NCBI RefSeq assembly: GCF_963360655.1
Contig: NZ_OY725712.1
Span: 992,001 to 1,056,000 of the forward strand
Length of the DNA stretch: 64,000 bases
Source of the DNA: Collinsella aerofaciens
GTDB lineage: Bacteria; Actinomycetota; Coriobacteriia; Coriobacteriales; Coriobacteriaceae
Direction of reading: 5' to 3'
Made by a program: the position numbers and the translations under genes. Each line of letters opens with the position of its first letter. Positions within the stretch are counted from its first letter, which is position 1. Below the pieces are notes generated by a model. It was not told the DNA's origin. It did no database searches and worked only from the letters and a program-made list of their open reading frames with translations. Shown piece by piece: positions 1-64,000 of this stretch.

Positions 1-413
1 CGCTTCCAAGCCTCCTCGCGGTCCTCGTCCCAATCGCCCCAACCGGAGTTGATGGACATATACGGGGCGCCGAGCACCTCGGCGAGCTCGATGCCGTGCT
101 TAAAGTAAGCGAGGCTCCGCTGCGCGTGGAGGGGCTTTCTGGCAGCGTACTGCCACGGATACACCACGTTCTCCGGACACAGGGAGCTCACGGAGAGTCC
201 GCGGGACTCGATCTTGCGGCGAAGCTCGTCGGCCTCGAAATACCCCGTGTGGTCCAGCGTCACGTGCGGCTCGGCCGCCCAAAGCTCGATGGTTTTGAAG
301 CCAAGGCGCTGCTGAGCATCAAGGAAGTAATCGAGCGACCACATGATGTAGTGAATGTTCATGCCGGCGACCTGCTCGCGACGCAGACGGGGTGTGGAAG
401 CGCTTAAATCCAT
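1..413 (-). CDS. Sugar phosphate isomerase/epimerase-like TIM-barrel protein (3'-truncated by window edge)
   Basis: The gene reads leftward from an ATG at 413, with a GGAGG ribosome site just upstream, and runs off the window after about 137 codons. The visible part contains GMNIHYIMWSLDYFLDAQ, IELWAAEPHVTLDH and GIELAEVLGAPYMSIN, the pattern of xylose-isomerase-like TIM barrels. The opening resembles fructoselysine/psicoselysine 3-epimerases (FrlC type), but that substrate is inference. It lies 12 bp downstream of the YfcC-type carrier and probably shares its transcript. The C-terminal metal and substrate residues are outside the window, so the exact reaction cannot be judged. Confidence 0.75.
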   Translation of the reverse strand, partial: MDLSASTPRLRREQVAGMNIHYIMWSLDYFLDAQQRLGFKTIELWAAEPHVTLDHTGYFEADELRRKIESRGLSVSSLCPENVVYPWQYAARKPLHAQRSLAYFKHGIELAEVLGAPYMSINSGWGDWDEDREEAWK

Positions 414-425
414 GCTGGGCACCTC

Positions 426-1889
426 CTACATCGGCAGTAGGCCGGAGATCACAGTCGCGACCAATCCGAACAGAACCATGAAGATAAAGAACTTCCAGAT
501 GGTCTTCCACCATTGCCCGAAGGAGATCTTCGCCACGGCAAGACCCGCGACGGTCATGCCCGCAACGGGGCTGATGGTGTTGACGGTCTGGTTCGCGAAC
601 TGCAGAGCGGTGACGGCAGCCCCGGGATTGAGGCCCATAAGCTCGGTCAGCGGGCCCATGACGGGCATGGTGAGTGCAGCGAGGCCGGAGCTGGAAGGAA
701 CCAGCAGCGAAAGCAGGCCGAGGACGATGTACATGAAGGTGGTATAGATGAAGGACGGAGCGCCCGCAAGGAGTCCGACGAGCCAGTTAAGAATAGAGTC
801 GATGATCATTCCGCCCTCTGCGACGACCAGGATGCCGCGGGCGATGCCGATGATGCAGGCTGCGTAGGCGAAGTCGGCGATTCCGCGGACGAACTCCTCC
901 GCAATGGTCTTCTCGTCCAGGCCGCCGAGTATGCCGGCAAGAAGGCCCATGGCCAGGAACACCATGGAGATCTCGTCCATATACCAGCCCTGGGTAACGA
1001 GGCCCCACACGATAACGCCCATACCGACCGCGAAATCAATGAGGACGAGCTTGTGGCGAAGCGTGAACTCCTCTTCGATAGAGGCATCGGTGACAGAGAA
1101 CTCGATGCGCTTCTGCTTATCGTCCTCATAGGTGATGGAGGACTTGGGATCGAGCTTGACGCGGCGCGCGTAGCGCATGGCCCAGAAAATGCCCGCGGCG
1201 GTGAAGATGACCCACAGGATGGCGCGGAGCCAAAGCTGGGGATTTCCCTCGATGCCGATAACGCCCTGGGCGATCAGCACGTTGAAAGGATCAATAGTGG
1301 ATGCGCAGTAACCAAGGTTGGGGCCGAGGAAGCAGATGATGAACGCGGTCATGGAGTCATACCCGATGCTCAGCATGATGGGGATGAAGATCGCGTAGAA
1401 CGGCAGCGCCTCCTCGGACATGCCGAACGTGGTGCCGCAGATCGAGAGCAGGATCATGGAGATGGGGATGATCAAGATGTCCTTGTTCTTCAGCTTCTTG
1501 ATCACGCGGCTCATGCCGGCGTTTAGGGCGTTGGTCTTGGTGACGATGGCGAACGATCCGCCGATCAGCAGGACGAACGCGACGACATCGGCCGCAGCCT
1601 GAATGCCCTTGGCGGGAGCCTGCAGGACGGCATCGATGCCCTGTCGCAGATCGACGGTCTCCCCCGTCTCCGAATCGGTGTAGACCTTGTCGACCTCTTG
1701 GTACGTTCCGGCTACGGCGACTTCTCGCTCGCCCGCGGCCGTCTGAATGGTCTGGCGGTCGAACTGACCCGATGGGACGATCCATGTGAGCACCGCGAAG
1801 AACACGATCAGCATGAACGCGATGGTGTACACATGGGGAAGCTGGAGATGGAATCTGCGCTTGGGCTTCTCCTGTTTGGCATCCGGCAT
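426..1889 (-). CDS. YfcC-type membrane carrier (DcuC/ArsB-like superfamily)
   Basis: A 487-residue protein with a short basic cytoplasmic start, a first membrane helix around residues 22-41 (IAFMLIVFFAVLTWIVPSGQ), a long extracytoplasmic loop, and about ten further hydrophobic segments. The order and the IVPSGQFDR and LVPSSSGLAAL motifs fit the YfcC/C4-dicarboxylate anaerobic carrier family. Members are annotated as basic amino acid, peptide or dicarboxylate carriers, and the substrate here is unknown. It sits between a GntR/UTRA regulator and a sugar isomerase, so uptake of the compound processed by the isomerase is a reasonable inference. Two copies of a 14-bp repeat lie in its promoter region. 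Confidence 0.8.
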   Translation of the reverse strand: MPDAKQEKPKRRFHLQLPHVYTIAFMLIVFFAVLTWIVPSGQFDRQTIQTAAGEREVAVAGTYQEVDKVYTDSETGETVDLRQGIDAVLQAPAKGIQAAADVVAFVLLIGGSFAIVTKTNALNAGMSRVIKKLKNKDILIIPISMILLSICGTTFGMSEEALPFYAIFIPIMLSIGYDSMTAFIICFLGPNLGYCASTIDPFNVLIAQGVIGIEGNPQLWLRAILWVIFTAAGIFWAMRYARRVKLDPKSSITYEDDKQKRIEFSVTDASIEEEFTLRHKLVLIDFAVGMGVIVWGLVTQGWYMDEISMVFLAMGLLAGILGGLDEKTIAEEFVRGIADFAYAACIIGIARGILVVAEGGMIIDSILNWLVGLLAGAPSFIYTTFMYIVLGLLSLLVPSSSGLAALTMPVMGPLTELMGLNPGAAVTALQFANQTVNTISPVAGMTVAGLAVAKISFGQWWKTIWKFFIFMVLFGLVATVISGLLPM

Positions 1890-1950
1890 TCTTAACCTCC
1901 TGCCAGAGCAACGATGCTTGCCAAAAATCCTTCACGTATAGGCAAACATC

Positions 1951-2014
1951 TTAGGTTGTTCTATGTATAACCTGCATGAAGGCGTCGGTCAAGAAACATA
2001 TTAGGTTGTTCTAT
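1951..2014. promoter_or_regulatory. Two direct copies of TTAGGTTGTTCTAT, candidate GntR/UTRA operators
   Basis: The 14-mer TTAGGTTGTTCTAT occurs at 1951-1964 and again at 2001-2014, exactly 50 bp apart. The first copy is part of an imperfect inverted repeat (AGGTT ... AACCT, 1953-1973). The gap lies between the regulator gene and the carrier gene it precedes, the expected place for HutC/FrlR-type repressor binding. No binding evidence exists; this rests on position and repetition only. Confidence 0.5.
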
Positions 2015-2086
2015 AAGTGGTAACTTTTACGCGCTAAACGGACCTGCCGCGGCAATACGAGAACAGCGCTGTGTGAGACAGAGCCG

Positions 2087-2821
2087 CTAGATATCGAAGC
2101 TGTAGCGCGAACCCACGTAGTACTGTCTGCCATAGCAGAAGCGCTCTCCGTTGGAATCGAGAAAGCCCGCGTTCATGAAGAACAGCGGCTCCCCTACTGG
2201 GACCTTGAGCTCGCGGGCGGCATCAATTCCCGCACGGGCGATCTCCAGCCTGCAGGGATCGGACGAGCAGGGATACCTACCCGTACGCTCCCCCACGGCC
2301 TCGAATATCGAACAATTGGAGAGACCGATATCTTTGAGAAATTCGAATCCATCGACAGGATAGTAGTTGTTCTCGAACAGGACCGGCACGCCGTCTGCGG
2401 TACGCACGCGTGAGACCAAGATGAGGTCAGAGCCTTCATCCAAGCCAAAGAAAGAAGCGAGGTCGCGATCGGCGGCAACGGTCTTGCGGGCAACGACGCG
2501 AGCGCCCGCCTTCATGCCGTTTTCAGCGCATGCTTGGGTAAAACTCTGAACATCGTCCTTCTGATGCACCTTGCGAATTATCTTTGTCGCGGTCACAAAC
2601 GTACCACGCCCCTGCCGCTTGGTGAGATACCCCTCGCCCACAAGCTCCTCTATTGCGCGGCGAACCGTGACCCTTCCCACGCCGTACATCTTAGAAAGCT
2701 CAAGTTCCGTTGGAATCTGCGAGTCAACGGGATATGTCCCCTGTTCGATATCGCTCTTAAGCAAATCGAGCACCTGTTGATACAGCGGGGCGGAAGAGCC
2801 CCCATCCAGATGCGCATCCAC
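2087..2821 (-). CDS. GntR-family transcriptional regulator, HutC/UTRA type
   Basis: A 244-residue regulator starting at GTG 2821 behind AAAGGGAGAG. Residues 10-80 form the GntR winged helix (PLYQQVLDLLKSDIEQGTYP, then ELSKMYGVGRVTVRRAIEEL and KRQGRGTFV). The rest matches an UTRA effector domain (LILVSRVRTADGVPVLFENN; FCYGRQYYVGSRYSFDI at the end). UTRA domains bind small sugars, amino-sugar phosphates or amino acids. It is the upstream gene of the local carrier/isomerase cluster and probably controls it through the 50-bp-spaced repeats downstream of its own stop codon. Effector unknown. Confidence 0.88.
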   Translation of the reverse strand: MDAHLDGGSSAPLYQQVLDLLKSDIEQGTYPVDSQIPTELELSKMYGVGRVTVRRAIEELVGEGYLTKRQGRGTFVTATKIIRKVHQKDDVQSFTQACAENGMKAGARVVARKTVAADRDLASFFGLDEGSDLILVSRVRTADGVPVLFENNYYPVDGFEFLKDIGLSNCSIFEAVGERTGRYPCSSDPCRLEIARAGIDAARELKVPVGEPLFFMNAGFLDSNGERFCYGRQYYVGSRYSFDI

Positions 2822-3075
2822 AAAAACTCTCCCTTTAAGGCGTTCGCGATCTCAACGACTCCATTCTACCGCACACGGAAAAATGAGGTTAAACACATAG
2901 GGGCCCTGCATGTTTGAGCGTATCGGGAATCTGGTCGCTGATTTCGTCCGCATTTGCTTGCGAAAAACCAAAACGCTCCTCGCGCTTGGCGAACACGGTG
3001 AGGCCCGCCGCCTTGCACGCAGCGATCGATGATGCTCGTGTGATGTTGGCTTCCTTCCTTTGCTTGCGAGGCGCG

Positions 3076-3291
3076 TCACTCGTCCTGCTGAGCCGCGGGC
3101 CCATCGTTCGGCGTGGCCTGCCTGCGCGGGGCATGCCGGGAATTGATGTAGTCGTATGCGTAGGCGATCTCCGCGACGGGGACCTCCACGTGGTAATGGG
3201 CGGAAATGTCAGAGAAGCTCGTGCGGAATGCGATCGAGGTAGGCTCTGTGTCTCGGGGATGTTCATGCGGCTGGTCCTCCTTTCGCCACAC
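3076..3291 (-). pseudogene. Possible C-terminal remnant of a PRD-containing (LevR-like) regulator
   Basis: A 71-codon minus-strand reading frame contains SFSDISAHYHVEVPVAEIAY followed by AYDYINSRH. This resembles the last helix region of PTS-regulation domains, where an acidic EIAY motif precedes the C-terminus. No upstream sequence in any frame continues the domain, so if real it is a fragment. The flanking 2.8-3.95 kb region shows other broken frames. The resemblance is short and weak. Confidence 0.3.
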
Positions 3292-3559
3292 ACCTTACGG
3301 GCGGGGTGGTGCGCGGAACGGGTTGGCGCCAGTGTTTCGTCACGGGCGCGTGCACTTCGGCACTCCATGCTACATCTGAGTGGCATATGGCGACTTCTCG
3401 ACACTCGCGCTCGACACAGCGAGCGGAAATGGCGCTGCCTGCCGAGCGCCTCGCGGGCGCATCCCGACCGCAGAAGTGAGCGCGAAGGCTCGTCGAAGTG
3501 CTGGGTGGGGGACCGGCGGTCTGGATACGCGGTTTCGTTCGGCGAAGGCGGCGAGGCGA

Positions 3560-3690
3560 ATGGCATGGCGAACGTACGGGTTTGACGTGAACGGGTTGCC
3601 CGTGGCGGCGTGGTATCGGGAGGAGACGGTCGAGCAGGTGCTCGCGCCGCTGCTCGCCCGTCTCGCGCGCTCGCATCAGGAGAAGGGGTC
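3560..3690 (+). pseudogene. Possible N-terminal remnant of a uridine-kinase-like P-loop kinase
   Basis: From ATG 3560 one frame reads TYGFDVNGLPVAAWYREETV and then LLARLARSHQEKG. This matches the start of a family of nucleoside/nucleotide-kinase-like P-loop proteins, in which the same lead-in is followed at once by a Walker A loop. Here the frame loses similarity after residue ~44 and no GxxGxGKS motif follows in any frame. I read it as a 5' fragment left by deletion just upstream of the broken dehydrogenase gene. Recognition rests on memory of the family lead-in, so confidence is limited. Confidence 0.35.
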
Positions 3691-3946
3691 GCAGGCCCAT
3701 CTCGGCAACCCGGTGCGCATACGCTATTGCGACCGGGACGGCCACGTGTCGCGAACGGATATCGTCCACCAGGTGGACGTCGCGCCGCGAAATGCAGACT
3801 CGCCTCAATCGTCGGTAAGGGGTGCCGCGGGCGATACGATGGAATCCACGGACCGCACCGCGCCGCCGAGATTGCGACGCGAACGCAGGCGATGCGCCCG
3901 AAAAACTCCTCCGCGCATGTAGGGCGAAACGCCAGATTGGAGCTCC

Positions 3947-5147
3947 ATGAACGATTTCTCCTTCTACTCCCCCACCCGCTTTGTCTTTGGGCGAAAAGCG
4001 ACCGACAAGGTTGGGGGACTCTGTCCGCCTCCGGCTACCGCTGAGCGCTCATTGTCTACGGCAGGGGTTCCGCAGTTCGCTGCGGAACGCTCGTCCGCGT
4101 GAGGGCATCGCTCGATGCCGCGGGCGTGGAGCACATCGGGCTTGGAGGGGTGCGTCCAAACCCCGAAATAGGCTTGGCACGAGAAGGCGTCGAGCTCGCA
4201 CGGGCAAACGACGCCGACATCATCCTGCCCGTGGGCGGCGGCTCCGTCATGGACTGCGCGAAGGCCATCGCACTGGGGCGGTATACGACGGCGACGTATG
4301 GGACTTCTTCCGCAAGCGCGCCGTTCCCGCCGACCGCATCGACGTCGCCTGCGTGGTGACCATCCCCGCATCCGGTTCCGAGGCCTCTAACTCCTGCGTT
4401 ATCAGCAACGACGAGGAGCACCTCAAATGCAGCATTAACACGGACCTCAACCGCCCGGCCATCGCCTTCCTCGACCCGGAGCTGACCTTCAGCCTGCCCG
4501 CCTGCCAGACCGCCGCGGGAGTGACCGACATGATCGCCCATATCATGGAGCGACTCTTCTCCGGCGAGCCCGCCGTGGGCGTAACCGACAACATCGCCTG
4601 CGGGCTAGTGCGCGCCGCGAGGGAGGCGGCGCCCAAGGTGATGGAGAACCCCGATGACTACGACGCCCGCGCCGAGATCATGTGGGTGGGTACGCTCGCC
4701 CATAACGCCCTGCGCGACGGCGATTGGACCTGCCGCGGCCTTGAGCACGAGCTATCCGCACTGGACACCAAGATCACGCACGGCGCCGGCCTCGCCGTCA
4801 TCTTCCCCGCCTGGATGCGCTACGTATGGCGAGAGCACCCTGAGCGCTTCCTGGAGTTCAGCGCCCAGGCCCTTGGCATCGAACCCATCGATTCGGACGC
4901 GGACGAGCTCGATGTGGAGGTAACCCCCGAGCAGGCAATCGAGTACGCGGTCGAAGCGACCATCGACGAGCTGCAGGATTTCTTCGTCTCGCTGGGAATG
5001 CCGCGCGCGCTATCGGAGTTCGGAGTCACCGAGGACGATATCGAAAAGATGATTCCGGGCCTCAAGATCAACCGCGGAGAGCTCTTCGGCAGCTTCAGGA
5101 AGCTCACGCTGGACAACGCGAGAAAGATTTACCGCAGCGCACTCTAG
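3947..5147 (+). pseudogene. Frameshifted iron-containing alcohol dehydrogenase (butanol dehydrogenase/YqhD type)
   Basis: The start at 3947 (MNDFSFYSPTRFVFGRKATD) is typical of this family, but the frame hits a stop at 4098-4100. Similarity resumes in another frame (GVRPNPEIGLAREGVELARA, then ADIILPVGGGSVMDCAKAIA) and shifts again near 4278, after which the last ~290 codons run open to 5147 (DVWDFFRK, VVTIPASGSEASN, the metal-site histidine region LEHELSALDTKITHGAGLAV). At least two single-base shifts plus an in-frame TGA near 4042 are needed to rebuild the protein. The GGGS nucleotide-binding loop and metal-ligand regions are intact. Genuine decay is likely given the neighbouring remnants; sequencing error is the alternative. 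Confidence 0.8.
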
Positions 5148-5201
5148 GAAACAGATGCCAGTCCCCCACGGGCGAGCAGCACGGCGGCCCCCGCAAATCA
5201 G

Positions 5202-5930
5202 AACCACCCTTAAAAAGGGTGGTTTGCTCTTAGGGTATAACCCACGGGCCCCGGGCTCGCGTCTAAAGGCGCGGGCCCGGACTTCGTCCAGGCCTAGTGC
5301 ATCTTGACCCGTGGCGCGCCGGTCGAACCGGCAGCATCACCCCCTCTTGAAGGGGTCCTCGTACTCCTTCACGCTCAGCTTGTCCAGCGCGATGTCGTGG
5401 GACTCCTGCTCCCTGATGTACTTGGCGATCGTCGCCTCGTTCAGGCCGACGGTGGACACGTAGTAGCCCTCCGCCCAGAACTTCCTGTTGCCGAACTTGT
5501 ACTTGAGGTTGGCGTGCCTGTCGAATATCATCAGCGAGCTCTTCCCCTTCAGGTAGCCCATGACGCTCGCGACGCTGTACTTCGGCGGGATCGCCAGCAG
5601 CACGTGCACGTGGTCGGGCATCAGGTGCCCCTCGATTATCTCGATCCCCTTGTACTCGCACAGCTTCCTGAGGATCTCCCCTATGTCGCTCCTGATTTGG
5701 TTGTAGATCACTTTGCGCCTATACTTCGGCGTGAACACGATGTGGTACTTGCACATCCACTTCGTGTGGGAAAGGCTGTAGGCCTTCTGGGCCATGGCGA
5801 CCACCCCTTCGACTCGAATTCTTGACGGCCTGAACAATCGTCAATATCGGTCGGAGGGGTGGCTTTGTAAAGCCGTTTGTCTCCACCCGCGTAGCGGGTG
5901 GTTTAAAGCTGGCCGCTGCGCGGCCAGCGG
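5202..5930 (-). mobile_element. IS200/IS605-type insertion sequence with hairpin ends (limits approximate)
   Basis: A single Y1 transposase gene is bracketed by hairpins of the sort used as end-recognition structures: AACCACCC/GGGTGGTT at 5202-5224 on the left, CCACCCGCG/CGCGGGTGG at about 5883-5902 and CTGGCCGC/GCGGCCAG at about 5908-5927 on the right. These elements transpose as single strands, lack terminal inverted repeats and leave no target duplication, so exact ends cannot be read directly. The insertion lies between a broken dehydrogenase gene and tRNA-Arg. Confidence 0.7.
5337..5795 (-). CDS. tnpA: IS200/IS605-family TnpA transposase (Y1 HUH)
   Basis: A 152-residue protein, full length for the family. 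The ATG at 5795 is chosen because MAQKAYSLSHTKWMCKYHIV is the usual family start; a longer frame upstream looks spurious. The HUH metal-binding motif is HVHVLL (His62, His64) and the catalytic tyrosine is probably Tyr126 in NEATIAKYIREQ. It nicks and rejoins single-stranded DNA at hairpin ends. All key residues are present, so it may be active. No tnpB or ωRNA-like partner is visible. Confidence 0.93.
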   Translation of the reverse strand: MAQKAYSLSHTKWMCKYHIVFTPKYRRKVIYNQIRSDIGEILRKLCEYKGIEIIEGHLMPDHVHVLLAIPPKYSVASVMGYLKGKSSLMIFDRHANLKYKFGNRKFWAEGYYVSTVGLNEATIAKYIREQESHDIALDKLSVKEYEDPFKRG

Positions 5931-5984
5931 ACTAAAGTCTTGAAACCAGAAACGGCGCCGCTCCCGCGACGCCGTCATATTCCC

Positions 5985-6060
5985 TGGTGCCCCCGGGCGG
6001 ATTCGAACCGTCGACACCCGCTTTAGGAGAGCGGTGCTCTATCCCCTGAGCTACGGAGGC
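5985..6060 (-). tRNA. tRNA-Arg (anticodon CCT)
   Basis: Read on the minus strand, the acceptor stem GCCTCCG pairs with CGGGGGC, the T-loop carries GGTTCGAATCC, and the anticodon stem CCGCT/AGCGG encloses CTCCTAA, giving anticodon CCT (reads AGG). The CCA tail is encoded (5985-5987). AGG is a rare arginine codon in high-GC genomes. The gene lies just beyond the right end of the IS200-like element. Confidence 0.93.
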
Positions 6061-6225
6061 ATGTTGTACTAGTGTAGCAGATTTACCCCTTTGCCATGTA
6101 GCGCATGGCCACTCATCGAGAAGGCTCTATAGCGAATAGTTTCCGAGGGCAATCCTCAATATCGGAAAGAATAACCCGGAATAACGCGAAATAATGGGAC
6201 AAGCTTTCCCAACTGGCCCTCAAAA

Positions 6226-6271
6226 GGAAAATGCATCCCGGAATGAGAACAAATTCCGGGATGCATTTTCC
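6226..6271. repeat. Palindromic repeat, family F copy, likely terminator after the DUF956 gene
   Basis: GGAAAATGCATCCCGGAAT is mirrored by AATTCCGGGATGCATTTTCC around a 7-nt loop. The GGAAAnnGCnnCCCG core matches copies at 31178-31224 and 47326-47497. It lies 18 bp past the end of the DUF956 gene and may terminate its transcript. Confidence 0.7.
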
Positions 6272-6289
6272 GCCATCTATCGCCAACGA

Positions 6290-6688
6290 TTAGCTGTCTC
6301 TGTGGAAAAGGCTCTTGATGGCAGCGGGGATGCTCTTGGCGCCCTTGGTCGTTACGTCGATAAAATCGGGCGAACGCACGAGCTTATCCTCATCGACGTA
6401 CTTACGGACCGCACGAAGCGTCTCTTTGTCATCGCGCGTCGTAAACGTAAAGTGGCCGTTATCCTTGGTAAAGATGGCAAAACGCGTGATCTTCTTGGTG
6501 CCGCGCAAAACCTCGGCGGCAATATAGTCGACCTCGTCCCACGGGATTTGAATATAATCCTCGGGATTGCGCTCGTTATAGTACTCGAACGCCTTATTGC
6601 CCACCATCACGTTACCGTGGCTGGTAAGCCCCATCAGGCAGGTTGCCGGCGTTGCCAGATCGACCGTGCTGTTCTGAGATTGCGCCAT
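6290..6688 (-). CDS. DUF956 family protein (ManO-like, mannose-PTS associated)
   Basis: A 132-residue soluble protein from ATG 6688, with GGAGGG about ten bases upstream; a TTG six codons earlier is an alternative. Motifs such as ATCLMGLTSHGNVMVGNKAF and YIQIPWDEVDYIAAEVL match DUF956, a small family nearly always found after mannose-class PTS genes and thought to modulate that transporter. It follows the IID gene here, separated by a hairpin terminator that probably reduces its expression relative to the permease. Confidence 0.85.
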   Translation of the reverse strand: MAQSQNSTVDLATPATCLMGLTSHGNVMVGNKAFEYYNERNPEDYIQIPWDEVDYIAAEVLRGTKKITRFAIFTKDNGHFTFTTRDDKETLRAVRKYVDEDKLVRSPDFIDVTTKGAKSIPAAIKSLFHRDS

Positions 6689-6716
6689 ACGCGCCTCGCC
6701 CTCCAATTAAAACAAT

Positions 6717-6752
6717 CGGACCGCATCCAGTGTACCCACCGGGTGCGGTCCG
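6717..6752 (-). terminator. Rho-independent terminator between PTS IID and DUF956 genes
   Basis: CGGACCGCATCC and GGGTGCGGTCCG form a 12-bp stem (one G-T pair). On the minus-strand transcript it is followed by ATTGTTTTAATT. It would end most PTS transcripts before the DUF956 gene. Confidence 0.7.
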
Positions 6753-6808
6753 TTTCAATGGCTCAAAAGCCCTTACCTAGCAACTCTCGGTCTTAAGCCG
6801 AAGCGTGC

Positions 6809-7729
6809 TTACATGAAGCCGCAGAAGCGACCGATGATGCCGACGGCGAAGAGAGCCAGGATGATGACGATCGGGCTAACCTTCTTCTTGAGGAGCTTGC
6901 AGACCAGCAGGGTCAGGCACACGGCGGCAAGGCCGGGGATGAGCTGATCGAGGTTGGCCTGAAGCGTGGTGACCTTCATCTGATCAAGGGCGGTAGCACC
7001 GACGGAGTTGTACATCGTCAGCGCTTCCTTGATACCCTCGGAACCGGAAGGCAGGCTAGCCCAGTCGATAAAGGCGCCAGCAGACTGCTTGACCGTGGAG
7101 ACGATCGGGGTGAAGGAAATGGACACCCAGCGCTCGACCAGGGCGCCGATGATGAACATACCCAGGATGGAAGCGCCCTCGGTGACCTTGCCCATCAGAC
7201 CGCCGGAGAGGTCCTTGGCGATAGAGGAGCCGACCTTGTAGCCAAACTCCTGCGTGTACCACAGGAAAGCGTAACGGATGATGTTCCACGCGAAGAAGAA
7301 CAGCAGCGGACCGACGATGCTGCCGGACATGGCCAGGGAAGCGCCCAGAGCGCCCAGAATCGGGCGAAGGGTGAACCAGAAGACGGGGTCACCGACGCCG
7401 GCGAGCGGACCCATCATACCGACCTTGACGCCCTGGATGGCGACGTCATCGATCGGAGCACCGTTGGCGCGCTCCTCCTCGAGGGCGAGGGTAACGCCAA
7501 TGACGGGGGCGGAAACATAGGGGTGGGTGTTATAGAACTCCAGGTGGCGCTTAAGCGCGGCAATCTGGTCATCCTTGCTGGTGTAGAGCTTCTTGATCGC
7601 AGGGATCATTGCGAAGCACCAGCCGCCGTTCTGCATACGCTCGTAGTTCCACGAGCCCTGAAGGAACTGATGACGGAAGCAAACCTTCTTACGGTCAGCC
7701 TTGGTGAGCTGAATCTTGTTCTCTGCCAT
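6809..7729 (-). CDS. manZ: PTS mannose/fructose/sorbose family transporter subunit IID
   Basis: A 306-residue membrane subunit, starting at ATG 7729 behind AGGAGGGAG. It begins with LTKADRKKVCFRHQFLQGSW and QNGGWCFAMIPAIKKLY, diagnostic for EIID, followed by VGMMGPLAGVGDPVFWFTLR and C-terminal hydrophobic helices. With IIC it forms the sugar channel of a mannose-class phosphotransferase system. It is the third gene of IIAB-IIC-IID with 16-18 bp spacings, so a single transcript is likely. Sugar specificity cannot be read from the sequence; mannose, glucose or glucosamine are typical. Confidence 0.95.
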   Translation of the reverse strand: MAENKIQLTKADRKKVCFRHQFLQGSWNYERMQNGGWCFAMIPAIKKLYTSKDDQIAALKRHLEFYNTHPYVSAPVIGVTLALEEERANGAPIDDVAIQGVKVGMMGPLAGVGDPVFWFTLRPILGALGASLAMSGSIVGPLLFFFAWNIIRYAFLWYTQEFGYKVGSSIAKDLSGGLMGKVTEGASILGMFIIGALVERWVSISFTPIVSTVKQSAGAFIDWASLPSGSEGIKEALTMYNSVGATALDQMKVTTLQANLDQLIPGLAAVCLTLLVCKLLKKKVSPIVIILALFAVGIIGRFCGFM

Positions 7730-7745
7730 ATGTATCACTCCCCTC

Positions 7746-8564
7746 CTACTCGTAATCGTTCAGAATGTCGCCGAGCGGGTCGCCGGAGCCACCGCCCGTG
7801 CCGCCACCCTGCTTGGCCAGATCCTTAAGGCCAAGGTAGATGAGGGCAAGGGAGATGCCGATGAGGCCAAGGGCGATCAGCGTGAGCTGAGGGATGGCAG
7901 CAAGGACAAAGCCGAGGATGAAGAACGGCCAGGTCTCCTTGGTGGCCATCATGTTGATGACCATGGCGTAACCGACGGAAGCGACCATGCCGCCGCCGAC
8001 GGCCATGCCGCCGGACAGCCAGTCGGGCATAGCGTTAAGCGCGTTGGTAACAGCCTCGGCCGGGATAACGCACAGAAGTACTGCCGGGATGGCGATACGA
8101 AGGCCCTGCATGAGGATGGCAGCGTACTGCCAGCGCTCGATGCCGGAGAAGTCGCCCTTCTCGGCGCAACCGTCCATGGCGTGAGCGATAGCGGTAGCAA
8201 TGGTACGGCAGATCATGGTCAGGAACAGACCAGCGACCGACAGCGGGACGGCGACGGCGATGGCCGCGGTAACGGCCTTGGCCGAATCAGTGGCGCCACC
8301 GTTGAGGGCGAGCACCATGATGATCGAAGAAGCGACCGAGGCCAGAGCGGCGTCAGGCGCGACGGCGGCGCCGACGTTAGCCCAGCCAAGGGCCATCATC
8401 TGGAGCGAACCGCCCAGGAGGATGCCCTCCTGAAGGTGACCGGTTACGAGACCGATAAGCGTGCATGCCACGAGCGGCTGATGGAACTGGAACTCATCCA
8501 GAATGCCTTCCATACCGGCAAGCAACGCGACAATCGCAACAAGCAGAATAGTGATTGCAGACAT
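7746..8564 (-). CDS. manY: PTS mannose/fructose/sorbose family transporter subunit IIC
   Basis: A 272-residue, strongly hydrophobic protein with about eight membrane segments. GMEGILDEFQFHQPLVACTL and LQEGILLGGSLQMMALGWAN are typical IIC motifs. It ends in an unusual Gly-rich tail (KQGGGTGGGSGDPLGD). It forms the translocation pathway with IID, while IIAB supplies the phosphoryl group. Confidence 0.95.
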   Translation of the reverse strand: MSAITILLVAIVALLAGMEGILDEFQFHQPLVACTLIGLVTGHLQEGILLGGSLQMMALGWANVGAAVAPDAALASVASSIIMVLALNGGATDSAKAVTAAIAVAVPLSVAGLFLTMICRTIATAIAHAMDGCAEKGDFSGIERWQYAAILMQGLRIAIPAVLLCVIPAEAVTNALNAMPDWLSGGMAVGGGMVASVGYAMVINMMATKETWPFFILGFVLAAIPQLTLIALGLIGISLALIYLGLKDLAKQGGGTGGGSGDPLGDILNDYE

Positions 8565-8582
8565 GTATCGGACCCTCCTTTA

Positions 8583-9572
8583 CTATGCTTGAGCGGCCAG
8601 TTCGGCCTTAGCTTTCTTCAACATGGCGTCGAGATCCTCGGAGGAATCCGAAGGAACCTTGCGGACCTCGAACTTGACGCCCTTGGCCTTGAGGGCCTCG
8701 AGAGTCTTAACGTCGTCATCGCCCATGGCGACGGCGTTGGTGACGACGACCTTGCCCTTGGAGTGAGCCATGGAACCGATGTTGACTTCCTTGATGTCGA
8801 CGCCGGCCTCGATGGCCTTGAGCAGATCCTGCGGGTTCTCGAAGAGCAGCATGGCCTTGGTGTCACCAAAGCGCGTGTCCTTGACGACCTCGGCCATCTT
8901 CTTGATGGGCACGACGTTGGCATGGACTCCCGGAGGGGCAGCCTGCTCGATCATGGTCTTGCGGAGCTCGTCGTGAGCAACGCCGTCGGAAACCACGATG
9001 ATGCGGTTGGGGTTGATCCGCTTGGTCCACGTGGTGGCCACCTGACCATGAAGCAGACGGGTGTCGATACGGACGTGGGCAATCTTGATGTGCCCGTCGC
9101 CGATGACCGTTCCCGGAGGGATGGCGCCTGCAGGAGCAGCGGCGGCCGCAGCCGGCTTCTTCTCCTCGGGCTCCAGAGACTCGGGCTTGACGCGCACGCC
9201 AGCCTTAGCCTCAGTCACGAGATGTTTTGCGATCGCATGTGCAGTGTTCTTTGCGTCAAAGCGCTGCGAATATGCCTCGATGAGCATAGGCAGGTTGACA
9301 CCGGTGACGATAGCCCAGGAATCATGGCCCTCGATGAGCCCGCTGATCTGGTTGAACGGCGTGCCGCCCCACAGATCAACGAGGAAGAGCACCTGCTCCT
9401 GGTCCTCGAAGGAAGCGATTGCTTCCTCGACCTTGGCACGGAAGTCGTCGGGGCCCATGCTCGGCTCGAGCGAGACCACGGCAACAGACGGCTGATCGCC
9501 AAAGACCATCGAGCCCGTCTGCTTGATTCCAGCTGCCAAGTCCCCGTGGCTAGCAAGAACAATACTTACCAT
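8583..9572 (-). CDS. manX: PTS mannose-class fused IIA-IIB protein
   Basis: A 329-residue cytoplasmic protein from ATG 9572, eight bases after GGAGG. The IIA domain (residues 1-~125) has the phospho-accepting His9 in MVSIVLASHGDLAAG and LVDLWGGTPFN. An Ala/Pro/Lys linker (~130-155) joins it to the IIB domain, whose active His175 lies in HVRIDTRLLHGQVATTWTKR. HPr phosphorylates IIA, IIA passes the phosphate to IIB, and IIB to the incoming sugar. It is the first gene of the operon; the AT-rich 337-bp upstream region holds its promoter. Confidence 0.95.
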   Translation of the reverse strand: MVSIVLASHGDLAAGIKQTGSMVFGDQPSVAVVSLEPSMGPDDFRAKVEEAIASFEDQEQVLFLVDLWGGTPFNQISGLIEGHDSWAIVTGVNLPMLIEAYSQRFDAKNTAHAIAKHLVTEAKAGVRVKPESLEPEEKKPAAAAAAPAGAIPPGTVIGDGHIKIAHVRIDTRLLHGQVATTWTKRINPNRIIVVSDGVAHDELRKTMIEQAAPPGVHANVVPIKKMAEVVKDTRFGDTKAMLLFENPQDLLKAIEAGVDIKEVNIGSMAHSKGKVVVTNAVAMGDDDVKTLEALKAKGVKFEVRKVPSDSSEDLDAMLKKAKAELAAQA

Positions 9573-9909
9573 CACATAACCTCCTTTTTGTCTACGTATT
9601 TCCTACACGACATGAAGGAAGTATACCTGTTTGGTTTGTGGAATTATAGCTAAATTCGCAAAAGGTTGGATTATTTGTTTAAACGTCTAAGTTTGTTACA
9701 AATTGATTACGTTGCCGGTTTACAGCTTATTGCCTGCTAAAACGTGATTTGCTGATTGCTTTCAAAGACATATAAAGGTGCACTGTTCGTTAAGACCGCT
9801 TTTAGGTGGATCCCAATGCGTCTGCGTGCCACCATTTTGTTTAAACAGACATGACTTGACTAACCGAAGCAAATATGTTTAGAACTCTAGCCCATGTAGT
9901 CATTGGATG
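9573..9909 (-). promoter_or_regulatory. AT-rich promoter region of the mannose PTS operon with a repeated 11-mer
   Basis: This gene-free stretch is clearly AT-richer than its surroundings. TTTGTTTAAAC occurs at 9674-9684 and at 9836-9846, followed by GTCT in one case and AGAC in the other. Such repetition upstream of a PTS operon suggests regulator binding, but no known consensus could be assigned. The end of hypA borders it on the left. Confidence 0.45.
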
Positions 9910-10338
9910 TTAGGCGATGTGGAGAGGGTTGGCGGCGTCGACGGCATCGGGGGCGTCGGAAGGACCGTCGGGGACAGCGTCTGCCGGGTCCTCGTCGGGG
10001 GTCTCGATCTGTTTGATCATGACCTCTTGGCCCTGCAGCAAATAGGTCTCGCCGCTACCGCAATGGGGACAGGTCTTGCCGTGCTCGACCGTCGCGTAGT
10101 CGCGGCCGCACGCCTCGCAATGCGTCACGGCCTCGACAGGCTCCACGATAAGCTCCGCGCCCTGCGTGATAGGCTTTTTATCCGCCGCCCAGCGCCAAGC
10201 GTCGAGTAGTAGATCGGGGACGACGCCCGAGACCTCGCCCAGCAGCAGCGTGACGCTCGAAACGCGACGCACGCCATGAGCGCGCGCCACATTCTCAACA
10301 TCGCGAATGATGTGATAGACGATTCCGAGCTCGTGCAC
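9910..10338 (-). CDS. hypA: Hydrogenase/urease nickel incorporation protein HypA
   Basis: A 142-residue protein starting at GTG 10338 (MHELGIVYHIIRDVENVARA) behind GGAAGGA. His2 and the following Glu form the conserved nickel site, and CEAC...CPHC is the zinc-binding pair of CxxC motifs. HypA delivers nickel to [NiFe]-hydrogenase large subunits, usually with HypB. The acidic, Pro/Ala/Asp-rich tail after residue ~115 is longer than usual. Unusually, it lies 31 kb from hypF-C-D-E and no hypB is present in the window. Confidence 0.93.
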   Translation of the reverse strand: MHELGIVYHIIRDVENVARAHGVRRVSSVTLLLGEVSGVVPDLLLDAWRWAADKKPITQGAELIVEPVEAVTHCEACGRDYATVEHGKTCPHCGSGETYLLQGQEVMIKQIETPDEDPADAVPDGPSDAPDAVDAANPLHIA

Positions 10339-10350
10339 TTTTAATTCCTT

Positions 10351-10372
10351 CCGCCGTTCTACCGAACGGCGG
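10351..10372. repeat. Palindrome, family G copy, in the hypA 5' region
   Basis: CCGCCGTTC and GAACGGCGG form a near-perfect hairpin 13 bp upstream of the hypA start. An almost identical 22-bp hairpin lies between hypD and hypE at 45398-45419, and both are followed within about 10 bases by a GACGCTGCGC string. The remaining 160 bp up to the oxidoreductase stop shows nothing I can assign. Confidence 0.65.
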
Positions 10373-10532
10373 TCGGCTTGACGCTGCGCGAGCCCCAGAC
10401 GGGCGATCTGCCTTTCAATCGTCGGGCATGGGCAAAAGCCCTATGCCCTCCTCTTTCAAGGCACCTCGCCACGCCTGGGACTCGCTCGCTGTCCAACCGC
10501 TCTCTGCGCCGTTCTCCTGCTTGTTGCGTTTC

Positions 10533-13310
10533 TTACTTCTTCCCGAATTTAATCTTGATGGCGCGCTTGAGCGCGTACTTGCCCAGGCTTGGAAGCTTTT
10601 GCTCGTATTTGACCATCGTGGAGCACTCGGGGCGGTCGCGATCCAGATGGATGGCGTCGAACGCGCACTTGGTGGTGCACAGGCCGCAGCCGATGCACTT
10701 GTTGGGGTCGACGATCGAGGCACCGCAGCCCAGGCAACGGGCGGTCTCGGCGCGCACCTGCTCTTCGGTAAAGGTCTCGACGTACTCGCTAAACGGCGCG
10801 GCCTTCTCGCGCTCGCGGTCAACGTGGGCAACCTCGCGGCTCGCGTTGTCGTAGCCCTCGAGCACAACGTCGTCGCGGTCGAGCGCGGTGTAGCGGCGCT
10901 GGTTGCGGCCGATGGTGAGCGTGGAGCCCGGCTGCACAAAGCGGTGGATGGACACGGCGGCCTCGTGACCGGCAGCGATGGCGTCGATGGCAAAGCTCGG
11001 ACCGGTGTAGACGTCGCCCCCCACAAAGATGTCGGGCTCGGCGGTCTGGTAGGTCTGGGGATCGGCAAGGACGCCCTGGCCGCGGCCGAGCTCCACCTTG
11101 GAGCCAGCTAGCAAGTCGCCCCACACAATGGACTGGCCAATCGACATGACCACGCGGTCGGCGTCGACGCGGCGCAGGTCATTCTCGTCGTACTCGGGCG
11201 CAAACCGGCCCTTGTCGTCAAAGACACGCGTGCAGCGCTTGAAGGTGATACCACACACACGGCCGGTCTCGTCCAGATGGACCTCCTTGGGACCCCAACC
11301 GCAGCTGATGTGCGCGCCGTCCTCAATGGCCTCGCGACGCTCCTCCTCGCTGGCGGGCATCTGGGCCTCGCTCTCCAAGCAGAACATCTCAACATGCTCG
11401 GAGCCCAGACGGCAGGCGTTGCGGGCAACATCGATGGCCACGTTGCCGCCGCCCACCACGATAGTGCGGCCGGACAGGGTATCGATCTTGCCGCTGTTGA
11501 CCTCGCGCAAAAAGTCGACGGCTACGGTCACGTCCTCGGCATCCTCGCCCGGAATACCGGCGAGGCGGCCACCCTGGCAGCCGATGGCAACATAAAAGGC
11601 CTTAAAGCCCTGCGCGCGCAGTTCGTCGAGCGTCACGTCGCGACCGACCTCCACGCCATAGCGGAACTCGGCACCCATCAGGCGAATGACCTCGACCTCG
11701 GCCTCGATAACATCCTTCTGCAGCTTAAAGCTGGGAATACCGTAAGTGAGCATACCGCCCGGGCGCTCGTTCTTCTCGAATACGACGGGCTTGTAGCCCT
11801 TCTCGGCCAGATAGAAAGCGCAGGACAGACCGGCCGGGCCGGCACCGATGATGGCGATCTTCTGGTCGAAGCCGCCGGCACGCGTCGGGGTCACCACAGG
11901 CGGGACATAGCGGGTCGCGGCATCCAGATCGCGCTGGGCGATAAACTTCTTGACCTCGTCGATAGCCACGGCGGCGTCCACACGGCCGCGGGTGCAGGCA
12001 TCCTCACAGCGGCGGTTGCACACACGGCCGCAGATAGCGGGCAGCGGGTTCTCGCGCTTGATGAGCGCCAGCGCCTCGTCATAGCGACCCTGAGCCGCGA
12101 GCTTCAAATAGCCCTGAACGGCGACATGCGCGGGGCAGGCCGTCTTGCAGGGAGCGGTGCCGGACTCATGCGTCTCGATGCGGTTGTCGTTGCGGTAGTT
12201 GGGCGACCACTTGGTGTGGTCCCACTTGGTGGCATCGGGCAGCTCCTGGCGCGGATACTCGGGCACCTGTCCGCCGGCCTTTTTGCTGCAGAGCTTCTGG
12301 CCCAGCTTAGCGGCACCGGCCGGGCACACCTCAACGCAGCGACCGCAGGCCACGCACTTGTCCTTTTCGACCTTGGCGACATAGGCCGAGCGCGACAGGT
12401 TGGGCGTGTTGAACAGCTGCGAGGTGCGCAGGGCATAGCACACGTTGACGTTGCAATTGCAGATGGCGAAGATCTTGTTCTCGCCGTCGATGTTGGTGAT
12501 CTGGTGCACAAAGCCGTTGTCCTCGGCCTGGCGCAGGATGTCGTAAACCTCGTCGCGGGTCACGTAATGGCCACGATCAGTCTCGACCACGTAGTCGGCC
12601 ATATCGCCCACGGCGATGCACCAATCGGCCGGGTCGTCGGCGCAGCCCTCGCCCATCACGCGACGGCTCGCGCGGCAGCTGCAGGTGCTGGCGGCATACT
12701 TACCCTCGTATTTGTCGAGCCAGTGCTCGATATGCTCAATAGGCACCGAGGTGCTCGCGGCGTCGATGGCCTTCTCGACCGGAATGACGTGCATGCCGAT
12801 ACCGGCGCCTCCGGGCGGCACCATCGGCGTGGCCTTGGACAGCGGTCCCTTGGACGCCTGCTCAAAGAACTTGGCATAGACCGGATGCTCCTCGAGCTGG
12901 CTCACGCGCATGTTGAGGAACTCGGCAGAACCCGGCACCAGCATGGGCAGCACCCACTGCTTGGCGCGCTCGGGGTTTTCCCAGTTGTACTCGAGCAGAC
13001 CCGTGTAGCTCATGTCGTCGAGCATCTTCTCGATCTGGGCCTCGGGCATGCCGGTGAGCTTGACCATCTCGGGCAACGTATAGGGACGGCGCATCTTCAT
13101 CTTGCAGAGCACTTCGGCCTGCTCGTCGGTCGCGGCCTCGGCAAACGACCAGTACTCGTAGCCCAGCAGCTCGTCGCGATGCAGCAGACGGTTGGTGCAG
13201 TGCTCGCACAGCTTGACGATGGCCTCGCGCGGATGCTCCGGCAGCGGCGGCACGAACTCCGAACCGATGTCGGGCTCGGTGTAGCTAATCCCCGGTCCGT
13301 TGAGAATCAT
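10533..13310 (-). CDS. Large Fe-S/FAD oxidoreductase (GltD-like NAD(P)-linked module with ferredoxin domains)
   Basis: A 925-residue cytoplasmic protein from ATG 13310 (AAGGGA six bases upstream). An N-terminal ~300-residue region has a Cys cluster (STCSCRASRR, CNCNVNVCYA). A [4Fe-4S] ferredoxin motif follows (KCVACGRCVEVCPAGAAKL), then a glutamate-synthase-small-subunit-like region with CKTACPAHVAVQGYLKL and CGRVCNRRCEDAC. Next come an FAD site (IAIIGAGPAGLSCAFYLAEK) and an NAD(P) site (IVVGGGNVAIDVARNA). Near the C-terminus is another ferredoxin-like motif (CIGCGLCTTKCAFDAI). It most likely shuttles electrons between NAD(P)H, flavin and ferredoxin-type acceptors. Divergent from a TetR gene, which probably represses it. 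Substrate unknown. Confidence 0.85.
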   Translation of the reverse strand: MILNGPGISYTEPDIGSEFVPPLPEHPREAIVKLCEHCTNRLLHRDELLGYEYWSFAEAATDEQAEVLCKMKMRRPYTLPEMVKLTGMPEAQIEKMLDDMSYTGLLEYNWENPERAKQWVLPMLVPGSAEFLNMRVSQLEEHPVYAKFFEQASKGPLSKATPMVPPGGAGIGMHVIPVEKAIDAASTSVPIEHIEHWLDKYEGKYAASTCSCRASRRVMGEGCADDPADWCIAVGDMADYVVETDRGHYVTRDEVYDILRQAEDNGFVHQITNIDGENKIFAICNCNVNVCYALRTSQLFNTPNLSRSAYVAKVEKDKCVACGRCVEVCPAGAAKLGQKLCSKKAGGQVPEYPRQELPDATKWDHTKWSPNYRNDNRIETHESGTAPCKTACPAHVAVQGYLKLAAQGRYDEALALIKRENPLPAICGRVCNRRCEDACTRGRVDAAVAIDEVKKFIAQRDLDAATRYVPPVVTPTRAGGFDQKIAIIGAGPAGLSCAFYLAEKGYKPVVFEKNERPGGMLTYGIPSFKLQKDVIEAEVEVIRLMGAEFRYGVEVGRDVTLDELRAQGFKAFYVAIGCQGGRLAGIPGEDAEDVTVAVDFLREVNSGKIDTLSGRTIVVGGGNVAIDVARNACRLGSEHVEMFCLESEAQMPASEEERREAIEDGAHISCGWGPKEVHLDETGRVCGITFKRCTRVFDDKGRFAPEYDENDLRRVDADRVVMSIGQSIVWGDLLAGSKVELGRGQGVLADPQTYQTAEPDIFVGGDVYTGPSFAIDAIAAGHEAAVSIHRFVQPGSTLTIGRNQRRYTALDRDDVVLEGYDNASREVAHVDREREKAAPFSEYVETFTEEQVRAETARCLGCGASIVDPNKCIGCGLCTTKCAFDAIHLDRDRPECSTMVKYEQKLPSLGKYALKRAIKIKFGKK

Positions 13311-13404
13311 GGTTGTCCCTTCTCTTGCCACAGCCCGGCGAGACCGCGGCGCCCCTCTTTTTTTTGCAGGCCGGGCATGCCCCCATGCCGTTCACCCGCC
13401 ATTG

Positions 13405-13442
13405 TTGACATTGTGTCAAAAATAGTATTGACGAACCGTCAA
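13405..13442. promoter_or_regulatory. Two tandem 15-bp palindromes, candidate TetR operators
   Basis: TTGACATTGTGTCAA (13405-13419) and TTGACGAACCGTCAA (13428-13442) are each perfect 6-3-6 palindromes with the same outer TTGAC/GTCAA half-sites, centred 23 bp apart. They lie in the 190-bp gap between the divergent oxidoreductase and TetR genes, the usual place for TetR self-regulation. Confidence 0.7.
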
Positions 13443-13500
13443 CAATATTCAAGACTGTTAGGCGAACGGTCAGGCAAAAGAGGATGAAAGGCGGCAAAAC

Positions 13501-14163
13501 ATGGGCAACAACACAGCAGGTACCTCTGTGGTCGATGCCGTCCCCGCATCCGATAGCGCGGCAAAGCGCCTGACGGGCGACGAACGCCGTCGCGAGATCC
13601 TCGATGCCGTGCGCACCGTAAGCTCCGAGCTGGGCGTGTCCCACCTATCGGTATCGGCCGTGACCAAGCGAGCCGGCTGCACGCGTTCATTGTTCTACCA
13701 CTACTTCGCCGACATGGACGCCGCCGTCACCGCTGTTATGGACGAGGCGATCGACGGCTTTATCTCCGAACTCGAGCGGTGGAACGCCGACCGCACCGTC
13801 GGTGATATCGAGGGCGCGCTCGACACCGTCGCCCCGCTCTTTAAGCGCCTGGTCGCCAGCGGCCACGAGCTGCCGAGCACGCTTACCTCGAGCAGCGGCG
13901 CGCTCTACGGCGGCTTTTTGCACAACGTGGTCCAGCGCGTGGCGCAGTATATCTGCGACACCACCGTAGTGGATTTTGTCGCCCATCATGAGCTACGCAT
14001 CGACCATGTCTACGAGACGTTCTACACCCTCATCATGGGCCTTTTGATGTATATCCGCACACACCCCGATGTGCCCGACGAGACGGTCAAGGAAATCATC
14101 GCCTCGACACTCCACATCGAGGGCTATACCGCCAAGTATCCGGAGCGCAAGCCCCAGAACTGA
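13501..14163 (+). CDS. TetR/AcrR family transcriptional regulator
   Basis: A 220-residue regulator. After a ~25-residue flexible leader, residues ~28-75 form the TetR helix-turn-helix (RREILDAVRTVSSELGVSHL, then VTKRAGCTRSLFYHYFADMD). The C-terminal ligand domain is not similar to any subgroup I can name. It is divergent from the large oxidoreductase and 63 bp upstream of a membrane protein gene on the same strand, so it probably controls both through the palindromes at 13405-13442. Confidence 0.9.
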   Translation: MGNNTAGTSVVDAVPASDSAAKRLTGDERRREILDAVRTVSSELGVSHLSVSAVTKRAGCTRSLFYHYFADMDAAVTAVMDEAIDGFISELERWNADRTVGDIEGALDTVAPLFKRLVASGHELPSTLTSSSGALYGGFLHNVVQRVAQYICDTTVVDFVAHHELRIDHVYETFYTLIMGLLMYIRTHPDVPDETVKEIIASTLHIEGYTAKYPERKPQN

Positions 14164-14226
14164 CGACATTTGGCCAAACTGCCCGCGATCAGAAGAGGGG
14201 CCGCGGGCGTGTGAAAGGAGAGCAGC

Positions 14227-15234
14227 ATGCTGTTCGATGTTTGGGGTAGCAATACCCTTATCCACTGGGCAGGCTGGGCCATGGTCTTTATTGGCCTGAT
14301 CGTGCTCAACGAGGTCGGCCGCCGCACTAAGCTGGGCGCGGCAATCATCTTTGGCGTGGCCCCGCTGGCCATGACCATCTACTGCGTCGCCATCGCCATC
14401 GGCGTTTCGCAGGGTGCCGAGTGGGCGCTCACCAACCCCACCCATGTGTACCAGAACAGCTGGTTCCACTACGCCAAGGTATACGCGGCGCTGGCCGGTT
14501 GCTGGGGCTTCATTGCCATTAAGTACCAGTGGGGCAAGATCGGCAAGGCGCATTGGTTCCGCGCATGGCCGTTTGTGATCGTCGCCATCAACATCATGAT
14601 CGCCGTCGTGTCCGACTTCGAGAGCGCCTATCACTTCTTTGTCCTGGGCCAGTCCACTTGGGTCACCTCCGAGGGTGCTACGCAGCTTGCCGGCTGGAAC
14701 AACGTGTTCAACGGCATCGCCGGTCTCATCAACATCTTCTGCATGACCGGCTGGTGGAGCGTCTACGCCTCCGAGGACAAGACCGACATGTTGTGGCCCG
14801 ACATGACCTGGGTCTACATCATCGCCTACGATATCTGGAACTTCTGCTACACCTACAACTGCCTGCCCACCCACTCCTGGTTCTGCGGCTTTGCGCTGCT
14901 GCTGGCGCCCACCGTCGCCGCCTTTATCTGGAACAAGGGCGGCTGGATCCAGAACCGCGCCTTTACGCTTGCTATTTGGTGCATGTTTGCCCAGGTGTTC
15001 CCGTACTTCCAGGAGGAGTCCATCTTTGTGACCCACTCCACGCTCGACCCCGGCGCCGCCACCGCGGTCTCGATTGCCGCGCTGATCGCCAACGTCGCCG
15101 CGATCATCTACATCGCCTACCGTGCCAAGAAGCTCGGCCGCAATCCCTACAAGCAGGATGTCTTTGAGGGCACCAGCGATTGGGAGAAGGCTACTGCTCG
15201 CCGCGCCAAGGTGGATTACGCGCACGCCGAGTAA
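14227..15234 (+). CDS. Polytopic membrane protein of unknown function (DUF5692-like)
   Basis: A 335-residue protein with about nine hydrophobic segments and many Trp and Tyr residues, such as WGSNTLIHWAGWAMVFIGLI, MTWVYIIAYDIWNFCYTYNC and QVFPYFQEESIFVTHSTLDP. It resembles an uncharacterised family I recall as DUF5692, seen in Coriobacteriia; that name needs a profile search. The AGGAG site is six bases before ATG 14227. Co-location with the TetR gene and the Fe-S/FAD oxidoreductase suggests one inducible redox or transport function. Confidence 0.75.
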   Translation: MLFDVWGSNTLIHWAGWAMVFIGLIVLNEVGRRTKLGAAIIFGVAPLAMTIYCVAIAIGVSQGAEWALTNPTHVYQNSWFHYAKVYAALAGCWGFIAIKYQWGKIGKAHWFRAWPFVIVAINIMIAVVSDFESAYHFFVLGQSTWVTSEGATQLAGWNNVFNGIAGLINIFCMTGWWSVYASEDKTDMLWPDMTWVYIIAYDIWNFCYTYNCLPTHSWFCGFALLLAPTVAAFIWNKGGWIQNRAFTLAIWCMFAQVFPYFQEESIFVTHSTLDPGAATAVSIAALIANVAAIIYIAYRAKKLGRNPYKQDVFEGTSDWEKATARRAKVDYAHAE

Positions 15235-15301
15235 CATGTTGGTCGCTGTTGGCGCCTGGGCATAGGCCCGCTCGCCAGATTATTTACCCAATGTCTCGCA
15301 G

Positions 15302-15341
15302 AGCCCCCGGAAAGCGTTTCACTCGCTTTCCGGGGGCTTTT
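15302..15341 (+). terminator. Strong rho-independent terminator
   Basis: AGCCCCCGGAAAGCG pairs perfectly with CGCTTTCCGGGGGCT around a 7-nt loop, followed by TTT. It ends the TetR/membrane-protein transcript. Confidence 0.9.
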
Positions 15342-15470
15342 GTCATTGCGTCTCTATTCATCTATTCAAAAACATGCGCATATATAAAATCGGATTTCAA
15401 ATCATGCGGCGGCTCTATGGAGTCCCGTTTTTGGGTACAGTGTTGTCCCGATATTGAGCTTGGGGGATAT

Positions 15471-16973
15471 ATGAAAGATGAGACGATGGGCCAAGAGGAT
15501 GCAGCCCAAGATGCAGAAGCGTGTGCCGAGGCCCTGGAGAGCCTAGACCAGATCGCGCTGGCCGAGATTGCGTTTGACGATTCGAGCGTTGATGTGCAGG
15601 ATAAGCCGGAAATCGAGGCGCAGCCCGATGATCGGGATGCAAAAGACGATGGCGCCGCGCCCGCCGAAGACGAGGCGGGGCACGAGGAATCCGAATGCGA
15701 GGCCGACGGCCAGCCCGGATCCGACACGAGCGAGGAAACCATCTTGCTCGACAACTTGCCGGCCGAAGATTCGCTGACCCGCGAGCTCCCTGGCTTAGGC
15801 TCTGCGCCTGCCGTGGACGAGACCATCGCCATGGGCGATATTCCCCTACCGTCCGTTCCTTCGGCACGCGAAGCCGAGGTTCGTCATCGTAAGATGTCGC
15901 CCAGGCGCCGCAACCTGATGGTTGCCGGCGTTGTGGCCGTCGCGCTCGTCGCCGGCGGCGCAGGCTATGCTGCCTGGAACGGATATCAGCAAGAGCAGGC
16001 TGCCGCTGTCGCCGCCAGTGCGCACACGATGATGTCGGTGCAAATTGGCGTACATGCCGCGGGGCTCGACTGCTCCACCGGCTCAAAGATCCCCGTGCAG
16101 GTGAGTGGCCAGGACTCCGACGGCTCCTCTGTGAGCGAAACGCTCTACGTTGACGAGCACGGTCGCGGCATTAAGCTGCTGCCCGGCGATTACACGCTCT
16201 CCATTGCTGGATCCCCCATCGCGGAAGACGGCACCATCTACACCGTCCCGACCACCAAGGCGCAGGTCACCATTAAGAGCGATGGGCAGGATCTGCGCGC
16301 TCAAGCCACCTTTAAGCTCAAGGTACCTTCGGCCGACACGGTGACTGACGACCAGATCGATGCCGCCGCCAAGTATGCCGAGGAAGGGGGCGCAAGCTCT
16401 GCCGCCGCGGCAAAGATACTCCAGCAGGCGGCAATTACGCGCCGTGATGCCGCCGCCAACGCCGTAAGCGCAAGCGAGGCACAGTCCGCCCGCGATGTCG
16501 ACGCTCGGCACAAGGCGACGAACCTGTATCAGCTCGATATTCCGGTTGAGTGGTATGGCAAGGTCGCGACCTGGCAAAACGGCAGCACGCTGTGCATCTA
16601 TCTGGGCGATGACACCAATACGCCAATCGTGACACTTGTCGCAGTGCGCGACGGCGAGACCTTTATGCCCGACGACGGCGATACGGTTTTGGGCACGGTC
16701 AGCCTAGGCAACGGCTACACCGTCTACGCCAGCGGCCCTGTCTATCCGTACGTGATTCCGCAAACCGTTAATGGATGCACGCAGGACCCTGTGTCGACCT
16801 ACCCCATGGACACGGCCATTGAGCTTGTCGAGCTTACGACCGGCAACCGCTACACCTATAGCCAGATTAAGAACGACCTGGTCGGTAAAGACGGCAACGC
16901 AGACGCCGCGACCAAACTCGAGACCGACTACCTCGCCCAGATTCTCCTGCCGAGCATCAAAGCCCAGGACTAG
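15471..16973 (+). CDS. Membrane-anchored protein with acidic cytoplasmic domain and extracytoplasmic domain, function unknown
   Basis: A 500-residue protein. ATG 15471 is chosen because TGGGGGAT lies just before it; longer in-frame extensions cross the upstream terminator. Residues 1-~145 are very acidic and low in complexity. A basic stop-transfer segment (RKMSPRRRN) precedes one membrane helix at ~148-169 (LMVAGVVAVALVAGGAGYAA). The ~330-residue outer part includes a β-rich stretch (VSETLYVDEHGRGIKLLPGD), an Ala-rich helix and a C-terminal domain with four scattered Cys. I recognise no family. Domain order resembles membrane-bound zinc-ribbon-less regulators of cell-envelope function, which is only a guess. 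Confidence 0.75.
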   Translation: MKDETMGQEDAAQDAEACAEALESLDQIALAEIAFDDSSVDVQDKPEIEAQPDDRDAKDDGAAPAEDEAGHEESECEADGQPGSDTSEETILLDNLPAEDSLTRELPGLGSAPAVDETIAMGDIPLPSVPSAREAEVRHRKMSPRRRNLMVAGVVAVALVAGGAGYAAWNGYQQEQAAAVAASAHTMMSVQIGVHAAGLDCSTGSKIPVQVSGQDSDGSSVSETLYVDEHGRGIKLLPGDYTLSIAGSPIAEDGTIYTVPTTKAQVTIKSDGQDLRAQATFKLKVPSADTVTDDQIDAAAKYAEEGGASSAAAAKILQQAAITRRDAAANAVSASEAQSARDVDARHKATNLYQLDIPVEWYGKVATWQNGSTLCIYLGDDTNTPIVTLVAVRDGETFMPDDGDTVLGTVSLGNGYTVYASGPVYPYVIPQTVNGCTQDPVSTYPMDTAIELVELTTGNRYTYSQIKNDLVGKDGNADAATKLETDYLAQILLPSIKAQD

Positions 16974-17046
16974 CCTGGCGCAGCAAGGTGCTCCCCAACC
17001 GTGATGAAGGAGCCAGGAGGTCCTGATCCCACAGGTCCATAGATGA

Positions 17047-18399
17047 TTAGGCAAGGAGCCACTTCCATGCGGGCACAACGTGTACCGCACCGTGCTCGCA
17101 TGGAATATCGGCCTGCTCATCCATGGTAACGATTGCCGACTCGCCAAGATCGAACTGGGCCATCGAGGCATCAAGCGCGGCAATTTCGCGCTCGCGCGTT
17201 TTCTCACTTGCCATATCCACACTCACCTGAATCAGGCTATAAGCCCGCATGAGAAGTGCGTCCCCAGCCACAAAGTCCACCTCATGGCTTTTGCTCTTCT
17301 CTTTGATCAGCAGGCGGCAGACCGAGCCGGTCCTCACCGCGGGAGTCCTTCTTCTTAGCGCATTGAACACTGCGGTCTCGAGCCTCTGGCCCTGGTCCAA
17401 TGCTGATGCGGGAGAGAATGCTCCAAACATCGCAGGGTCGACAGCGTAGACCTTAGACGCAGACCGCATGTTACTTGCCAATGAACGCGTGAACTCCGGC
17501 ACAGAAAATAACAGGTAGGCATCCTCATAATACTCAAGTAAATCGCTGAGCGAATTACGACTGACGGGTATCTGTCTGCTCTTGAACTCGTTGTACACTT
17601 TGTTCACTGACAGCTCTCGTCCCGAAGATGCCATACACCGCGTCAAGAACAGCGATGCCAGGCGAGGGTTCTTGACGTCGTAACGTTCAACGACGTCCAT
17701 GGCGACCGTTCGCGAAGCATATTCCTGTAGCAGCTGAATCGCGTCTGCAGGCGTCTGCTCAAGTGTCGCGATGAATCCCCCTTGTTCAAGATACCCGATC
17801 AGATGATGTCGAAGCAGCGCTGCATCGCTCGGGGAAAAGGTCGCATCTGGCTCGGGAACGCTCCCCGTCTTATATCGAACGTATTCCGAAAAACTCAACG
17901 GAAAAAGCTCTCGCACAAGGGAACGACCCCTGAACTCGCTCTTAAGTTCTGAGGACAGCATCTTAGAAGAAGATCCCGTCACATAGACGGTCGCTTTCTC
18001 CGTATCGACTACACGCCGCAGAAACGCACCCCATTCGGGGATTTCCTGGATCTCGTCAAAGAAAATGTAAGCGCCCTCGATTCGAGCAACAGGATACAGC
18101 GCATAGAACGTGTCGAGCACGTCCGCCAGCAGCGATGGCTCATACGGGCGCAAGCGCTCATCCTCAAAATTGAAGTAAAGCATCCGGTCAAGCTCGACGC
18201 CCCGGCCCTGAAGCCGCTGCATCTCCTGATACAGGCGATACGTCTTTCCACAACGGCGGGCCCCCACAACCACATTTACGATGTTGTCGCGCTTTGGCTC
18301 CTGTGGGTTTTCCAGATCAAGGTCTCGCTCAAAGACCTGCGGAACCCCCTGCTGTTCAAAGTCCTTTATTTTCTGGGCGATCAAGTCGTTGAATGCCAT
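17047..18399 (-). CDS. AAA-type ATPase with DUF4143-like C-terminal domain
   Basis: A 450-residue protein with an atypical Walker A loop (VVVGARRCGKTYRLYQEMQ, residues ~45-55) and Walker B YIFFDEIQEIPEWG. Sensor-like VYVTGSSSKMLSSEL and FRGRSLVRELFPLSFSEYVR are standard for the AAA_14/DUF4143 group. The C-terminal half carries a winged-helix-like segment and a nuclease-like KSHEVDFVAGD motif, as in many members. These proteins are common, widely transferred and of unknown cellular role. Its start codon is preceded by a 24-bp inverted repeat (18407-18468), suggesting self-control. The upstream DNA is AT-rich relative to neighbours, consistent with acquisition. Confidence 0.9.
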   Translation of the reverse strand: MAFNDLIAQKIKDFEQQGVPQVFERDLDLENPQEPKRDNIVNVVVGARRCGKTYRLYQEMQRLQGRGVELDRMLYFNFEDERLRPYEPSLLADVLDTFYALYPVARIEGAYIFFDEIQEIPEWGAFLRRVVDTEKATVYVTGSSSKMLSSELKSEFRGRSLVRELFPLSFSEYVRYKTGSVPEPDATFSPSDAALLRHHLIGYLEQGGFIATLEQTPADAIQLLQEYASRTVAMDVVERYDVKNPRLASLFLTRCMASSGRELSVNKVYNEFKSRQIPVSRNSLSDLLEYYEDAYLLFSVPEFTRSLASNMRSASKVYAVDPAMFGAFSPASALDQGQRLETAVFNALRRRTPAVRTGSVCRLLIKEKSKSHEVDFVAGDALLMRAYSLIQVSVDMASEKTREREIAALDASMAQFDLGESAIVTMDEQADIPCEHGAVHVVPAWKWLLA

Positions 18400-18406
18400 G
18401 ATTCTC

Positions 18407-18468
18407 CAATCTTGCTCTCTAGCTAATCAAAATTATACTGATTCTTGATTAATTAGAGAGCAAGATTG
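18407..18468. promoter_or_regulatory. 24-bp inverted repeat covering the ATPase promoter/leader
   Basis: The left arm (18407-18430) and right arm (18445-18468) match at 22 of 24 positions in inverted orientation around a 14-bp AT-rich centre. The inner end is TTGATTA and the outer end GAGAGCAAGATTG. The near arm starts 8 bp from the ATPase start codon, so it could act as an operator or as an RNA hairpin blocking translation. Confidence 0.75.
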
Positions 18469-18627
18469 TGTGTAGCTTGATTAACACTTAAGCAAGTTTT
18501 ATCACCGTTATTGCTCCGAAGGATATCGAGTGGCTAAGAGGACAACCGAGCTCGAATGCGGCTCCCCGAGCAGTCAATTTGGGACGGGGCTTTTTTGACT
18601 GCCCTCCCCTGCAGAAAAATCCCTAAC

Positions 18628-18702
18628 GCAGTTGCGGTGAAATAGGGACTGTTTTTGCTGGTCAAACCGCAAAACAATCCCTATTTCGCCGCAACTTATT
18701 GG
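18628..18702. repeat. Palindromic repeat, family A copy 1
   Basis: GCAGTTGCGGTGAAATAGGG at the left is mirrored by CCCTATTTCGCCGCAACTTA at the right. Copies occur at 31747-33120 (split by an insertion sequence) and 56870-56946. The 18469-18627 stretch to its left holds no gene I can support, only a short GC-rich run. Confidence 0.75.
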
Positions 18703-18720
18703 TAGCCTTTTGGGTGGCAC

Positions 18721-18915
18721 TCAGCGCCACGGGTCGGCTTCGAACATCGGCTCGCGCTCGGGGCGGCGATCGCTGTAGGGATCGTAGCCGTCGTCGTCCT
18801 CGTTCTCGGCACGGATGTAGGGGTCGCGCGGCTTGGGCGCCGGCTTAGGCGCAGGCTTGGGTGCGGCGGGTGCGGCATCGGTCGCCGGCGCGCTTGTCTT
18901 GATCTCGTCTTTCAT
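18721..18915 (-). CDS. Small Pro/Ala/Lys-rich acidic protein, unknown
   Basis: A 64-residue reading frame from ATG 18915 (AAGGAG eight bases upstream). It has a low-complexity PAPKPAPKPAPKPRDPYIRA segment followed by an acidic, Asp/Tyr-rich tail (EDDDGYDPYSD). No membrane helix or known domain. It follows the family A repeat directly. Codon use and a good ribosome site favour a real gene, but it lacks homologs I can recall. Confidence 0.5.
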   Translation of the reverse strand: MKDEIKTSAPATDAAPAAPKPAPKPAPKPRDPYIRAENEDDDGYDPYSDRRPEREPMFEADPWR

Positions 18916-18963
18916 CTGCATATCTCCTTGCATCGCATCCGTTCAACAACATCGATTGTCGCA

Positions 18964-19002
18964 CGAAAAAGGGCGGCGGACCCAATTGGATCCGCCGCCC
19001 TT
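18964..19002 (-). terminator. Terminator downstream of clpB
   Basis: AAGGGCGGCGGA pairs with TCCGCCGCCCTT; on the minus-strand transcript it is followed by a run of five U. It lies 46 bp after the clpB stop. Confidence 0.88.
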
Positions 19003-19047
19003 GGCGTTTAGAAACGGCTGGCAGATTTTAAGGCATGTCCCAAAAAT

Positions 19048-21675
19048 CTACTCGGCATCGGGGACCTCGTAGGTGGCCGCCGGCGTGTTATCGCACACGA
19101 CGGTAAAGCCGCCGTCCTTATCGACATCGACCGTCACCTGATCGCCCTCGCGCACCGTGCCGTCGATGATGGCGGCGGCGATGGCGTCCACGACCTCGCG
19201 CTGGACCAGACGCTTGAGCGGACGGGCGCCAAAGACCGGGTCCAGGCCGCCCACGGCGAGCATCTGCTTGGCCGCCGGGGTGATGGCAAGCGTCATGCGC
19301 TCCTTGGCCAGACGCGCGCGGACGTCGGCAAGCTGGATGTCGACGATCTTCTCGATCTGCGCCATGCCGAGCGGATGGAACACCACGATGTCGTCGATAC
19401 GGTTGAGGAACTCGGGGCGGAAGGTCTGAGCCATGACGGCGTCGACCTGATGGCGCATCTCCTCCTCGTCCTTGCCCGAAAGCTCGGCGATAGCCTTGGA
19501 GCCCACGTTAGACGTCATGATGATAATCGTGTTCTTGAAGGACACCTGGCGACCCTGGCCATCGGTCAGACGGCCGTCGTCGAGCACCTGCAACAGCACG
19601 TTAAAGACATCCGGATGGGCCTTCTCCATCTCGTCGAGCAAGATCACGGAGTAGGGACGACGGCGCACGGCCTCGGTGAGCTGGCCGCCCTCGTCGTAAC
19701 CCACGTATCCCGGGGGCGCACCGATCAGACGCTGGACGCTGAACTTCTCCATGTACTCGGACATGTCGATACGCACGAGTGCGCGCTCGTCGTCGAACAG
19801 GCACTCGGCAAGCGCCTTGGCGAGCTCGGTCTTGCCCACGCCAGTGGGGCCCAGGAAGAAGAAGCTGCCGATGGGCTTGTCCGGATCGGAGAGGCCCGCA
19901 CGGCTGCGACGCACAGCCGCGGCGACGGCGGAGACGGCCTCGTCCTGACCGATGACGCGCTTATGCAGCTCGCCCTCCAGGCCCTTCAGCTTGTCGAGCT
20001 CGCCCTGCATCATCTTGGACACGGGCACGCCGGTCCAGGCACTCACGACCTCGGCGATCTCGTCGGAGGTCACCTGCTCGTTGAGGCCCTCGCCGTCCTG
20101 CTGCTTTTGTGCCTCGAGCGCAGCCTCGGAATCCTGAATCTGCTGCTGCAGGCCCGGAATCACGGAGAAGCGCAGCTCGGACGCACGGCCCAGGTCGCCG
20201 TTGCGCGTTGCACGCTCCTCTTCGCTCTTGGCCTCGTCAAGCTGGCCCTTAAGCTCCTGCACGTGGTCGATGGCGTTCTTTTGGTTGAGCCAGCCAGCCT
20301 TTTGCACATTGAGCTTTTCCTGGACCTCGGCAATCTCCTGACGCAGGGCCTCCAGACGCTCCTTGGAGGCGTCGTCGGTCTCCTTCATGAGTGCCTGCTC
20401 TTCGATCTGCAGCTGGGTGAGTTGACGTGTGGTGGCGTCGATCTCGACCGGCATGCTGTCGAGCTCCATGCGCAGGCGGCTTGCCGCCTCATCGACCAGG
20501 TCGATGGCCTTGTCGGGCAGGAAGCGGTCGGCGATATAGCGATCGGAGAGGTCGGCAGCCGCCACGAGCGCGCTATCGGTGATGTGCACGCCGTGGAAGA
20601 TCTCGTACTTCTCCTTGAGGCCACGCAGGATCGAGATGGTGTCCTCGACGGTGGGCTCGGAGACCATCACGGTCTGGAAACGACGGGCGAGCGCCGCGTC
20701 CTTCTCGATGTACTTGCGGTATTCGTCGAGCGTGGTCGCGCCAATCGCATGCAGGTCGCCACGGGCGAGCGCCGGCTTGAGGATATTGCCGGCGTCCATA
20801 GAGCCCTCGGTGGCACCCGCGCCCACGATGGTGTGGAGCTCATCGATGAACAGGATGACCTTGCCTTCGGATTTTTGAACCTCCTTGAGCACGGCCTTCA
20901 AACGGTCCTCGAACTCGCCGCGGTACTTGGCACCGGCGACCAGCGCGCTCATGTCGAGCTCGATGAGGTCGCGGTCGCGCAGGGTGCTCGGCACGTCGCC
21001 GGCCACGATACGCTGAGCGATGCCCTCGACGATGGCGGTCTTGCCGACGCCCGGCTCGCCGATGAGCACGGGGTTGTTCTTGGTGCGGCGGGACAGGACC
21101 TGGATGGTACGACGGATCTCGTCGGTACGGCCGATGACCGGATCGAGTTTGCCGGCGCGGGCCAGGTCGCAGATGTTGCGGCCGTACTGCTCCAGCGCCT
21201 CAAACTGCGTCTTATCCTCGGCAGACGTCACGCGGTCATCGCCACGCAGCTCCTCGTAGACCTGTTCGATGCGCTCCTTGGTCACGCCTGCGTCGCGCAG
21301 AACGCGGCCGGCCTCGCCCTTGTCCTCGGCAAGTGCCATCAGCAGATGCTCGGTCACCACAAAGCTGTCGCCCATCTTGGTGGCCTTCTTCTCGGCCTTC
21401 TCGATGACGCGGACGAGCTCATTGGAAAGACCCATCTGCTGGCCCTCGCCCGAAACCTTGGGCGCGTGGTCGATGGCATCCTGCGTGGAGCGTGCGAGCT
21501 GGGCCGGGTCAGCGCCGATGCGCTCGATGATCACGGAGATATTGCGCTCGCCGGCACCGAGCAGGGCGGACAGCAGGTGAATCGGCTCCACCGCGCCGGC
21601 CTGCGCGTCAGCAGCCGTGCTCATGGCGGTCTGCAGCGCCTCGCGCGACGTCATTGCTAGCTTATCGATTCTCAT
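19048..21675 (-). CDS. clpB: ATP-dependent chaperone ClpB
   Basis: An 875-residue Hsp100 disaggregase of normal length. In order: Clp N-domain (residues 1-~150), first AAA+ module with Walker [18 protein letters not shown] and Walker [17 protein letters not shown], coiled-coil middle domain (~410-530), second AAA+ module with [14 protein letters not shown] and [20 protein letters not shown]. It lacks a ClpP-binding loop and works with DnaK to rescue aggregated protein. It is a single gene ending at its own terminator. A 27-bp motif at 21765-21791 is shared with the dnaK promoter, suggesting joint HspR control. Confidence 0.97.
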
Positions 21676-21764
21676 GGAATCACCTCTCTTGGGGCGGCCG
21701 CCCTACGGGGCGGCTTCACGTTGTTCGAGAAGTATTGTTGCCAGCTTTGCGCGATCTTATACAC

Positions 21765-21791
21765 AAATCTAAGTCTCTATATATAAGATTT
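21765..21791 (-). promoter_or_regulatory. Candidate HspR operator upstream of clpB
   Basis: AAATCTAAGTC, five variable bases, ATATAAGATTT. The same 27-bp arrangement (23 of 27 identical) occurs upstream of dnaK at 31048-31074, in the same orientation and at a similar distance (90 versus 110 bp from the start codon). The outer AAATCT/AGATTT are inverted. It differs from the classical HAIR sequence. Confidence 0.6.
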
Positions 21792-21815
21792 TCTGAGTGT
21801 TCCCACGGCATGCAA

Positions 21816-21850
21816 ACCACCACAAAGGGGACAGGCACCTTTGTGGTGGT
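21816..21850. repeat. Palindromic repeat, family B copy 1
   Basis: ACCACCACAAAGG ... CCTTTGTGGTGGT with centre GGACAGGCA. Identical to the copy at 22620-22654, so the two bracket the membrane-anchored protein gene between them. Confidence 0.85.
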
Positions 21851-21858
21851 CGCGGTCT

Positions 21859-22530
21859 CTACTCCTTCGCCGAACCCGTGCTTCCCGATTCGGCGTTCCA
21901 GGGCATCTCATCCTCGAACAGCCATGTACGGGCAGACCCACTATCGCGTGCAGCCTGCGGATCGGGCAAGCAGGTCTGTTCATAGGCATCTTGGATACAC
22001 TGGCCCATAAAATCGTTGAGCTCGGTCTGGTCGCCCTCCATGACATAGGCGAGATCGCCGTCCATGATGTAGATGCCCGGACCCTCATTGCCCTCGTAGC
22101 CCGGATCGTACGAGACATCACATAACTTTGCGCCGTTTGCAGTGTCCAGCTCGATGGAAGAGTGGCATCCGCCAACCATGTCGTTCGCTTTTGCCCGATA
22201 GGACGCATATCCGTACCAACGCTTAAATGTTTTGCCCTTGAGTAGCTCGGACGCCCTATCGATCAGGCTTGTATCCGTGGTATAGCGCATGGCCCCAAGC
22301 TGAATACGCGGATAATTGCTAATACCCAGCACAGCCGGCTGCTCATCAAAATCAACGGTAATGGTCTCGGGCTTGTCGTCGCCGGTCAGAAGTTCGACAG
22401 ATTGAGTCACAGGCTTGACCACCGGCTCCGTCACCGCAGCAGGTAGAAATGCCATACCGACAGCGCCCGCGCCAACCACAGCGATCGCAAGCGCCAAGAC
22501 AATCAATCCAATACGGACAGAACGGCTCAC
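21859..22530 (-). CDS. Membrane-anchored extracytoplasmic protein, unknown
   Basis: About 223 residues if it starts at GTG 22530 (SRSVRIGLIVLALAIAVVGA); a GTG at 22569 would add 13 residues. One N-terminal membrane helix (~residues 5-28) is followed by a soluble domain with KPETITVDFDEQPAVLG and four or five Cys (GGCHSSIEL, KLCDVSYDP, QCIQDAYEQTCLPDP), possibly disulfide-linked outside the cell. No family recognised. It resembles the oppositely oriented 22765-23433 protein in layout (helix, then ~190-residue Cys-containing domain with a QxxLNxFMGQC-like stretch versus MNQVLDKLLGQC), so they may be distant paralogs. Confidence 0.7.
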   Translation of the reverse strand: MSRSVRIGLIVLALAIAVVGAGAVGMAFLPAAVTEPVVKPVTQSVELLTGDDKPETITVDFDEQPAVLGISNYPRIQLGAMRYTTDTSLIDRASELLKGKTFKRWYGYASYRAKANDMVGGCHSSIELDTANGAKLCDVSYDPGYEGNEGPGIYIMDGDLAYVMEGDQTELNDFMGQCIQDAYEQTCLPDPQAARDSGSARTWLFEDEMPWNAESGSTGSAKE

Positions 22531-22619
22531 GGCAAAACACCCCACAATGCAAACCTTCGCCACCCGCACTAATGATACCGCCAGCCAGCACTATTACCTA
22601 AAGGAGCCGCGCGCTCCTC

Positions 22620-22654
22620 ACCACCACAAAGGGGACAGGCACCTTTGTGGTGGT
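22620..22654. repeat. Palindromic repeat, family B copy 2
   Basis: Base-for-base identical over 35 bp to copy 1 at 21816-21850, followed by TTTTCGAC as in the later copies. Confidence 0.85.
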
Positions 22655-22764
22655 TTTCGACGCTAACGGTCGACCATCTCGCGCCATGAGATTAAACTTG
22701 AATTGTTCTCTGAACATATCCATTTCTGCCTATCCTCAACAGATCTTTGTCTCGAGGAGCGCAT

Positions 22765-23433
22765 ATGAAGCCGTCTCATTCCACCGGCCGCAACGTCATC
22801 GCCATTCTCGCCATACCCATCGTGATGCTCTTCCTTATCGTCATCACGCCCTTTTCTTTTGGTATCGCCTCGCCCTTCGATCTTTGCGGGATGATCGACG
22901 CCGGCTCGCGTGCCACCTCGCTCTCCTTTGTCTGCCGTGGCGTGTTCTACAAATATGCAATTCCCACCGGAAGTTGGCAGTCCAAGTTACCGTTGCTCGG
23001 CAAGGTCGACGGATGCTCCCCCTATTTCTGCCTTGAACCTCAGGCGCTAAACTATCTGATCGACGACCAGCCACTCGACTCCATCACCCTCGCCTACGAC
23101 TACGCACCAAACACCGATGAGCGCCACATGAACCAAGTCCTCGACAAGCTGCTTGGACAGTGCGGGCTCACCGCGGAAGCCGGTCGAACCATCTATAGCA
23201 ACCGGAAATTAAAGCGAACAGAACTCCGCCGTGTCGGAAAAATCAAAGGGCGAAACGGGGCCGCCTACTGGGATGCCTGGGCAACACGCGACAAGGGCGA
23301 ATTCGGACACAGCACCTATATGGTCACTGTCTACACCAAAGACGGAATTAAGGACAATGTTGACGATTTCGCGTCATCCAAACTCGGCATCCCCAAAACA
23401 ACCAAACCCGCCAACCCGGATGAAATCCTGTAG
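22765..23433 (+). CDS. Membrane-anchored extracytoplasmic protein, unknown
   Basis: A 222-residue protein from ATG 22765 with GAGGAG seven bases upstream. A signal-anchor helix (NVIAILAIPIVMLFLIVITP, residues ~9-30) is followed by a soluble domain with five Cys and NQVLDKLLGQCGLTAEAGRT. No known domain recognised. The gene is surrounded by family B and C palindromes. Confidence 0.72.
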   Translation: MKPSHSTGRNVIAILAIPIVMLFLIVITPFSFGIASPFDLCGMIDAGSRATSLSFVCRGVFYKYAIPTGSWQSKLPLLGKVDGCSPYFCLEPQALNYLIDDQPLDSITLAYDYAPNTDERHMNQVLDKLLGQCGLTAEAGRTIYSNRKLKRTELRRVGKIKGRNGAAYWDAWATRDKGEFGHSTYMVTVYTKDGIKDNVDDFASSKLGIPKTTKPANPDEIL

Positions 23434-23488
23434 AGACGCTCATTAGAATGTCGTTCAGCGAGCACGGCAGCATCGAGCTCGCCCCCCC

Positions 23489-23723
23489 ACCACCACGAAA
23501 GGGGCAGGCCCCTTTGTGGTGGTTTTCGACTCTGGCACTCGACTGTCTCGATCTGTAACATCTAGCGGCCCTTTTCGATCTTAGATGTTACAGATTGAGA
23601 TGAAATGATCGGCAGCGATCGTTTGTCTCAATCTGTAACAACCGCTCGTCAAATAGGGGCCCAGATGTTACAGGTCGAGACAAACGGGACCACCACAAAG
23701 GTGCCTGTCCCCTTTGTGGCGGT
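23489..23723. repeat. Cluster of palindromes: family B copies 3 and 4 around two family C copies
   Basis: Within the 472-bp gene-free gap, family B copy 3 lies at 23489-23523 and copy 4 at 23689-23723. Copy 4 carries the centre in the opposite orientation. Between them are two GTAACA palindromes: TGTCTCGATCTGTAACATCT (23544-23563) with its mirror at 23583-23601, and TGTCTCAATCTGTAACA (23624-23640) with its mirror at 23662-23682. No coding sequence is evident. Confidence 0.8.
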
Positions 23724-23817
23724 TTTCGACAAAAAGAAGCCGCCCCATTAACAGAGGCGGCATCAAGCAAGTTTATTTTTAGCGTCCCTCAAGACCCGAC
23801 GAGAACGCAGAAATGTA

Positions 23818-23891
23818 GCCCGGGGCTTATCCTTTCCCGAACGCGACCCTCGCGAAGCGCGTGAGCGGGCGGGAAAGGGTAAGCCCCGGGC
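23818..23891 (-). terminator. Long hairpin downstream of the aconitase-family gene
   Basis: GCCCGGGGCTTATCCTTTCC is mirrored by GGAAAGGGTAAGCCCCGGGC with one mismatch, around a GC-rich 30-nt centre. It begins 16 bp past the stop. The following U-tract is weak, so it may act as an RNA 3'-end stabiliser as much as a terminator. Confidence 0.6.
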
Positions 23892-23906
23892 GGACAATTA
23901 AGTGCG

Positions 23907-26207
23907 TTACTCGGTAGCGGCCTTGAACTTGTTGTAGTTGATCAGGCAGCCGGCCTTGACGATGGCACGCTCCTCTGCCGTCATATCGGCAATGTAGAGC
24001 TCAATCTGCTCGACCGCACCATCGGCACGTACCACGTAGGCGGCGATGTCCTTTAGGTCGCCATCGAGCGCGGCGCGGATACCCGGCACAAAGACGTAGT
24101 CGCCCACCTCAAAGTTGGGCTCGGCCTCCATCTGGAAGGGCACCATGCCCCAGTTCATCACGTTGGAGCGATAGCGCTTGGTGGCGTACTCGTGGACGAT
24201 GTTGGCCAGGCCGCCAATCACGCGCTGGCAGCTCGCGGCCTGCTCGCGGGCAGAACCGTCACCGGGCTTCTTGGCGTAGAGCATGGAGCCGTACTCGGTC
24301 GCCTTGGCATCGGCCGCGACACCCGCGCCGGCCAGCGCCTCAAACACGCCGGCAAGCTCGGCATCGAGTGCCGCCAGGTCGCCTGCTGCCTCGCCGGCAA
24401 CGCGGCGCTTTTCCACCACGTCAACCTCCTTGGAACGGCCCACGTAAGCCGGGTCGCGGCGGCTGAGCGTAAACTCGGCCAAGCCCAGCGGGTTGGAGCG
24501 GAAGGAGCTCGTCTCGCCCGAAGGAATGAGCTCGTCAGTCGTGGTGACCGGGTCCATGATCTTGGAGCACACCTTGAGCAGGATGTCGTCGCCGAGGGGC
24601 TCCATCGCGGGCCACGGCTTGATGTTGGGGCCCTCGACCAGCTCGTCGGCAGGCTCCGCCTTGCCAAAGCCCCAGTACACGCGCTTTTTGTACGGCGCGT
24701 CGTCAAAGGTGTACTCGCAGGCCTCGTCCCAAGTCTCCTCGGGCAGGTCGGTCGCCGGCGTCAGGACGCCGCCGTTGGCAGCCGTTGCCGCAATGGAGCG
24801 GGCGTCCATCAGGGCCACGGCGCTCAGCTGGCCATTACCCGGCTTGGAACCCTCGCGATTGGGGAAATTGCGCGTGGTGTGGCGGATGGACAGACCGTTG
24901 TTGGCAGGCGTGTCGCCGGCGCCAAAGCACGGACCGCAGAACGCCGTGCGCACGATCGCGCCGGCTTCCATAAGGTCGTAAATGTAGCCACGGCGCGTAA
25001 GTTCGAGCGCCACGGGCTGGCTCGTGGGGTAGACCGACAGCGAGAACTCGCCGCAGCCGGTGTTGGCGCCCTTGAGCACGCGGGCAGCCTGGACCACGGA
25101 GTCGTAGTTGCCGCCCGAGCAGCCGGCGATAACGCCCTGCTGCACGTGCAGCTTGCCGTCGACGATCTTGTCGAGCAGGCTAAAGTGCGTCTTGCCCTCG
25201 CCGATCTTGGCGGCCTCGAGCTCCACCTCATGCAGGATGTCCTCGAGGTTCTCGTTGAGCTCCTCGATCTCAAAGCCGTTGGAAGGATGGAACGGCAGCG
25301 CGATCATGGGCTTGATGTTCGACAGATCGACCTCGACGCAGCCGTCGTAGTAGGCAACATCGGCGGGCTTGAGCTCGCGGTAGTCGTCGCCGCGGCCATG
25401 CATGGTCAAAAACGCGTGCGTATCCTCGTCGGTGGCCCAGATGCTCGACAGGCAGGTGGTCTCGGTGGTCATGACGTCGACACCGTTGCGGTAGTCGGTC
25501 GTCATACTCGCGATGCCGGGGCCCACAAACTCCATGACCTTGTTCTTGACGTAGCCCTTGGCAAAGACGGCGCGGATAATGGCGAGCGCCACGTCGTGCG
25601 GGCCGACGCCGGGACGCGGGGCGCCCGTAAGGTAGATGGCAACGACGCCGGGATAGGCGACATCGTAGGTGTCGCGCAGCAGCTGCTTTGCCAGCTCGCC
25701 ACCACCCTCGCCCACAGCCATGGTGCCCAGGGCGCCGTAGCGGGTGTGCGAGTCGGAGCCCAGGATCATCTTGCCGCAGCCGGCGAAGTTCTCACGCATA
25801 AAGGAGTGGATGACGGCGATATGCGGGGGGACGAAAATGCCGCCGTACTTCTTGGCCGCGGAAAGGCCAAAGACGTGGTCGTCCTCGTTGATGGTGCCGC
25901 CCACGGCGCACAGCGAGTTGTGGCAGTTAGTGAGCACGTAGGGCAGCGGGAACTGCTCCATGCCCGAGGCGCGCGCCGTCTGGATGATGCCGACAAAGGT
26001 GATGTCATGGCTCGCCATGGCGTCGAAGCGAATCTTGAGCGCCTCGGGGTCGCCGGACGTGTTGTGTGCCTGAAGGATCGAATACGCGATGGTGCCGCGC
26101 TTGGCATCCTCGGGCGTCTGCGTAATACCGCGCTCGGCAGCCTCGGCCACAGGCACAACCTCGCTGCCGCCGCACAGGTAGATGCCGTCCTCGTACAGCT
26201 TAACCAT
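23907..26207 (-). CDS. Aconitase-family hydratase
   Basis: A 766-residue protein from ATG 26207 (GGGAGA site); an upstream extension is out of keeping with the family. It shows the aconitase fold: [20 protein letters not shown], the cluster cysteine in [29 protein letters not shown] and [20 protein letters not shown] with further cluster ligands, and a C-terminal swivel domain ([16 protein letters not shown]). It resembles the YbhJ-like/hydratase branch rather than classical AcnA. Citrate-isocitrate interconversion is plausible but another hydroxy-acid is possible. No other TCA gene is adjacent. Confidence 0.85.
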
Positions 26208-26380
26208 ACTGTCTCCCACTCTGCCCGAAAGGCTCGGGCGCATAGCATACATTCGTTCAATATCGTGCCATAGAACGGTTGCGAGTGGGTTACGAATCTG
26301 CACGTTCACTTTATCTCGGTAAAGTAAAGGGCAAGCCCGGTGCGGTCCGGCAAATTTGGTGCAAGAGCGTCCCTTTCGAC

Positions 26381-26640
26381 TAGTCATTTAAGAACGTCCC
26401 CAATGACTACCCATAACAACGCCGATGTTTTGGCGCGGACAGCGAAAGCCCACCAATTCGGAGCAAAACAACGCCGCAAGTAGAGGACGGACAGCGAGCG
26501 ACGTCCAGAGCGAACAAGTTGGCATGAAAAAGGCAAGGCATAGACCTTCTGGTCATGCCTTGCCTTTTGAATGACAAATTGTCGCTCTGGACGTCGCGCA
26601 GCGTCGGCCCGTTACGCGGGTTGGTAAACCCGCGTAACTA
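26381..26640 (-). repeat. Structured repeat, family D copy 1 (after hspR)
   Basis: Read on the minus strand from the hspR stop codon: hairpin 1 GTTACGCGGG/CCCGCGTAAC with loop TTTACCAA; then a long stem (GACGTCCAGAGCG with CGCTCTGGACGTC) enclosing hairpin 2 GGCAAGGCAT/ATGCCTTGCC capped by GACCAGAAGGTC; then repeats of CGCTGTCC and a terminal small hairpin AGTCATT/AATGACT. Copies at 49265-49443 and 52631-52885 keep the shapes with compensatory changes. The rest of the 26208-26380 gap shows no feature. Confidence 0.8.
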
Positions 26641-27054
26641 CAAATCCCCGCCTGCGCCCAAAAGTTTGCGCATGACCTGTTCGGGGTTAACTGAGCCGTC
26701 GCGCGGGGCCAGGGCGGTGATCTTCTTCTGCATCTTGTACTCGTGCAGCTCGTCCTCGAGCTGGCGCACGCGGGCACGGAGTTTTTCGTTCTCGCGCTCG
26801 CGCTCCTCGGCACGCTCCTTCATATCGAGGATGCGCACCACGCCGGCAAGGTTGATGCCCTCGTCGGTCAGCTGGTTGATGAGCTCCAAGCGCTCGATAT
26901 CGGCACGCGAATACAGGCGCGTGTTGCCGCCCGAGCGCTGGGGGTTCACCAGGCCCTTGGACTCGTAGACGCGCAGAGTCTGCGGATGCATGCCGGTCAG
27001 CTCGGCCGCCACGCTGATCATGTACAGCGGTTTGTTCCTATTGTCCTCGGCCAT
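26638..27054 (-). CDS. hspR: Heat-shock repressor HspR (MerR family)
   Basis: A 138-residue MerR-type regulator. Residues ~10-80 hold the winged helix (PLYMISVAAELTGMHPQTLR, then GLVNPQRSGGNTRLYSRADI), and ~85-115 form a charged coiled coil (ERERENEKLRARVRQLEDEL). HspR represses dnaK and clpB operons in Actinomycetota, with DnaK acting as co-repressor. It is the last gene of dnaK-grpE-dnaJ-hspR, the classical order. Its stop codon coincides with the first arm of a family D element. Confidence 0.94.
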   Translation of the reverse strand: MAEDNRNKPLYMISVAAELTGMHPQTLRVYESKGLVNPQRSGGNTRLYSRADIERLELINQLTDEGINLAGVVRILDMKERAEERERENEKLRARVRQLEDELHEYKMQKKITALAPRDGSVNPEQVMRKLLGAGGDL

Positions 27055-27126
27055 GCTACCTGACCCCTTTCCGTCTCGTTATCGTCCATCATAAGCCCGC
27101 GGGCGTGGTCGTGCGCCGCGACCGCC

Positions 27127-28092
27127 CTAGTACGTCGCCTTGTAACGATTGACCTTCTCGCGATAGTCGCGCGTGTCGGCCTCGCGCAGCTTGGTCATGG
27201 CATCGCGCTCGTCATCAGACAGGTTCGTGGGAACCTGCACCTTGATCTCGACGAGCAGCGCGCCCGTACGGCCACGGTGCTTAACGTCGGGCGCGCCCAT
27301 CTCCTTAAAGCGGAACTTCTTGCCCGTCTGGGTACCCGCGGGCACCTTCAGACGAACCGTCGCACCGCCGGGCGTCGGCACGTCCACCGTGCAGCCGAGC
27401 GCCGCCTCATAGACCGAGACCGGTACCTCCATGGTCACGTCGGCACCTTTACGCTTAAACAGCGGGTGCTCCTCCACGTGCGTGGTCACGACCAGGTCGC
27501 CGCGCTCGCCGCCGGCAACTCCATACTCGCCGCGACGCTTGTAGCGCAGTTTGCCGCCGTCGACCGCACCCGCGGGCACCGAGACCGTAATGGTCTGTTG
27601 CTCGCCTGTCGAGGGAATGCGGTAGGTGACCTTGTGCGTCACGCCGCGAAACGCGTCCTCGGCCGTCACATCGACGGTCAGCGACAGGTCGCCGCCCTTG
27701 CGAGCGCGGCTGCGACCCGCACCCGCACCGGCAGCGCCCGCAGCCCCGGCGAAGCCCGAGCCCCAATCGCTGCCCCAGGCGCCGTTGCCGCTAAAGATGC
27801 TGTCGAAGATATCGCCCCAGCCGCTGGCGCCCGCGCCGGCACCGTAGCCGCCGCCATACGCGCCGCCCGCGCCCGGCATGCCGCCAAACATGAGCATCTG
27901 GTCGTACTCTTTGCGTTTCTTCTCGTCCGAAAGCGTCTCGTAGGCCTCGCTGATCTCCTTAAACTTGGCCTCGTCGCCGCCGGCATCGGGGTGATATTTT
28001 TGCGCGAGCTTGCGAAACGCGCTCTTGATCTCTTTGTCGGAGGCGCTCTTGGATACGCCCAGGATGTCATAGAAGGTTTTGCCTGCAGCCAT
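27127..28092 (-). CDS. dnaJ: DnaJ-type co-chaperone (CbpA-like, no zinc finger)
   Basis: A 321-residue J-protein. J-domain at residues 5-70 with the HPD motif ([20 protein letters not shown]), then a Gly/Ala-rich linker (~80-130) and C-terminal substrate domains ([22 protein letters not shown]-type [20 protein letters not shown]). The CxxCxGxG zinc repeats of full DnaJ are absent, so it is type II (CbpA/DnaJ2-like), as in DnaJ1 of some Actinomycetota HspR operons. It stimulates DnaK ATPase and loads substrates. A terminator-like hairpin separates it from grpE. Confidence 0.95.
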
Positions 28093-28162
28093 CGTAGCTC
28101 CTCTCCTGTTACATCCGCCGTCCCTGCGGACGGCGGCTCATGCTGTCACATGGCACTTGGCC

Positions 28163-28197
28163 AGAAAGGGCCCCGGGTTTTGCCCCGGGGCCCTTCT
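28163..28197 (-). terminator. Strong hairpin between grpE and dnaJ inside the heat-shock operon
   Basis: AGAAAGGGCCCCGGG pairs with CCCCGGGGCCCTTCT. On the transcript it follows grpE by a few bases and is trailed by a short U-rich run (TTTCT). It could give partial termination, or mark a processing site that sets the dnaJ-hspR to dnaK-grpE ratio. Confidence 0.65.
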
Positions 28198-28200
28198 CAA

Positions 28201-29043
28201 TTACTCCTCGGTGCTCTCGGCCGTATCGGCCGTAGCATCCTCGGGCGCCGCTTCGGGCTCCGGTGCGGGGCGCTTCTCGCCACCGTAGGTCACCGTCACC
28301 ATCGCGGAACGCAGAATGCGATCCGCCATGCGGTAGCCCTTCTGGTACACGTCGTTGACGGTCTCGTCGTACTGCGATGCGTCCTCGACGCGACCCACAG
28401 CCTGGTGCTCGAGCGGATCGAACGCCTCACCCTTGGGATCGATGGGCTCAACGCCCTCGTGCGCAAACACATCGAGCAGCTTGGCATGTACCGCGTCAAC
28501 GCCATCGACGAACTGCTTAAAGTCGTCGGAAAGCTCTTGGCTGCGGGCATGGTCGATCGCGCGCTCGATATCGTCGATCACCGGCAACAGCGCGGTGACG
28601 AGCTTCTCGGTCGCGCGCTCGCGCTCGGCGATGCGCTCGTTGGCGGTGCGGCGACGGAAGTTCTCCCAGTCGGCCTGCAGACGAGCGGTGCGCTCGGTAG
28701 CGTCCTTCGCCTTGTCCTCGGCGGCCTTCTGAGCCTCTGCCGCAGCATCGAGCTCATTGCGCACGTCGGCAAGCTCCTTTTGGGCCTGCTCGAACTTGAG
28801 CTTAAAGTCGTTGTCGGCGGCTTCCTCACCGGCGCGGATAGCGGCTTCCACCATCTCGTCCTCGGTCATCGTCGCCTCCTTGTTGGAATCCTCTACCTGG
28901 TTCTCGGCAGCCTCGGCGGCCGGGGCCTCATTGACCTCGGTATCGTCTGCGGCCTCTACGGGAATCTTCACGTCCTTCTCCTCAGAGTCAACGGGGGCGG
29001 CGCCGGCGGCAGCCGCCTCCGTGCGAGCTTTACGGGCGGACAT
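28201..29043 (-). CDS. grpE: Nucleotide exchange factor GrpE
   Basis: A 280-residue protein, long for GrpE because of a ~90-residue acidic/Ala-rich N-terminal extension (EEKDVKIPVEAADDTEVNEA). The long coiled coil (residues ~90-150) includes RLQADWENFRRRTANERIAE, and the β-wing domain has LLDVFAHEGVEPIDPKGEAF and VYQKGYRMADRILRSAMVTV. It releases ADP from DnaK. Two bases separate it from dnaK, so the genes are translationally close. Confidence 0.95.
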   Translation of the reverse strand: MSARKARTEAAAAGAAPVDSEEKDVKIPVEAADDTEVNEAPAAEAAENQVEDSNKEATMTEDEMVEAAIRAGEEAADNDFKLKFEQAQKELADVRNELDAAAEAQKAAEDKAKDATERTARLQADWENFRRRTANERIAERERATEKLVTALLPVIDDIERAIDHARSQELSDDFKQFVDGVDAVHAKLLDVFAHEGVEPIDPKGEAFDPLEHQAVGRVEDASQYDETVNDVYQKGYRMADRILRSAMVTVTYGGEKRPAPEPEAAPEDATADTAESTEE

Positions 29044-29045
29044 GA

Positions 29046-30938
<1,893 letters not shown>

Positions 30939-31047
30939 TAGAAATTCCCTCTCTCTTGTGCGTTCGCGCCGCCTCGACGGTCTTTCGCGCGGCGCTTCGG
31001 CTTGTCTTTCAGGATGTAGTGTATCCCCTTATGGGCCGGAATATACA

Positions 31048-31074
31048 AAATCTAAGTCAATTCATATAAGATTT
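31048..31074 (-). promoter_or_regulatory. Candidate HspR operator upstream of dnaK
   Basis: AAATCTAAGTC, five variable bases, ATATAAGATTT; 23 of 27 positions match the clpB copy at 21765-21791. The region 30939-31447 otherwise contains promoter DNA for the divergent dnaK and ferredoxin genes and one family F palindrome. Confidence 0.6.
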
Positions 31075-31177
31075 CTTATCTCTGAGAGTTTAGGTTCTTA
31101 AATGCGCAGGTAGATGCGCTGATTGAGTTCTCGGCAAATCTATCGAGATCTATGTAGAGTTGACTGAGGTGTGAGCC

Positions 31178-31224
31178 TGAAACTGTGTCCCGTTTTGGAC
31201 GTGGATTACGGGATGCGGTTTCCG
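31178..31224. repeat. Palindromic repeat, family F copy
   Basis: TGAAACTGTGTCCCG ... CGGGATGCGGTTTCCG with centre TTTTGGACGTGGATTA. The stem and CCCG/CGGG core match the three-unit array at 47326-47497 and the copy at 6226-6271. Confidence 0.7.
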
Positions 31225-31447
31225 CAAGCACGCTCAATCGCCCTATATTACGAGTCAGCTTAAGCTAACATTTACGCAGCTCACCGGCCCCACCTGCGCG
31301 TTTTTTAGTAAACCTTGGCATACTCGGCGAACGGTATGAAGATGCCGGCCAGAGGGTATTGCAAACGGTCGCTCCCGTGGTATGTTTTTGCCCGAATCAA
31401 ACCGGCGCGCATCGTCTGTAGCGTCGGTCAACAGAGAGGAAACTACC

Positions 31448-31633
31448 ATGGCTCATCCCGTAATTGATGCCGACGAGTGCATCGCTTGTGGCGTTTGCGT
31501 CGACACCTGCCCCGCTGGCGTTCTGGAGCTCCAGGACGTCGCCACCGTCGCTGACGAGGACTCCTGCGTCGCCTGTGGCGCTTGCCAGGACGCTTGCCCC
31601 GCTGGCGCGATCACCGAGATCGTCGAGGAGTAA
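31448..31633 (+). CDS. 2[4Fe-4S] ferredoxin
   Basis: A 61-residue clostridial-type ferredoxin from ATG 31448 (AGAGGAA upstream). Two complete cluster motifs: Cys11, 14, 17, 21 (ECIACGVCVDTCPAG) and Cys40, 43, 46, 50 (SCVACGACQDACPAG). It carries low-potential electrons in the cytoplasm, for instance between pyruvate:ferredoxin oxidoreductase and hydrogenase or flavin enzymes. Monocistronic: own promoter region and terminator. Confidence 0.97.
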   Translation: MAHPVIDADECIACGVCVDTCPAGVLELQDVATVADEDSCVACGACQDACPAGAITEIVEE

Positions 31634-31674
31634 CAACTTCCCACTTGCACACTCAAAAGTACACCGTGCACAAA

Positions 31675-31710
31675 AAGGAGGCCTCCGCATCGCCGCGGAG
31701 GCCTCCTTTT
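31675..31710 (+). terminator. Terminator downstream of ferredoxin
   Basis: AAGGAGGCCTCCGC pairs with GCGGAGGCCTCCTT around a 6-nt loop, followed by TTTT. Confidence 0.92.
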
Positions 31711-31773
31711 GCTTATATGGGCAGCTAATTTGGAGCGGGACCCTTGGCAGTTGCGGTGGAATAGTTCCTGTTT

Positions 31774-33072
31774 GGGGGTGCGGACGATTTCTTGGACCGC
31801 GCCTAGGCGTATCCAAGCTTCCTGCGGTACTCCATCGGGCTCAGCCACCCGAGGGACTTCTTGATCCGCTCCTCACGATAGTACACGAGGTAGGCCTCGA
31901 GCCTTCCCATGAACTCCTCGGCCGTCACGCCCTCCCAGTCCCTGTAGTGGAAGAACTCGTTCTTGAGGCGCCCGAAGAAGCCCTCGCAGGCCGAGTTGTC
32001 CGGGCTGCAGCCCTTCGCGGACATGCTCCTGACCAGGCCGTTCTCCTCGCAGATCCCGATCCACTCCGGCCAGCGGTAGTGGCCGCCCCGGTCCGAGTGG
32101 ATCGTCGTGCGCACCCCCGCCGGCCTCGCCGCGCAGGCCTTGAGCAGGCTCGAGTTCGCGAGGCGCTTGTCGGGGTGCAGCCCGATCGACCAGGCGACGG
32201 GCATCCCGTCGAAGCAGTCGACGATCGGGCTCAGGTAGACCTTCTCGCCGCCCGGGAGCCTGAACTCGGTGATGTCGGTGAGCCACAGCCGGTTGGGCTC
32301 GTCGGCGCGGAACCTCCTGTTCACGAGGTTCTCCGGCGCCTTGGAGACCTCGCCGGCGTAGGAGCTGTAGCCCCGGGCGCGCCTCTTGTTGTAGACGACC
32401 TCGAGGCCCTCCTCGCGCATCACGCGGGCCACGCGCTTCTCGCTGGCCCGGACGCCCTCGCGGCGCAGGCGCGCCCAGACGGTGCGGTACCCCCAGCACC
32501 CCGAGCCCTCGCGGAAGATGCGCACCACGCGGTCGCGTATGTCGGCGTCGCGGTCGCGCGGCGCGGCGACGCGGGGCCTCCAGTACTCATAGGAGCTCTT
32601 CGATATCCTCAAGAAACCTGTGATCGAGCGGAGGGGCAGGGCGGTCGCCCGCCTCAATCTCTCGCCGAGCTCGCACTTGCTCCTGTTCGAGATCGAAGCC
32701 GGGTCCCACCCTTCCGCTTTTAGGTCGGCCAACACCGCCCTGAGCAGCAGGTTCTCTATCTGGTCCTCGTTGAGCCCGGCGAGCGGGCCGGTCGCCGGCG
32801 GGGCGTAGGTCGACTTGTCGGGGCCCAAGCTGGCCTCCTTCCGTGGCGGTTTCCTCGCCCCGATTCTACAGCGCGCCCCGGTGTAGCTGTGCGGGAGGTG
32901 CCCCGTCGCCCACTTCTTGGCCGCGCCCACCGAGACCCCCGCGAACTTCGCGGCGGCGGTCGGCCCCATGCCGTCCTCCGTCGCCAGGAGGAAGAGCTCG
33001 ACCTTCTCCCTGCTGTACATGCGAACCTCCAGTCCGGACCGCCCCGCGGTCCAACTTTCTGTCCGCACCCCC
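31774..33072 (-). mobile_element. IS3-family insertion sequence with 28-bp terminal inverted repeats
   Basis: The left end GGGGGTGCGGAC-6-TTGGACCGCG (31774-31801) and the right end in inverted orientation (33045-33072) agree at the outer 12 and inner 10 positions and differ only in the six central bases. TTT flanks both ends (31771-31773 and 33073-33075), consistent with a 3-bp target duplication. Total length 1,299 bp. Confidence 0.92.
31803..33020 (-). CDS. IS3-family DDE transposase (single ORF)
   Basis: A 405-residue transposase from ATG 33020, seven bases after GGAGG. An N-terminal helix-turn-helix (~residues 1-45, TAAAKFAGVSVGAAKKWATG) is joined without frameshift to the HTH_21 region (SGCWGYRTVWARLRREGVRA) and rve integrase core. 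Catalytic triad Asp249 (LWLTDITEF), Asp310 (IHSDRGGHY) and Glu346 (SACEGFFGRLKNE), with the typical 35-residue spacing. Most IS3 elements use a programmed frameshift between orfA and orfB; the fused arrangement resembles the IS150-like/ISL-type subgroups. All catalytic residues are intact. Confidence 0.94.
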   Translation of the reverse strand: MYSREKVELFLLATEDGMGPTAAAKFAGVSVGAAKKWATGHLPHSYTGARCRIGARKPPRKEASLGPDKSTYAPPATGPLAGLNEDQIENLLLRAVLADLKAEGWDPASISNRSKCELGERLRRATALPLRSITGFLRISKSSYEYWRPRVAAPRDRDADIRDRVVRIFREGSGCWGYRTVWARLRREGVRASEKRVARVMREEGLEVVYNKRRARGYSSYAGEVSKAPENLVNRRFRADEPNRLWLTDITEFRLPGGEKVYLSPIVDCFDGMPVAWSIGLHPDKRLANSSLLKACAARPAGVRTTIHSDRGGHYRWPEWIGICEENGLVRSMSAKGCSPDNSACEGFFGRLKNEFFHYRDWEGVTAEEFMGRLEAYLVYYREERIKKSLGWLSPMEYRRKLGYA

Positions 33073-33134
33073 TTTTATGTCTTGGATGCCGATTTTAGGA
33101 ACTATTTCACCGCAACTTATAGATGCGGCGTCGA

Positions 33135-33680
33135 CTAGGACAAATCGTCTTCGTAGGGCATCAGGTCTGCTAGGTAGCCTTTTTCCTTGAGCATCGCCTC
33201 GATCTCGTCGAGGGTCTGTTCGTCCTCCGCCGCAATGCGATGGAAGTGATAGCCACTCGTCACCGTAAGCAGCGGAAAGCTCTTGCCGCTCTCGATATCG
33301 CGCAGATAGCGCTCGACATCGCGGCGGTTGCGGATGTCCAGGTCGGCCGTGATCTTGCCGTACACACGATGGTTGACGATCACGTTGAGCACGGCGCCAC
33401 CCGCATCGACGATACTCGTAAGCTCGTCGCCCGCCTGCTCCACGCCGTGGCGAACCTTGACCAAGCGCGTGGGCACGGCGGGGCTGCTGGGAGCCTCCTG
33501 CAGCACATAACCACGATTGGTCGCCACGATATCGTGCCCATCGGCACGCAGCAGGGCAATATCCTGCACCACAACCTGGCGGCTCACACCCACCTCGCGG
33601 GCAAGTGCGCTGCCCGAAACGGGCTCCTTGGCTTCTTCGAGCACGCCCATGATGGCACGGCGACGCTCGCGGGCGTTCAT
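33135..33680 (-). CDS. niaR: Transcriptional repressor of NAD biosynthesis (NiaR/YrxA type)
   Basis: A 181-residue regulator with an N-terminal winged helix (RRAIMGVLEEAKEPVSGSAL, REVGVSRQVVVQDIALLRAD) and a C-terminal 3H domain whose His motifs are VRHGVEQ, VNHRVYGKI and YHFHRI. NiaR binds nicotinic acid and represses NAD synthesis or niacin salvage genes. Its ATG overlaps the nadC stop by one base, making it the last gene of nadA-nadB-nadC-niaR. The palindrome at 37044-37087 is the probable binding site. Confidence 0.92.
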   Translation of the reverse strand: MNARERRRAIMGVLEEAKEPVSGSALAREVGVSRQVVVQDIALLRADGHDIVATNRGYVLQEAPSSPAVPTRLVKVRHGVEQAGDELTSIVDAGGAVLNVIVNHRVYGKITADLDIRNRRDVERYLRDIESGKSFPLLTVTSGYHFHRIAAEDEQTLDEIEAMLKEKGYLADLMPYEDDLS

Positions 33681-34540
33681 TATTTACCGTCCAGCAGACG
33701 CAGGTGCTTGAGCGAGAGGTCGAGAATCGGCGCAGAGTGCGTCAGCGCCCCCGAGCTAATAAAGTCAACACCCAGGTCGGCAAGCGCGCGGATATTGCTG
33801 GCGTCCACGTTGCCCGAGCACTCGGTCTTGGCACGGCCGGCGATAAGCTCGATGGCGGCGGCCATGTCGTCGTGGGTCATGTTGTCGAACATGATGATGT
33901 CGGCGCCGGCCTCCACGGCCTCGCGCACCATGTCCAGATTCTCGCACTCAATCTCGACCGTCGTGGTAAACGACGCATGGGTGCGCGCCATCTCGATCGC
34001 GCGCGTCACGCCACCGGCGGCATCGATGTGGTTGTCCTTGAGCATGACGGCCGTCGACAGGTTGTAACGGTGGTTGCTGCCGCCGCCAATCTCAACCGCC
34101 GCCTTCTCAAACACGCGCATGCCCGGCGTGGTCTTGCGCGTGTCGACGAGCACGGTCTTGGTTCCCTCGAGCGCCGCGGCCATGCTGTGTGTATAGGTAG
34201 CGATGCCGCTCATGCGCTGCAGGTAGTTGAGCGCCACGCGCTCACCCGAAAGCAGCACGCGCGCATCGCCGCGCACCTGACCCACATGGTCGCCGGCGTG
34301 CACCTCGTCGCCATCGGCAACGTCGAGCAGCACCGAGCTCTGCGAATCCAGCAGCTCAAAGGTGCGGGCGAACACATCCAGGCCGGCGATGATGCCATCG
34401 GCTTTGGCGATAAGCTCCACCGTGGCGGGACGCGCCGTGGGGCACACGCTCGCCGTGCTCACGTCCTCAAACGTAATGTCCTCGCGCAGAGCCTGCAGAA
34501 TCAGATCATCGACGACGAGCTTCATGGTAATGGGATTCAT
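33680..34540 (-). CDS. nadC: Nicotinate-nucleotide pyrophosphorylase (quinolinate phosphoribosyltransferase)
   Basis: A 286-residue enzyme; ATG 34540 is preceded by GGAGGAG. Family motifs: ALREDITFEDVSTASVCP, RVALNYLQRMSGIATYTHSM, VDTRKTTPGMRVFEKAAVEI with the following GGGSNHRYNL, and ADIIMFDNMTHDDM. It converts quinolinate and PRPP to nicotinate mononucleotide. It lies three bases after nadB in the operon, and residues for PRPP and quinolinate binding appear intact. Confidence 0.96.
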   Translation of the reverse strand: MNPITMKLVVDDLILQALREDITFEDVSTASVCPTARPATVELIAKADGIIAGLDVFARTFELLDSQSSVLLDVADGDEVHAGDHVGQVRGDARVLLSGERVALNYLQRMSGIATYTHSMAAALEGTKTVLVDTRKTTPGMRVFEKAAVEIGGGSNHRYNLSTAVMLKDNHIDAAGGVTRAIEMARTHASFTTTVEIECENLDMVREAVEAGADIIMFDNMTHDDMAAAIELIAGRAKTECSGNVDASNIRALADLGVDFISSGALTHSAPILDLSLKHLRLLDGK

Positions 34541-34543
34541 GGT

Positions 34544-35920
34544 CTACTCCTCCACGGCCTGCGTGCCGGCGGCACGGGCCAAATCATCGATTGCCAGGGT
34601 GTCGGCGCCCAGGGCGCGATGACGGCCATCGAGCGCGGGATCGCCCGCCTGCTCCACGGCCAGCGACTCGCCGGTACGCATGTACCACGCGGCGCGACGA
34701 CCCCAGACCAGCGCCTCGAGCAGGCTGTTTGATGCAAGGCGGTTCTTGCCGTGAACGCCGTTGCAAGCCGTCTCGCCCGCGGCGTAGAGCTCGGGCATCG
34801 AGGTGCGGCCGTCCTTGTCGACCCACACGCCGCCCATAAAGTAGTGCTGCGTCGGCGTAACGGGAATGGGCTCGTCCAAGATGTCGCGGCCGTCCTCCAG
34901 GCAGCGCGCGCGAATGTTGGCAAAGTGCCCGGTCACCACGTCGTGCTCGACGGGGGCAAAGCTCAGCCACTCGTGCTCGGTACCGTCCTGCTTCATCTGC
35001 TCGCGAATAGCGGCGGCGACCACATCGCGCGGCTGAAGCTCGTCGGTAAAGCGCTCACCGGCGGCGTTGAGCAAAATCGCGCCCTCGCCGCGGCAGCTCT
35101 CGCTGATCAGGAAGGTGCGGCCCGGCTGCGGCGAGAACAGTCCCGTGGGGTGAATCTGCACGTAGTCCAGGTGCTCCATCTTAATGCCATGCTCCTGAGC
35201 GATGTAGCAGGCATCACCCGTGAGCTGCGGGTAGTTGGTCGAGTGGTCATATACGCCGCCGATGCCGCCCGTTGCCCACAGCGTGTGGCAGGCATGGATC
35301 TTAAACGGCTCGCCGGCATGCACACCCTCGGCGGCATTTGCCAGCTCGTCGGCGGGACGAACCGAGTTGTCCTCGTCCACGGGAACGGCGACGACGCCGG
35401 TACACACCGTGGCGCCGCTACGCTCGCCCGTCAGGATGTCGGTCATGGCCACATGCTCAAGAATCTGCACGTTGTCCAGCTTGCGGACGGCCTGGAGCAG
35501 CTTGGTCGTGATCTCCTTGCCCGTAATGTCGGCATGGAAGGCAATGCGCGGGCGGCTGTGCGCGCCCTCGCGGGTAAAGTCGAGGCTGCCGTCGGCCTTG
35601 CGCTCAAAATCCACGCCCATCGCCAGCAGGTCGTTGATGACCGAGCGGCTCGAGCGAATCATGATGTCGACGCTCTCGCGGCGGTTCTCGTAGTGGCCGG
35701 CGTGCATGGTGTCCTCAAAGAAGGCATCGTAGTCCGAGCCCTCGGGCAGCACGCAGATGCCGCCCTGCGCGAGCATCGAATCGCACTCGTCGACCGCGCC
35801 CTTGGAGAGCATAATCACGCGCGTGCTCGTCGGCAGATTGAGGGCCGCATACAGGCCCGCCACGCCGCAGCCGGCAATGACGACGTCGCACTCCATGTCG
35901 GGGTATTGTTTGGTTTCCAC
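34544..35920 (-). CDS. nadB: L-aspartate oxidase
   Basis: A 458-residue flavoenzyme starting at GTG 35920 behind GAGAGGA; a much longer open frame upstream overlaps nadA and is not coding. FAD site DVVIAGCGVAGLYAALNLPT, active-site region TGGIGGVYDHSTNYPQLTGD and QIHPTGLF, and HYFMGGVWVDKDGRTSMPEL. It oxidises aspartate to iminoaspartate for NadA, using fumarate or another anaerobic acceptor here. It is shorter than E. coli NadB (~540 residues), lacking most of the C-terminal helical domain, as in many anaerobes. Confidence 0.94.
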   Translation of the reverse strand: METKQYPDMECDVVIAGCGVAGLYAALNLPTSTRVIMLSKGAVDECDSMLAQGGICVLPEGSDYDAFFEDTMHAGHYENRRESVDIMIRSSRSVINDLLAMGVDFERKADGSLDFTREGAHSRPRIAFHADITGKEITTKLLQAVRKLDNVQILEHVAMTDILTGERSGATVCTGVVAVPVDEDNSVRPADELANAAEGVHAGEPFKIHACHTLWATGGIGGVYDHSTNYPQLTGDACYIAQEHGIKMEHLDYVQIHPTGLFSPQPGRTFLISESCRGEGAILLNAAGERFTDELQPRDVVAAAIREQMKQDGTEHEWLSFAPVEHDVVTGHFANIRARCLEDGRDILDEPIPVTPTQHYFMGGVWVDKDGRTSMPELYAAGETACNGVHGKNRLASNSLLEALVWGRRAAWYMRTGESLAVEQAGDPALDGRHRALGADTLAIDDLARAAGTQAVEE

Positions 35921-35976
35921 AGGAATCCTCTCCCTTGTAATGTGGCATAAGGGGCCGTCCCTCATGCCACATTGTT

Positions 35977-37002
35977 CTAGCGTGCTGCGTACTCGAGCAT
36001 ACGGTCGAGCGTGAGCTTGGCCTGGTCGGCAGCCTCGTCCGACACGCCAATCTGCACCTCGCCCTCGCCCGTCTCCAGGCAGCGCACGAGCTTTTCGAGC
36101 GTGATGAGGTCCATGTTGACGCAGGTGGGCTGCACCGCGGGGAAGTAGAACTTCTTGCCGGTGCCCTGGCAGCGGCGCTCGAGCTCGTAGAGCACGCCGC
36201 GGACCGTCACGATAATGAACTCGCTCGCGTCGGACTCCTCGGCATACTTGATAATGCCGGCGGTGGAGCCGATGTAGTCGGCCTCGGCTAGGACGTCGGC
36301 CTTGCACTCGGGATGCGCCAGCACGAGCGCGTCGGGGTGGGCCTCCGTCGCGTCGACGATCTGCTCGACGGTGATGATGTGATGGCGCGGGCAGTAGCCG
36401 TTGTTGAGGATGACGTGCTTTTGCGGCACCTGCTCGGCTACGAAGCGGCCCAGGTTTTGGTCGGGAATGAACAGGATATGCTGCTGCGGCAGCTCAGACA
36501 CGATCTTGACGGCGTTGGAGCTGGTGACGCACACGTCGCTCCAGCTCTTGATCTCGACCGTGGAGTTGACGTAGCAGACGACAGCCAGGTCGTCACCATA
36601 CTCGGCGCGGGCGGCGTCGACCGTCTCGCGCTTGACCATGTGAGCCATGGGACAGTCCGCGCCCGGCTCGGGCAGCAGCACGGTCTTAGTGGGGTTGAGC
36701 AGCTTAGCGCTCTCGCCCATAAACTCCACGCCGCACAGCACGATGGTCTGCTGCGGCAGGCTCTTGGCGAGCTTTGCCAGGTAGAAGCTGTCGCCGACGT
36801 AATCGGCAACGGCTTGGACCTCAGGCGCCACATAATAGTGCGCCAGGACCACCGCGTCACGTTGGGTTTTTAGTTGCTGAATGGCCTCGACGAGCTCTGC
36901 GGGCACCAGTGCCGCGCGCTCCGTTGCCGTCGTTGCCGATGCTAGGCCGGCCGCGATATCGCGTGCAAGCTCCGACGCATCCATGTTCGCGCTCTGTGCC
37001 AT
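35977..37002 (-). CDS. nadA: Quinolinate synthase
   Basis: A 341-residue enzyme from ATG 37002, six bases after GAGAGGGG. The three [4Fe-4S] ligands are Cys117 (GADCPMAHMV), Cys233 (AHPECKADV) and Cys294 (QPTCVNMDL); VVLAHYYVAPEVQAVADYVG opens the first domain. It condenses iminoaspartate with dihydroxyacetone phosphate to quinolinate. First gene of the NAD de novo operon, with the palindromic operator just upstream. Confidence 0.96.
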   Translation of the reverse strand: MAQSANMDASELARDIAAGLASATTATERAALVPAELVEAIQQLKTQRDAVVLAHYYVAPEVQAVADYVGDSFYLAKLAKSLPQQTIVLCGVEFMGESAKLLNPTKTVLLPEPGADCPMAHMVKRETVDAARAEYGDDLAVVCYVNSTVEIKSWSDVCVTSSNAVKIVSELPQQHILFIPDQNLGRFVAEQVPQKHVILNNGYCPRHHIITVEQIVDATEAHPDALVLAHPECKADVLAEADYIGSTAGIIKYAEESDASEFIIVTVRGVLYELERRCQGTGKKFYFPAVQPTCVNMDLITLEKLVRCLETGEGEVQIGVSDEAADQAKLTLDRMLEYAAR

Positions 37003-37043
37003 CAAGGCCCCTCTCTTTTGGCGAATCTTGGGGCTTTAGTATG

Positions 37044-37087
37044 ACACCTAGGTTTACAGCTGACAAGACAGCTGTAAACCTAGGTGT
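37044..37087 (-). promoter_or_regulatory. Perfect 19-bp-arm palindrome upstream of nadA, candidate NiaR operator
   Basis: ACACCTAGGTTTACAGCTG (37044-37062) and its exact reverse complement (37069-37087) flank ACAAGA. It begins 42 bp upstream of the nadA start. The inner TTTACAGCTG/CAGCTGTAAA arms and the ACAC ... GTGT ends fit a dimeric NiaR site; dual use as an RNA hairpin is possible. Confidence 0.75.
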
Positions 37088-37295
37088 AAAGTTGAAATAA
37101 AGATTCGATCTTGGGTCGGGTCCATTTTCGAACTGGCAAGCTGAGGATAGCCGAGCTCTCGATAGCGCAGGAGGCATCTTTCGCCACCGCAATACCGCTC
37201 GGCGCGAGTTGCGCGACGTGGGGCGCAAATGGGACACGCCTCCGCGAGCGGTCCGCACCCAATGTGGCAAAATCGAACTACTAAGGGGGCTCAGA

Positions 37296-38018
37296 ATGCT
37301 CAAGATTATTGCCTGCGACGACGACGTCGCTTTTCTAGATAGACTGCACCGGATGATCGACCGTTGGTCGAGCGAGACGGACACGGCGGTCGATGTTGCG
37401 CTCGTCACGCGCGGCGAGGACCTGCTGGCCCGCCATGCCGCATCGCGCGCCGACATCATCCTGCTCGACATGATCATGCCGCTCGTCAACGGCATGGACA
37501 CCGCGCGCGAATTGCGCCAGGCCGATACCGCCGTGCGCCTGGTGTTCCTCACCTCGTCGCCCGAGTTCGCACTGGAGTCCTACGAGGTCCGTGCCTTCGA
37601 CTATCTGCTCAAGCCCGTGACTTACGAACGCCTGGCGCAGTTGCTCGACGAGCTTTCGAGCATGCGCCCGGCGGCAACCGACGAGCTCGTGATCAAAACG
37701 TCCTTTGGCTACCACGCCCTGCGCCTGTCCGACATCGAATATGCCGAGGCGCGCAACAAGCACGTGGTCTTCCACCTGCGCGACGGACGCGATATCGAAG
37801 CACTCGAGTCGTTCCGCAGCGTCGAGGACCGCTTGGAGCAAAACGCAGTCTTCTTTAAATGCCACCGCAGCTACCAGGTCAACCTGCGCAATATCGATCA
37901 CTTTGACCGCACGGACATCGTCATGCGCTCGGGTGCGTGCATCCCGCTTTCGCGCAGCTGCAAGCAGGGATTCCAAGACGCCTACTTTGCGGTTCGCTTT
38001 GAGGGTGGGAGACACTGA
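37296..38018 (+). CDS. LytTR-family response regulator
   Basis: A 240-residue regulator from ATG 37296 behind AAGGGGG. Receiver domain with phospho-acceptor Asp58 (ADIILLDMIMPLVNGMDTAR) and the switch Lys in AFDYLLKPVTYERL. A LytTR DNA-binding domain follows (~residues 135-235: YAEARNKHVVFHLRDGRDIE, FFKCHRSYQVNLRNIDHF). This is the AgrA/VirR class, often controlling peptide, bacteriocin or adhesion genes. The stop overlaps the kinase start by one base. No peptide precursor or exporter is adjacent. Confidence 0.94.
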   Translation: MLKIIACDDDVAFLDRLHRMIDRWSSETDTAVDVALVTRGEDLLARHAASRADIILLDMIMPLVNGMDTARELRQADTAVRLVFLTSSPEFALESYEVRAFDYLLKPVTYERLAQLLDELSSMRPAATDELVIKTSFGYHALRLSDIEYAEARNKHVVFHLRDGRDIEALESFRSVEDRLEQNAVFFKCHRSYQVNLRNIDHFDRTDIVMRSGACIPLSRSCKQGFQDAYFAVRFEGGRH

Positions 38019-39295
38019 TGGTCTCCTCGGTCGAAATGGTCCTTTGGGCAATCCACCACGCCACGACGCTGCTCTTTGGCGTCTTTGCCTCGGCGGCGCT
38101 GTGCGGTATCGAGATCAACCGGCGTCATGCGCTTGAACTGGTGCTGGTCGGTGCCGTAACCGGCTGCGCATTTGGCCTCGCCAATGCCGTCGGCGGCGAG
38201 CTTTTCGCCCGCCAGGTATATCCGCTCGTCGTGCATCTGCCGCTCGTCATCTATTTGTGTGCGCGCTACCGCCTGAGCCCGCTGCTTGCCGTGCTCGGCA
38301 TTACGAGTGCCTATCTGAGCTGCCAGTTCAGCAATTGGATGGGCATCGCCGCATTTGCCGCAACCGATTCTCAGATCGCCTACTATCTGGCGCGCATCGC
38401 GACCACACTCGCCGTCTTTGCCGTCCTGTTGCATTGGGCCGGCGACATCGGTCCGCGCTTGGCGATTAAAAGCACCACCGAACTGGGCATCCTTTTAATC
38501 CTGCCGCTCGTCTATTACGTCTTTGACTATGCCACCAACGTCTACACCACGCTGTTCCACTCGGGCTCGGTGGTAACGGTTGAGTTTTTGGCATTTGCGC
38601 TCTGTGCCTTCTATCTTATGTTTCTTGCCGTTTACCTGCGCGAATACGAAGAAAAGGAAACCGCCGAGCGAGAGCGCTGGATGCTCGAAACCCGCGACAG
38701 CGCCGCCATCAAAGAGCTCGAGGCTTGGCGTCAATCTGGGCGCGAGCTGTCGATTCTTCGCCACGACATGCGCCACTTCCTACGCGGCCTGGCCGCTTTA
38801 ATCGAAGAGGGCCACACCGACGAGGCGCTCGATCGCATCGACGAACTCTGCGAAGCCGGCGACCGCACCGCCGTACGCCGCTTCTGCGCCAACGAGACCG
38901 TAAACATCGCGCTTTCGTCATTTAACTCGGATATCAATAGAAACGGCATTACCGCCAACCTGCGCGCCGCCGTACCCGAAACCATCCACGTAGGTGACGC
39001 CGACCTGTTTAGCGTGCTCTCAAATGCCTTGGAAAACGCTATCACCGCCGCAAGCACCGCACCCCAAGGAAAGCGATTCGTCAACTTTGACCTGCGATTA
39101 GAGAACGGCCAGCTGCTGCTGTTAGTTTCCAACACGTTTGACCGCGCGCCGCGCATGGTCGACGGCATGCCCGTAGCCGGGCACACCGGACACGGCTTTG
39201 GAACCAAGAGCATTAAGCTTGCCGTCGAACGCATGAACGGCAACTGCCAGTTCCGCATTAACGGCGATCGGTTTGAGCTGCGCGCTGTGATGTAG
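38018..39295 (+). CDS. GHKL-type sensor histidine kinase (AgrC-like)
   Basis: A 425-residue membrane kinase with six or seven N-terminal helices (residues ~1-205), a short coiled linker, the phospho-accepting His in LSILRHDMRHFLRGLAALIE, and a GHKL ATPase domain (VLSNALENAITAASTAPQ; GHTGHGFGTKSIKLAVERMN). It pairs with the upstream LytTR regulator, to which it is translationally coupled. The signal is unknown; AgrC-class kinases often sense peptides. Confidence 0.93.
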   Translation: MVSSVEMVLWAIHHATTLLFGVFASAALCGIEINRRHALELVLVGAVTGCAFGLANAVGGELFARQVYPLVVHLPLVIYLCARYRLSPLLAVLGITSAYLSCQFSNWMGIAAFAATDSQIAYYLARIATTLAVFAVLLHWAGDIGPRLAIKSTTELGILLILPLVYYVFDYATNVYTTLFHSGSVVTVEFLAFALCAFYLMFLAVYLREYEEKETAERERWMLETRDSAAIKELEAWRQSGRELSILRHDMRHFLRGLAALIEEGHTDEALDRIDELCEAGDRTAVRRFCANETVNIALSSFNSDINRNGITANLRAAVPETIHVGDADLFSVLSNALENAITAASTAPQGKRFVNFDLRLENGQLLLLVSNTFDRAPRMVDGMPVAGHTGHGFGTKSIKLAVERMNGNCQFRINGDRFELRAVM

Positions 39296-39359
39296 AAGTG
39301 CGGCGCCGATCTCGAGGCGTGCCTTGCCCGCCAGACAATCGCTCGCCGGCGCCAATCCG

Positions 39360-39935
39360 CTACAGCGGAGCGGCTGCCGGGGTCAGCTGCTTGATGTATG
39401 CCCACATGCGCTGCTTGGCGGCTTTGTCAGTGAGCGCCGCCTCAAAACCGTCGAGCGCGAGCACGCGGCGGCCCTGCACATGGGCGACCAGGCCGGGCTT
39501 GAGCATGGCGGTGTCGAAGTCATCGATCGCCACGAGCATATCGGCGTAGGTCTCGCGCATGGCGTCAGCCGCGTTGTTGTCGAGCAGTAGCACCGCCTCG
39601 GGGTCCAAAGCCTCAAGCGCCTCACGGAACAGCTCGCACGGCAGAGTCTCGCCCACCGCGACCGCTCCGTCACCCACGCCGGCGACGCTTGCCAGCACGC
39701 AAAAATCCTCGGGCGCGTAGCCGATGGCCCCAAGCGCCTTGCGCAACGCCGCGCCATCCGGGCCGGCGGCAAGCTCGCCACCCGAACGCTCGGCCTCGTC
39801 CAAATCGCCTTTGACCAGCACGATCGGCGAGCACGCGTTGCCCGCGATACGCACGCCACGGACCGCAAGCGATGTGAGCTCCTGCTCGGCCGCCTGGGCG
39901 ATGGCTTCTTTTTTCTGGCTTTGTGACGTGGACAT
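39360..39935 (-). CDS. Unknown protein, possibly a degenerate uracil-DNA-glycosylase-fold protein
   Basis: A 191-residue protein from ATG 39935 (STSQSQKKEAIAQAAEQELT). GVRIAGNACSPIVLVKGDLD, LRKALGAIGYAPEDFCVLAS and ALDPEAVLLLDNNAADAMRE follow the order of family 4 uracil-DNA glycosylases (VGEAPG region, ALxALGxxxED, LxPxVIxxxGxxAAxAL). The catalytic GExPG loop and Fe-S cysteines are not recognisable, so activity is doubtful. The resemblance is by eye only. Confidence 0.5.
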   Translation of the reverse strand: MSTSQSQKKEAIAQAAEQELTSLAVRGVRIAGNACSPIVLVKGDLDEAERSGGELAAGPDGAALRKALGAIGYAPEDFCVLASVAGVGDGAVAVGETLPCELFREALEALDPEAVLLLDNNAADAMRETYADMLVAIDDFDTAMLKPGLVAHVQGRRVLALDGFEAALTDKAAKQRMWAYIKQLTPAAAPL

Positions 39936-40071
39936 GCGCTCTCCAATCGTTTGCGTGCCCACCATTATATAAAAGAGCTGCCCGCGAGTGGTTGCTTTGC
40001 GGGCGGCTGGGTATAAGCACGGTCGTACTGAGTTTTACGCGGCCGAGCCGCGTCGCATTATGGAGGTCACC

Positions 40072-40392
40072 ATGGCTGACATTAATCAGATTACCCCCGA
40101 GAACTTCGATTCCATCGTTAACGACAGCCTGCCCGTGCTGGTCGATTTTTGGGCACCGTGGTGCGGGCCCTGTCGATCCCTCTCGCCCATCGTTGACGAG
40201 GTTGCCGATGAGCTGGCGGGCAAGCTCGCCGTTGCCAAGTGCAACGTCGACGACAACCAGGACCTGGCCATGAAGTATGGCGTCATGAGCATCCCCACGC
40301 TGATTGTGTTTAAGAACGGCGAGGAGATTGACCGCTCGGTTGGCGCTCTGCCCAAGGCGAGACTGCAGGCGCTGCTGGAGAAGCATCTGTAA
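40072..40392 (+). CDS. trxA: Thioredoxin
   Basis: A 106-residue thioredoxin from ATG 40072 behind GGAGG. The redox motif WCGPC (residues 30-34) lies in LVDFWAPWCGPCRSLSPIVD; cis-Pro in MSIPTLIVFKNGEEID. It reduces protein disulfides with thioredoxin reductase, which is not in the window. It appears to be a single gene. Confidence 0.96.
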   Translation: MADINQITPENFDSIVNDSLPVLVDFWAPWCGPCRSLSPIVDEVADELAGKLAVAKCNVDDNQDLAMKYGVMSIPTLIVFKNGEEIDRSVGALPKARLQALLEKHL

Positions 40393-40513
40393 TACGCTTG
40401 TTACATGTTACCGTCTGCCTGCCGTCCATGAGCGGTTTTGCACCGCTCGCCGGACCGCCGGGTGCGGCGCGGGCGACCACGGATAGTATGGTAGTTACAA
40501 ACAGCCCCCAGTG

Positions 40514-40548
40514 AACGGGTGCGGGTCGCACAGACTCGTACCCGTTTT
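40514..40548 (+). terminator. Terminator-like hairpin between trxA and the nikR operon
   Basis: AACGGGTGCGGGT pairs with ACTCGTACCCGTT (one or two G-T pairs), followed by TTTCTT. Confidence 0.65.
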
Positions 40549-40623
40549 CTTATGCAGCTGCGCGCAGAGCGGGCGTAGTAAAATCTGAACCACTGAACTG
40601 CCCCATACAAAAGGAGATTTCCC

Positions 40624-40872
40624 ATGCATGACGTCGGAATGAACATGAGCCAGCTTGCCATGAGCGTCAAGCAGGTCGACGATACCATCGAGCTCGCTCA
40701 CGAGTGGAGCCATCAGCTGCTGCATGCGACCGAGAATTTTGACATGGAGCGCATCGGCGCCAAGCTCGAGGCCGCCATGGCCGCGCTGCACGAGGCCCAC
40801 GACGCACTCGAGGGCTACGAAGAGGCCATCGAGGCCGACCACAACTCCGTCGGCTCCGTGAAGCTGGTGTAA
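40624..40872 (+). CDS. Small His-containing helical protein upstream of nikR
   Basis: An 82-residue protein with a good ribosome site (AAAGGAG). It is predicted mostly helical, with MSQLAMSVKQVDDTIELAHE and an amphipathic stretch RIGAKLEAAMAALHEAHDAL; seven His are spread along it. No known family. It stops one base before the nikR GTG, so the two are almost certainly co-expressed, and a role in nickel handling is a reasonable guess. Confidence 0.75.
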   Translation: MHDVGMNMSQLAMSVKQVDDTIELAHEWSHQLLHATENFDMERIGAKLEAAMAALHEAHDALEGYEEAIEADHNSVGSVKLV

Positions 40873-40873
40873 A

Positions 40874-41386
40874 GTGGCCGAACACAAGCACGGCTGCGGG
40901 TACGAGCACGAGCATCCGCACGGGGCGGACGGTGACGCGGGCTGCCACTGTAGTGGCTCCGGCTCCGAGCTGGTCCGTTTTTCGGTTACCGCACCCGACG
41001 ACCTGCTGCGCCGTTTTGACGAGCAGATCGCGCGCCGCGGCGACGTGGCCAACCGCTCCGAGGCCGTGCGCGACCTGATTCGCGCCTCGATCGCCAAGGA
41101 GCAGATGCGCACGCCCGATGAGCATGTTATCGGGTCGCTCACCATGATTTACGACCACCATACCGGCGACCTGACGCGCCGTCTGGACGAAGTGCAGCAC
41201 GACTACACCGACGAGATCGTATCGACGATGCACGTGCATCTGGATCACCACAACTGCCTGGAGATTCTGGCGCTCAAGGGCCGTGGCGAGCGCGTCTACG
41301 AACTAGCCGACCGCCTGCTGGGCCTGCGCGGCGTTAAGCACGGCGAGCTCACCTGCGCCGCCACCAAGCAGAGCCTGGGGCTGTAA
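40874..41386 (+). CDS. nikR: Nickel-responsive regulator NikR with His/Cys-rich N-terminal extension
   Basis: A 170-residue protein starting at GTG 40874. Residues 1-~32 form an unusual His/Cys-rich leader (HKHGCGYEHEHPHG, GCHC). The ribbon-helix-helix follows (VRFSVTAPDDLLRRFDEQIA, NRSEAVRDLIRASI) and the ACT-like nickel domain (residues ~85-165) keeps the His/Cys ligands in TMIYDHHTGDL, VSTMHVHLDHHNCLEILALK. NikR represses nickel uptake genes when nickel is plentiful. The gene lies just upstream of hypF, linking nickel sensing to hydrogenase assembly. Confidence 0.94.
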   Translation: MAEHKHGCGYEHEHPHGADGDAGCHCSGSGSELVRFSVTAPDDLLRRFDEQIARRGDVANRSEAVRDLIRASIAKEQMRTPDEHVIGSLTMIYDHHTGDLTRRLDEVQHDYTDEIVSTMHVHLDHHNCLEILALKGRGERVYELADRLLGLRGVKHGELTCAATKQSLGL

Positions 41387-41415
41387 CAGCACACATTTCA
41401 ACGAAGGAGGGTCGC

Positions 41416-43887
41416 ATGCGACATGCGCATATCCATGTAACGGGCATTGTGCAGGGCGTCGGCATGCGGCCGTTTGTGTATCGCGAGGCCATGGCGCACG
41501 GCATTTGCGGCTGGGTGCTCAACGCGGGCGACGGCGTGCATATCGAGGCGCACGCCCTAAGCGAGTCGCTCGACGAATTTGTTGACGCACTTTCCGAGCA
41601 TGCGCCTGCGGCGTCTCGCGTGGAGCATGTCGAGGTTGTAGACCTAGCACCCGGCAACTGGGATGCCGCTAACGAGCAGGGCTTTCGCATTGTGGCGTCG
41701 CAGGACCAGACCGCGCACACAACGCTCGTCTCGCCCGATATCGCCACCTGCAACGATTGCTTGCGCGAATTGTTCGATCCCACCGACCGACGCTATCACT
41801 ACCCCTTTATCAACTGCACTAACTGCGGGCCACGCTTTACCATCATCCGCTCGCTGCCTTACGATCGAGCGGCTACCTCGATGGACCGTTTTCCCATGTG
41901 CCCCGAGTGTGCCGCGGAGTATGCCAATCCGCTCGACCGGCGTTTTCACGCGCAGCCCGATGCCTGCTTTGATTGCGGGCCGCATATTGCGTGGCGTGAG
42001 GCTGTGAACGGCGATGCGTGCGGGAATTCGTCCGCGACACCGGCCGTCGGCACCACACGCGAGGCCAGCGACGCCATCATCGAGCGCTACGTTGAGCTGC
42101 TGGCCAGCGGTGGCGTCGTCGCCATCAAGGGCCTGGGCGGATTCCATCTAGCCTGTGATGCTGCCAACGAGCAGGCGGTGGCCGAGTTGCGCCGTCGCAA
42201 ACGCCGCAGCAACAAACCACTTGCCGTCATGGTACGCAGTCTTGCCGATGCCGGGCGCCTGTGTCATATCGACGATGCTGAACGCGATCTGCTCGCTGGC
42301 AGTATCCGCCCCATCGTGCTGCTGCGCCGGCGCACTGTTAGCGAGGACAACGACGGTTCCCCCGACATCCTCGCCCTCGCGCCATCTGTCGCGCACGACC
42401 TGCCCGAGCTCGGCGTCATGCTCCCCTATACCCCGCTTCAGCATCTGTTGCTTGCCGCGGCAGAAGTCTGCGGTATGCACGCGCTCGTCATGACCAGCGG
42501 AAACCTGAGCGAAGAACCCATCGAGACCGACGACGACCTTGCCTGGGAACACCTCGTTGCTGCCGGCATCGCCGACGCGTTGCTCGGTAACGACCGCGCG
42601 ATCCTCTCGCGCTACGACGACTCTGTAGTGCGCGTGGTCGACGGCGCCGTTATGCCCGTGCGCCGCGCTCGCGGATATGCACCCCAGCCGCTGCCGTTGC
42701 CGGCGCTCGACCGCGCTCCGTCCTGCGTGCTCGCCTGCGGGCCACAACAAAAGGCCACGATTGCGCTCACGCGTGAAGGGACGAACGGCGAGGCAACCTG
42801 TTTTGTGTCGCAGCATATCGGCGATGTTGAAAACGGCGGGACCTTCGATGCCTGGAACGCTGCGCGCACGCGCTTGGAAGATCTCTTTGATTTGGCGCCC
42901 GCCGCCTTGGCCTGCGATTTACACCCCAGCTATCTATCGGGCCAGTGGGCGCGCGAGCAGGCGCGAAAATGCAATCTGCCGCTCGTCGAGGTGCAGCACC
43001 ATCATGCGCATATCGCGAGCGTAATGGCCGAAGCCATCGCCGCGGGCCAGCTTACAACCGACGCGCGTGTCCTTGGCATCGCCTTTGACGGCACCGGCGC
43101 CGGCACCGATGGGACCATTTGGGGCGGCGAGTTTCTTGTTGCCAGCCTTGGCGGCTTTGAGCGCGCCGCGCATTTGCGCACCTGGGCGCTCCCCGGCGGG
43201 GCGGCCTCCGTGCGCGACGCCTGCCGCAACGCCTTTGCCCTGCTCAGTGAGCTCGGCCTGCTCGAGCACCCAGGTGCCGCTCGGCTTTTGGACAGCCTCG
43301 GCGAGCAAACGCGCAGCGTGACAGCCACCATGATCGAGCGCGGCATCAACAGCCCGCGTACCAGCAGCATGGGGCGTCTCTTTGATGCCGCGGCAGCAAT
43401 TCTGGGCATCTGCGACAAGGCAACCTACGAGGGCGAACCCGCCATCGAGCTTGAGGCTGCCGCCTGGCGCGCGCTCGACAACGAAATCGCCCATTTTCCC
43501 GACGACAACGCCGGCCATTTCGCATCTGGCCCATCGTGGCCGGACGGCCCCTATGTTCTGGACCAGAAAGCACTCTTTGAGGCACTTTTGGGAGGAATTG
43601 AAGCCGGAGCGCCCGCCGACAGGCTCTCACTCGACTTCCATGTCGCCGTCGCGCGCTCCTCGGCGCGCATCGCCAGCGATATCTGCGTGCACGAGGGCAT
43701 CGATACCGTCGCGCTCTCGGGCGGCGTGTTCATGAACCGACTTCTGCTTCAACTCCTCACCCGCGAGCTCAAAAGCGCAGGCCTTACTGTCCTCGTCCCC
43801 CAAACCGTGCCCGTTAACGACGGCTGCATCGCCTACGGTCAGGCGGCAGTCGCACGCACCCGCCTCGCACAGGTCGCACCGCAATAG
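41416..43887 (+). CDS. hypF: Carbamoyltransferase HypF
   Basis: An 823-residue maturation enzyme behind AAGGAGG. Acylphosphatase domain (IHVTGIVQGVGMRPFVYREA), two zinc-finger segments (CNDCLRELFDPTDRRYHYPF with CTNCGPRF; CPECAAEY ... CFDCGPH), YrdC-like domain (AIKGLGGFHLACDAANEQAV, RRKRRSNKPLAVMVRS) and Kae1-like carbamoyltransferase domain (EVQHHHAHIASVMAE; AFDGTGAGTDGTIWGGEF). It makes thiocarboxamide on HypE from carbamoyl phosphate, the source of the CN ligands of [NiFe]-hydrogenase. First of hypF-C-D-E. Confidence 0.97.
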   Translation: MRHAHIHVTGIVQGVGMRPFVYREAMAHGICGWVLNAGDGVHIEAHALSESLDEFVDALSEHAPAASRVEHVEVVDLAPGNWDAANEQGFRIVASQDQTAHTTLVSPDIATCNDCLRELFDPTDRRYHYPFINCTNCGPRFTIIRSLPYDRAATSMDRFPMCPECAAEYANPLDRRFHAQPDACFDCGPHIAWREAVNGDACGNSSATPAVGTTREASDAIIERYVELLASGGVVAIKGLGGFHLACDAANEQAVAELRRRKRRSNKPLAVMVRSLADAGRLCHIDDAERDLLAGSIRPIVLLRRRTVSEDNDGSPDILALAPSVAHDLPELGVMLPYTPLQHLLLAAAEVCGMHALVMTSGNLSEEPIETDDDLAWEHLVAAGIADALLGNDRAILSRYDDSVVRVVDGAVMPVRRARGYAPQPLPLPALDRAPSCVLACGPQQKATIALTREGTNGEATCFVSQHIGDVENGGTFDAWNAARTRLEDLFDLAPAALACDLHPSYLSGQWAREQARKCNLPLVEVQHHHAHIASVMAEAIAAGQLTTDARVLGIAFDGTGAGTDGTIWGGEFLVASLGGFERAAHLRTWALPGGAASVRDACRNAFALLSELGLLEHPGAARLLDSLGEQTRSVTATMIERGINSPRTSSMGRLFDAAAAILGICDKATYEGEPAIELEAAAWRALDNEIAHFPDDNAGHFASGPSWPDGPYVLDQKALFEALLGGIEAGAPADRLSLDFHVAVARSSARIASDICVHEGIDTVALSGGVFMNRLLLQLLTRELKSAGLTVLVPQTVPVNDGCIAYGQAAVARTRLAQVAPQ

Positions 43888-44018
43888 GCTGTTCGGCCAG
43901 CCCACAAGCCGCCGTCTCACAGGTGTAGCGCGTTTGCCCGCAGCGCCCGCGAGCGCTACCATCAACTGATGGATTATCGAGCGCCCGTCCAGCGCAAAGC
44001 GTATAAAAGGGGAACAAT

Positions 44019-44279
44019 ATGTGCCTTGCCGTTCCCGGTAAAGTAGTCAAACGCGACGACGACCTCAAGGCCACCGTCGACATGATGGGCATCGAGCGCC
44101 CCGTGTCGCTACGACTCGTGCCGACGGCACAGGTTGGCGACTATATTCTCGTACACGCCGGCTTTGGCATCCAGATCGTCGACGAGCAGGAAGCGCAGGA
44201 GACGCTCGAGCTCGTTAATGCCATGAGCGAACTGGTCGAAGAAGACCAACTTGCCACTAACCCGGCCGAGGCATACTAG
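44019..44279 (+). CDS. hypC: HypC/HybG/HupF family hydrogenase assembly chaperone
   Basis: An 86-residue protein beginning MCLAVPGKVVKRDDDLKATV; the Cys2 needed for iron carriage is present. It moves the Fe(CN)2CO unit between HypD and the hydrogenase large subunit. The last base of its TAG is the first base of the hypD GTG. Confidence 0.96.
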   Translation: MCLAVPGKVVKRDDDLKATVDMMGIERPVSLRLVPTAQVGDYILVHAGFGIQIVDEQEAQETLELVNAMSELVEEDQLATNPAEAY

Positions 44280-45394
44280 TGGCGGCCGGACAGCCGGCTC
44301 GCTCCGGTATCGACTTTTCGGCATTTCGCGATTCCAAGCTGGCCCGCGAGCTCATCGAACGCATCCATGAACTCGTCGGCGACCGCACCATCAACCTTAT
44401 GGAAGTCTGCGGCACGCACACCGTGAGCATCGGCCGCTATGGCTTTCGCTCCATTATGCCGGTCGGGCTCAAGCTGCTGAGCGGCCCGGGCTGTCCCGTC
44501 TGCGTTACCGCCAACCGCGACATCGACCACGCAATCGCGCTCGCCAACATAGACGGCGCCATCATCACCACCTTTGGCGACATGATGCGCGTGCCCGGAT
44601 CGTCCACCTCGCTCGCTGTGCAAAAGGCGGCAGGGCGCGACATCCGCATCGTCTATTCCCCGCTCGATGCGCTCGACATTGCCGAGCAGAACCCCGATCG
44701 TCCGGTCATTTTTATGGGCGTGGGCTTTGAGACCACAACTCCCACCATCGCCGCCGCCATCTTGGAGGCCGAGGCGCGCGGACTTTTGAACTTCTCGGTC
44801 TATTGCGCCCACAAGACCACGCCGCCGGCGTTGCGCGCCATCGCCAACGATCCCGAGACCGCCATCGACGGCTTTATCCTGCCGGGCCACGTCGCCACCA
44901 TCACGGGCTTGGCGCCCTTTAGCTTTTTGGTCGATGAGTTCGATACCCCGGGCGTGGTCACGGGATTTGAACCGGTCGATATCCTGCAGGGCATCTGCAT
45001 GCTGGTCCAGATGATTGTCGAGGGCAGGCCCGCGATTGGCAACGCCTACCGCCGTGGCGTCAACGCAGACGGCAACCCCGTGGCGCGCCAGCTGGTCGAG
45101 CAGGTGTTTGAGCCGTGCGATACCACGTGGCGCGGGCTGGGGCCGATTGCCAACTCGGGCCTTTCCATCCGCCCCGAGTTCTCGCGCTTTGATGCCCGCG
45201 CTCGCTTTGACGTGCCCGTTGAGGCGACGGTCGAGCCGCGTGGATGCCGCTGCGGCGACGTGCTGCGCGGGGCCATTACGCCGAGCAGCTGCCCGCTCTT
45301 TGGCCGCACCTGCACGCCCGAGCATCCCGTCGGCCCGTGCATGGTGAGCTCCGAGGGCAGCTGCGCGGCGTACCACCGCTACCGCGACTATTAG
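44279..45394 (+). CDS. hypD: Hydrogenase formation protein HypD
   Basis: A 371-residue [4Fe-4S] protein starting at GTG 44279. Signature MEVCGGTHT-like MEVCGTHTVSIGRYGFRS, GPGCPVCVTA, and C-terminal cluster cysteines in CRCGDVLRGAITPSSCPLFG and CTPEHPVGPCMVSSEGSCAA. With HypC and HypE it builds the cyanide/CO-liganded iron centre. A family G hairpin follows its stop. Confidence 0.97.
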   Translation: MAAGQPARSGIDFSAFRDSKLARELIERIHELVGDRTINLMEVCGTHTVSIGRYGFRSIMPVGLKLLSGPGCPVCVTANRDIDHAIALANIDGAIITTFGDMMRVPGSSTSLAVQKAAGRDIRIVYSPLDALDIAEQNPDRPVIFMGVGFETTTPTIAAAILEAEARGLLNFSVYCAHKTTPPALRAIANDPETAIDGFILPGHVATITGLAPFSFLVDEFDTPGVVTGFEPVDILQGICMLVQMIVEGRPAIGNAYRRGVNADGNPVARQLVEQVFEPCDTTWRGLGPIANSGLSIRPEFSRFDARARFDVPVEATVEPRGCRCGDVLRGAITPSSCPLFGRTCTPEHPVGPCMVSSEGSCAAYHRYRDY

Positions 45395-45397
45395 GTT

Positions 45398-45419
45398 CCG
45401 CCGTTCTAACGAACGGCGG
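45398..45419. repeat. Palindrome, family G copy, between hypD and hypE
   Basis: CCGCCGTTC/GAACGGCGG with centre TAAC, almost identical to the hypA-upstream copy at 10351-10372. Placed between two genes of the same pathway it could lower hypE transcript or protect hypD mRNA ends. Confidence 0.65.
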
Positions 45420-45475
45420 ACCGGTCGACGCTGCGCCTCACCCATATAATTCCACCCACGATTGGAGTTTTCGAT

Positions 45476-46510
45476 ATGTCCCATAGCATCACCGATAGCA
45501 CCGTCCTGTTGGGCCACGGCTCTGGCGGTCAGATGATGAAACGCATCATCGATGAGGTCTTTTTGGATGCCTTTGGGTCGCCCGAGCTGCTCGAAGGCAA
45601 CGACGCCGGCGTCGCCGCGCTGCCCGCGAGCGGGCGCATCGCCATGTCGACCGACAGCTTTGTGGTCTCGCCGCAGTTCTTCCCCGGCGGCAATATCGGC
45701 CGCCTCGCCGTGTGCGGAACCGTCAACGACGTCGCGACCTCGGGTGCCAACGTGCGCTACCTATCGTGCGGCTTTATCCTCGAAGAGGGCTATCCCATGG
45801 ATAAGCTCCGCCAGATTGTGCAGACGATGGCCGAGACGGCGCGCGAGGCGGATGTGTCCATAATCACGGGCGACACCAAGGTGGTCGAGCGCGGCGGGGC
45901 CGACGGCGTCTATATCAATACCGCCGGCGTGGGCGAGGTGCCTGCGGGCGTGGCGCTCAGCGGCGCCAACTGCCAGCCCGGCGATGTCATTCTGGTATCG
46001 GGTACGTTGGGCGACCACGGCATCGCCATCATGAGCCAGCGCGAGGGCTTGGCGTTTTCGAGCACGATCGAAAGCGACGCCGCGCCGCTCAACCACCTGA
46101 TTGCCGATGTGCTTGCCGCAGCACCCGACACACGCTGCTTTCGCGACCCCACGCGCGGTGGCTTGGCGTCCACACTCAACGAGTTTGCCCAAGCCAGCGT
46201 CATTGCCATGGAGATCGACGAGAATGCTGTGCCCGTGCGTCCCGATGTGCAGGCGGCTTGCGAGATGCTCGGCTATGACGTGCTGCAGGTGGCAAATGAG
46301 GGCAAGATGGTTGCCGTCGTGCCGGCCGAGCAAGCCGATGCCGCGCTGAGCGCCATGCGCGCTGCCCGCTACGGCGAGAATGCCGCCGTCATCGGTCGCG
46401 TGCTGCCGCTTGCCGAGGGCGCCCGTCCCGCCGTGCGCGTGCGCACCGGCTGGGGTTCGACCCGCATCCTCGACATGCTTGTAGGAGAGCAGCTGCCGAG
46501 AATTTGCTAA
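45476..46510 (+). CDS. hypE: Hydrogenase expression/formation protein HypE
   Basis: A 344-residue PurM-like enzyme: VLLGHGSGGQMMKRIIDEVF, EGNDAGVAALPASGRIAMST, GDTKVVERGGADGVYINTAG, and DPTRGGLASTLNEFAQ. It ends LGEQLPRIC: the C-terminal Cys, which carries the carbamoyl/cyano group, is the last residue as required. Part of hypF-C-D-E, with an 81-bp gap after hypD. Confidence 0.97.
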   Translation: MSHSITDSTVLLGHGSGGQMMKRIIDEVFLDAFGSPELLEGNDAGVAALPASGRIAMSTDSFVVSPQFFPGGNIGRLAVCGTVNDVATSGANVRYLSCGFILEEGYPMDKLRQIVQTMAETAREADVSIITGDTKVVERGGADGVYINTAGVGEVPAGVALSGANCQPGDVILVSGTLGDHGIAIMSQREGLAFSSTIESDAAPLNHLIADVLAAAPDTRCFRDPTRGGLASTLNEFAQASVIAMEIDENAVPVRPDVQAACEMLGYDVLQVANEGKMVAVVPAEQADAALSAMRAARYGENAAVIGRVLPLAEGARPAVRVRTGWGSTRILDMLVGEQLPRIC

Positions 46511-46615
46511 CGACAAAGGCTCAGGGCTATTAAAGATATTCAGATTCCAAACATGCCCGGCACGCATGCCCAGTATCATGGGGTGCGTTTTACAACTCAA
46601 GCGGCAGGAGCACCC

Positions 46616-47284
46616 ATGGCAGCAGCTTTTTCCCATGTGATCTTTGACCTGGACGGAACCATCCTCAACACGCTCGAGGACCTGGCGGCCGCCGGCAACC
46701 ATACCTGCGAGGCGCACGGCTGGCCCACGTTTGCCGTTGACGAGTACCGCTACAAGGTGGGAAACGGCATGCTCAAGCTGGTTGAGCGCTTTATGCCCGC
46801 CGAGTACGCAGGCGACGGCCGCATGTTTGAGCAGACGCTTGCCGAGTTTAGGGCTTACTACGGCGAGCACAAGGAAGACCACACCGCTCCCTATGCCGGC
46901 ACGATCGAGACGCTCGACCGCTTGCGCGCCGCGGGCGTTCAGCTTGCCGTGCTCACTAACAAGGACCACGTCTCGGCGGCTCCGCTTATCGAGAAGTATT
47001 TTGGTTCCGAGCGCTTTGCGCTGGTACAGGGCCGTGTCGATGCGTTTCCGCCCAAGCCCGAGGCGCCTGTTACGCTGCATGTGATGGAAGAGCTGGGCGC
47101 CGACCCGGCGACCACGCTCTATGTGGGCGATTCCAATGTCGATATCCTGACCGGTCACAACGCCGGCCTTAAGAGTGCGGGCGTCAGCTGGGGCTTCCGC
47201 GGCCGCGCAGAGTTGGAGGCCGCCGGCGCCGACTACGTGGTGGACACCCAAGACGAGCTCGCAGCGCTGGTGCTGGGCGAGTAA
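46616..47284 (+). CDS. HAD-superfamily hydrolase, phosphoglycolate phosphatase-like
   Basis: A 222-residue protein from ATG 46616 (GCAGGAG site). HAD motif I HVIFDLDGTILNTLEDLAAA with nucleophile Asp, motif II LAVLTNKDHVS, motif III Lys in FPPKPEAPVTL, motif IV LYVGDSNVDILTGHNAGLKS. The cap domain is the small helical type of Gph/PGP enzymes. Substrate could be 2-phosphoglycolate or another small phosphate ester. Confidence 0.9.
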   Translation: MAAAFSHVIFDLDGTILNTLEDLAAAGNHTCEAHGWPTFAVDEYRYKVGNGMLKLVERFMPAEYAGDGRMFEQTLAEFRAYYGEHKEDHTAPYAGTIETLDRLRAAGVQLAVLTNKDHVSAAPLIEKYFGSERFALVQGRVDAFPPKPEAPVTLHVMEELGADPATTLYVGDSNVDILTGHNAGLKSAGVSWGFRGRAELEAAGADYVVDTQDELAALVLGE

Positions 47285-47325
47285 CGAGCGACACTGCTTA
47301 ACGCAGCTGCGACAATTCTTCCGCG

Positions 47326-47497
47326 CGGAAAGCGCGTCCCGTTTTGGAGCTCCGGAATGGGATGCGCTTTCCGTTTGAGGCGCATCAGGGAAACCGCATC
47401 CCGTTTCAGAGCAATATTCCGGGTCGCACTTTCCGTAACCCACCCCATCCGGAAAATGCGACCCGCTATTCGGCCAAAAACCGGGTCGCGGTTTCCC
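47326..47497. repeat. Array of three 48-bp palindromes with a 62-bp period (family F)
   Basis: Units at 47326-47373, 47388-47435 and 47450-47497 are separated by 14-bp spacers and start exactly 62 bp apart. Each folds GGAAAnnGCnnCCCG onto CGGGnnGCnnTTTCC. The sequences differ while pairing is kept. Confidence 0.85.
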
Positions 47498-47530
47498 AAG
47501 CACTCGATGCAACGCTAGCACAAGGAATGT

Positions 47531-48000
47531 CCATTACAGTCGAAATTGTCAGCCCGGGCCCGTCTCGGGCTACGATTGAGGCGCGCCCAGAACGGGCCGC
47601 CGACCGGGCGCCCGCGCACGGCCGAATGTCCCTGCCCCCGAGAGGGCCTGTTGGGTGCTGCCGGCGCGGGACGCGCCGCCCCCGACGGCTGATAGGAAAG
47701 TGCCGGGCAGGCGCCGCGGCTGGTAATGTGAGTGCCGAGGGGGAGGCCATCCGGTCGAACGACTACCATTACAGTCGAAATTGTCAGCCCGGGCCCGTCT
47801 CGGGCTACGATTGAGGCGCGCCCAGAACGGGCCGCCGACCGGGCGCCCGCGCACGGCCGAATGTCCCTGCCCCCGAGAGGGCCTGTTGGGTGCTGCCGGC
47901 GCGGGACGCGCCGCCCCCGACGGCTGATAGGAAAGTGCCGGGCAGGCGCCGCGGCTGGTAATGTGAGTGCCGAGGGGGAGGCCATCCGGTCGAACGACTA
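47531..48000 (+). repeat. Perfect 235-bp tandem duplication of the IS110 noncoding left end (candidate bridge-RNA region)
   Basis: 47531-47765 and 47766-48000 are identical. The unit begins CCATTACAGTCGAAATTGTC and ends GGTCGAACGACTA, and the CC at each junction looks like duplication microhomology. It is GC-rich with several foldable stems, first AGCCCG/CGGGCT near its 5' end, and has no convincing ORF of its own. In IS110-group elements the region before the recombinase gene encodes the bridge RNA, so each unit may hold one. Confidence 0.85.
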
Positions 48001-48016
48001 CCGGAAGGATACCACC

Positions 48017-49150
48017 GTGAAAGCGCCATCGACCAGGCCCGCGGCCGTGCTCGGCCTAGACGTCGGCAAGTCCTCCCACTGGGCCTGCCTGATCGACCGC
48101 GACGGGGAGGTGCTGTCCAGCGCCCCCGTCCGCAACAGGGAGGCCGAGCTCGACGCGCTGTTCGCCTCCGTGCCCGCCGGCACGCTCGTCGTGGTCGACC
48201 AGTTCCGCAACATAGGGTCCCTCGCCGTGAGGCGCGCCCGCGCCGCGGGTCTGGGGGTCGCCCACCTGCCCGGCCTCGCCGCCAGCCGCGCCGCCGGGCT
48301 GTTCGCCGGCGAGGCCAAGACCGACGAGCGCGACGCCGCGGTGATCGCGCGGACCGCCCTGGGTGTGCCGGACTCCCTGTCGGGGGTCCCGGGCCGCGGC
48401 GAGGCCCTCGAGGCCGCGCGCGCCCTCTCGTCGCAGCGCGACCACGTCGTCGCCTGCGCGACCAGGGACAAGAACCGCCTGCGCGCCGTGCTGCTCGAGT
48501 CCTGCCCGGCCCTCGAGGCCGCCGTCGACCTGTCGGACCGCCGGTGGCTGGAGCTGCTCGCCGGGTTCGGCGGGGCGTGGGGGATCGCCCGCTCGGGGGC
48601 CGAGGGGCCGCAGGCCGAGGCCGCCGGGGAGGCCGCGGCCGCCTCGACTGCGCCCCCGCCGGCGCTCATCGAGGCCGAGAACAGGCAGGTCAGGTTCCTG
48701 GCCGCCCGGATATCGGAGGCCCTCGACGAGGCCGGGGCCCTCGAGGCCGAGACGGCGGCGCTGCTCGAGGGCGACGAGACCTACGCGTGCCTGCTCACCG
48801 TGCCCGGCATCGGCCCGAGGACCGCGGCGCAGCTCGCGGTGTCGGTCGACATCGGGAGGTTCCCGGACCACGACCACCTGGCCTCGTACTGCGGCATAGC
48901 CCCGAGGGTGAGGAGCTCCGGAACGTCGGTGAGGTCGGTCAGGGCGTCCAGGCGCGGCGACGCGAGGCTCAAGTCCCTGCTGATCTTCTCGTGCAACAGC
49001 CTGGTGAGGTCCTCGGGGCGCTACGGCGAGTACTACCGGGCCTGCAGGGCGCGGGGCATGGGGCACGGGCGGGCGCTCAAGGCCGTCGCGAGGAAGCGGC
49101 TCAGGGCGATATACGCCGTGATGCGCGACCGGGTGCCCTACCGGGAGTAG
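48017..49150 (+). CDS. IS110-family DEDD recombinase/transposase
   Basis: A 377-residue protein from GTG 48017, eight bases after GGAAGGAT. N-terminal RuvC-like domain: Asp15 (VLGLDVGKSSHWACLIDRDG), Asp61 (LVVVDQFRN), and Asp103/Asp106 (KTDERDAAVIARTALG) complete a DEDD-type set. A coiled-coil middle (~residues 215-245) leads to the Transposase_20 domain (LLTVPGIGPRTAAQLAVSVD, SYCGIAPRVRSSGTSVRS), which carries the serine used for strand exchange. It appears full length and possibly active. GC content is visibly higher than neighbouring genes, suggesting recent arrival. Confidence 0.94.
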   Translation: MKAPSTRPAAVLGLDVGKSSHWACLIDRDGEVLSSAPVRNREAELDALFASVPAGTLVVVDQFRNIGSLAVRRARAAGLGVAHLPGLAASRAAGLFAGEAKTDERDAAVIARTALGVPDSLSGVPGRGEALEAARALSSQRDHVVACATRDKNRLRAVLLESCPALEAAVDLSDRRWLELLAGFGGAWGIARSGAEGPQAEAAGEAAAASTAPPPALIEAENRQVRFLAARISEALDEAGALEAETAALLEGDETYACLLTVPGIGPRTAAQLAVSVDIGRFPDHDHLASYCGIAPRVRSSGTSVRSVRASRRGDARLKSLLIFSCNSLVRSSGRYGEYYRACRARGMGHGRALKAVARKRLRAIYAVMRDRVPYRE

Positions 49151-49264
49151 CCCCGACGGTTGACAAAACTATAGGAACACCCAACTGCCGGCAGAAAAGG
49201 AACGTCTCCAAGTGCCGCCTTCGGCAGCGATGGCAACGCCACAGGTACAAGCGCCACTTTAAGC

Positions 49265-49443
49265 CAGCCAAGGGAACGCCATTGTTTTGGCAACGACAGC
49301 GAAAGCCCGCCAGAGCGAGCAAGGTGCCTTGAAACAAAGCGGCATAGACCTTCTGGTCATGCCGCCCTCTTTGAATGACAAGTTGTCGCTCTGGTGCCCG
49401 CGCAGCGTCGAGCAGTTGCGGCGTTTGGTAAAACGCCGCAACG
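49265..49443 (-). repeat. Structured repeat, family D copy 2 (after the lipoprotein gene)
   Basis: Minus-strand order: hairpin GTTGCGGCG/CGCCGCAAC with loop TTTTACCAAA; long stem with GGGCACCAGAGCGACAA facing its partner near 49310-49325; inner hairpin GCGGCAT/ATGCCGC capped by GACCAGAAGGTC. It lacks the outer repeated unit present in copies 1 and 3. The preceding 49176-49264 stretch is unassigned. Confidence 0.78.
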
Positions 49444-49445
49444 AA

Positions 49446-50003
49446 CTAGCTCAGCATTGCATCCATCATCTCGGAGTTGACGGAGTCGTCGGCAGACCAC
49501 TCGCCATCGTCGTTGCAGGTGTACTTGAAGATAACCGTGGTCTTCCTGGGCTCGGTGGCCTTGGTCACATCGACCATAACCTGACCGGCCATCTTGTACA
49601 GCTCGTCATCGGAAGGAACCGTGTCAAGCGCAGCGACCTTCTCCTGATACTGGGTGGAGAAGTCCTCGACGATCTTGTTCATAGACTTGCAGGTGATGGA
49701 GACCTCGGCGGTCGCGACACCCTTGTCTTCGTCGACCGTCACGTCGCCGATCTTGTAGTCAAAGCCCTCGAGATAGGTCTTGGCATACTCCTTGGGATCG
49801 ATACCCAGCTGCTCGAACTCGTCGCCCGAAGCCTCCTCCAGACCAGAGAGGAAGTCGTCGCCACCGTTCTTGACCTCGTCAAACTGAGTCGTAAGATCCT
49901 CGGTGATGAGCTCCTCAACCGAAGGACCTCCACAGCCGGAAAGCACGACCACACATGCAACCAAGACGGCCATGAGGGGTGCAAGCAGCAGCTTCTTTTT
50001 CAT
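49446..50003 (-). CDS. Lipoprotein, unknown function
   Basis: A 185-residue exported protein from ATG 50003 (GGGAGGAAC site). Lipobox at residues ~21-24: LVACVVVLSGCGGPSVEELI, so the mature protein is lipid-anchored. The soluble part is acidic (FDEVKNGGDDFLSGLEEASG) and ends with a cystatin-like or DUF5105-like strand pattern (KTTVIFKYTCNDDGEWSADD). Role unknown. Its stop is followed at once by a family D element. Confidence 0.85.
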   Translation of the reverse strand: MKKKLLLAPLMAVLVACVVVLSGCGGPSVEELITEDLTTQFDEVKNGGDDFLSGLEEASGDEFEQLGIDPKEYAKTYLEGFDYKIGDVTVDEDKGVATAEVSITCKSMNKIVEDFSTQYQEKVAALDTVPSDDELYKMAGQVMVDVTKATEPRKTTVIFKYTCNDDGEWSADDSVNSEMMDAMLS

Positions 50004-50183
50004 GTTGTTCCTCCCAATGAGCGGCACTGCGCTTCCCAGACGCGGCGCACGTTGTAATAAGTAAGCCCATACTATCCGCTTATGAACACCCTCGGCAACG
50101 CGAAGGCACGGTCGGTTCGTTTTAGCGTCCGAACGGTTTGCAAGCCCGCCCAACGTGCAATAAAACGCTTTCCCGCGGTGCAA

Positions 50184-50215
50184 TAAAAAAGGTGGCCGGA
50201 AAACCCGACCACCCT
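50184..50215 (-). terminator. Terminator downstream of the PTS IIA gene
   Basis: AAGGGTGGTCGGG pairs with CCGGCCACCTT on the minus strand, followed by six T. Confidence 0.88.
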
Positions 50216-50239
50216 TGCACATCCTTTGGACGCCGCAGT

Positions 50240-50776
50240 TTACTTGCGGACGACCTTGACGATGGCGTCACCGGCGGCGACGGCGGACTCTGCCTCAACG
50301 GTGAGCTCGACATCGGCAAACTCGGCGGTGTTGGACACGGCCACGACGACGCAGTCCTTGTAACCGGCAGCGGCGATCTTGGCGCGGTCGATCTTGAGTA
50401 TGGGCTGGCCAGCCTTCACAACGTCGTCGGCCTTGACGAAGCCCTCGAAGCCATCGCCGTTCATGTTGACGGTATCGACGCCAACGTGCACCAGAACCTC
50501 GATGCCGCTATCGGACTGCAAGCCCACGGCGTGACCCATGGTGACGGTCACCTTACCGTCGCAGGGAGCGTAGACCAGATCGTCCTCGGGCCACACGGCA
50601 CAGCCCTTGCCCAGAACCTCGCCACCAAAGACGGGATCGGGCACGTCAGCCATCTTGATGACCTTGCCCTTGACGGGCGAGCACAGCACGTCGGCGCCAG
50701 CAGAAGCAGAGATAGAGGCCGGAGCAGCGGCAGCCGCGGGCTCAGCCTTCTTCTTGAACATGTCAAACAGACCCAT
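50240..50776 (-). CDS. crr: PTS glucose-type IIA component
   Basis: A 178-residue soluble protein from ATG 50776. A short Ala/Ser-rich leader is followed by the biotinyl/lipoyl-like IIA-Glc domain: VLCSPVKGKVIKMADVPDPV, His82 (MGHAVGLQSDSGIE) and the phospho-accepting His97 (VLVHVGVDTVNMNGDGF). It passes phosphate from HPr to glucose-class IIB/IIC domains, which are not in the window, and in some bacteria regulates transport. Single gene. Confidence 0.95.
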   Translation of the reverse strand: MGLFDMFKKKAEPAAAAAPASISASAGADVLCSPVKGKVIKMADVPDPVFGGEVLGKGCAVWPEDDLVYAPCDGKVTVTMGHAVGLQSDSGIEVLVHVGVDTVNMNGDGFEGFVKADDVVKAGQPILKIDRAKIAAAGYKDCVVVAVSNTAEFADVELTVEAESAVAAGDAIVKVVRK

Positions 50777-51115
50777 ACGTTTTCTCCTCTTGATTAAGCG
50801 CAACGTTGTGCGCATGCCTACGGTAATTATAGTGCCAAATGGTTCAAATGCTAAGGTGGGGACTCGAATCGCGAGCCCTTCCCGGTAGTGCTCGTGGGAC
50901 GAGCATCTCCTTTGCATCGCTGGTCGATAAGCCGAGTATCGCCTGTGCACGGGACGGGCAGAAGCGGGCGCGCCAAACCCGACACTTCTTTTCGCTCTCG
51001 AGTCCCGCCGCTGCCCCGTCCCTGACACTTCCTGATACCGACCGAAACGTGCCAAAATAAAACCGTCCCTTTTTGGTAGGTTTGGCGAGTGTGGATTTTC
51101 GGACGCTTAACTAAC

Positions 51116-51185
51116 GAGCGTGGATAATCTCCCACTTTGACTTTGAGGCCGTCACCGAGCCAAAAACGGGAGATTATCCACGTTC
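51116..51185. repeat. Palindromic repeat, family E copy 1 (before the fic gene)
   Basis: GAGCGTGGATAATCTCCC pairs with GGGAGATTATCCACGTTC around a ~34-bp centre. Copy 2 lies on the other side of the fic gene at 52558-52621. The 50777-51115 stretch holds the crr promoter and no recognisable gene. Confidence 0.85.
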
Positions 51186-51261
51186 ATTTTGGATGACCCC
51201 CTTGTACCAAGCCGAGCTCCATGGTCAAGTAATAACGACTTCTCATCATTAGATTGTTTAC

Positions 51262-51332
51262 ATCAATTCTAATAACTATTTAATCCCTAAACTCGTTATT
51301 AGAATTGATATGATTAGCTTAATAACGAGTTT
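51262..51332. promoter_or_regulatory. Nested inverted repeats upstream of fic
   Basis: ATCAATTCTAATAAC (51262-51276) and GTTATTAGAATTGAT (51295-51309) are exact inverted copies; AAACTCGTTATTA (51289-51301) and TAATAACGAGTTT (51320-51332) form a second pair sharing the GTTATTA segment. The region is strongly AT-rich and ends ~27 bp before the fic start: a likely autoregulatory operator. Confidence 0.72.
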
Positions 51333-51358
51333 CCGGCACTAAAGATATGGAGGGCGCG

Positions 51359-52531
51359 ATGCAAATCGAGGAGAACGGCCAGGGAACGCTCCGCAATAAT
51401 CTATCGGGGAAATTGGCTTACTATTCGTTTTTTCCAACGCCCTTGCAATCATTGAGGCAGCTAAACCTCACCGAGGAAACCTATCGCACGCTTTCCGCAT
51501 GCTCACGAAAGCTTGGAGAGCTTGAAGGCATGCTCTACTTTGTTCCCAACGCCGACATGTATCTGACAATGTACGTGCGCAAAGAAGCACTCCTTTCTTC
51601 GCAAATTGAGGGAACCCAGTGCACGTTTGACGACCTACTTAGTCCATCGCAAACACAACTCCATCATAAAGATGTCGCAGACGTCGTGAATTACGTCCGT
51701 GCTGTCGACCGCGGCGTAGAACTGCTCAAAAAGATGCCCTTGTGCACGAGACTTCTTAGGCAAGTTCATGCGGTCCTGCTGGACGGAGTGCGCGGAACGG
51801 AGAAGAATCCAGGCGAGCTGCGCTCCTCACAAAACTGGATTGGCCCCTCAGGCTGCACCATTGCAACCGCATCGTTTGTCCCTCCAAACATTGAAGATTT
51901 GAGTAACACGCTCCAGGACCTCGAACGCTTTATCAATGAGCCTCAAGTCGAAATGGATCCGATTGTGCGGGCGGCGCTCGTCCATTACCAATTTGAAACT
52001 GCCCATCCATTCCTAGACGGAAACGGTCGCCTGGGCAGGCTTCTCATTACACTTATGCTCATCAATGATGGCGTTCTTCATTCTTGCTTGTTCTATCCAT
52101 CGTTCCAGTTCAAGAAAAACCGAAGCGAGTACTACCGGCAACTCACATCCGTAAGGGAGAGAGGCACTTACGAGGAATGGATAGAGTTTTTCTGCAACAG
52201 TCTTCTCGAGAGTGCGAAGGACTCGGTAGGGTCTTTAAAAAACCTTGTTGACCTCCATAACCGTTCCACAGCAACCATTACCGAAAATCTCGGAAGGACT
52301 GCTGCAAACGGGCAAAGGCTGTTGGGCATTCTTGAAGAGCACCCCATCGTCGACACCGCATTCATCGCTGCCCAACTCGATATCGGCAGGAGTACCGCGA
52401 GCTCGCTCGTCAAATCATTTGAAGAATTGGGTATCCTCCGTCCGCTCGACGAGTCAAGACAGAGATACCGGCAGTACGGGTATGAAGAGTATCTTTCGAT
52501 TCTCAGGGAAGACGCCGAGCCGATTAGATAG
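51359..52531 (+). CDS. Fic-family AMP-transferase-like protein with C-terminal winged helix
   Basis: A 390-residue protein; ATG 51359 is preferred because GGAGGG lies four bases before it, ATG 51347 being an alternative. An N-terminal inhibitory helix motif SSQIEG (residues 80-85) marks a class II Fic protein; the active motif HPFLDGNGRLGR is at 216-227. The C-terminal ~70 residues form a winged helix (VDTAFIAAQLDIGRSTASSL, LEELGILRP-type SFEELGILRPLDESRQRYRQ). Such proteins modify targets with AMP and often bind their own promoter. No separate antitoxin is seen, in line with built-in inhibition. AT-rich relative to neighbours. Confidence 0.93.
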   Translation: MQIEENGQGTLRNNLSGKLAYYSFFPTPLQSLRQLNLTEETYRTLSACSRKLGELEGMLYFVPNADMYLTMYVRKEALLSSQIEGTQCTFDDLLSPSQTQLHHKDVADVVNYVRAVDRGVELLKKMPLCTRLLRQVHAVLLDGVRGTEKNPGELRSSQNWIGPSGCTIATASFVPPNIEDLSNTLQDLERFINEPQVEMDPIVRAALVHYQFETAHPFLDGNGRLGRLLITLMLINDGVLHSCLFYPSFQFKKNRSEYYRQLTSVRERGTYEEWIEFFCNSLLESAKDSVGSLKNLVDLHNRSTATITENLGRTAANGQRLLGILEEHPIVDTAFIAAQLDIGRSTASSLVKSFEELGILRPLDESRQRYRQYGYEEYLSILREDAEPIR

Positions 52532-52557
52532 GCATCGCAGCCCAGGCAAATTAAAGC

Positions 52558-52621
52558 GAGCGTGGATAATCTCCCACTTTGAGCCCGCACACAGGCCAAA
52601 AACGGGAGATTATCCACGCTC
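52558..52621. repeat. Palindromic repeat, family E copy 2 (after the fic gene)
   Basis: GAGCGTGGATAATCTCCCAC with GGGAGATTATCCACGCTC around a shorter centre. Together with copy 1 it brackets the fic gene exactly. Confidence 0.85.
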
Positions 52622-52630
52622 ATTCCTGAG

Positions 52631-52885
52631 TAGTCATTTATGAACGTCCCCAATGACTAGTCCGGCAACGCCGATGTTTCGGCAACGACAGCGAGCGAGC
52701 CGCATTCGGAGCAAGACGACGCCGCAGGTAGAGAACGGACAGCGAGCGGGTCGCATTTGAGGCAAGGTGACGTGAAACGAAAGGGCGCTGACCTTCTGGT
52801 CGCGCCCTTGAAGTTGAACGTCAGATTGTCCAAATGCGGCCCGCGCAGCGTCGAGCAGTTACGGCGTTTGGTAAAACGCCGTAAC
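52631..52885 (-). repeat. Structured repeat, family D copy 3 (after pyrE)
   Basis: Minus-strand order from the pyrE stop: hairpin GTTACGGCG/CGCCGTAAC with loop TTTTACCAAA; CGGGCCGCATTTG facing CAAATGCGACCCG; inner hairpin GGGCGC/GCGCCC capped by GACCAGAAGGTC; two CGCTCGCTGTC repeats; final small hairpin TAGTCATT/AATGACTA. Most complete copy with copy 1. Confidence 0.82.
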
Positions 52886-53565
52886 TAACGTGCTCCGTAC
52901 TGCTCGTAGTAGGCGTCGATGGCGGTCTTGAGCTCGTCATCGATGACGACCTTGCCGTCGATCTCGTGGTTATAGAGGGTCTCGACGACCTCGGCCATGG
53001 AGACGATGCTCGCGACGGGAAAACCGTACTTGGCCTCGATCTCCTTCTGGGCGGTGGTCACGCCACCCTTGCCGACCTCCATGCGGTTGAGGGACACGAT
53101 CAGGCCCTTAATCTCGACATCGGCAGCAGCCTTGACCTTGGGATAGGTCTCGTCGATGGACTTACCGCTGGTGGTGACGTCCTCGACCATGACCACGCGG
53201 TCGCCGTCCTGGGGCTCATAGCCCAGCAGGTTACCCTTGTCGGCGCCGTGGTCCTTGGCCTCCTTGCGGTCGCAGCAGTACTTGACCTCCTTGCCGTACA
53301 GCTCGTGGTAGGCAATTGCGGTCACGACGGCCAGCGGAATACCCTTGTAGGCCGGTCCAAACAGCACATCAAAGTCGTCGCCAAAGTTATCGTGGATGGC
53401 TTGGGCGTAATACTCGCCCAGCTTCTTGAGCTGATAGCCCGTCACGTAAGCGCCGGCGTTCATAAAGAACGGGGACTGACGGCCGCTCTTGAGCGTAAAG
53501 CTGCCGAACTTAAGAACGTCGGACTCGACCATAAACTTGATGAACTCTTGCTTGTAAGCCTCCAT
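52885..53565 (-). CDS. pyrE: Orotate phosphoribosyltransferase
   Basis: A 226-residue enzyme. FGSFTLKSGRQSPFFMNAGA, LFGPAYKGIPLAVVTAIAYH, the mobile-loop Lys region CDRKEAKDHGADKGNLLGYE and the PRPP motif VVMVEDVTTSGKSIDETYPK are intact. It makes OMP from orotate and PRPP in pyrimidine synthesis. It stands alone here, without other pyr genes. Confidence 0.96.
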   Translation of the reverse strand: MEAYKQEFIKFMVESDVLKFGSFTLKSGRQSPFFMNAGAYVTGYQLKKLGEYYAQAIHDNFGDDFDVLFGPAYKGIPLAVVTAIAYHELYGKEVKYCCDRKEAKDHGADKGNLLGYEPQDGDRVVMVEDVTTSGKSIDETYPKVKAAADVEIKGLIVSLNRMEVGKGGVTTAQKEIEAKYGFPVASIVSMAEVVETLYNHEIDGKVVIDDELKTAIDAYYEQYGAR

Positions 53566-53691
53566 GCGGGCTCCTCTCGTAATCGCGTACGTGCCTTCCA
53601 GTTTAGCGCAGGCGAAGCGTCGATGCGGGCGCGCTTTGGGGCCACGGCATTCTGTAAAGGCTTTGTCAGGGGAAATGGTTTTCCGAACAAT

Positions 53692-53863
53692 GGGGTTGAC
53701 ATGTCAAACCCCCTCATCAAGAATACGGGCGGATTAAAAAGGGGTACGAGATACCCAAAGCGCGCTGCGCTCAGCCTTTAGGAGGTGTGCCATGGAAGGC
53801 AGTCCTAGTCGAAAAACCTGCATGTCGCCCTCGGCACGCCGCGAGGACTCCGCACACGCATAA
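53692..53863 (+). promoter_or_regulatory. mgtA leader region: palindrome and two short overlapping reading frames
   Basis: A palindrome GGGGTT-GACATGTC-AAACCCC (53692-53712) overlaps an ATG (53701) that opens a 26-codon frame (MSNPLIKNTGG ...) closing with TAG at 53779-53781. That TAG is part of a very strong ribosome site (AGGAGGTG) five bases before a second ATG at 53792, opening a 23-codon frame (MEGSPSRKTCMSPSA ...) closing at 53863. A leader-peptide control of mgtA is possible; the M-box riboswitch consensus is not seen. Confidence 0.45.
53792..53863 (+). CDS. Candidate 23-residue leader peptide upstream of mgtA
   Basis: A 24-codon frame with an ideal ribosome-binding site. The peptide is basic and contains two prolines and two cysteines. 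It ends 140 bp before mgtA. Short Pro-containing leader peptides govern mgtA in enteric bacteria, but no sequence similarity to MgtL is present, so function is inference from position alone. Confidence 0.4.
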   Translation: MEGSPSRKTCMSPSARREDSAHA

Positions 53864-53885
53864 ACGCCACCGGCAGATCGCCAAA

Positions 53886-53918
53886 ACCACCACAAAGGCG
53901 CGCTGCACCCTTTGTGGG
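53886..53918. repeat. Degenerate family B palindrome upstream of mgtA
   Basis: ACCACCACAAAGG ... CCTTTGTGGG with a changed centre (CGCGCTGCA). It lies between the candidate leader frame and mgtA and could act as a terminator or attenuator stem. Confidence 0.6.
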
Positions 53919-54002
53919 CTCAAGAGCTTGACGTGAGCGACATCTAGGTTTTTTGAAGCAAATACGACACGTACGCTAACTCCCCTCAACAAGGAGGACC
54001 CT

Positions 54003-56771
54003 ATGCTGATGCTCAAAACCGTCACGGTACTCGAAGCCATCTCCAAGCGCCGCCGCACGGCGCGCCCTGCCGCTCATACCGGCCTATCCAAGAACACCAT
54101 ATTCGCCGCCACCCATAGTGCCGAGGACGCCCTCGTACTGCTTGACGCCACGGCAAACGGCCTCACCGTCGAGCAGGCAACTGAGCGCCTGAACGCCGTC
54201 GGCCCCAACACCATCGAGGCAACGACCAAAACGCTCGCCCGCCGCATCGCCGACGCGTTCATCGATCCCTTCGCCGGCATCCTCGCCGCGCTCGCGCTGG
54301 TCTCGCTCTACATCGACGTGCTCGCCGTACCCGAGCCGCAGCGCGACCCCTCCACGGTCATCGTCATCGGCATCATGCTGCTGGTATCGGGCGGTATGAA
54401 GTTTATCCAGGAAGCCCGCAGCGGCAATGCGGCCGAGGCCCTCAAGGACCTGGTCTCCAACACTTGCACCGCCCTGCGCGACGGCGAGCGCATCGAGATC
54501 CCCTTCGACGAGCTCGTCCCCGGCGATGTAATCCGTCTCTCTGCCGGCGATATGGTGCCAGCAGACGCCCGCATCATCACCGCGCGCGACCTGTTTGTGA
54601 TCGAGTCCGCACTCACCGGCGAGAGCGAGGCCGTCGAGAAGACCACCGCCGTCACCGTCGTCGAGGGCGCCGACGGCTCCGCACTGCCACTCTCTGCCTG
54701 CAAGAACATCGTCTTTACCGGCACCTCCGTGCAAAACGGCGCCGCCATGGCGCTTGTCGTTGCCACCGGCTCGGACACCTACCTGGGCGGCATCGCCAAG
54801 ATGCTCAACGGGCGCGGCGAAAAAAGCGCGTTTGACCGCGGCGTCTCGAGCGTCTCCATGCTGCTGGTGCGCCTGATGCTCGTTATGGCGCCGGCCGTCT
54901 TTGCCATCAACGCCGCCACCAAGGGCAACGTCATCGACGCGCTGCTGTTCGCCACGAGCGTGGCCGTGGGCATCACGCCGCAGATGCTTCCCGTCATCGT
55001 GACCACGAGCCTGTCGCAGGGCGCCAAGGACCTCGCCCGTCGCCAGGTTATCGTCAAGGAGCTGCCGGCGATTCAAAACCTCGGAGCGATGGACGTCCTG
55101 TGCTGCGACAAGACCGGCACCCTCACCGAAGACCGCATCGTGCTCGAGCGCTACCTCAACACCGATGGCAACGAGGACGCGCGCGTGCTGCGCCATGCGT
55201 TTTTGAATAGCTTCTTCCAAACCGGCCTCAAAAACCTTATCGACCTGGCCGTAATCGACCGTGCCGATGTGACGCCCTCGACCGTCGTGCCCGATTCTAT
55301 GCTGGACCAGAGTCTGCGCGACCGCTATACCAAGGTCGACGAGGTTCCCTTCGATTTCTCGCGCCGTCGCCTGAGCGTAGTTGTCGCCGACGCCCAAGGC
55401 AAAACCCAGATGGTTACCAAGGGCGCTGCCGAGGAAATGCTCGAGATCTGCTCCTTTGTCGAGATCGATGGCATCGCTCAGCCGCTCACCGACGAGAAGC
55501 TCGCCCAGATTCGCAAGCAGGTCGCCGGACTTAACGCCGAGGGCCTACGCGTAATTGCCGTGGCGCAGAAGACCAATCCGCGCTGCGTGGGCGAGTTTGG
55601 CATCGCCGACGAGTGCGACATGGTGCTGATGGGCTTTTTGGCCTTCCTCGACCCGCCCAAAGCAAGTGCCGCGGGCGCCGTCGCCACCCTCGAGGCCAAG
55701 GGCGTGGCGGTCAAGGTCCTAACCGGCGACAACGACCGCGTCGCCGCCACCGTCTGCGAGCAGATTGGTATCGATGCGAGCAACGTCTTGCTCGGCTCCG
55801 AGATCGATGCGCTCGATGACGCCGAACTTGCCAAGCGCGCCGAGAAAACCCACCTCTTCGCCAAGCTCTCGCCGCTGCAGAAGGCGCGCCTGGTACGTGT
55901 CATGCGCGAGATGCTCGGCCACACCGTGGGCTTTATGGGCGACGGCATCAACGACGCCGCCGCCATGCGTGCGAGCGATTGCGGCATCTCGGTCGATTCG
56001 GCCGTCGATATTGCCAAGGAATCCGCCGATATCATCTTGCTTCAGAAGGACCTGGGCGTGCTCGAGCGCGGCATCATCGAAGGCCGCCGCACTTACGGCA
56101 ACCTGCTCAAGTACCTCAAGACCACGGTGAGCTCCAACTTTGGCAATGTGCTGTCCGTGACCGTCGCGAGCCTGTTCTTGCCGTTTTTGCCCATGAGCGC
56201 CCTGCAGCTGGTACTGCTGTCGCTGGTCTACGAGATCGTGTGCATCGCACTGCCGTGGGACACCGTCGATGACGCCTGGACTGCCCGCCCGCGTGCCTGG
56301 GACGCCGCATCCATCAAGGGCTTTATGCTCGAGCTGGGCCCCGTGAGCTCGCTGTTTGACATCGTGACCTTCGCCGCGCTCTTCTTTGTCGTGTGCCCCG
56401 CCGCCGTGGACGCAAGCTGGTCCGAGCTTGCCGCCGCGGGCGACGTCGCGGGTATGGCGACCTTTGCTGCGCTCTTCCAGAGCGGCTGGTTTGTCGAGTC
56501 CATGTGGTCGCAGACACTCGTGGTCCACATGTTGCGCTCCCCGCATCTGCCGAGCCCGCGCGACCACGCCGCGCCCGCATTGTGCGTTCTTACCGTGCTG
56601 GGCCTGGCGCTCGTCACCTGGCTGCCGGCAAGCCCCATCGCCGATGTGCTCGGCCTCATGCCGCTGCCCACGAGCTTTTTTGGGCTGCTCATTGGCATCG
56701 TTATCGCCTATATCGCGCTCACCCAGCTGGCAAAGTGCCGCTACATTGCCCGCCACGGCGAGCTGCTGTAG
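54003..56771 (+). CDS. mgtA: Magnesium-translocating P-type ATPase
   Basis: A 922-residue P3B-type ATPase; ATG 54003 follows AAGGAGG. N-terminal basic leader, then membrane helices, actuator motif ESALTGESEAVEKTT, phosphorylation site VLCCDKTGTLTEDRIVLERY, nucleotide domain KGAAEEMLEICSFVEIDGIA, hinge GFMGDGINDAAAMRASDCGI, and six C-terminal helices. TVSSNFGNVLSVTVASLFLP is characteristic of MgtA/MgtB. It imports Mg2+ at low external concentration. The upstream region holds a palindrome and short frames that may provide control. Confidence 0.95.
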   Translation: MLMLKTVTVLEAISKRRRTARPAAHTGLSKNTIFAATHSAEDALVLLDATANGLTVEQATERLNAVGPNTIEATTKTLARRIADAFIDPFAGILAALALVSLYIDVLAVPEPQRDPSTVIVIGIMLLVSGGMKFIQEARSGNAAEALKDLVSNTCTALRDGERIEIPFDELVPGDVIRLSAGDMVPADARIITARDLFVIESALTGESEAVEKTTAVTVVEGADGSALPLSACKNIVFTGTSVQNGAAMALVVATGSDTYLGGIAKMLNGRGEKSAFDRGVSSVSMLLVRLMLVMAPAVFAINAATKGNVIDALLFATSVAVGITPQMLPVIVTTSLSQGAKDLARRQVIVKELPAIQNLGAMDVLCCDKTGTLTEDRIVLERYLNTDGNEDARVLRHAFLNSFFQTGLKNLIDLAVIDRADVTPSTVVPDSMLDQSLRDRYTKVDEVPFDFSRRRLSVVVADAQGKTQMVTKGAAEEMLEICSFVEIDGIAQPLTDEKLAQIRKQVAGLNAEGLRVIAVAQKTNPRCVGEFGIADECDMVLMGFLAFLDPPKASAAGAVATLEAKGVAVKVLTGDNDRVAATVCEQIGIDASNVLLGSEIDALDDAELAKRAEKTHLFAKLSPLQKARLVRVMREMLGHTVGFMGDGINDAAAMRASDCGISVDSAVDIAKESADIILLQKDLGVLERGIIEGRRTYGNLLKYLKTTVSSNFGNVLSVTVASLFLPFLPMSALQLVLLSLVYEIVCIALPWDTVDDAWTARPRAWDAASIKGFMLELGPVSSLFDIVTFAALFFVVCPAAVDASWSELAAAGDVAGMATFAALFQSGWFVESMWSQTLVVHMLRSPHLPSPRDHAAPALCVLTVLGLALVTWLPASPIADVLGLMPLPTSFFGLLIGIVIAYIALTQLAKCRYIARHGELL

Positions 56772-56869
56772 CAAGTAGACGGAAAACACCCTGCCAGCTG
56801 CCGTTGCCACTACCACAGCTGCCAACGCCGCTGCCGCTGCCTCTGCCGCCGCCGCAGTCTATCCCCCCA

Positions 56870-56946
56870 GCAGTTGCGGTGAAATAGTCCCTAAATTAAA
56901 GCCCCGTGACTTTAATTTAGGGACTATTCCACCGCAACTTATTGGG
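56870..56946. repeat. Palindromic repeat, family A copy 3
   Basis: The stem is the longest of the family: GCAGTTGCGGTGAAATAGTC runs on to CTTTAATTTAGGG complementarity around CCCCGTGA. It lies between the convergent mgtA and LuxR-type genes and may terminate both. Confidence 0.85.
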
Positions 56947-56953
56947 AGGTTAG

Positions 56954-58498
56954 CTAGTCCTTGGGTGTCCAGGACCAGAAGAAGTTGATAAGGGCCACAC
57001 GCGAGGCGGTACCGGCCTTTTTGTTGATCGAGGAAATGTGGCGATAGAGCGTGGAGCGCGAAAGAAAGAGCGTTGTGGCGATGTCCTGAACGCTCTGGTT
57101 CGAAACGACCAAGACCTCAAGAATATCGCGCTCGCGCTCTGTAAGCCCAAAGGTGGCGACGAAGGCATCAAGGCGTTCATCGGACGTGAGCTCCGCTGCC
57201 TCCACGGGCTCGGGGTCGGAGCATGTGGGCGCAAGATCCCCACCAAGATCGTCGGTGGCAAGCGGCAGTCCGTCCCGCATCGCGGCATCATCGGCCCGTT
57301 GCCCCAACTGCCCCAGCAGCGTAATCGCAATGCCCACAAACATCACGAGCGCCGCACCGACCGCAGCCAGCACATTTTGACTCGAGATAATCGCCACTGC
57401 CGGCGCCGTCACGAACATCGAGCACACGTTGTTGACGACGCGACCCATGCACGGCCAAAAATATGACCAGCGCGCATAGAGCGAGACGGCGGCATATTTT
57501 GTGGTAAAGAACACCACGAAAAAGCCCAAGCCCAGATAAAAGATGATCGTGGCAGCAAGCTCGTTGCCGCCATTGCCATCGACGATGAGCACAAAGAACG
57601 AAAGCGTGGACAGTATGGCGGCACATGTCATGCCGATATTCATATACGAGCGGCCGTGCAGGTCAAATAGTGCGCCAGCGACCAACGAGCTCACGACAAG
57701 CAGCAGGCGCGGCCAATCGCCCAAATCGACGGCTCCGACAGCATGCAGGGTCGTGAAGCCCGCGTTGAGAGCGGCGAATACGCTGGAAAGATACGCCGTC
57801 GCCACGGTCAGGCGAACTACGGCGCGACGGAATGCCGCCTTTGCCTCGGGATCGTCATGCCACTTGGCGCCATATTCCAGAGCATCTACCGAAAGCCCGG
57901 CAGCACTGGGTTCAAAGTTGGGATCGGACTCGTCGCGCAGCTTGGCGCGTCGGGCACCGTGGAGCAACGCCACCTGCGCGATCGCACAGACGACCAGAAC
58001 AGCCTGCTGAGGAATGCCGACAGGCACCACCATGTGGTTGAGAACCTGCACCAGAACGCCCATGGCGTAAGAAAGTGCGGCGGCGCGCGCCAAGCAGGGC
58101 GTTCGCGCAAAGCGCCTCGCAAAATTTGCATGAGCAGTCGATCCGCAGTAGCCCAGCGCGCAGCACGCCACCAAACCGCCGGTAATTACCACCTCAACCT
58201 GAACCGCCATAATCAACAGCAGCAATGCCGCCACCAGCAAAACGCCCGTGACGTCACTCGTCGCGTCAATGGCATGGGGACGGCGATAGTACAGAATGGG
58301 ACGCACAAAAAAGCCAATCACGCTCGCGCCGATGACAAGGCTCTCATAAATAACGACCTCGTTCGGAGACACGAACTCGGCCATGCGCACATCAAAAAGA
58401 TACTCGCACGCCAAAAACGTGAAGAAGAACAGCACCAGGCATATAATCTCCCGAATGCCCCGACGCAAATATGCGGTTGTGTCTCCCATGCCCCTCAT
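56954..58498 (-). CDS. LuxR-type regulator with large N-terminal polytopic membrane domain
   Basis: A 514-residue protein from ATG 58498, seven bases after GGGGG. About twelve hydrophobic helices fill residues 1-~400 (ICLVLFFFTFLACEYLFDV, VTGVLLVAALLLLIMAVQVE). A LuxR/GerE helix-turn-helix closes it (FGLTERERDILEVLVVSNQS, VQDIATTLFLSRSTLYRHIS). This fusion is greatly expanded in Coriobacteriia, especially Eggerthellaceae, where members often control adjacent metabolic genes. What it senses is unknown. Convergent to mgtA. Confidence 0.88.
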   Translation of the reverse strand: MRGMGDTTAYLRRGIREIICLVLFFFTFLACEYLFDVRMAEFVSPNEVVIYESLVIGASVIGFFVRPILYYRRPHAIDATSDVTGVLLVAALLLLIMAVQVEVVITGGLVACCALGYCGSTAHANFARRFARTPCLARAAALSYAMGVLVQVLNHMVVPVGIPQQAVLVVCAIAQVALLHGARRAKLRDESDPNFEPSAAGLSVDALEYGAKWHDDPEAKAAFRRAVVRLTVATAYLSSVFAALNAGFTTLHAVGAVDLGDWPRLLLVVSSLVAGALFDLHGRSYMNIGMTCAAILSTLSFFVLIVDGNGGNELAATIIFYLGLGFFVVFFTTKYAAVSLYARWSYFWPCMGRVVNNVCSMFVTAPAVAIISSQNVLAAVGAALVMFVGIAITLLGQLGQRADDAAMRDGLPLATDDLGGDLAPTCSDPEPVEAAELTSDERLDAFVATFGLTERERDILEVLVVSNQSVQDIATTLFLSRSTLYRHISSINKKAGTASRVALINFFWSWTPKD

Positions 58499-58662
58499 GG
58501 TTAACCCCCAGCCGCTCAATTGTCTGGAAATCTATTTTAATAAAGAACCAGTCTCAATATCGAAGCCAGGCTTGAAATGCTGCAAATTTGACCCCAGCCG
58601 TTCACGTCACACCGCGGTTTTGAGCCTCATGGACCAGAAGGGGCACGCGCGGCCTCTAGCTC

Positions 58663-58799
58663 GGCAAGGAGTGTCTCCAACTGCCACTCATTTAAGTACG
58701 TCCCCAATGAGTGCCCAATGACTACCCGCGGCAAGGAGTGTCCCTATGTGTCGGATGAAAAATGGGCCATGTGTCCCAGTTGTGGAGACTCCTTGAGCC
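58663..58799. repeat. Composite repeat: 21-23-bp imperfect inverted repeat around a family D end hairpin
   Basis: GGCAAGGAGTGTCTCCAACTG (58663-58683) faces CAGTTGTGGAGACTCCTTGAG plus CC (58777-58799). Between them ACTCATT ... AATGAGT (58686-58712) resembles the terminal hairpin of family D, and GGCAAGGAGTGTCC recurs at ~58730. The gap 58499-58875 otherwise has no gene. Confidence 0.6.
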
Positions 58800-58875
58800 G
58801 TCTGGGTATCGCGAAGGATCGCGCACTCCCCCATCATCAAAAGTGACACACGCTACCAGTTGGTGGGAGGCAACC

Positions 58876-59613
58876 ATGGGCTTCTTTGACAAGATGTTCG
58901 AGAAGAAAGAGTGCGCGATTTGCGGTACCGAGCTGGGACTTCTAGGTAAGACAAAAATCAATGAAGGCTACCTGTGCAAAGAGTGCGCCGGCAAGCTCTC
59001 CCCCTACTTTCACGGCTATCGCTCCAGCACCGCGGACGACATCCGCGAGCAACTCGCCTACCGCGAGGCCAACGCCGAGCGCCTGGCCTCGTTCAACCCC
59101 ACGCGCACGCTTTCTGCCGGGCGCACCAATATTATGCTCGATGAGGACGCGGGCCTGTTGATCATCACTTCGCAGAGCCGCTGGCGCGACGCCAATCCCG
59201 ACATCATCGAGTTCTCGCAGGTACTCGGCTGCGATATGGATATCGACGAGCATCGCACCGAGATCTATCGCGAGACCAAGGACGGCGAGCGCGAGAGCTA
59301 CAATCCGCCGCGCTATGACCTGGATTACGACTTTAACCTGACCATTCACGTCAACACGCCGTACTTTACCGAGATCAACCTGCGCGTGAACGACTCCACC
59401 ATCGATCAGCGCGGCTCCATCGAATACCGCGAGGCCAAGCGCCAGGCAACCGAGGTCCGCGACGCGCTGGTGCAGCTGCGCCAGGAGACGCGCGATAGCG
59501 TCGTGGCCGCCAAGGCCCCCAAGACCGCGGTCACCTGCCCCTTCTGCGGAGCCACCACCATTCCCGATGCCAGCGGGCGCTGCGAATACTGCGGCGGCGC
59601 CATCGGCGCATAG
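58876..59613 (+). CDS. DUF4428-type zinc-binding protein with C-terminal zinc ribbon
   Basis: A 245-residue cytoplasmic protein from ATG 58876 behind GGGAGG. The N-terminus MGFFDKMFEKKECAICGTEL with CKECAGKLSPYFHGY is a DUF4428-like zinc finger; residues ~85-200 are a PH-like β-rich domain (GRTNIMLDEDAGLLIITSQS, DFNLTIHVNTPYFTEINLRV). A C-terminal zinc ribbon follows (VTCPFCGATTIPDASGRCEY then CGG). First of a three-gene zinc-ribbon/SPFH set with gaps of 24 and 48 bp. Function unknown. Confidence 0.82.
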   Translation: MGFFDKMFEKKECAICGTELGLLGKTKINEGYLCKECAGKLSPYFHGYRSSTADDIREQLAYREANAERLASFNPTRTLSAGRTNIMLDEDAGLLIITSQSRWRDANPDIIEFSQVLGCDMDIDEHRTEIYRETKDGERESYNPPRYDLDYDFNLTIHVNTPYFTEINLRVNDSTIDQRGSIEYREAKRQATEVRDALVQLRQETRDSVVAAKAPKTAVTCPFCGATTIPDASGRCEYCGGAIGA

Positions 59614-59637
59614 CCTCCGGCAGCGAAAGGACCGATC

Positions 59638-60960
59638 ATGGCCTTCGAGAGCGTCAACTATCAATGCCCCGCGTGTGGCGGCCCCCTTCACTTTGCCAGT
59701 GCCGAGCAAAAGCTCGTCTGCGACTACTGTGACTCGCGCTTTGAAGTCGAAGAAGTCGAGGCCCTCTATCGCGAGCGCCAGGACAAGGCCGACGCCAAAG
59801 CCGATGCGGCAGCCGCAACGCCCAAGCCCGTCGCCGACGACGCGGTGCAGGAGCTCGCCCAAAACGCCGGCTACATCTGCTCGTCGTGCGGCGCCGAGCT
59901 CGTGTCCGACGGCACCGTCGCCGTCACCACCTGCCCGTACTGCGGCAACTCCGCCGTGGCGCCCGGCCAGCTCTCGGGCGACTTCTCGCCCGACCTAGTA
60001 ATTCCGTTTAAGCTCGGGCGCGATGACGTCACGGCCGCACTCAAGGAACACTACAAGGGCAAGATCTTGCTGCCCAAGAGCTTTGTCACCGGCAACCACA
60101 TCGACGAGGTCCAAGGTGTCTACGTGCCGTTTTGGCTCTACGGCGCCCGCGTTGACGGCGAAGTGTACTTTGACGCGACCAACGAGACCGTGACCGAGGA
60201 ATCCGACCGCACCGTCACGACCACCGACCACTACGATGCCTATCGCAAGGGCAATATCTCGTTTAAGCGCGTGCCCGTCGACGGATCGTCCAAGATGCCC
60301 GACGGCCACATGGATGCCATCGAGCCGTTTGACTACGACGCGCTGCGCCCGTTCTCGGTCGCATATATGCCCGGCTACATCGCCAACCGTTACGACGAGG
60401 ACTGCGAGACCTGCAAGGCGCGCGCCGAACGCCGTATGGAAGAAAGCACAATCTCGGCCCTGCGCGAGACCGTCGTCGACGAATACGACGATGCCACGGT
60501 CGAAAGCAAGCAGCTCGACTACACCTGGGAAGACAGCGACTACGCCCTGTTCCCCGTCTGGATGCTCTCCACCTCGTGGAACGGCAAGAGCTACCTGTTT
60601 GCCATGAACGGCCAGACCGGCCGCTTGGTCGGCGAGCTCCCCTGCTCCAAGCCCAAGCTCGCCATCGCCTCGGTGCTGTTCTTTGTGATCGGATTTGTCC
60701 TCTCCCAGATCCTCTTCATGGGTGAGAACGCCTTCGATCCGGATTACCTCACCTTTGATATCGAGGGCATCCTCATCAACATCGTCGCGCCGCTGATCAT
60801 CGTGGTCATCGCAGACGTGCTGCTGGTGGGCCAGCTCAAGACGGCCAACGAGGCCACCCACGCCGATTGCTACTGTGGCGAGCTCGACCTGACCGAGAAG
60901 CACGACACCTTCAGCCACACCGAGACCACCGTTGTCATGAAGGACGACAAGGACGATTAA
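59638..60960 (+). CDS. Membrane protein with TFIIB-type zinc ribbons (YdjG-like)
   Basis: A 440-residue protein. Two zinc ribbons near the N-terminus: YQCPACGGPLHFASAEQKLV with CDYCDSRF, and YICSSCGAELVSDGTVAVTT with CPYCGNSA. A central soluble domain (LPKSFVTGNHIDEVQGVYVP) precedes two membrane helices (~residues 341-361 and ~378-400). It resembles B. subtilis YdjG, which forms a membrane complex with the SPFH protein YdjI. The next gene here encodes a YdjI-like protein, supporting a shared envelope role. Confidence 0.85.
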   Translation: MAFESVNYQCPACGGPLHFASAEQKLVCDYCDSRFEVEEVEALYRERQDKADAKADAAAATPKPVADDAVQELAQNAGYICSSCGAELVSDGTVAVTTCPYCGNSAVAPGQLSGDFSPDLVIPFKLGRDDVTAALKEHYKGKILLPKSFVTGNHIDEVQGVYVPFWLYGARVDGEVYFDATNETVTEESDRTVTTTDHYDAYRKGNISFKRVPVDGSSKMPDGHMDAIEPFDYDALRPFSVAYMPGYIANRYDEDCETCKARAERRMEESTISALRETVVDEYDDATVESKQLDYTWEDSDYALFPVWMLSTSWNGKSYLFAMNGQTGRLVGELPCSKPKLAIASVLFFVIGFVLSQILFMGENAFDPDYLTFDIEGILINIVAPLIIVVIADVLLVGQLKTANEATHADCYCGELDLTEKHDTFSHTETTVVMKDDKDD

Positions 60961-61008
60961 CCATCCTGACCAATACCACCCGGCCTTTGACGAGAAAGGA
61001 AGATCACC

Positions 61009-62250
61009 ATGGGACTCTTGAAAGCTGGATTGGGTGCTGCCGGCGGCGTCATGGCCGACCAGTGGAAGGAATTTATCTACTGCGAATCGATGCCCGCTGA
61101 CGTCTTGGCCTGCAAGGGCAGCAAGCGCACCGGCGGCCGCAGCTCCAACACGCGCGGCGAGGACAACGTCATCTCCAACGGCTCGGTCATCGCCGTCAAC
61201 GACGGCCAGGGCATGCTCGTGGTGCAAAACGGCAAGATCATCGAAGTCGCGCTGGAGCCCGGTGAGTTAGTCTTTGACACCGGCAGCGAGCCGAGCGTCT
61301 TTAGCGGCAACCTGGGCGATTCCATCAAGGAGACCTTCGCCAATATCGGCAGCCGCTTTACCTTTGGCGGCGACGCGGGCAAGGACCAGCGTGTCTACTT
61401 CATCAACACCAAGGAGATCATCGGCAACAAGTACGGCACCGCCTCGCCCGTGCCCTTCCGCGTGGTCGATAACAACATTGGCCTGGACGTCGACATCTCC
61501 GTGCGCTGCAACGGCGAGTATTCGTACCGCATCACCAACCCGCTGCTGTTCTACACCAACGTATGCGGCAACGTGACCGATAGCTACACGCGCGACAAGA
61601 TCGACAGCCAGCTTAAGTCCGAGCTGCTCACCGCCCTGCAGCCCGCCTTTGCCAAAATCTCGGAGATGGGCATCCGCTACAGCGCCATCCCCGGCCACAC
61701 CACCGAGCTCGCCCGCGCGCTCAACGAGGTCCTCTCTGCCGACTGGCGTGACCTGCGCGGCGTTGAGATCGTAAGCTTTGGCGTCAACTCCATCGCCGCC
61801 TCGCAAGAAGACGAGCAGATGATCAAGGACCTGCAGAAAGCCGCGGTCATGCGCGATCCCACCATGGCGGCAGCCAACATCGCCAGCGCCCAGAGCGATG
61901 CGATGCGCGCGGCAGCCGCCAACCCCAACGGCGCGATGGCAGGCTTTATGGGCATGGGCATGGCAGGTGGCATGGGCGGCATGAACGCCAGCCAGCTGTT
62001 CGCCGCCGGCCAGGCACAGCAGCAGGCCGCCCCGCAGCCGGCTCCGGCTCCCGCCCCCGCACCGGCTCCCGCCGCCGCACCTGCGGCCGGCACGTGGACT
62101 TGCAGCTGCGGCGCCACCAACACCGGCAAGTTCTGCTCCGAGTGCGGCAGTCCCGCACCCGCCCCGGCACCGGCAAAGTGGTTCTGCCCCAACTGCGGCA
62201 GCGAAAACGGCGGCAAGTTCTGCAGCAACTGCGGAACGCCCCGGCCCTAG
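61009..62250 (+). CDS. SPFH/Band-7 domain protein with C-terminal zinc ribbons (YdjI-like)
   Basis: A 413-residue protein. It starts like YdjI/virion-core-type SPFH proteins (MGLLKAGLGAAGGVMADQWK, EFIYCESMPADVLACKG), continues with an SPFH core (residues ~40-280: VVQNGKIIEVALEPGELVFD, RVYFINTKEIIGNKYGT), a Met/Gly-rich hinge, a Pro-Ala linker, and two zinc ribbons (WTCSCGATNTGKFCSECGSP; WFCPNCGSENGGKFCSNCGT). SPFH proteins form membrane-associated assemblies. In Bacillus YdjI helps recruit PspA to the membrane; no PspA gene is in this window. Confidence 0.9.
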   Translation: MGLLKAGLGAAGGVMADQWKEFIYCESMPADVLACKGSKRTGGRSSNTRGEDNVISNGSVIAVNDGQGMLVVQNGKIIEVALEPGELVFDTGSEPSVFSGNLGDSIKETFANIGSRFTFGGDAGKDQRVYFINTKEIIGNKYGTASPVPFRVVDNNIGLDVDISVRCNGEYSYRITNPLLFYTNVCGNVTDSYTRDKIDSQLKSELLTALQPAFAKISEMGIRYSAIPGHTTELARALNEVLSADWRDLRGVEIVSFGVNSIAASQEDEQMIKDLQKAAVMRDPTMAAANIASAQSDAMRAAAANPNGAMAGFMGMGMAGGMGGMNASQLFAAGQAQQQAAPQPAPAPAPAPAPAAAPAAGTWTCSCGATNTGKFCSECGSPAPAPAPAKWFCPNCGSENGGKFCSNCGTPRP

Positions 62251-62330
62251 CCCCTCTATCTGGTAATTGGCGGGGGATCCGCCACCCCCGCATTTGCTTC
62301 TATGGGTTTCGTTCGATGAAGGAGGACACC

Positions 62331-63173
62331 ATGAAGACAACGTTCAAAAAGCCCGTACTCGCATTTCTGACATGCGTCCTGGCGCTCGCCTTTGCCCTGA
62401 CGGGCTGCAGCGGCGGCGGCAAGGACCCCAAGGCCAACTTCGTCGGCAGCTGGCAGTACTCGGGTGGAACCTTGGATGGCGAAGAGCTCACCGATGAGTA
62501 CATGGATATGCTCAAGGAGTGGGGCCTCAACTGCGTCCTGATCCTCGACGAGGACGGCACAGGCGTCCTCGATATGTTCCTTGAGGTCGCCGACCTGAAA
62601 TGGGAAGCCAAGGACGCCACCACCGTAACGATCACCGCCGAAGATGAGTCGCACGACCTGAAGCTCAAGGACGACAAGCTCGTCCTTGAGGTGGAAGGCG
62701 ACAAGCTTATCTTCACCAAGTCCGACAAGGATCTGTCCGGCACGGTGAAGAAGGATCGCGAGGCGGCCGAGAAGGAAGAAGAGGTCGATGAGGCCGTCGA
62801 AGACGACGACGTCCAGAGTGTCGAAATCTCCCCCGCCGTCACCGTCGCCGATGACGATCTGTGCACCATCACCATCACCGAGAAATTCAAGGACGACTGG
62901 GGCGACATCGGCTTTGTCGTCAACATCACCAACAAGAGCGACAAGGACCTGACCTTCTACGCTCCTTCCGGCAAGACCAACGTCAACGGCACTATGAAGG
63001 AACCCTGGTTCTCGGCTAACCTGATGCCCGGCACCAGCGCCACCGAGGAATTCACGTTCTCGAGCGGCGAGCTTGACAGCCTTGACGACCTGGTCAATAC
63101 GACCATCGGCATCGACGCCTACCTGACCGATTCCTACGAGGACGTCGCCTCTTACAGCGCAACCATCGCGTAA
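62331..63173 (+). CDS. Lipoprotein, unknown function
   Basis: A 280-residue exported protein from ATG 62331, behind GGAGG. Signal and lipobox: FLTCVLALAFALTGCSGGGK (Cys ~26). A lipocalin-like or DUF-type β domain follows (NFVGSWQYSGGTLDGEELTD, VLILDEDGTGVLDMF), then a highly acidic linker (KEEEVDEAVEDDDV), then an Ig-like domain (DIGFVVNITNKSDKDLTFYA). It follows the SPFH gene by 80 bp and may belong to the same envelope module. Confidence 0.85.
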   Translation: MKTTFKKPVLAFLTCVLALAFALTGCSGGGKDPKANFVGSWQYSGGTLDGEELTDEYMDMLKEWGLNCVLILDEDGTGVLDMFLEVADLKWEAKDATTVTITAEDESHDLKLKDDKLVLEVEGDKLIFTKSDKDLSGTVKKDREAAEKEEEVDEAVEDDDVQSVEISPAVTVADDDLCTITITEKFKDDWGDIGFVVNITNKSDKDLTFYAPSGKTNVNGTMKEPWFSANLMPGTSATEEFTFSSGELDSLDDLVNTTIGIDAYLTDSYEDVASYSATIA

Positions 63174-63224
63174 CGGCAGACACCGATAGCCGCGGATTGG
63201 CGGACACATCCGCGCACTTGCCAG

Positions 63225-63264
63225 GCGGGGCCGCAGGAAATGATCCCGCGGCCCCGTCGTTTTT
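63225..63264 (+). terminator. Terminator after the lipoprotein gene
   Basis: GCGGGGCCGC pairs with GCGGCCCCG, with imperfect extension, followed by TCGTTTTT. Confidence 0.8.
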
Positions 63265-63284
63265 ATGCCGATGCGTAACGAGCG

Positions 63285-63905
63285 CTAGCGCTCCATGTTG
63301 GGAACGATGCTGCCCTCCGTTACTGCGCGCACGGCCAAGCGCATGATGTTGTCGTAGCCGGTCTTGCTCAGGATCTCCGAGATGCGACGCTTGATGGTGC
63401 CCTCACTCATAAACAGCTCGGCCGCGATCTCGCGACGGCTCTTGCCCTCGCAGGCAAGGCGCAAAATCGATAGCTCAACATCGTCGAGTGCCGCCGTACC
63501 CGAAAAAATACTCTCGGGCGGCTTGGGAAACGTGCAATAGCCCGCCAGCGTGGAGCGCATCACGGCGAATAGCTCGTCGATACCGACGTTCTTGTACACA
63601 AAGCTATCGACGCCCGCCTCGCGGGCCTGATCGACAAAGGTGATCTCGGGCATGCCGGTCATGATAATGACGCGGCACTCGGGCAGTTGTTCTTTAATGC
63701 GCGCCGCCGCCACGATGCCGTTGGAATCATGCTCGGTGCATACGTCCATCAGCATCATGTCCGGGCGCTCCTTGAGCGCGACACCCAAGGCCTCGGAAGC
63801 ATCGGCAATGGCGGAAACAACGGTCATATCGGGCTGGTCGCCAACGGAACGCGCCAGGCTCTCGCGCAGGATGGCCTGGTCTTCGACTATAAGGACGCGG
63901 ATCAT
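63285..63905 (-). CDS. NarL/LuxR-type response regulator
   Basis: A 206-residue regulator: receiver with Asp54 (ERPDMMLMDVCTEHDSNGIV) and Lys in VDSFVYKNVGIDELFAVM, then a LuxR helix-turn-helix (LRLACEGKSRREIAAELFMS, EGTIKRRISEILSKTGYDN). It overlaps the end of the upstream sensor kinase gene by four bases (ATGA), so the pair is translationally coupled. Target unknown. Confidence 0.95.
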   Translation of the reverse strand: MIRVLIVEDQAILRESLARSVGDQPDMTVVSAIADASEALGVALKERPDMMLMDVCTEHDSNGIVAAARIKEQLPECRVIIMTGMPEITFVDQAREAGVDSFVYKNVGIDELFAVMRSTLAGYCTFPKPPESIFSGTAALDDVELSILRLACEGKSRREIAAELFMSEGTIKRRISEILSKTGYDNIMRLAVRAVTEGSIVPNMER

Positions 63906-64000
63906 GAGCTTCTCCTTTGAGCTGTGGCGCTGGCGTTGAGCGGGATGGACACCGCAAGCGTAAAGGGCGGGGCGGCATGGATTTCCAGGCAGCCGCCCAG
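63902..64000 (-). CDS. C-terminal end of a sensor histidine kinase (cut by the window edge)
   Basis: Only the last 32 codons are visible: GGCLEIHAAPPFTLAVSIPL followed by a short Ala/Ser/Arg tail. The GG ... V.IPL pattern is the end of a HATPase_c domain. Its TGA overlaps the response-regulator ATG, so it is the cognate kinase. Confidence 0.75.
   Translation of the reverse strand: MGGCLEIHAAPPFTLAVSIPLNASATAQRRSS

Follow-up and report, generated by a model that had tools for sequence, protein, structure and literature searches.

The window, a 64,000-nt stretch of a Collinsella aerofaciens genome, contains an insertion sequence whose recombinase gene is preceded by two adjacent 235-bp units that match at every letter, as the preliminary description had reported; 2 nt more (CC) are common at the edge (Table 1). 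The duplicated stretch comprises almost the entire non-coding end and stops just short of the Shine-Dalgarno-like sequence. The gene has a full open reading frame, and a Pfam search matched its product to both domains of the IS110 family, DEDD_Tnp_IS110 and Transposase_20 (PF01548, E = 1.4e-32; PF02371, E = 5.6e-22), each match exceeding the curated cut-off. Among solved relatives, IS621 and ISCro4 are closest in sequence, and the named relatives come from Collinsella throughout, with the exception of one distant Streptomyces match. In seven Collinsella recombinases, including this one, a VVVDQ motif places Asp at the expected Glu of DEDD, as judged from spacing. The long non-coding end upstream of the gene (~250 bp per unit, compared with ~30 bp downstream) assigns the element to the IS110 rather than the IS1111 group, and both the family and the group proposed previously are thus borne out.

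Table 1. Features of the duplicated IS110-group element and its flanks (window coordinates)
Feature	Position	Strand	Remarks
Left target flank GAATGTCC	47525..47532	+	8/8 pairing with LTG
Unit 1 (left end LE1 and predicted bridge-RNA region)	47531..47765	+	functional left end
Unit 2 (copy LE2)	47766..48000	+	identical to unit 1; begins at the element's left terminus
Candidate -10 box TACAGT	47535..47540 (LE1); 47770-47775 (unit 2)	+	
LTG GAATGTCCC	47624..47632 (unit 1); 47859-47867 (unit 2)	+	
RTG GTTGGG	47650..47655 (unit 1); 47885-47890 (unit 2)	+	pairs with CCCAAC
LDG ATAGGAA	47692..47698 (unit 1); 47927-47933 (unit 2)	+	matches right end
RDG GTAATGTG	47723..47730 (unit 1); 47958-47965 (unit 2)	+	pairs with the inferred circle junction CACATTAC
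Shine-Dalgarno-like GGAAGGA	48003..48009	+	immediately 3' of the duplicated stretch
IS110-family recombinase gene	48017..49150	+	intact; GTG start 48017, stop 49148-49150, 377 aa
Candidate -35 box TTGACA	49160..49165	+	in the right end; would lie 17 nt upstream of TACAGT in the circle
Left donor ATAGGAACA	49171..49179	+	element's right end
Right target flank CCCAAC	49180..49185	+	6/6 pairing with RTG
Target forms named for the element: GAACGTCCCCAA, GAATGTCCCCAA			

About 29 copies of the element were found in Collinsella at GAAYGTCC/CCAAY sites, mostly in REP-like palindromes such as TAGTCATTGGGGACGTTCTT...AAGAACGTCCCCAATGACTA. Among the approximately 29 left flanks that were read, the ending is GAACGTCC in 28 and GAATGTCC in one, that of the window copy; the right flanks read CCCAAY, with CCTAAC as the single exception (L037). 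The element borders are confirmed by a sister genome (L144), in which matching flanks enclose the empty site GGAGTGTCCCCAACTGCC. Five further left-end places occur in the window genome, each with a single unit; two belong to intact, full-length copies, and the others are internally deleted or interrupted. Unoccupied GAATGTCCCCAA sites are present in 16 of 43 genomes. Imperfect inverted repeats with arms of 24 and 48 nt, likely extragenic palindromes, occupy positions 47326-47497, in the interval that separates the upstream gene from the element.

The preliminary description had drawn attention to three short echoes of the unit in the element's surroundings and suggested that they mark guide loops. 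All three are present. By position and orientation, the GAATGTCC echo fits a left target guide (LTG) and the ATAGGAA echo a left donor guide (LDG), and each unit also holds a right target guide (RTG) and a right donor guide (RDG), both previously missed. The order within each unit is LTG, a small hairpin and RTG, followed by LDG, a hairpin and RDG. The third echo, the 13-nt CCCCGACGG[T/C]TGA (49151-49163 and 47680-47692), exceeds expectation from composition (0/200 shuffles); little of it is kept in subfamilies B and C (see below), which argues against a conserved guide.

Copies with different flanks and unchanged internal segments had been named in advance as evidence against guide function. 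Such copies do exist in this genome, where other copies combine a GAACGTCC flank with an internal GAATGTCC; the difference amounts to one G-U wobble, and pairing is kept. In the copies compared from other genomes, GAACGTCC serves as guide and flank alike. The LTG therefore exists in two forms differing by one base, GAATGTCC in the copies of the window genome and GAACGTCC in those compared elsewhere (window 47624-47632 with L025, L026, L029 and L132). The window copy is also the sole copy at a GAATGTCC target (n = 1, suggestive only).

The donor guides correspond to the ends of the element once these are joined. The target contains a CCCC run, and the left junction has two Cs against three in the right junction; from this we infer a circle junction of GGAACA-C-ATTACAG. 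One C is common to donor and target at the exchange point, and the identical donor/target dinucleotide of an IS621-like core is absent. Joining the ends in this way would create a candidate promoter, TTGACA-N17-TACAGT; a promoter at the circle junction has been described for IS110 circles (PMC11208160). In the integrated form, such a -35 box was found upstream of neither unit.

The target-loop pair was reached in 3 of 5000 dinucleotide shuffles, the donor-loop pair in 2 of 5000 and both together in 0 of 5000, in a fixed-anatomy test for which guide lengths were chosen after inspection. This test replaced a looser one without fixed guides, which was weak for the target (7-16/400) and uninformative for the donor (84/400). 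Alignment of eight non-coding ends yielded a conserved two-loop consensus with the guides inside the loops, in which 92% of cells are paired and 12 pairs are changed on both sides. Neither value was reached in any of 500 column shuffles, and slid partners lowered both. An Rfam scan returned chance matches only, with no bridge-RNA family reported.

Comparison of subfamilies showed that guides and targets change together. Subfamilies B (~70% identity) and C (~65%) have different guides and correspondingly different targets: B carries the RTG GGGGGG, has the right flank CCCCCC and sits in C-runs, while C, with the RTG GGGACG, is located before the right flank CGTCCC. An RTG pairs with the flank of its own subfamily at 5.9-6 of 6 positions; when A is crossed with B or C, the figure drops to 2-4 of 6. 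At the donor side, the LDG of subfamily C (ATAGAGA) and its right end (ATAGAGACA) have changed together, from GGAA to GAGA. The covariation is strong for the RTG; that of the LTG is weak in B and C (~6/8) because their targets are C-rich. A second palindrome type in Collinsella, TAGCCCCGTCCCAAA (L097-L104), is targeted by subfamily C. With guides that pair with flanks and joined ends, covary with targets and lie in a conserved fold, the earlier proposal that the unit encodes a bridge RNA is well supported at the sequence level, and the element is, on these predictions, a new IS110-group member with a readable bridge RNA.

The duplication itself is a singleton. Across 43 Collinsella genomes, the junction between the units was found a single time, and every other element copy seen has a single unit, the window copy being one of about thirty. 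A search of viral contigs for the junction found none, and a tandem-repeat search of 117 loci of relatives revealed no second duplicated non-coding end. Repeats do occur in L114/L140 and L117, but beyond the element's borders; L117 1-267 and L114 709-895 are 159- and 78-bp direct repeats in its flank, with a spacing of 108-109 bp. Among open-access papers, no description of tandem bridge-RNA loci was found. Identical tandem repeats are open to misassembly, and the cell might have one unit only, but the assembly of the source genome looks to be of long-read type, and its 1.37-Mb contig crosses several near-identical element copies, several longer perfect repeats and three 16S genes. A collapse or expansion artefact is therefore highly unlikely.

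The preliminary description also proposed that this locus would make tandem bridge RNAs, a natural variant worth study. If the twin were functional, two bridge-RNA modules might raise RNA dosage or uncouple RNA supply from the left end, and it speaks for such a role that the duplication covers nearly the whole non-coding end, up to the Shine-Dalgarno sequence, in identical units. Nevertheless, the unit identity is accounted for by a recent origin, the arrangement is unique among the 43 genomes, and the inner unit is preceded by no -35 box. Since the guides are identical in both units, a second target is not added. Moreover, a matching left flank is found at the outer left end only: the left flank of unit 2, CGACTACC, pairs with the LTG at 4/8 positions, compared with 8/8 for the outer left end, and excision should therefore use the outer end. 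Taken together, the single occurrence, the identical guides and the inner left end without a matching target make a functional twin very unlikely. The twin is probably a recent neutral duplication, most likely accidental, with neutrality assumed; the identity of the units and of this genome's intact copies points to a recent event.

Two routes to such a duplication were weighed. Replication slippage or microhomology-mediated tandem duplication, across 2 nt (CC), is plausible at slightly below even odds. By inspection, sibling copies have internal deletions of 75 and 117 bp between short direct repeats, showing that this GC-rich element does slip; however, the microhomology is very short, and the breakpoint coincides with the element's terminus. 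The exact start at the left terminus hints at involvement of the recombinase, which could have produced the twin as a by-product by exchanging strands between the left terminus and a CC site inside the element (ACTACC/GGAAGG). This exchange could have involved two sister copies, or it could have been a nested, off-target insertion after which one of the two gene copies was lost by homologous deletion. Unit 2 begins at CC/ATTACAG, the junction form of every insertion, and a start at this terminus would be rare for a random duplication. The internal site, however, pairs with the guides at 7/14 positions, a value equalled or bettered by 539 of 1406 element positions, and the reciprocal product or nested intermediate is absent from the 43 genomes searched; we rate this route marginally below slippage. 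Guide-directed self-insertion at the inner breakpoint was not supported, since that site does not rise above background as a target for the guides.

We therefore favour, with a probability of about 0.82, a bridge-RNA-guided IS110 element in which the left end and bridge-RNA region were duplicated once, recently, leaving a passive inner unit. The bridge RNA would be encoded in the 5' non-coding end of this Collinsella insertion sequence and transcribed from the promoter at the circle junction. Its target loop (LTG/RTG) would steer insertion to GAAYGTCC/CCAAY, mostly in REP-like palindromes, and its donor loop (LDG/RDG) would recognise the junction at which the right and left ends meet in the excised circle. 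For the window copy, the outer left end would stay the usable end; the inner unit would travel with it, and transcription from the circle would run through both units in tandem. That the resulting two-module RNA alters transposition, through dosage or cooperation, with the 1.65-kb twin moving whole via the outer left end, seems quite unlikely.

The predicted apparatus resembles that of IS621, an IS110-group element of E. coli, in its two-loop bridge RNA in the 5' non-coding end, LTG/RTG and LDG/RDG geometry, REP targets and sigma70-like promoter at the circle junction (PMC11208160, PMC11208158), and the C-terminal recombinase domains align. It differs in its guides and targets, in having one common C where IS621 has a matching dinucleotide at the exchange point, and, in the window copy, in its two bridge-RNA units. 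ISEc21, an IS110-family element with a seekRNA, likewise has a long non-coding region upstream of tnp and an RNA matching both flanks, but with another host, another target and a single unit (PMC11187229). Insertion specific to extragenic palindromes is shared with ISPpu9, ISPpu10 and ISPa11, whose targets are Pseudomonas REPs; the sections of that account drawn on here describe no duplicated end (PMC1525189).

These findings contribute an IS110 family with clear borders and multiple copies from an actinobacterium of the human gut; across its three subfamilies, natural changes in the guide segments have gone together with changes in the targets and donor ends. The genome also holds a natural one-base guide variant (GAACGTCC to GAATGTCC) alongside the sole copy at a GAATGTCC site (n = 1). 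Finally, the twin offers a ready-made natural construct with which any effect of a second bridge-RNA unit could be examined.
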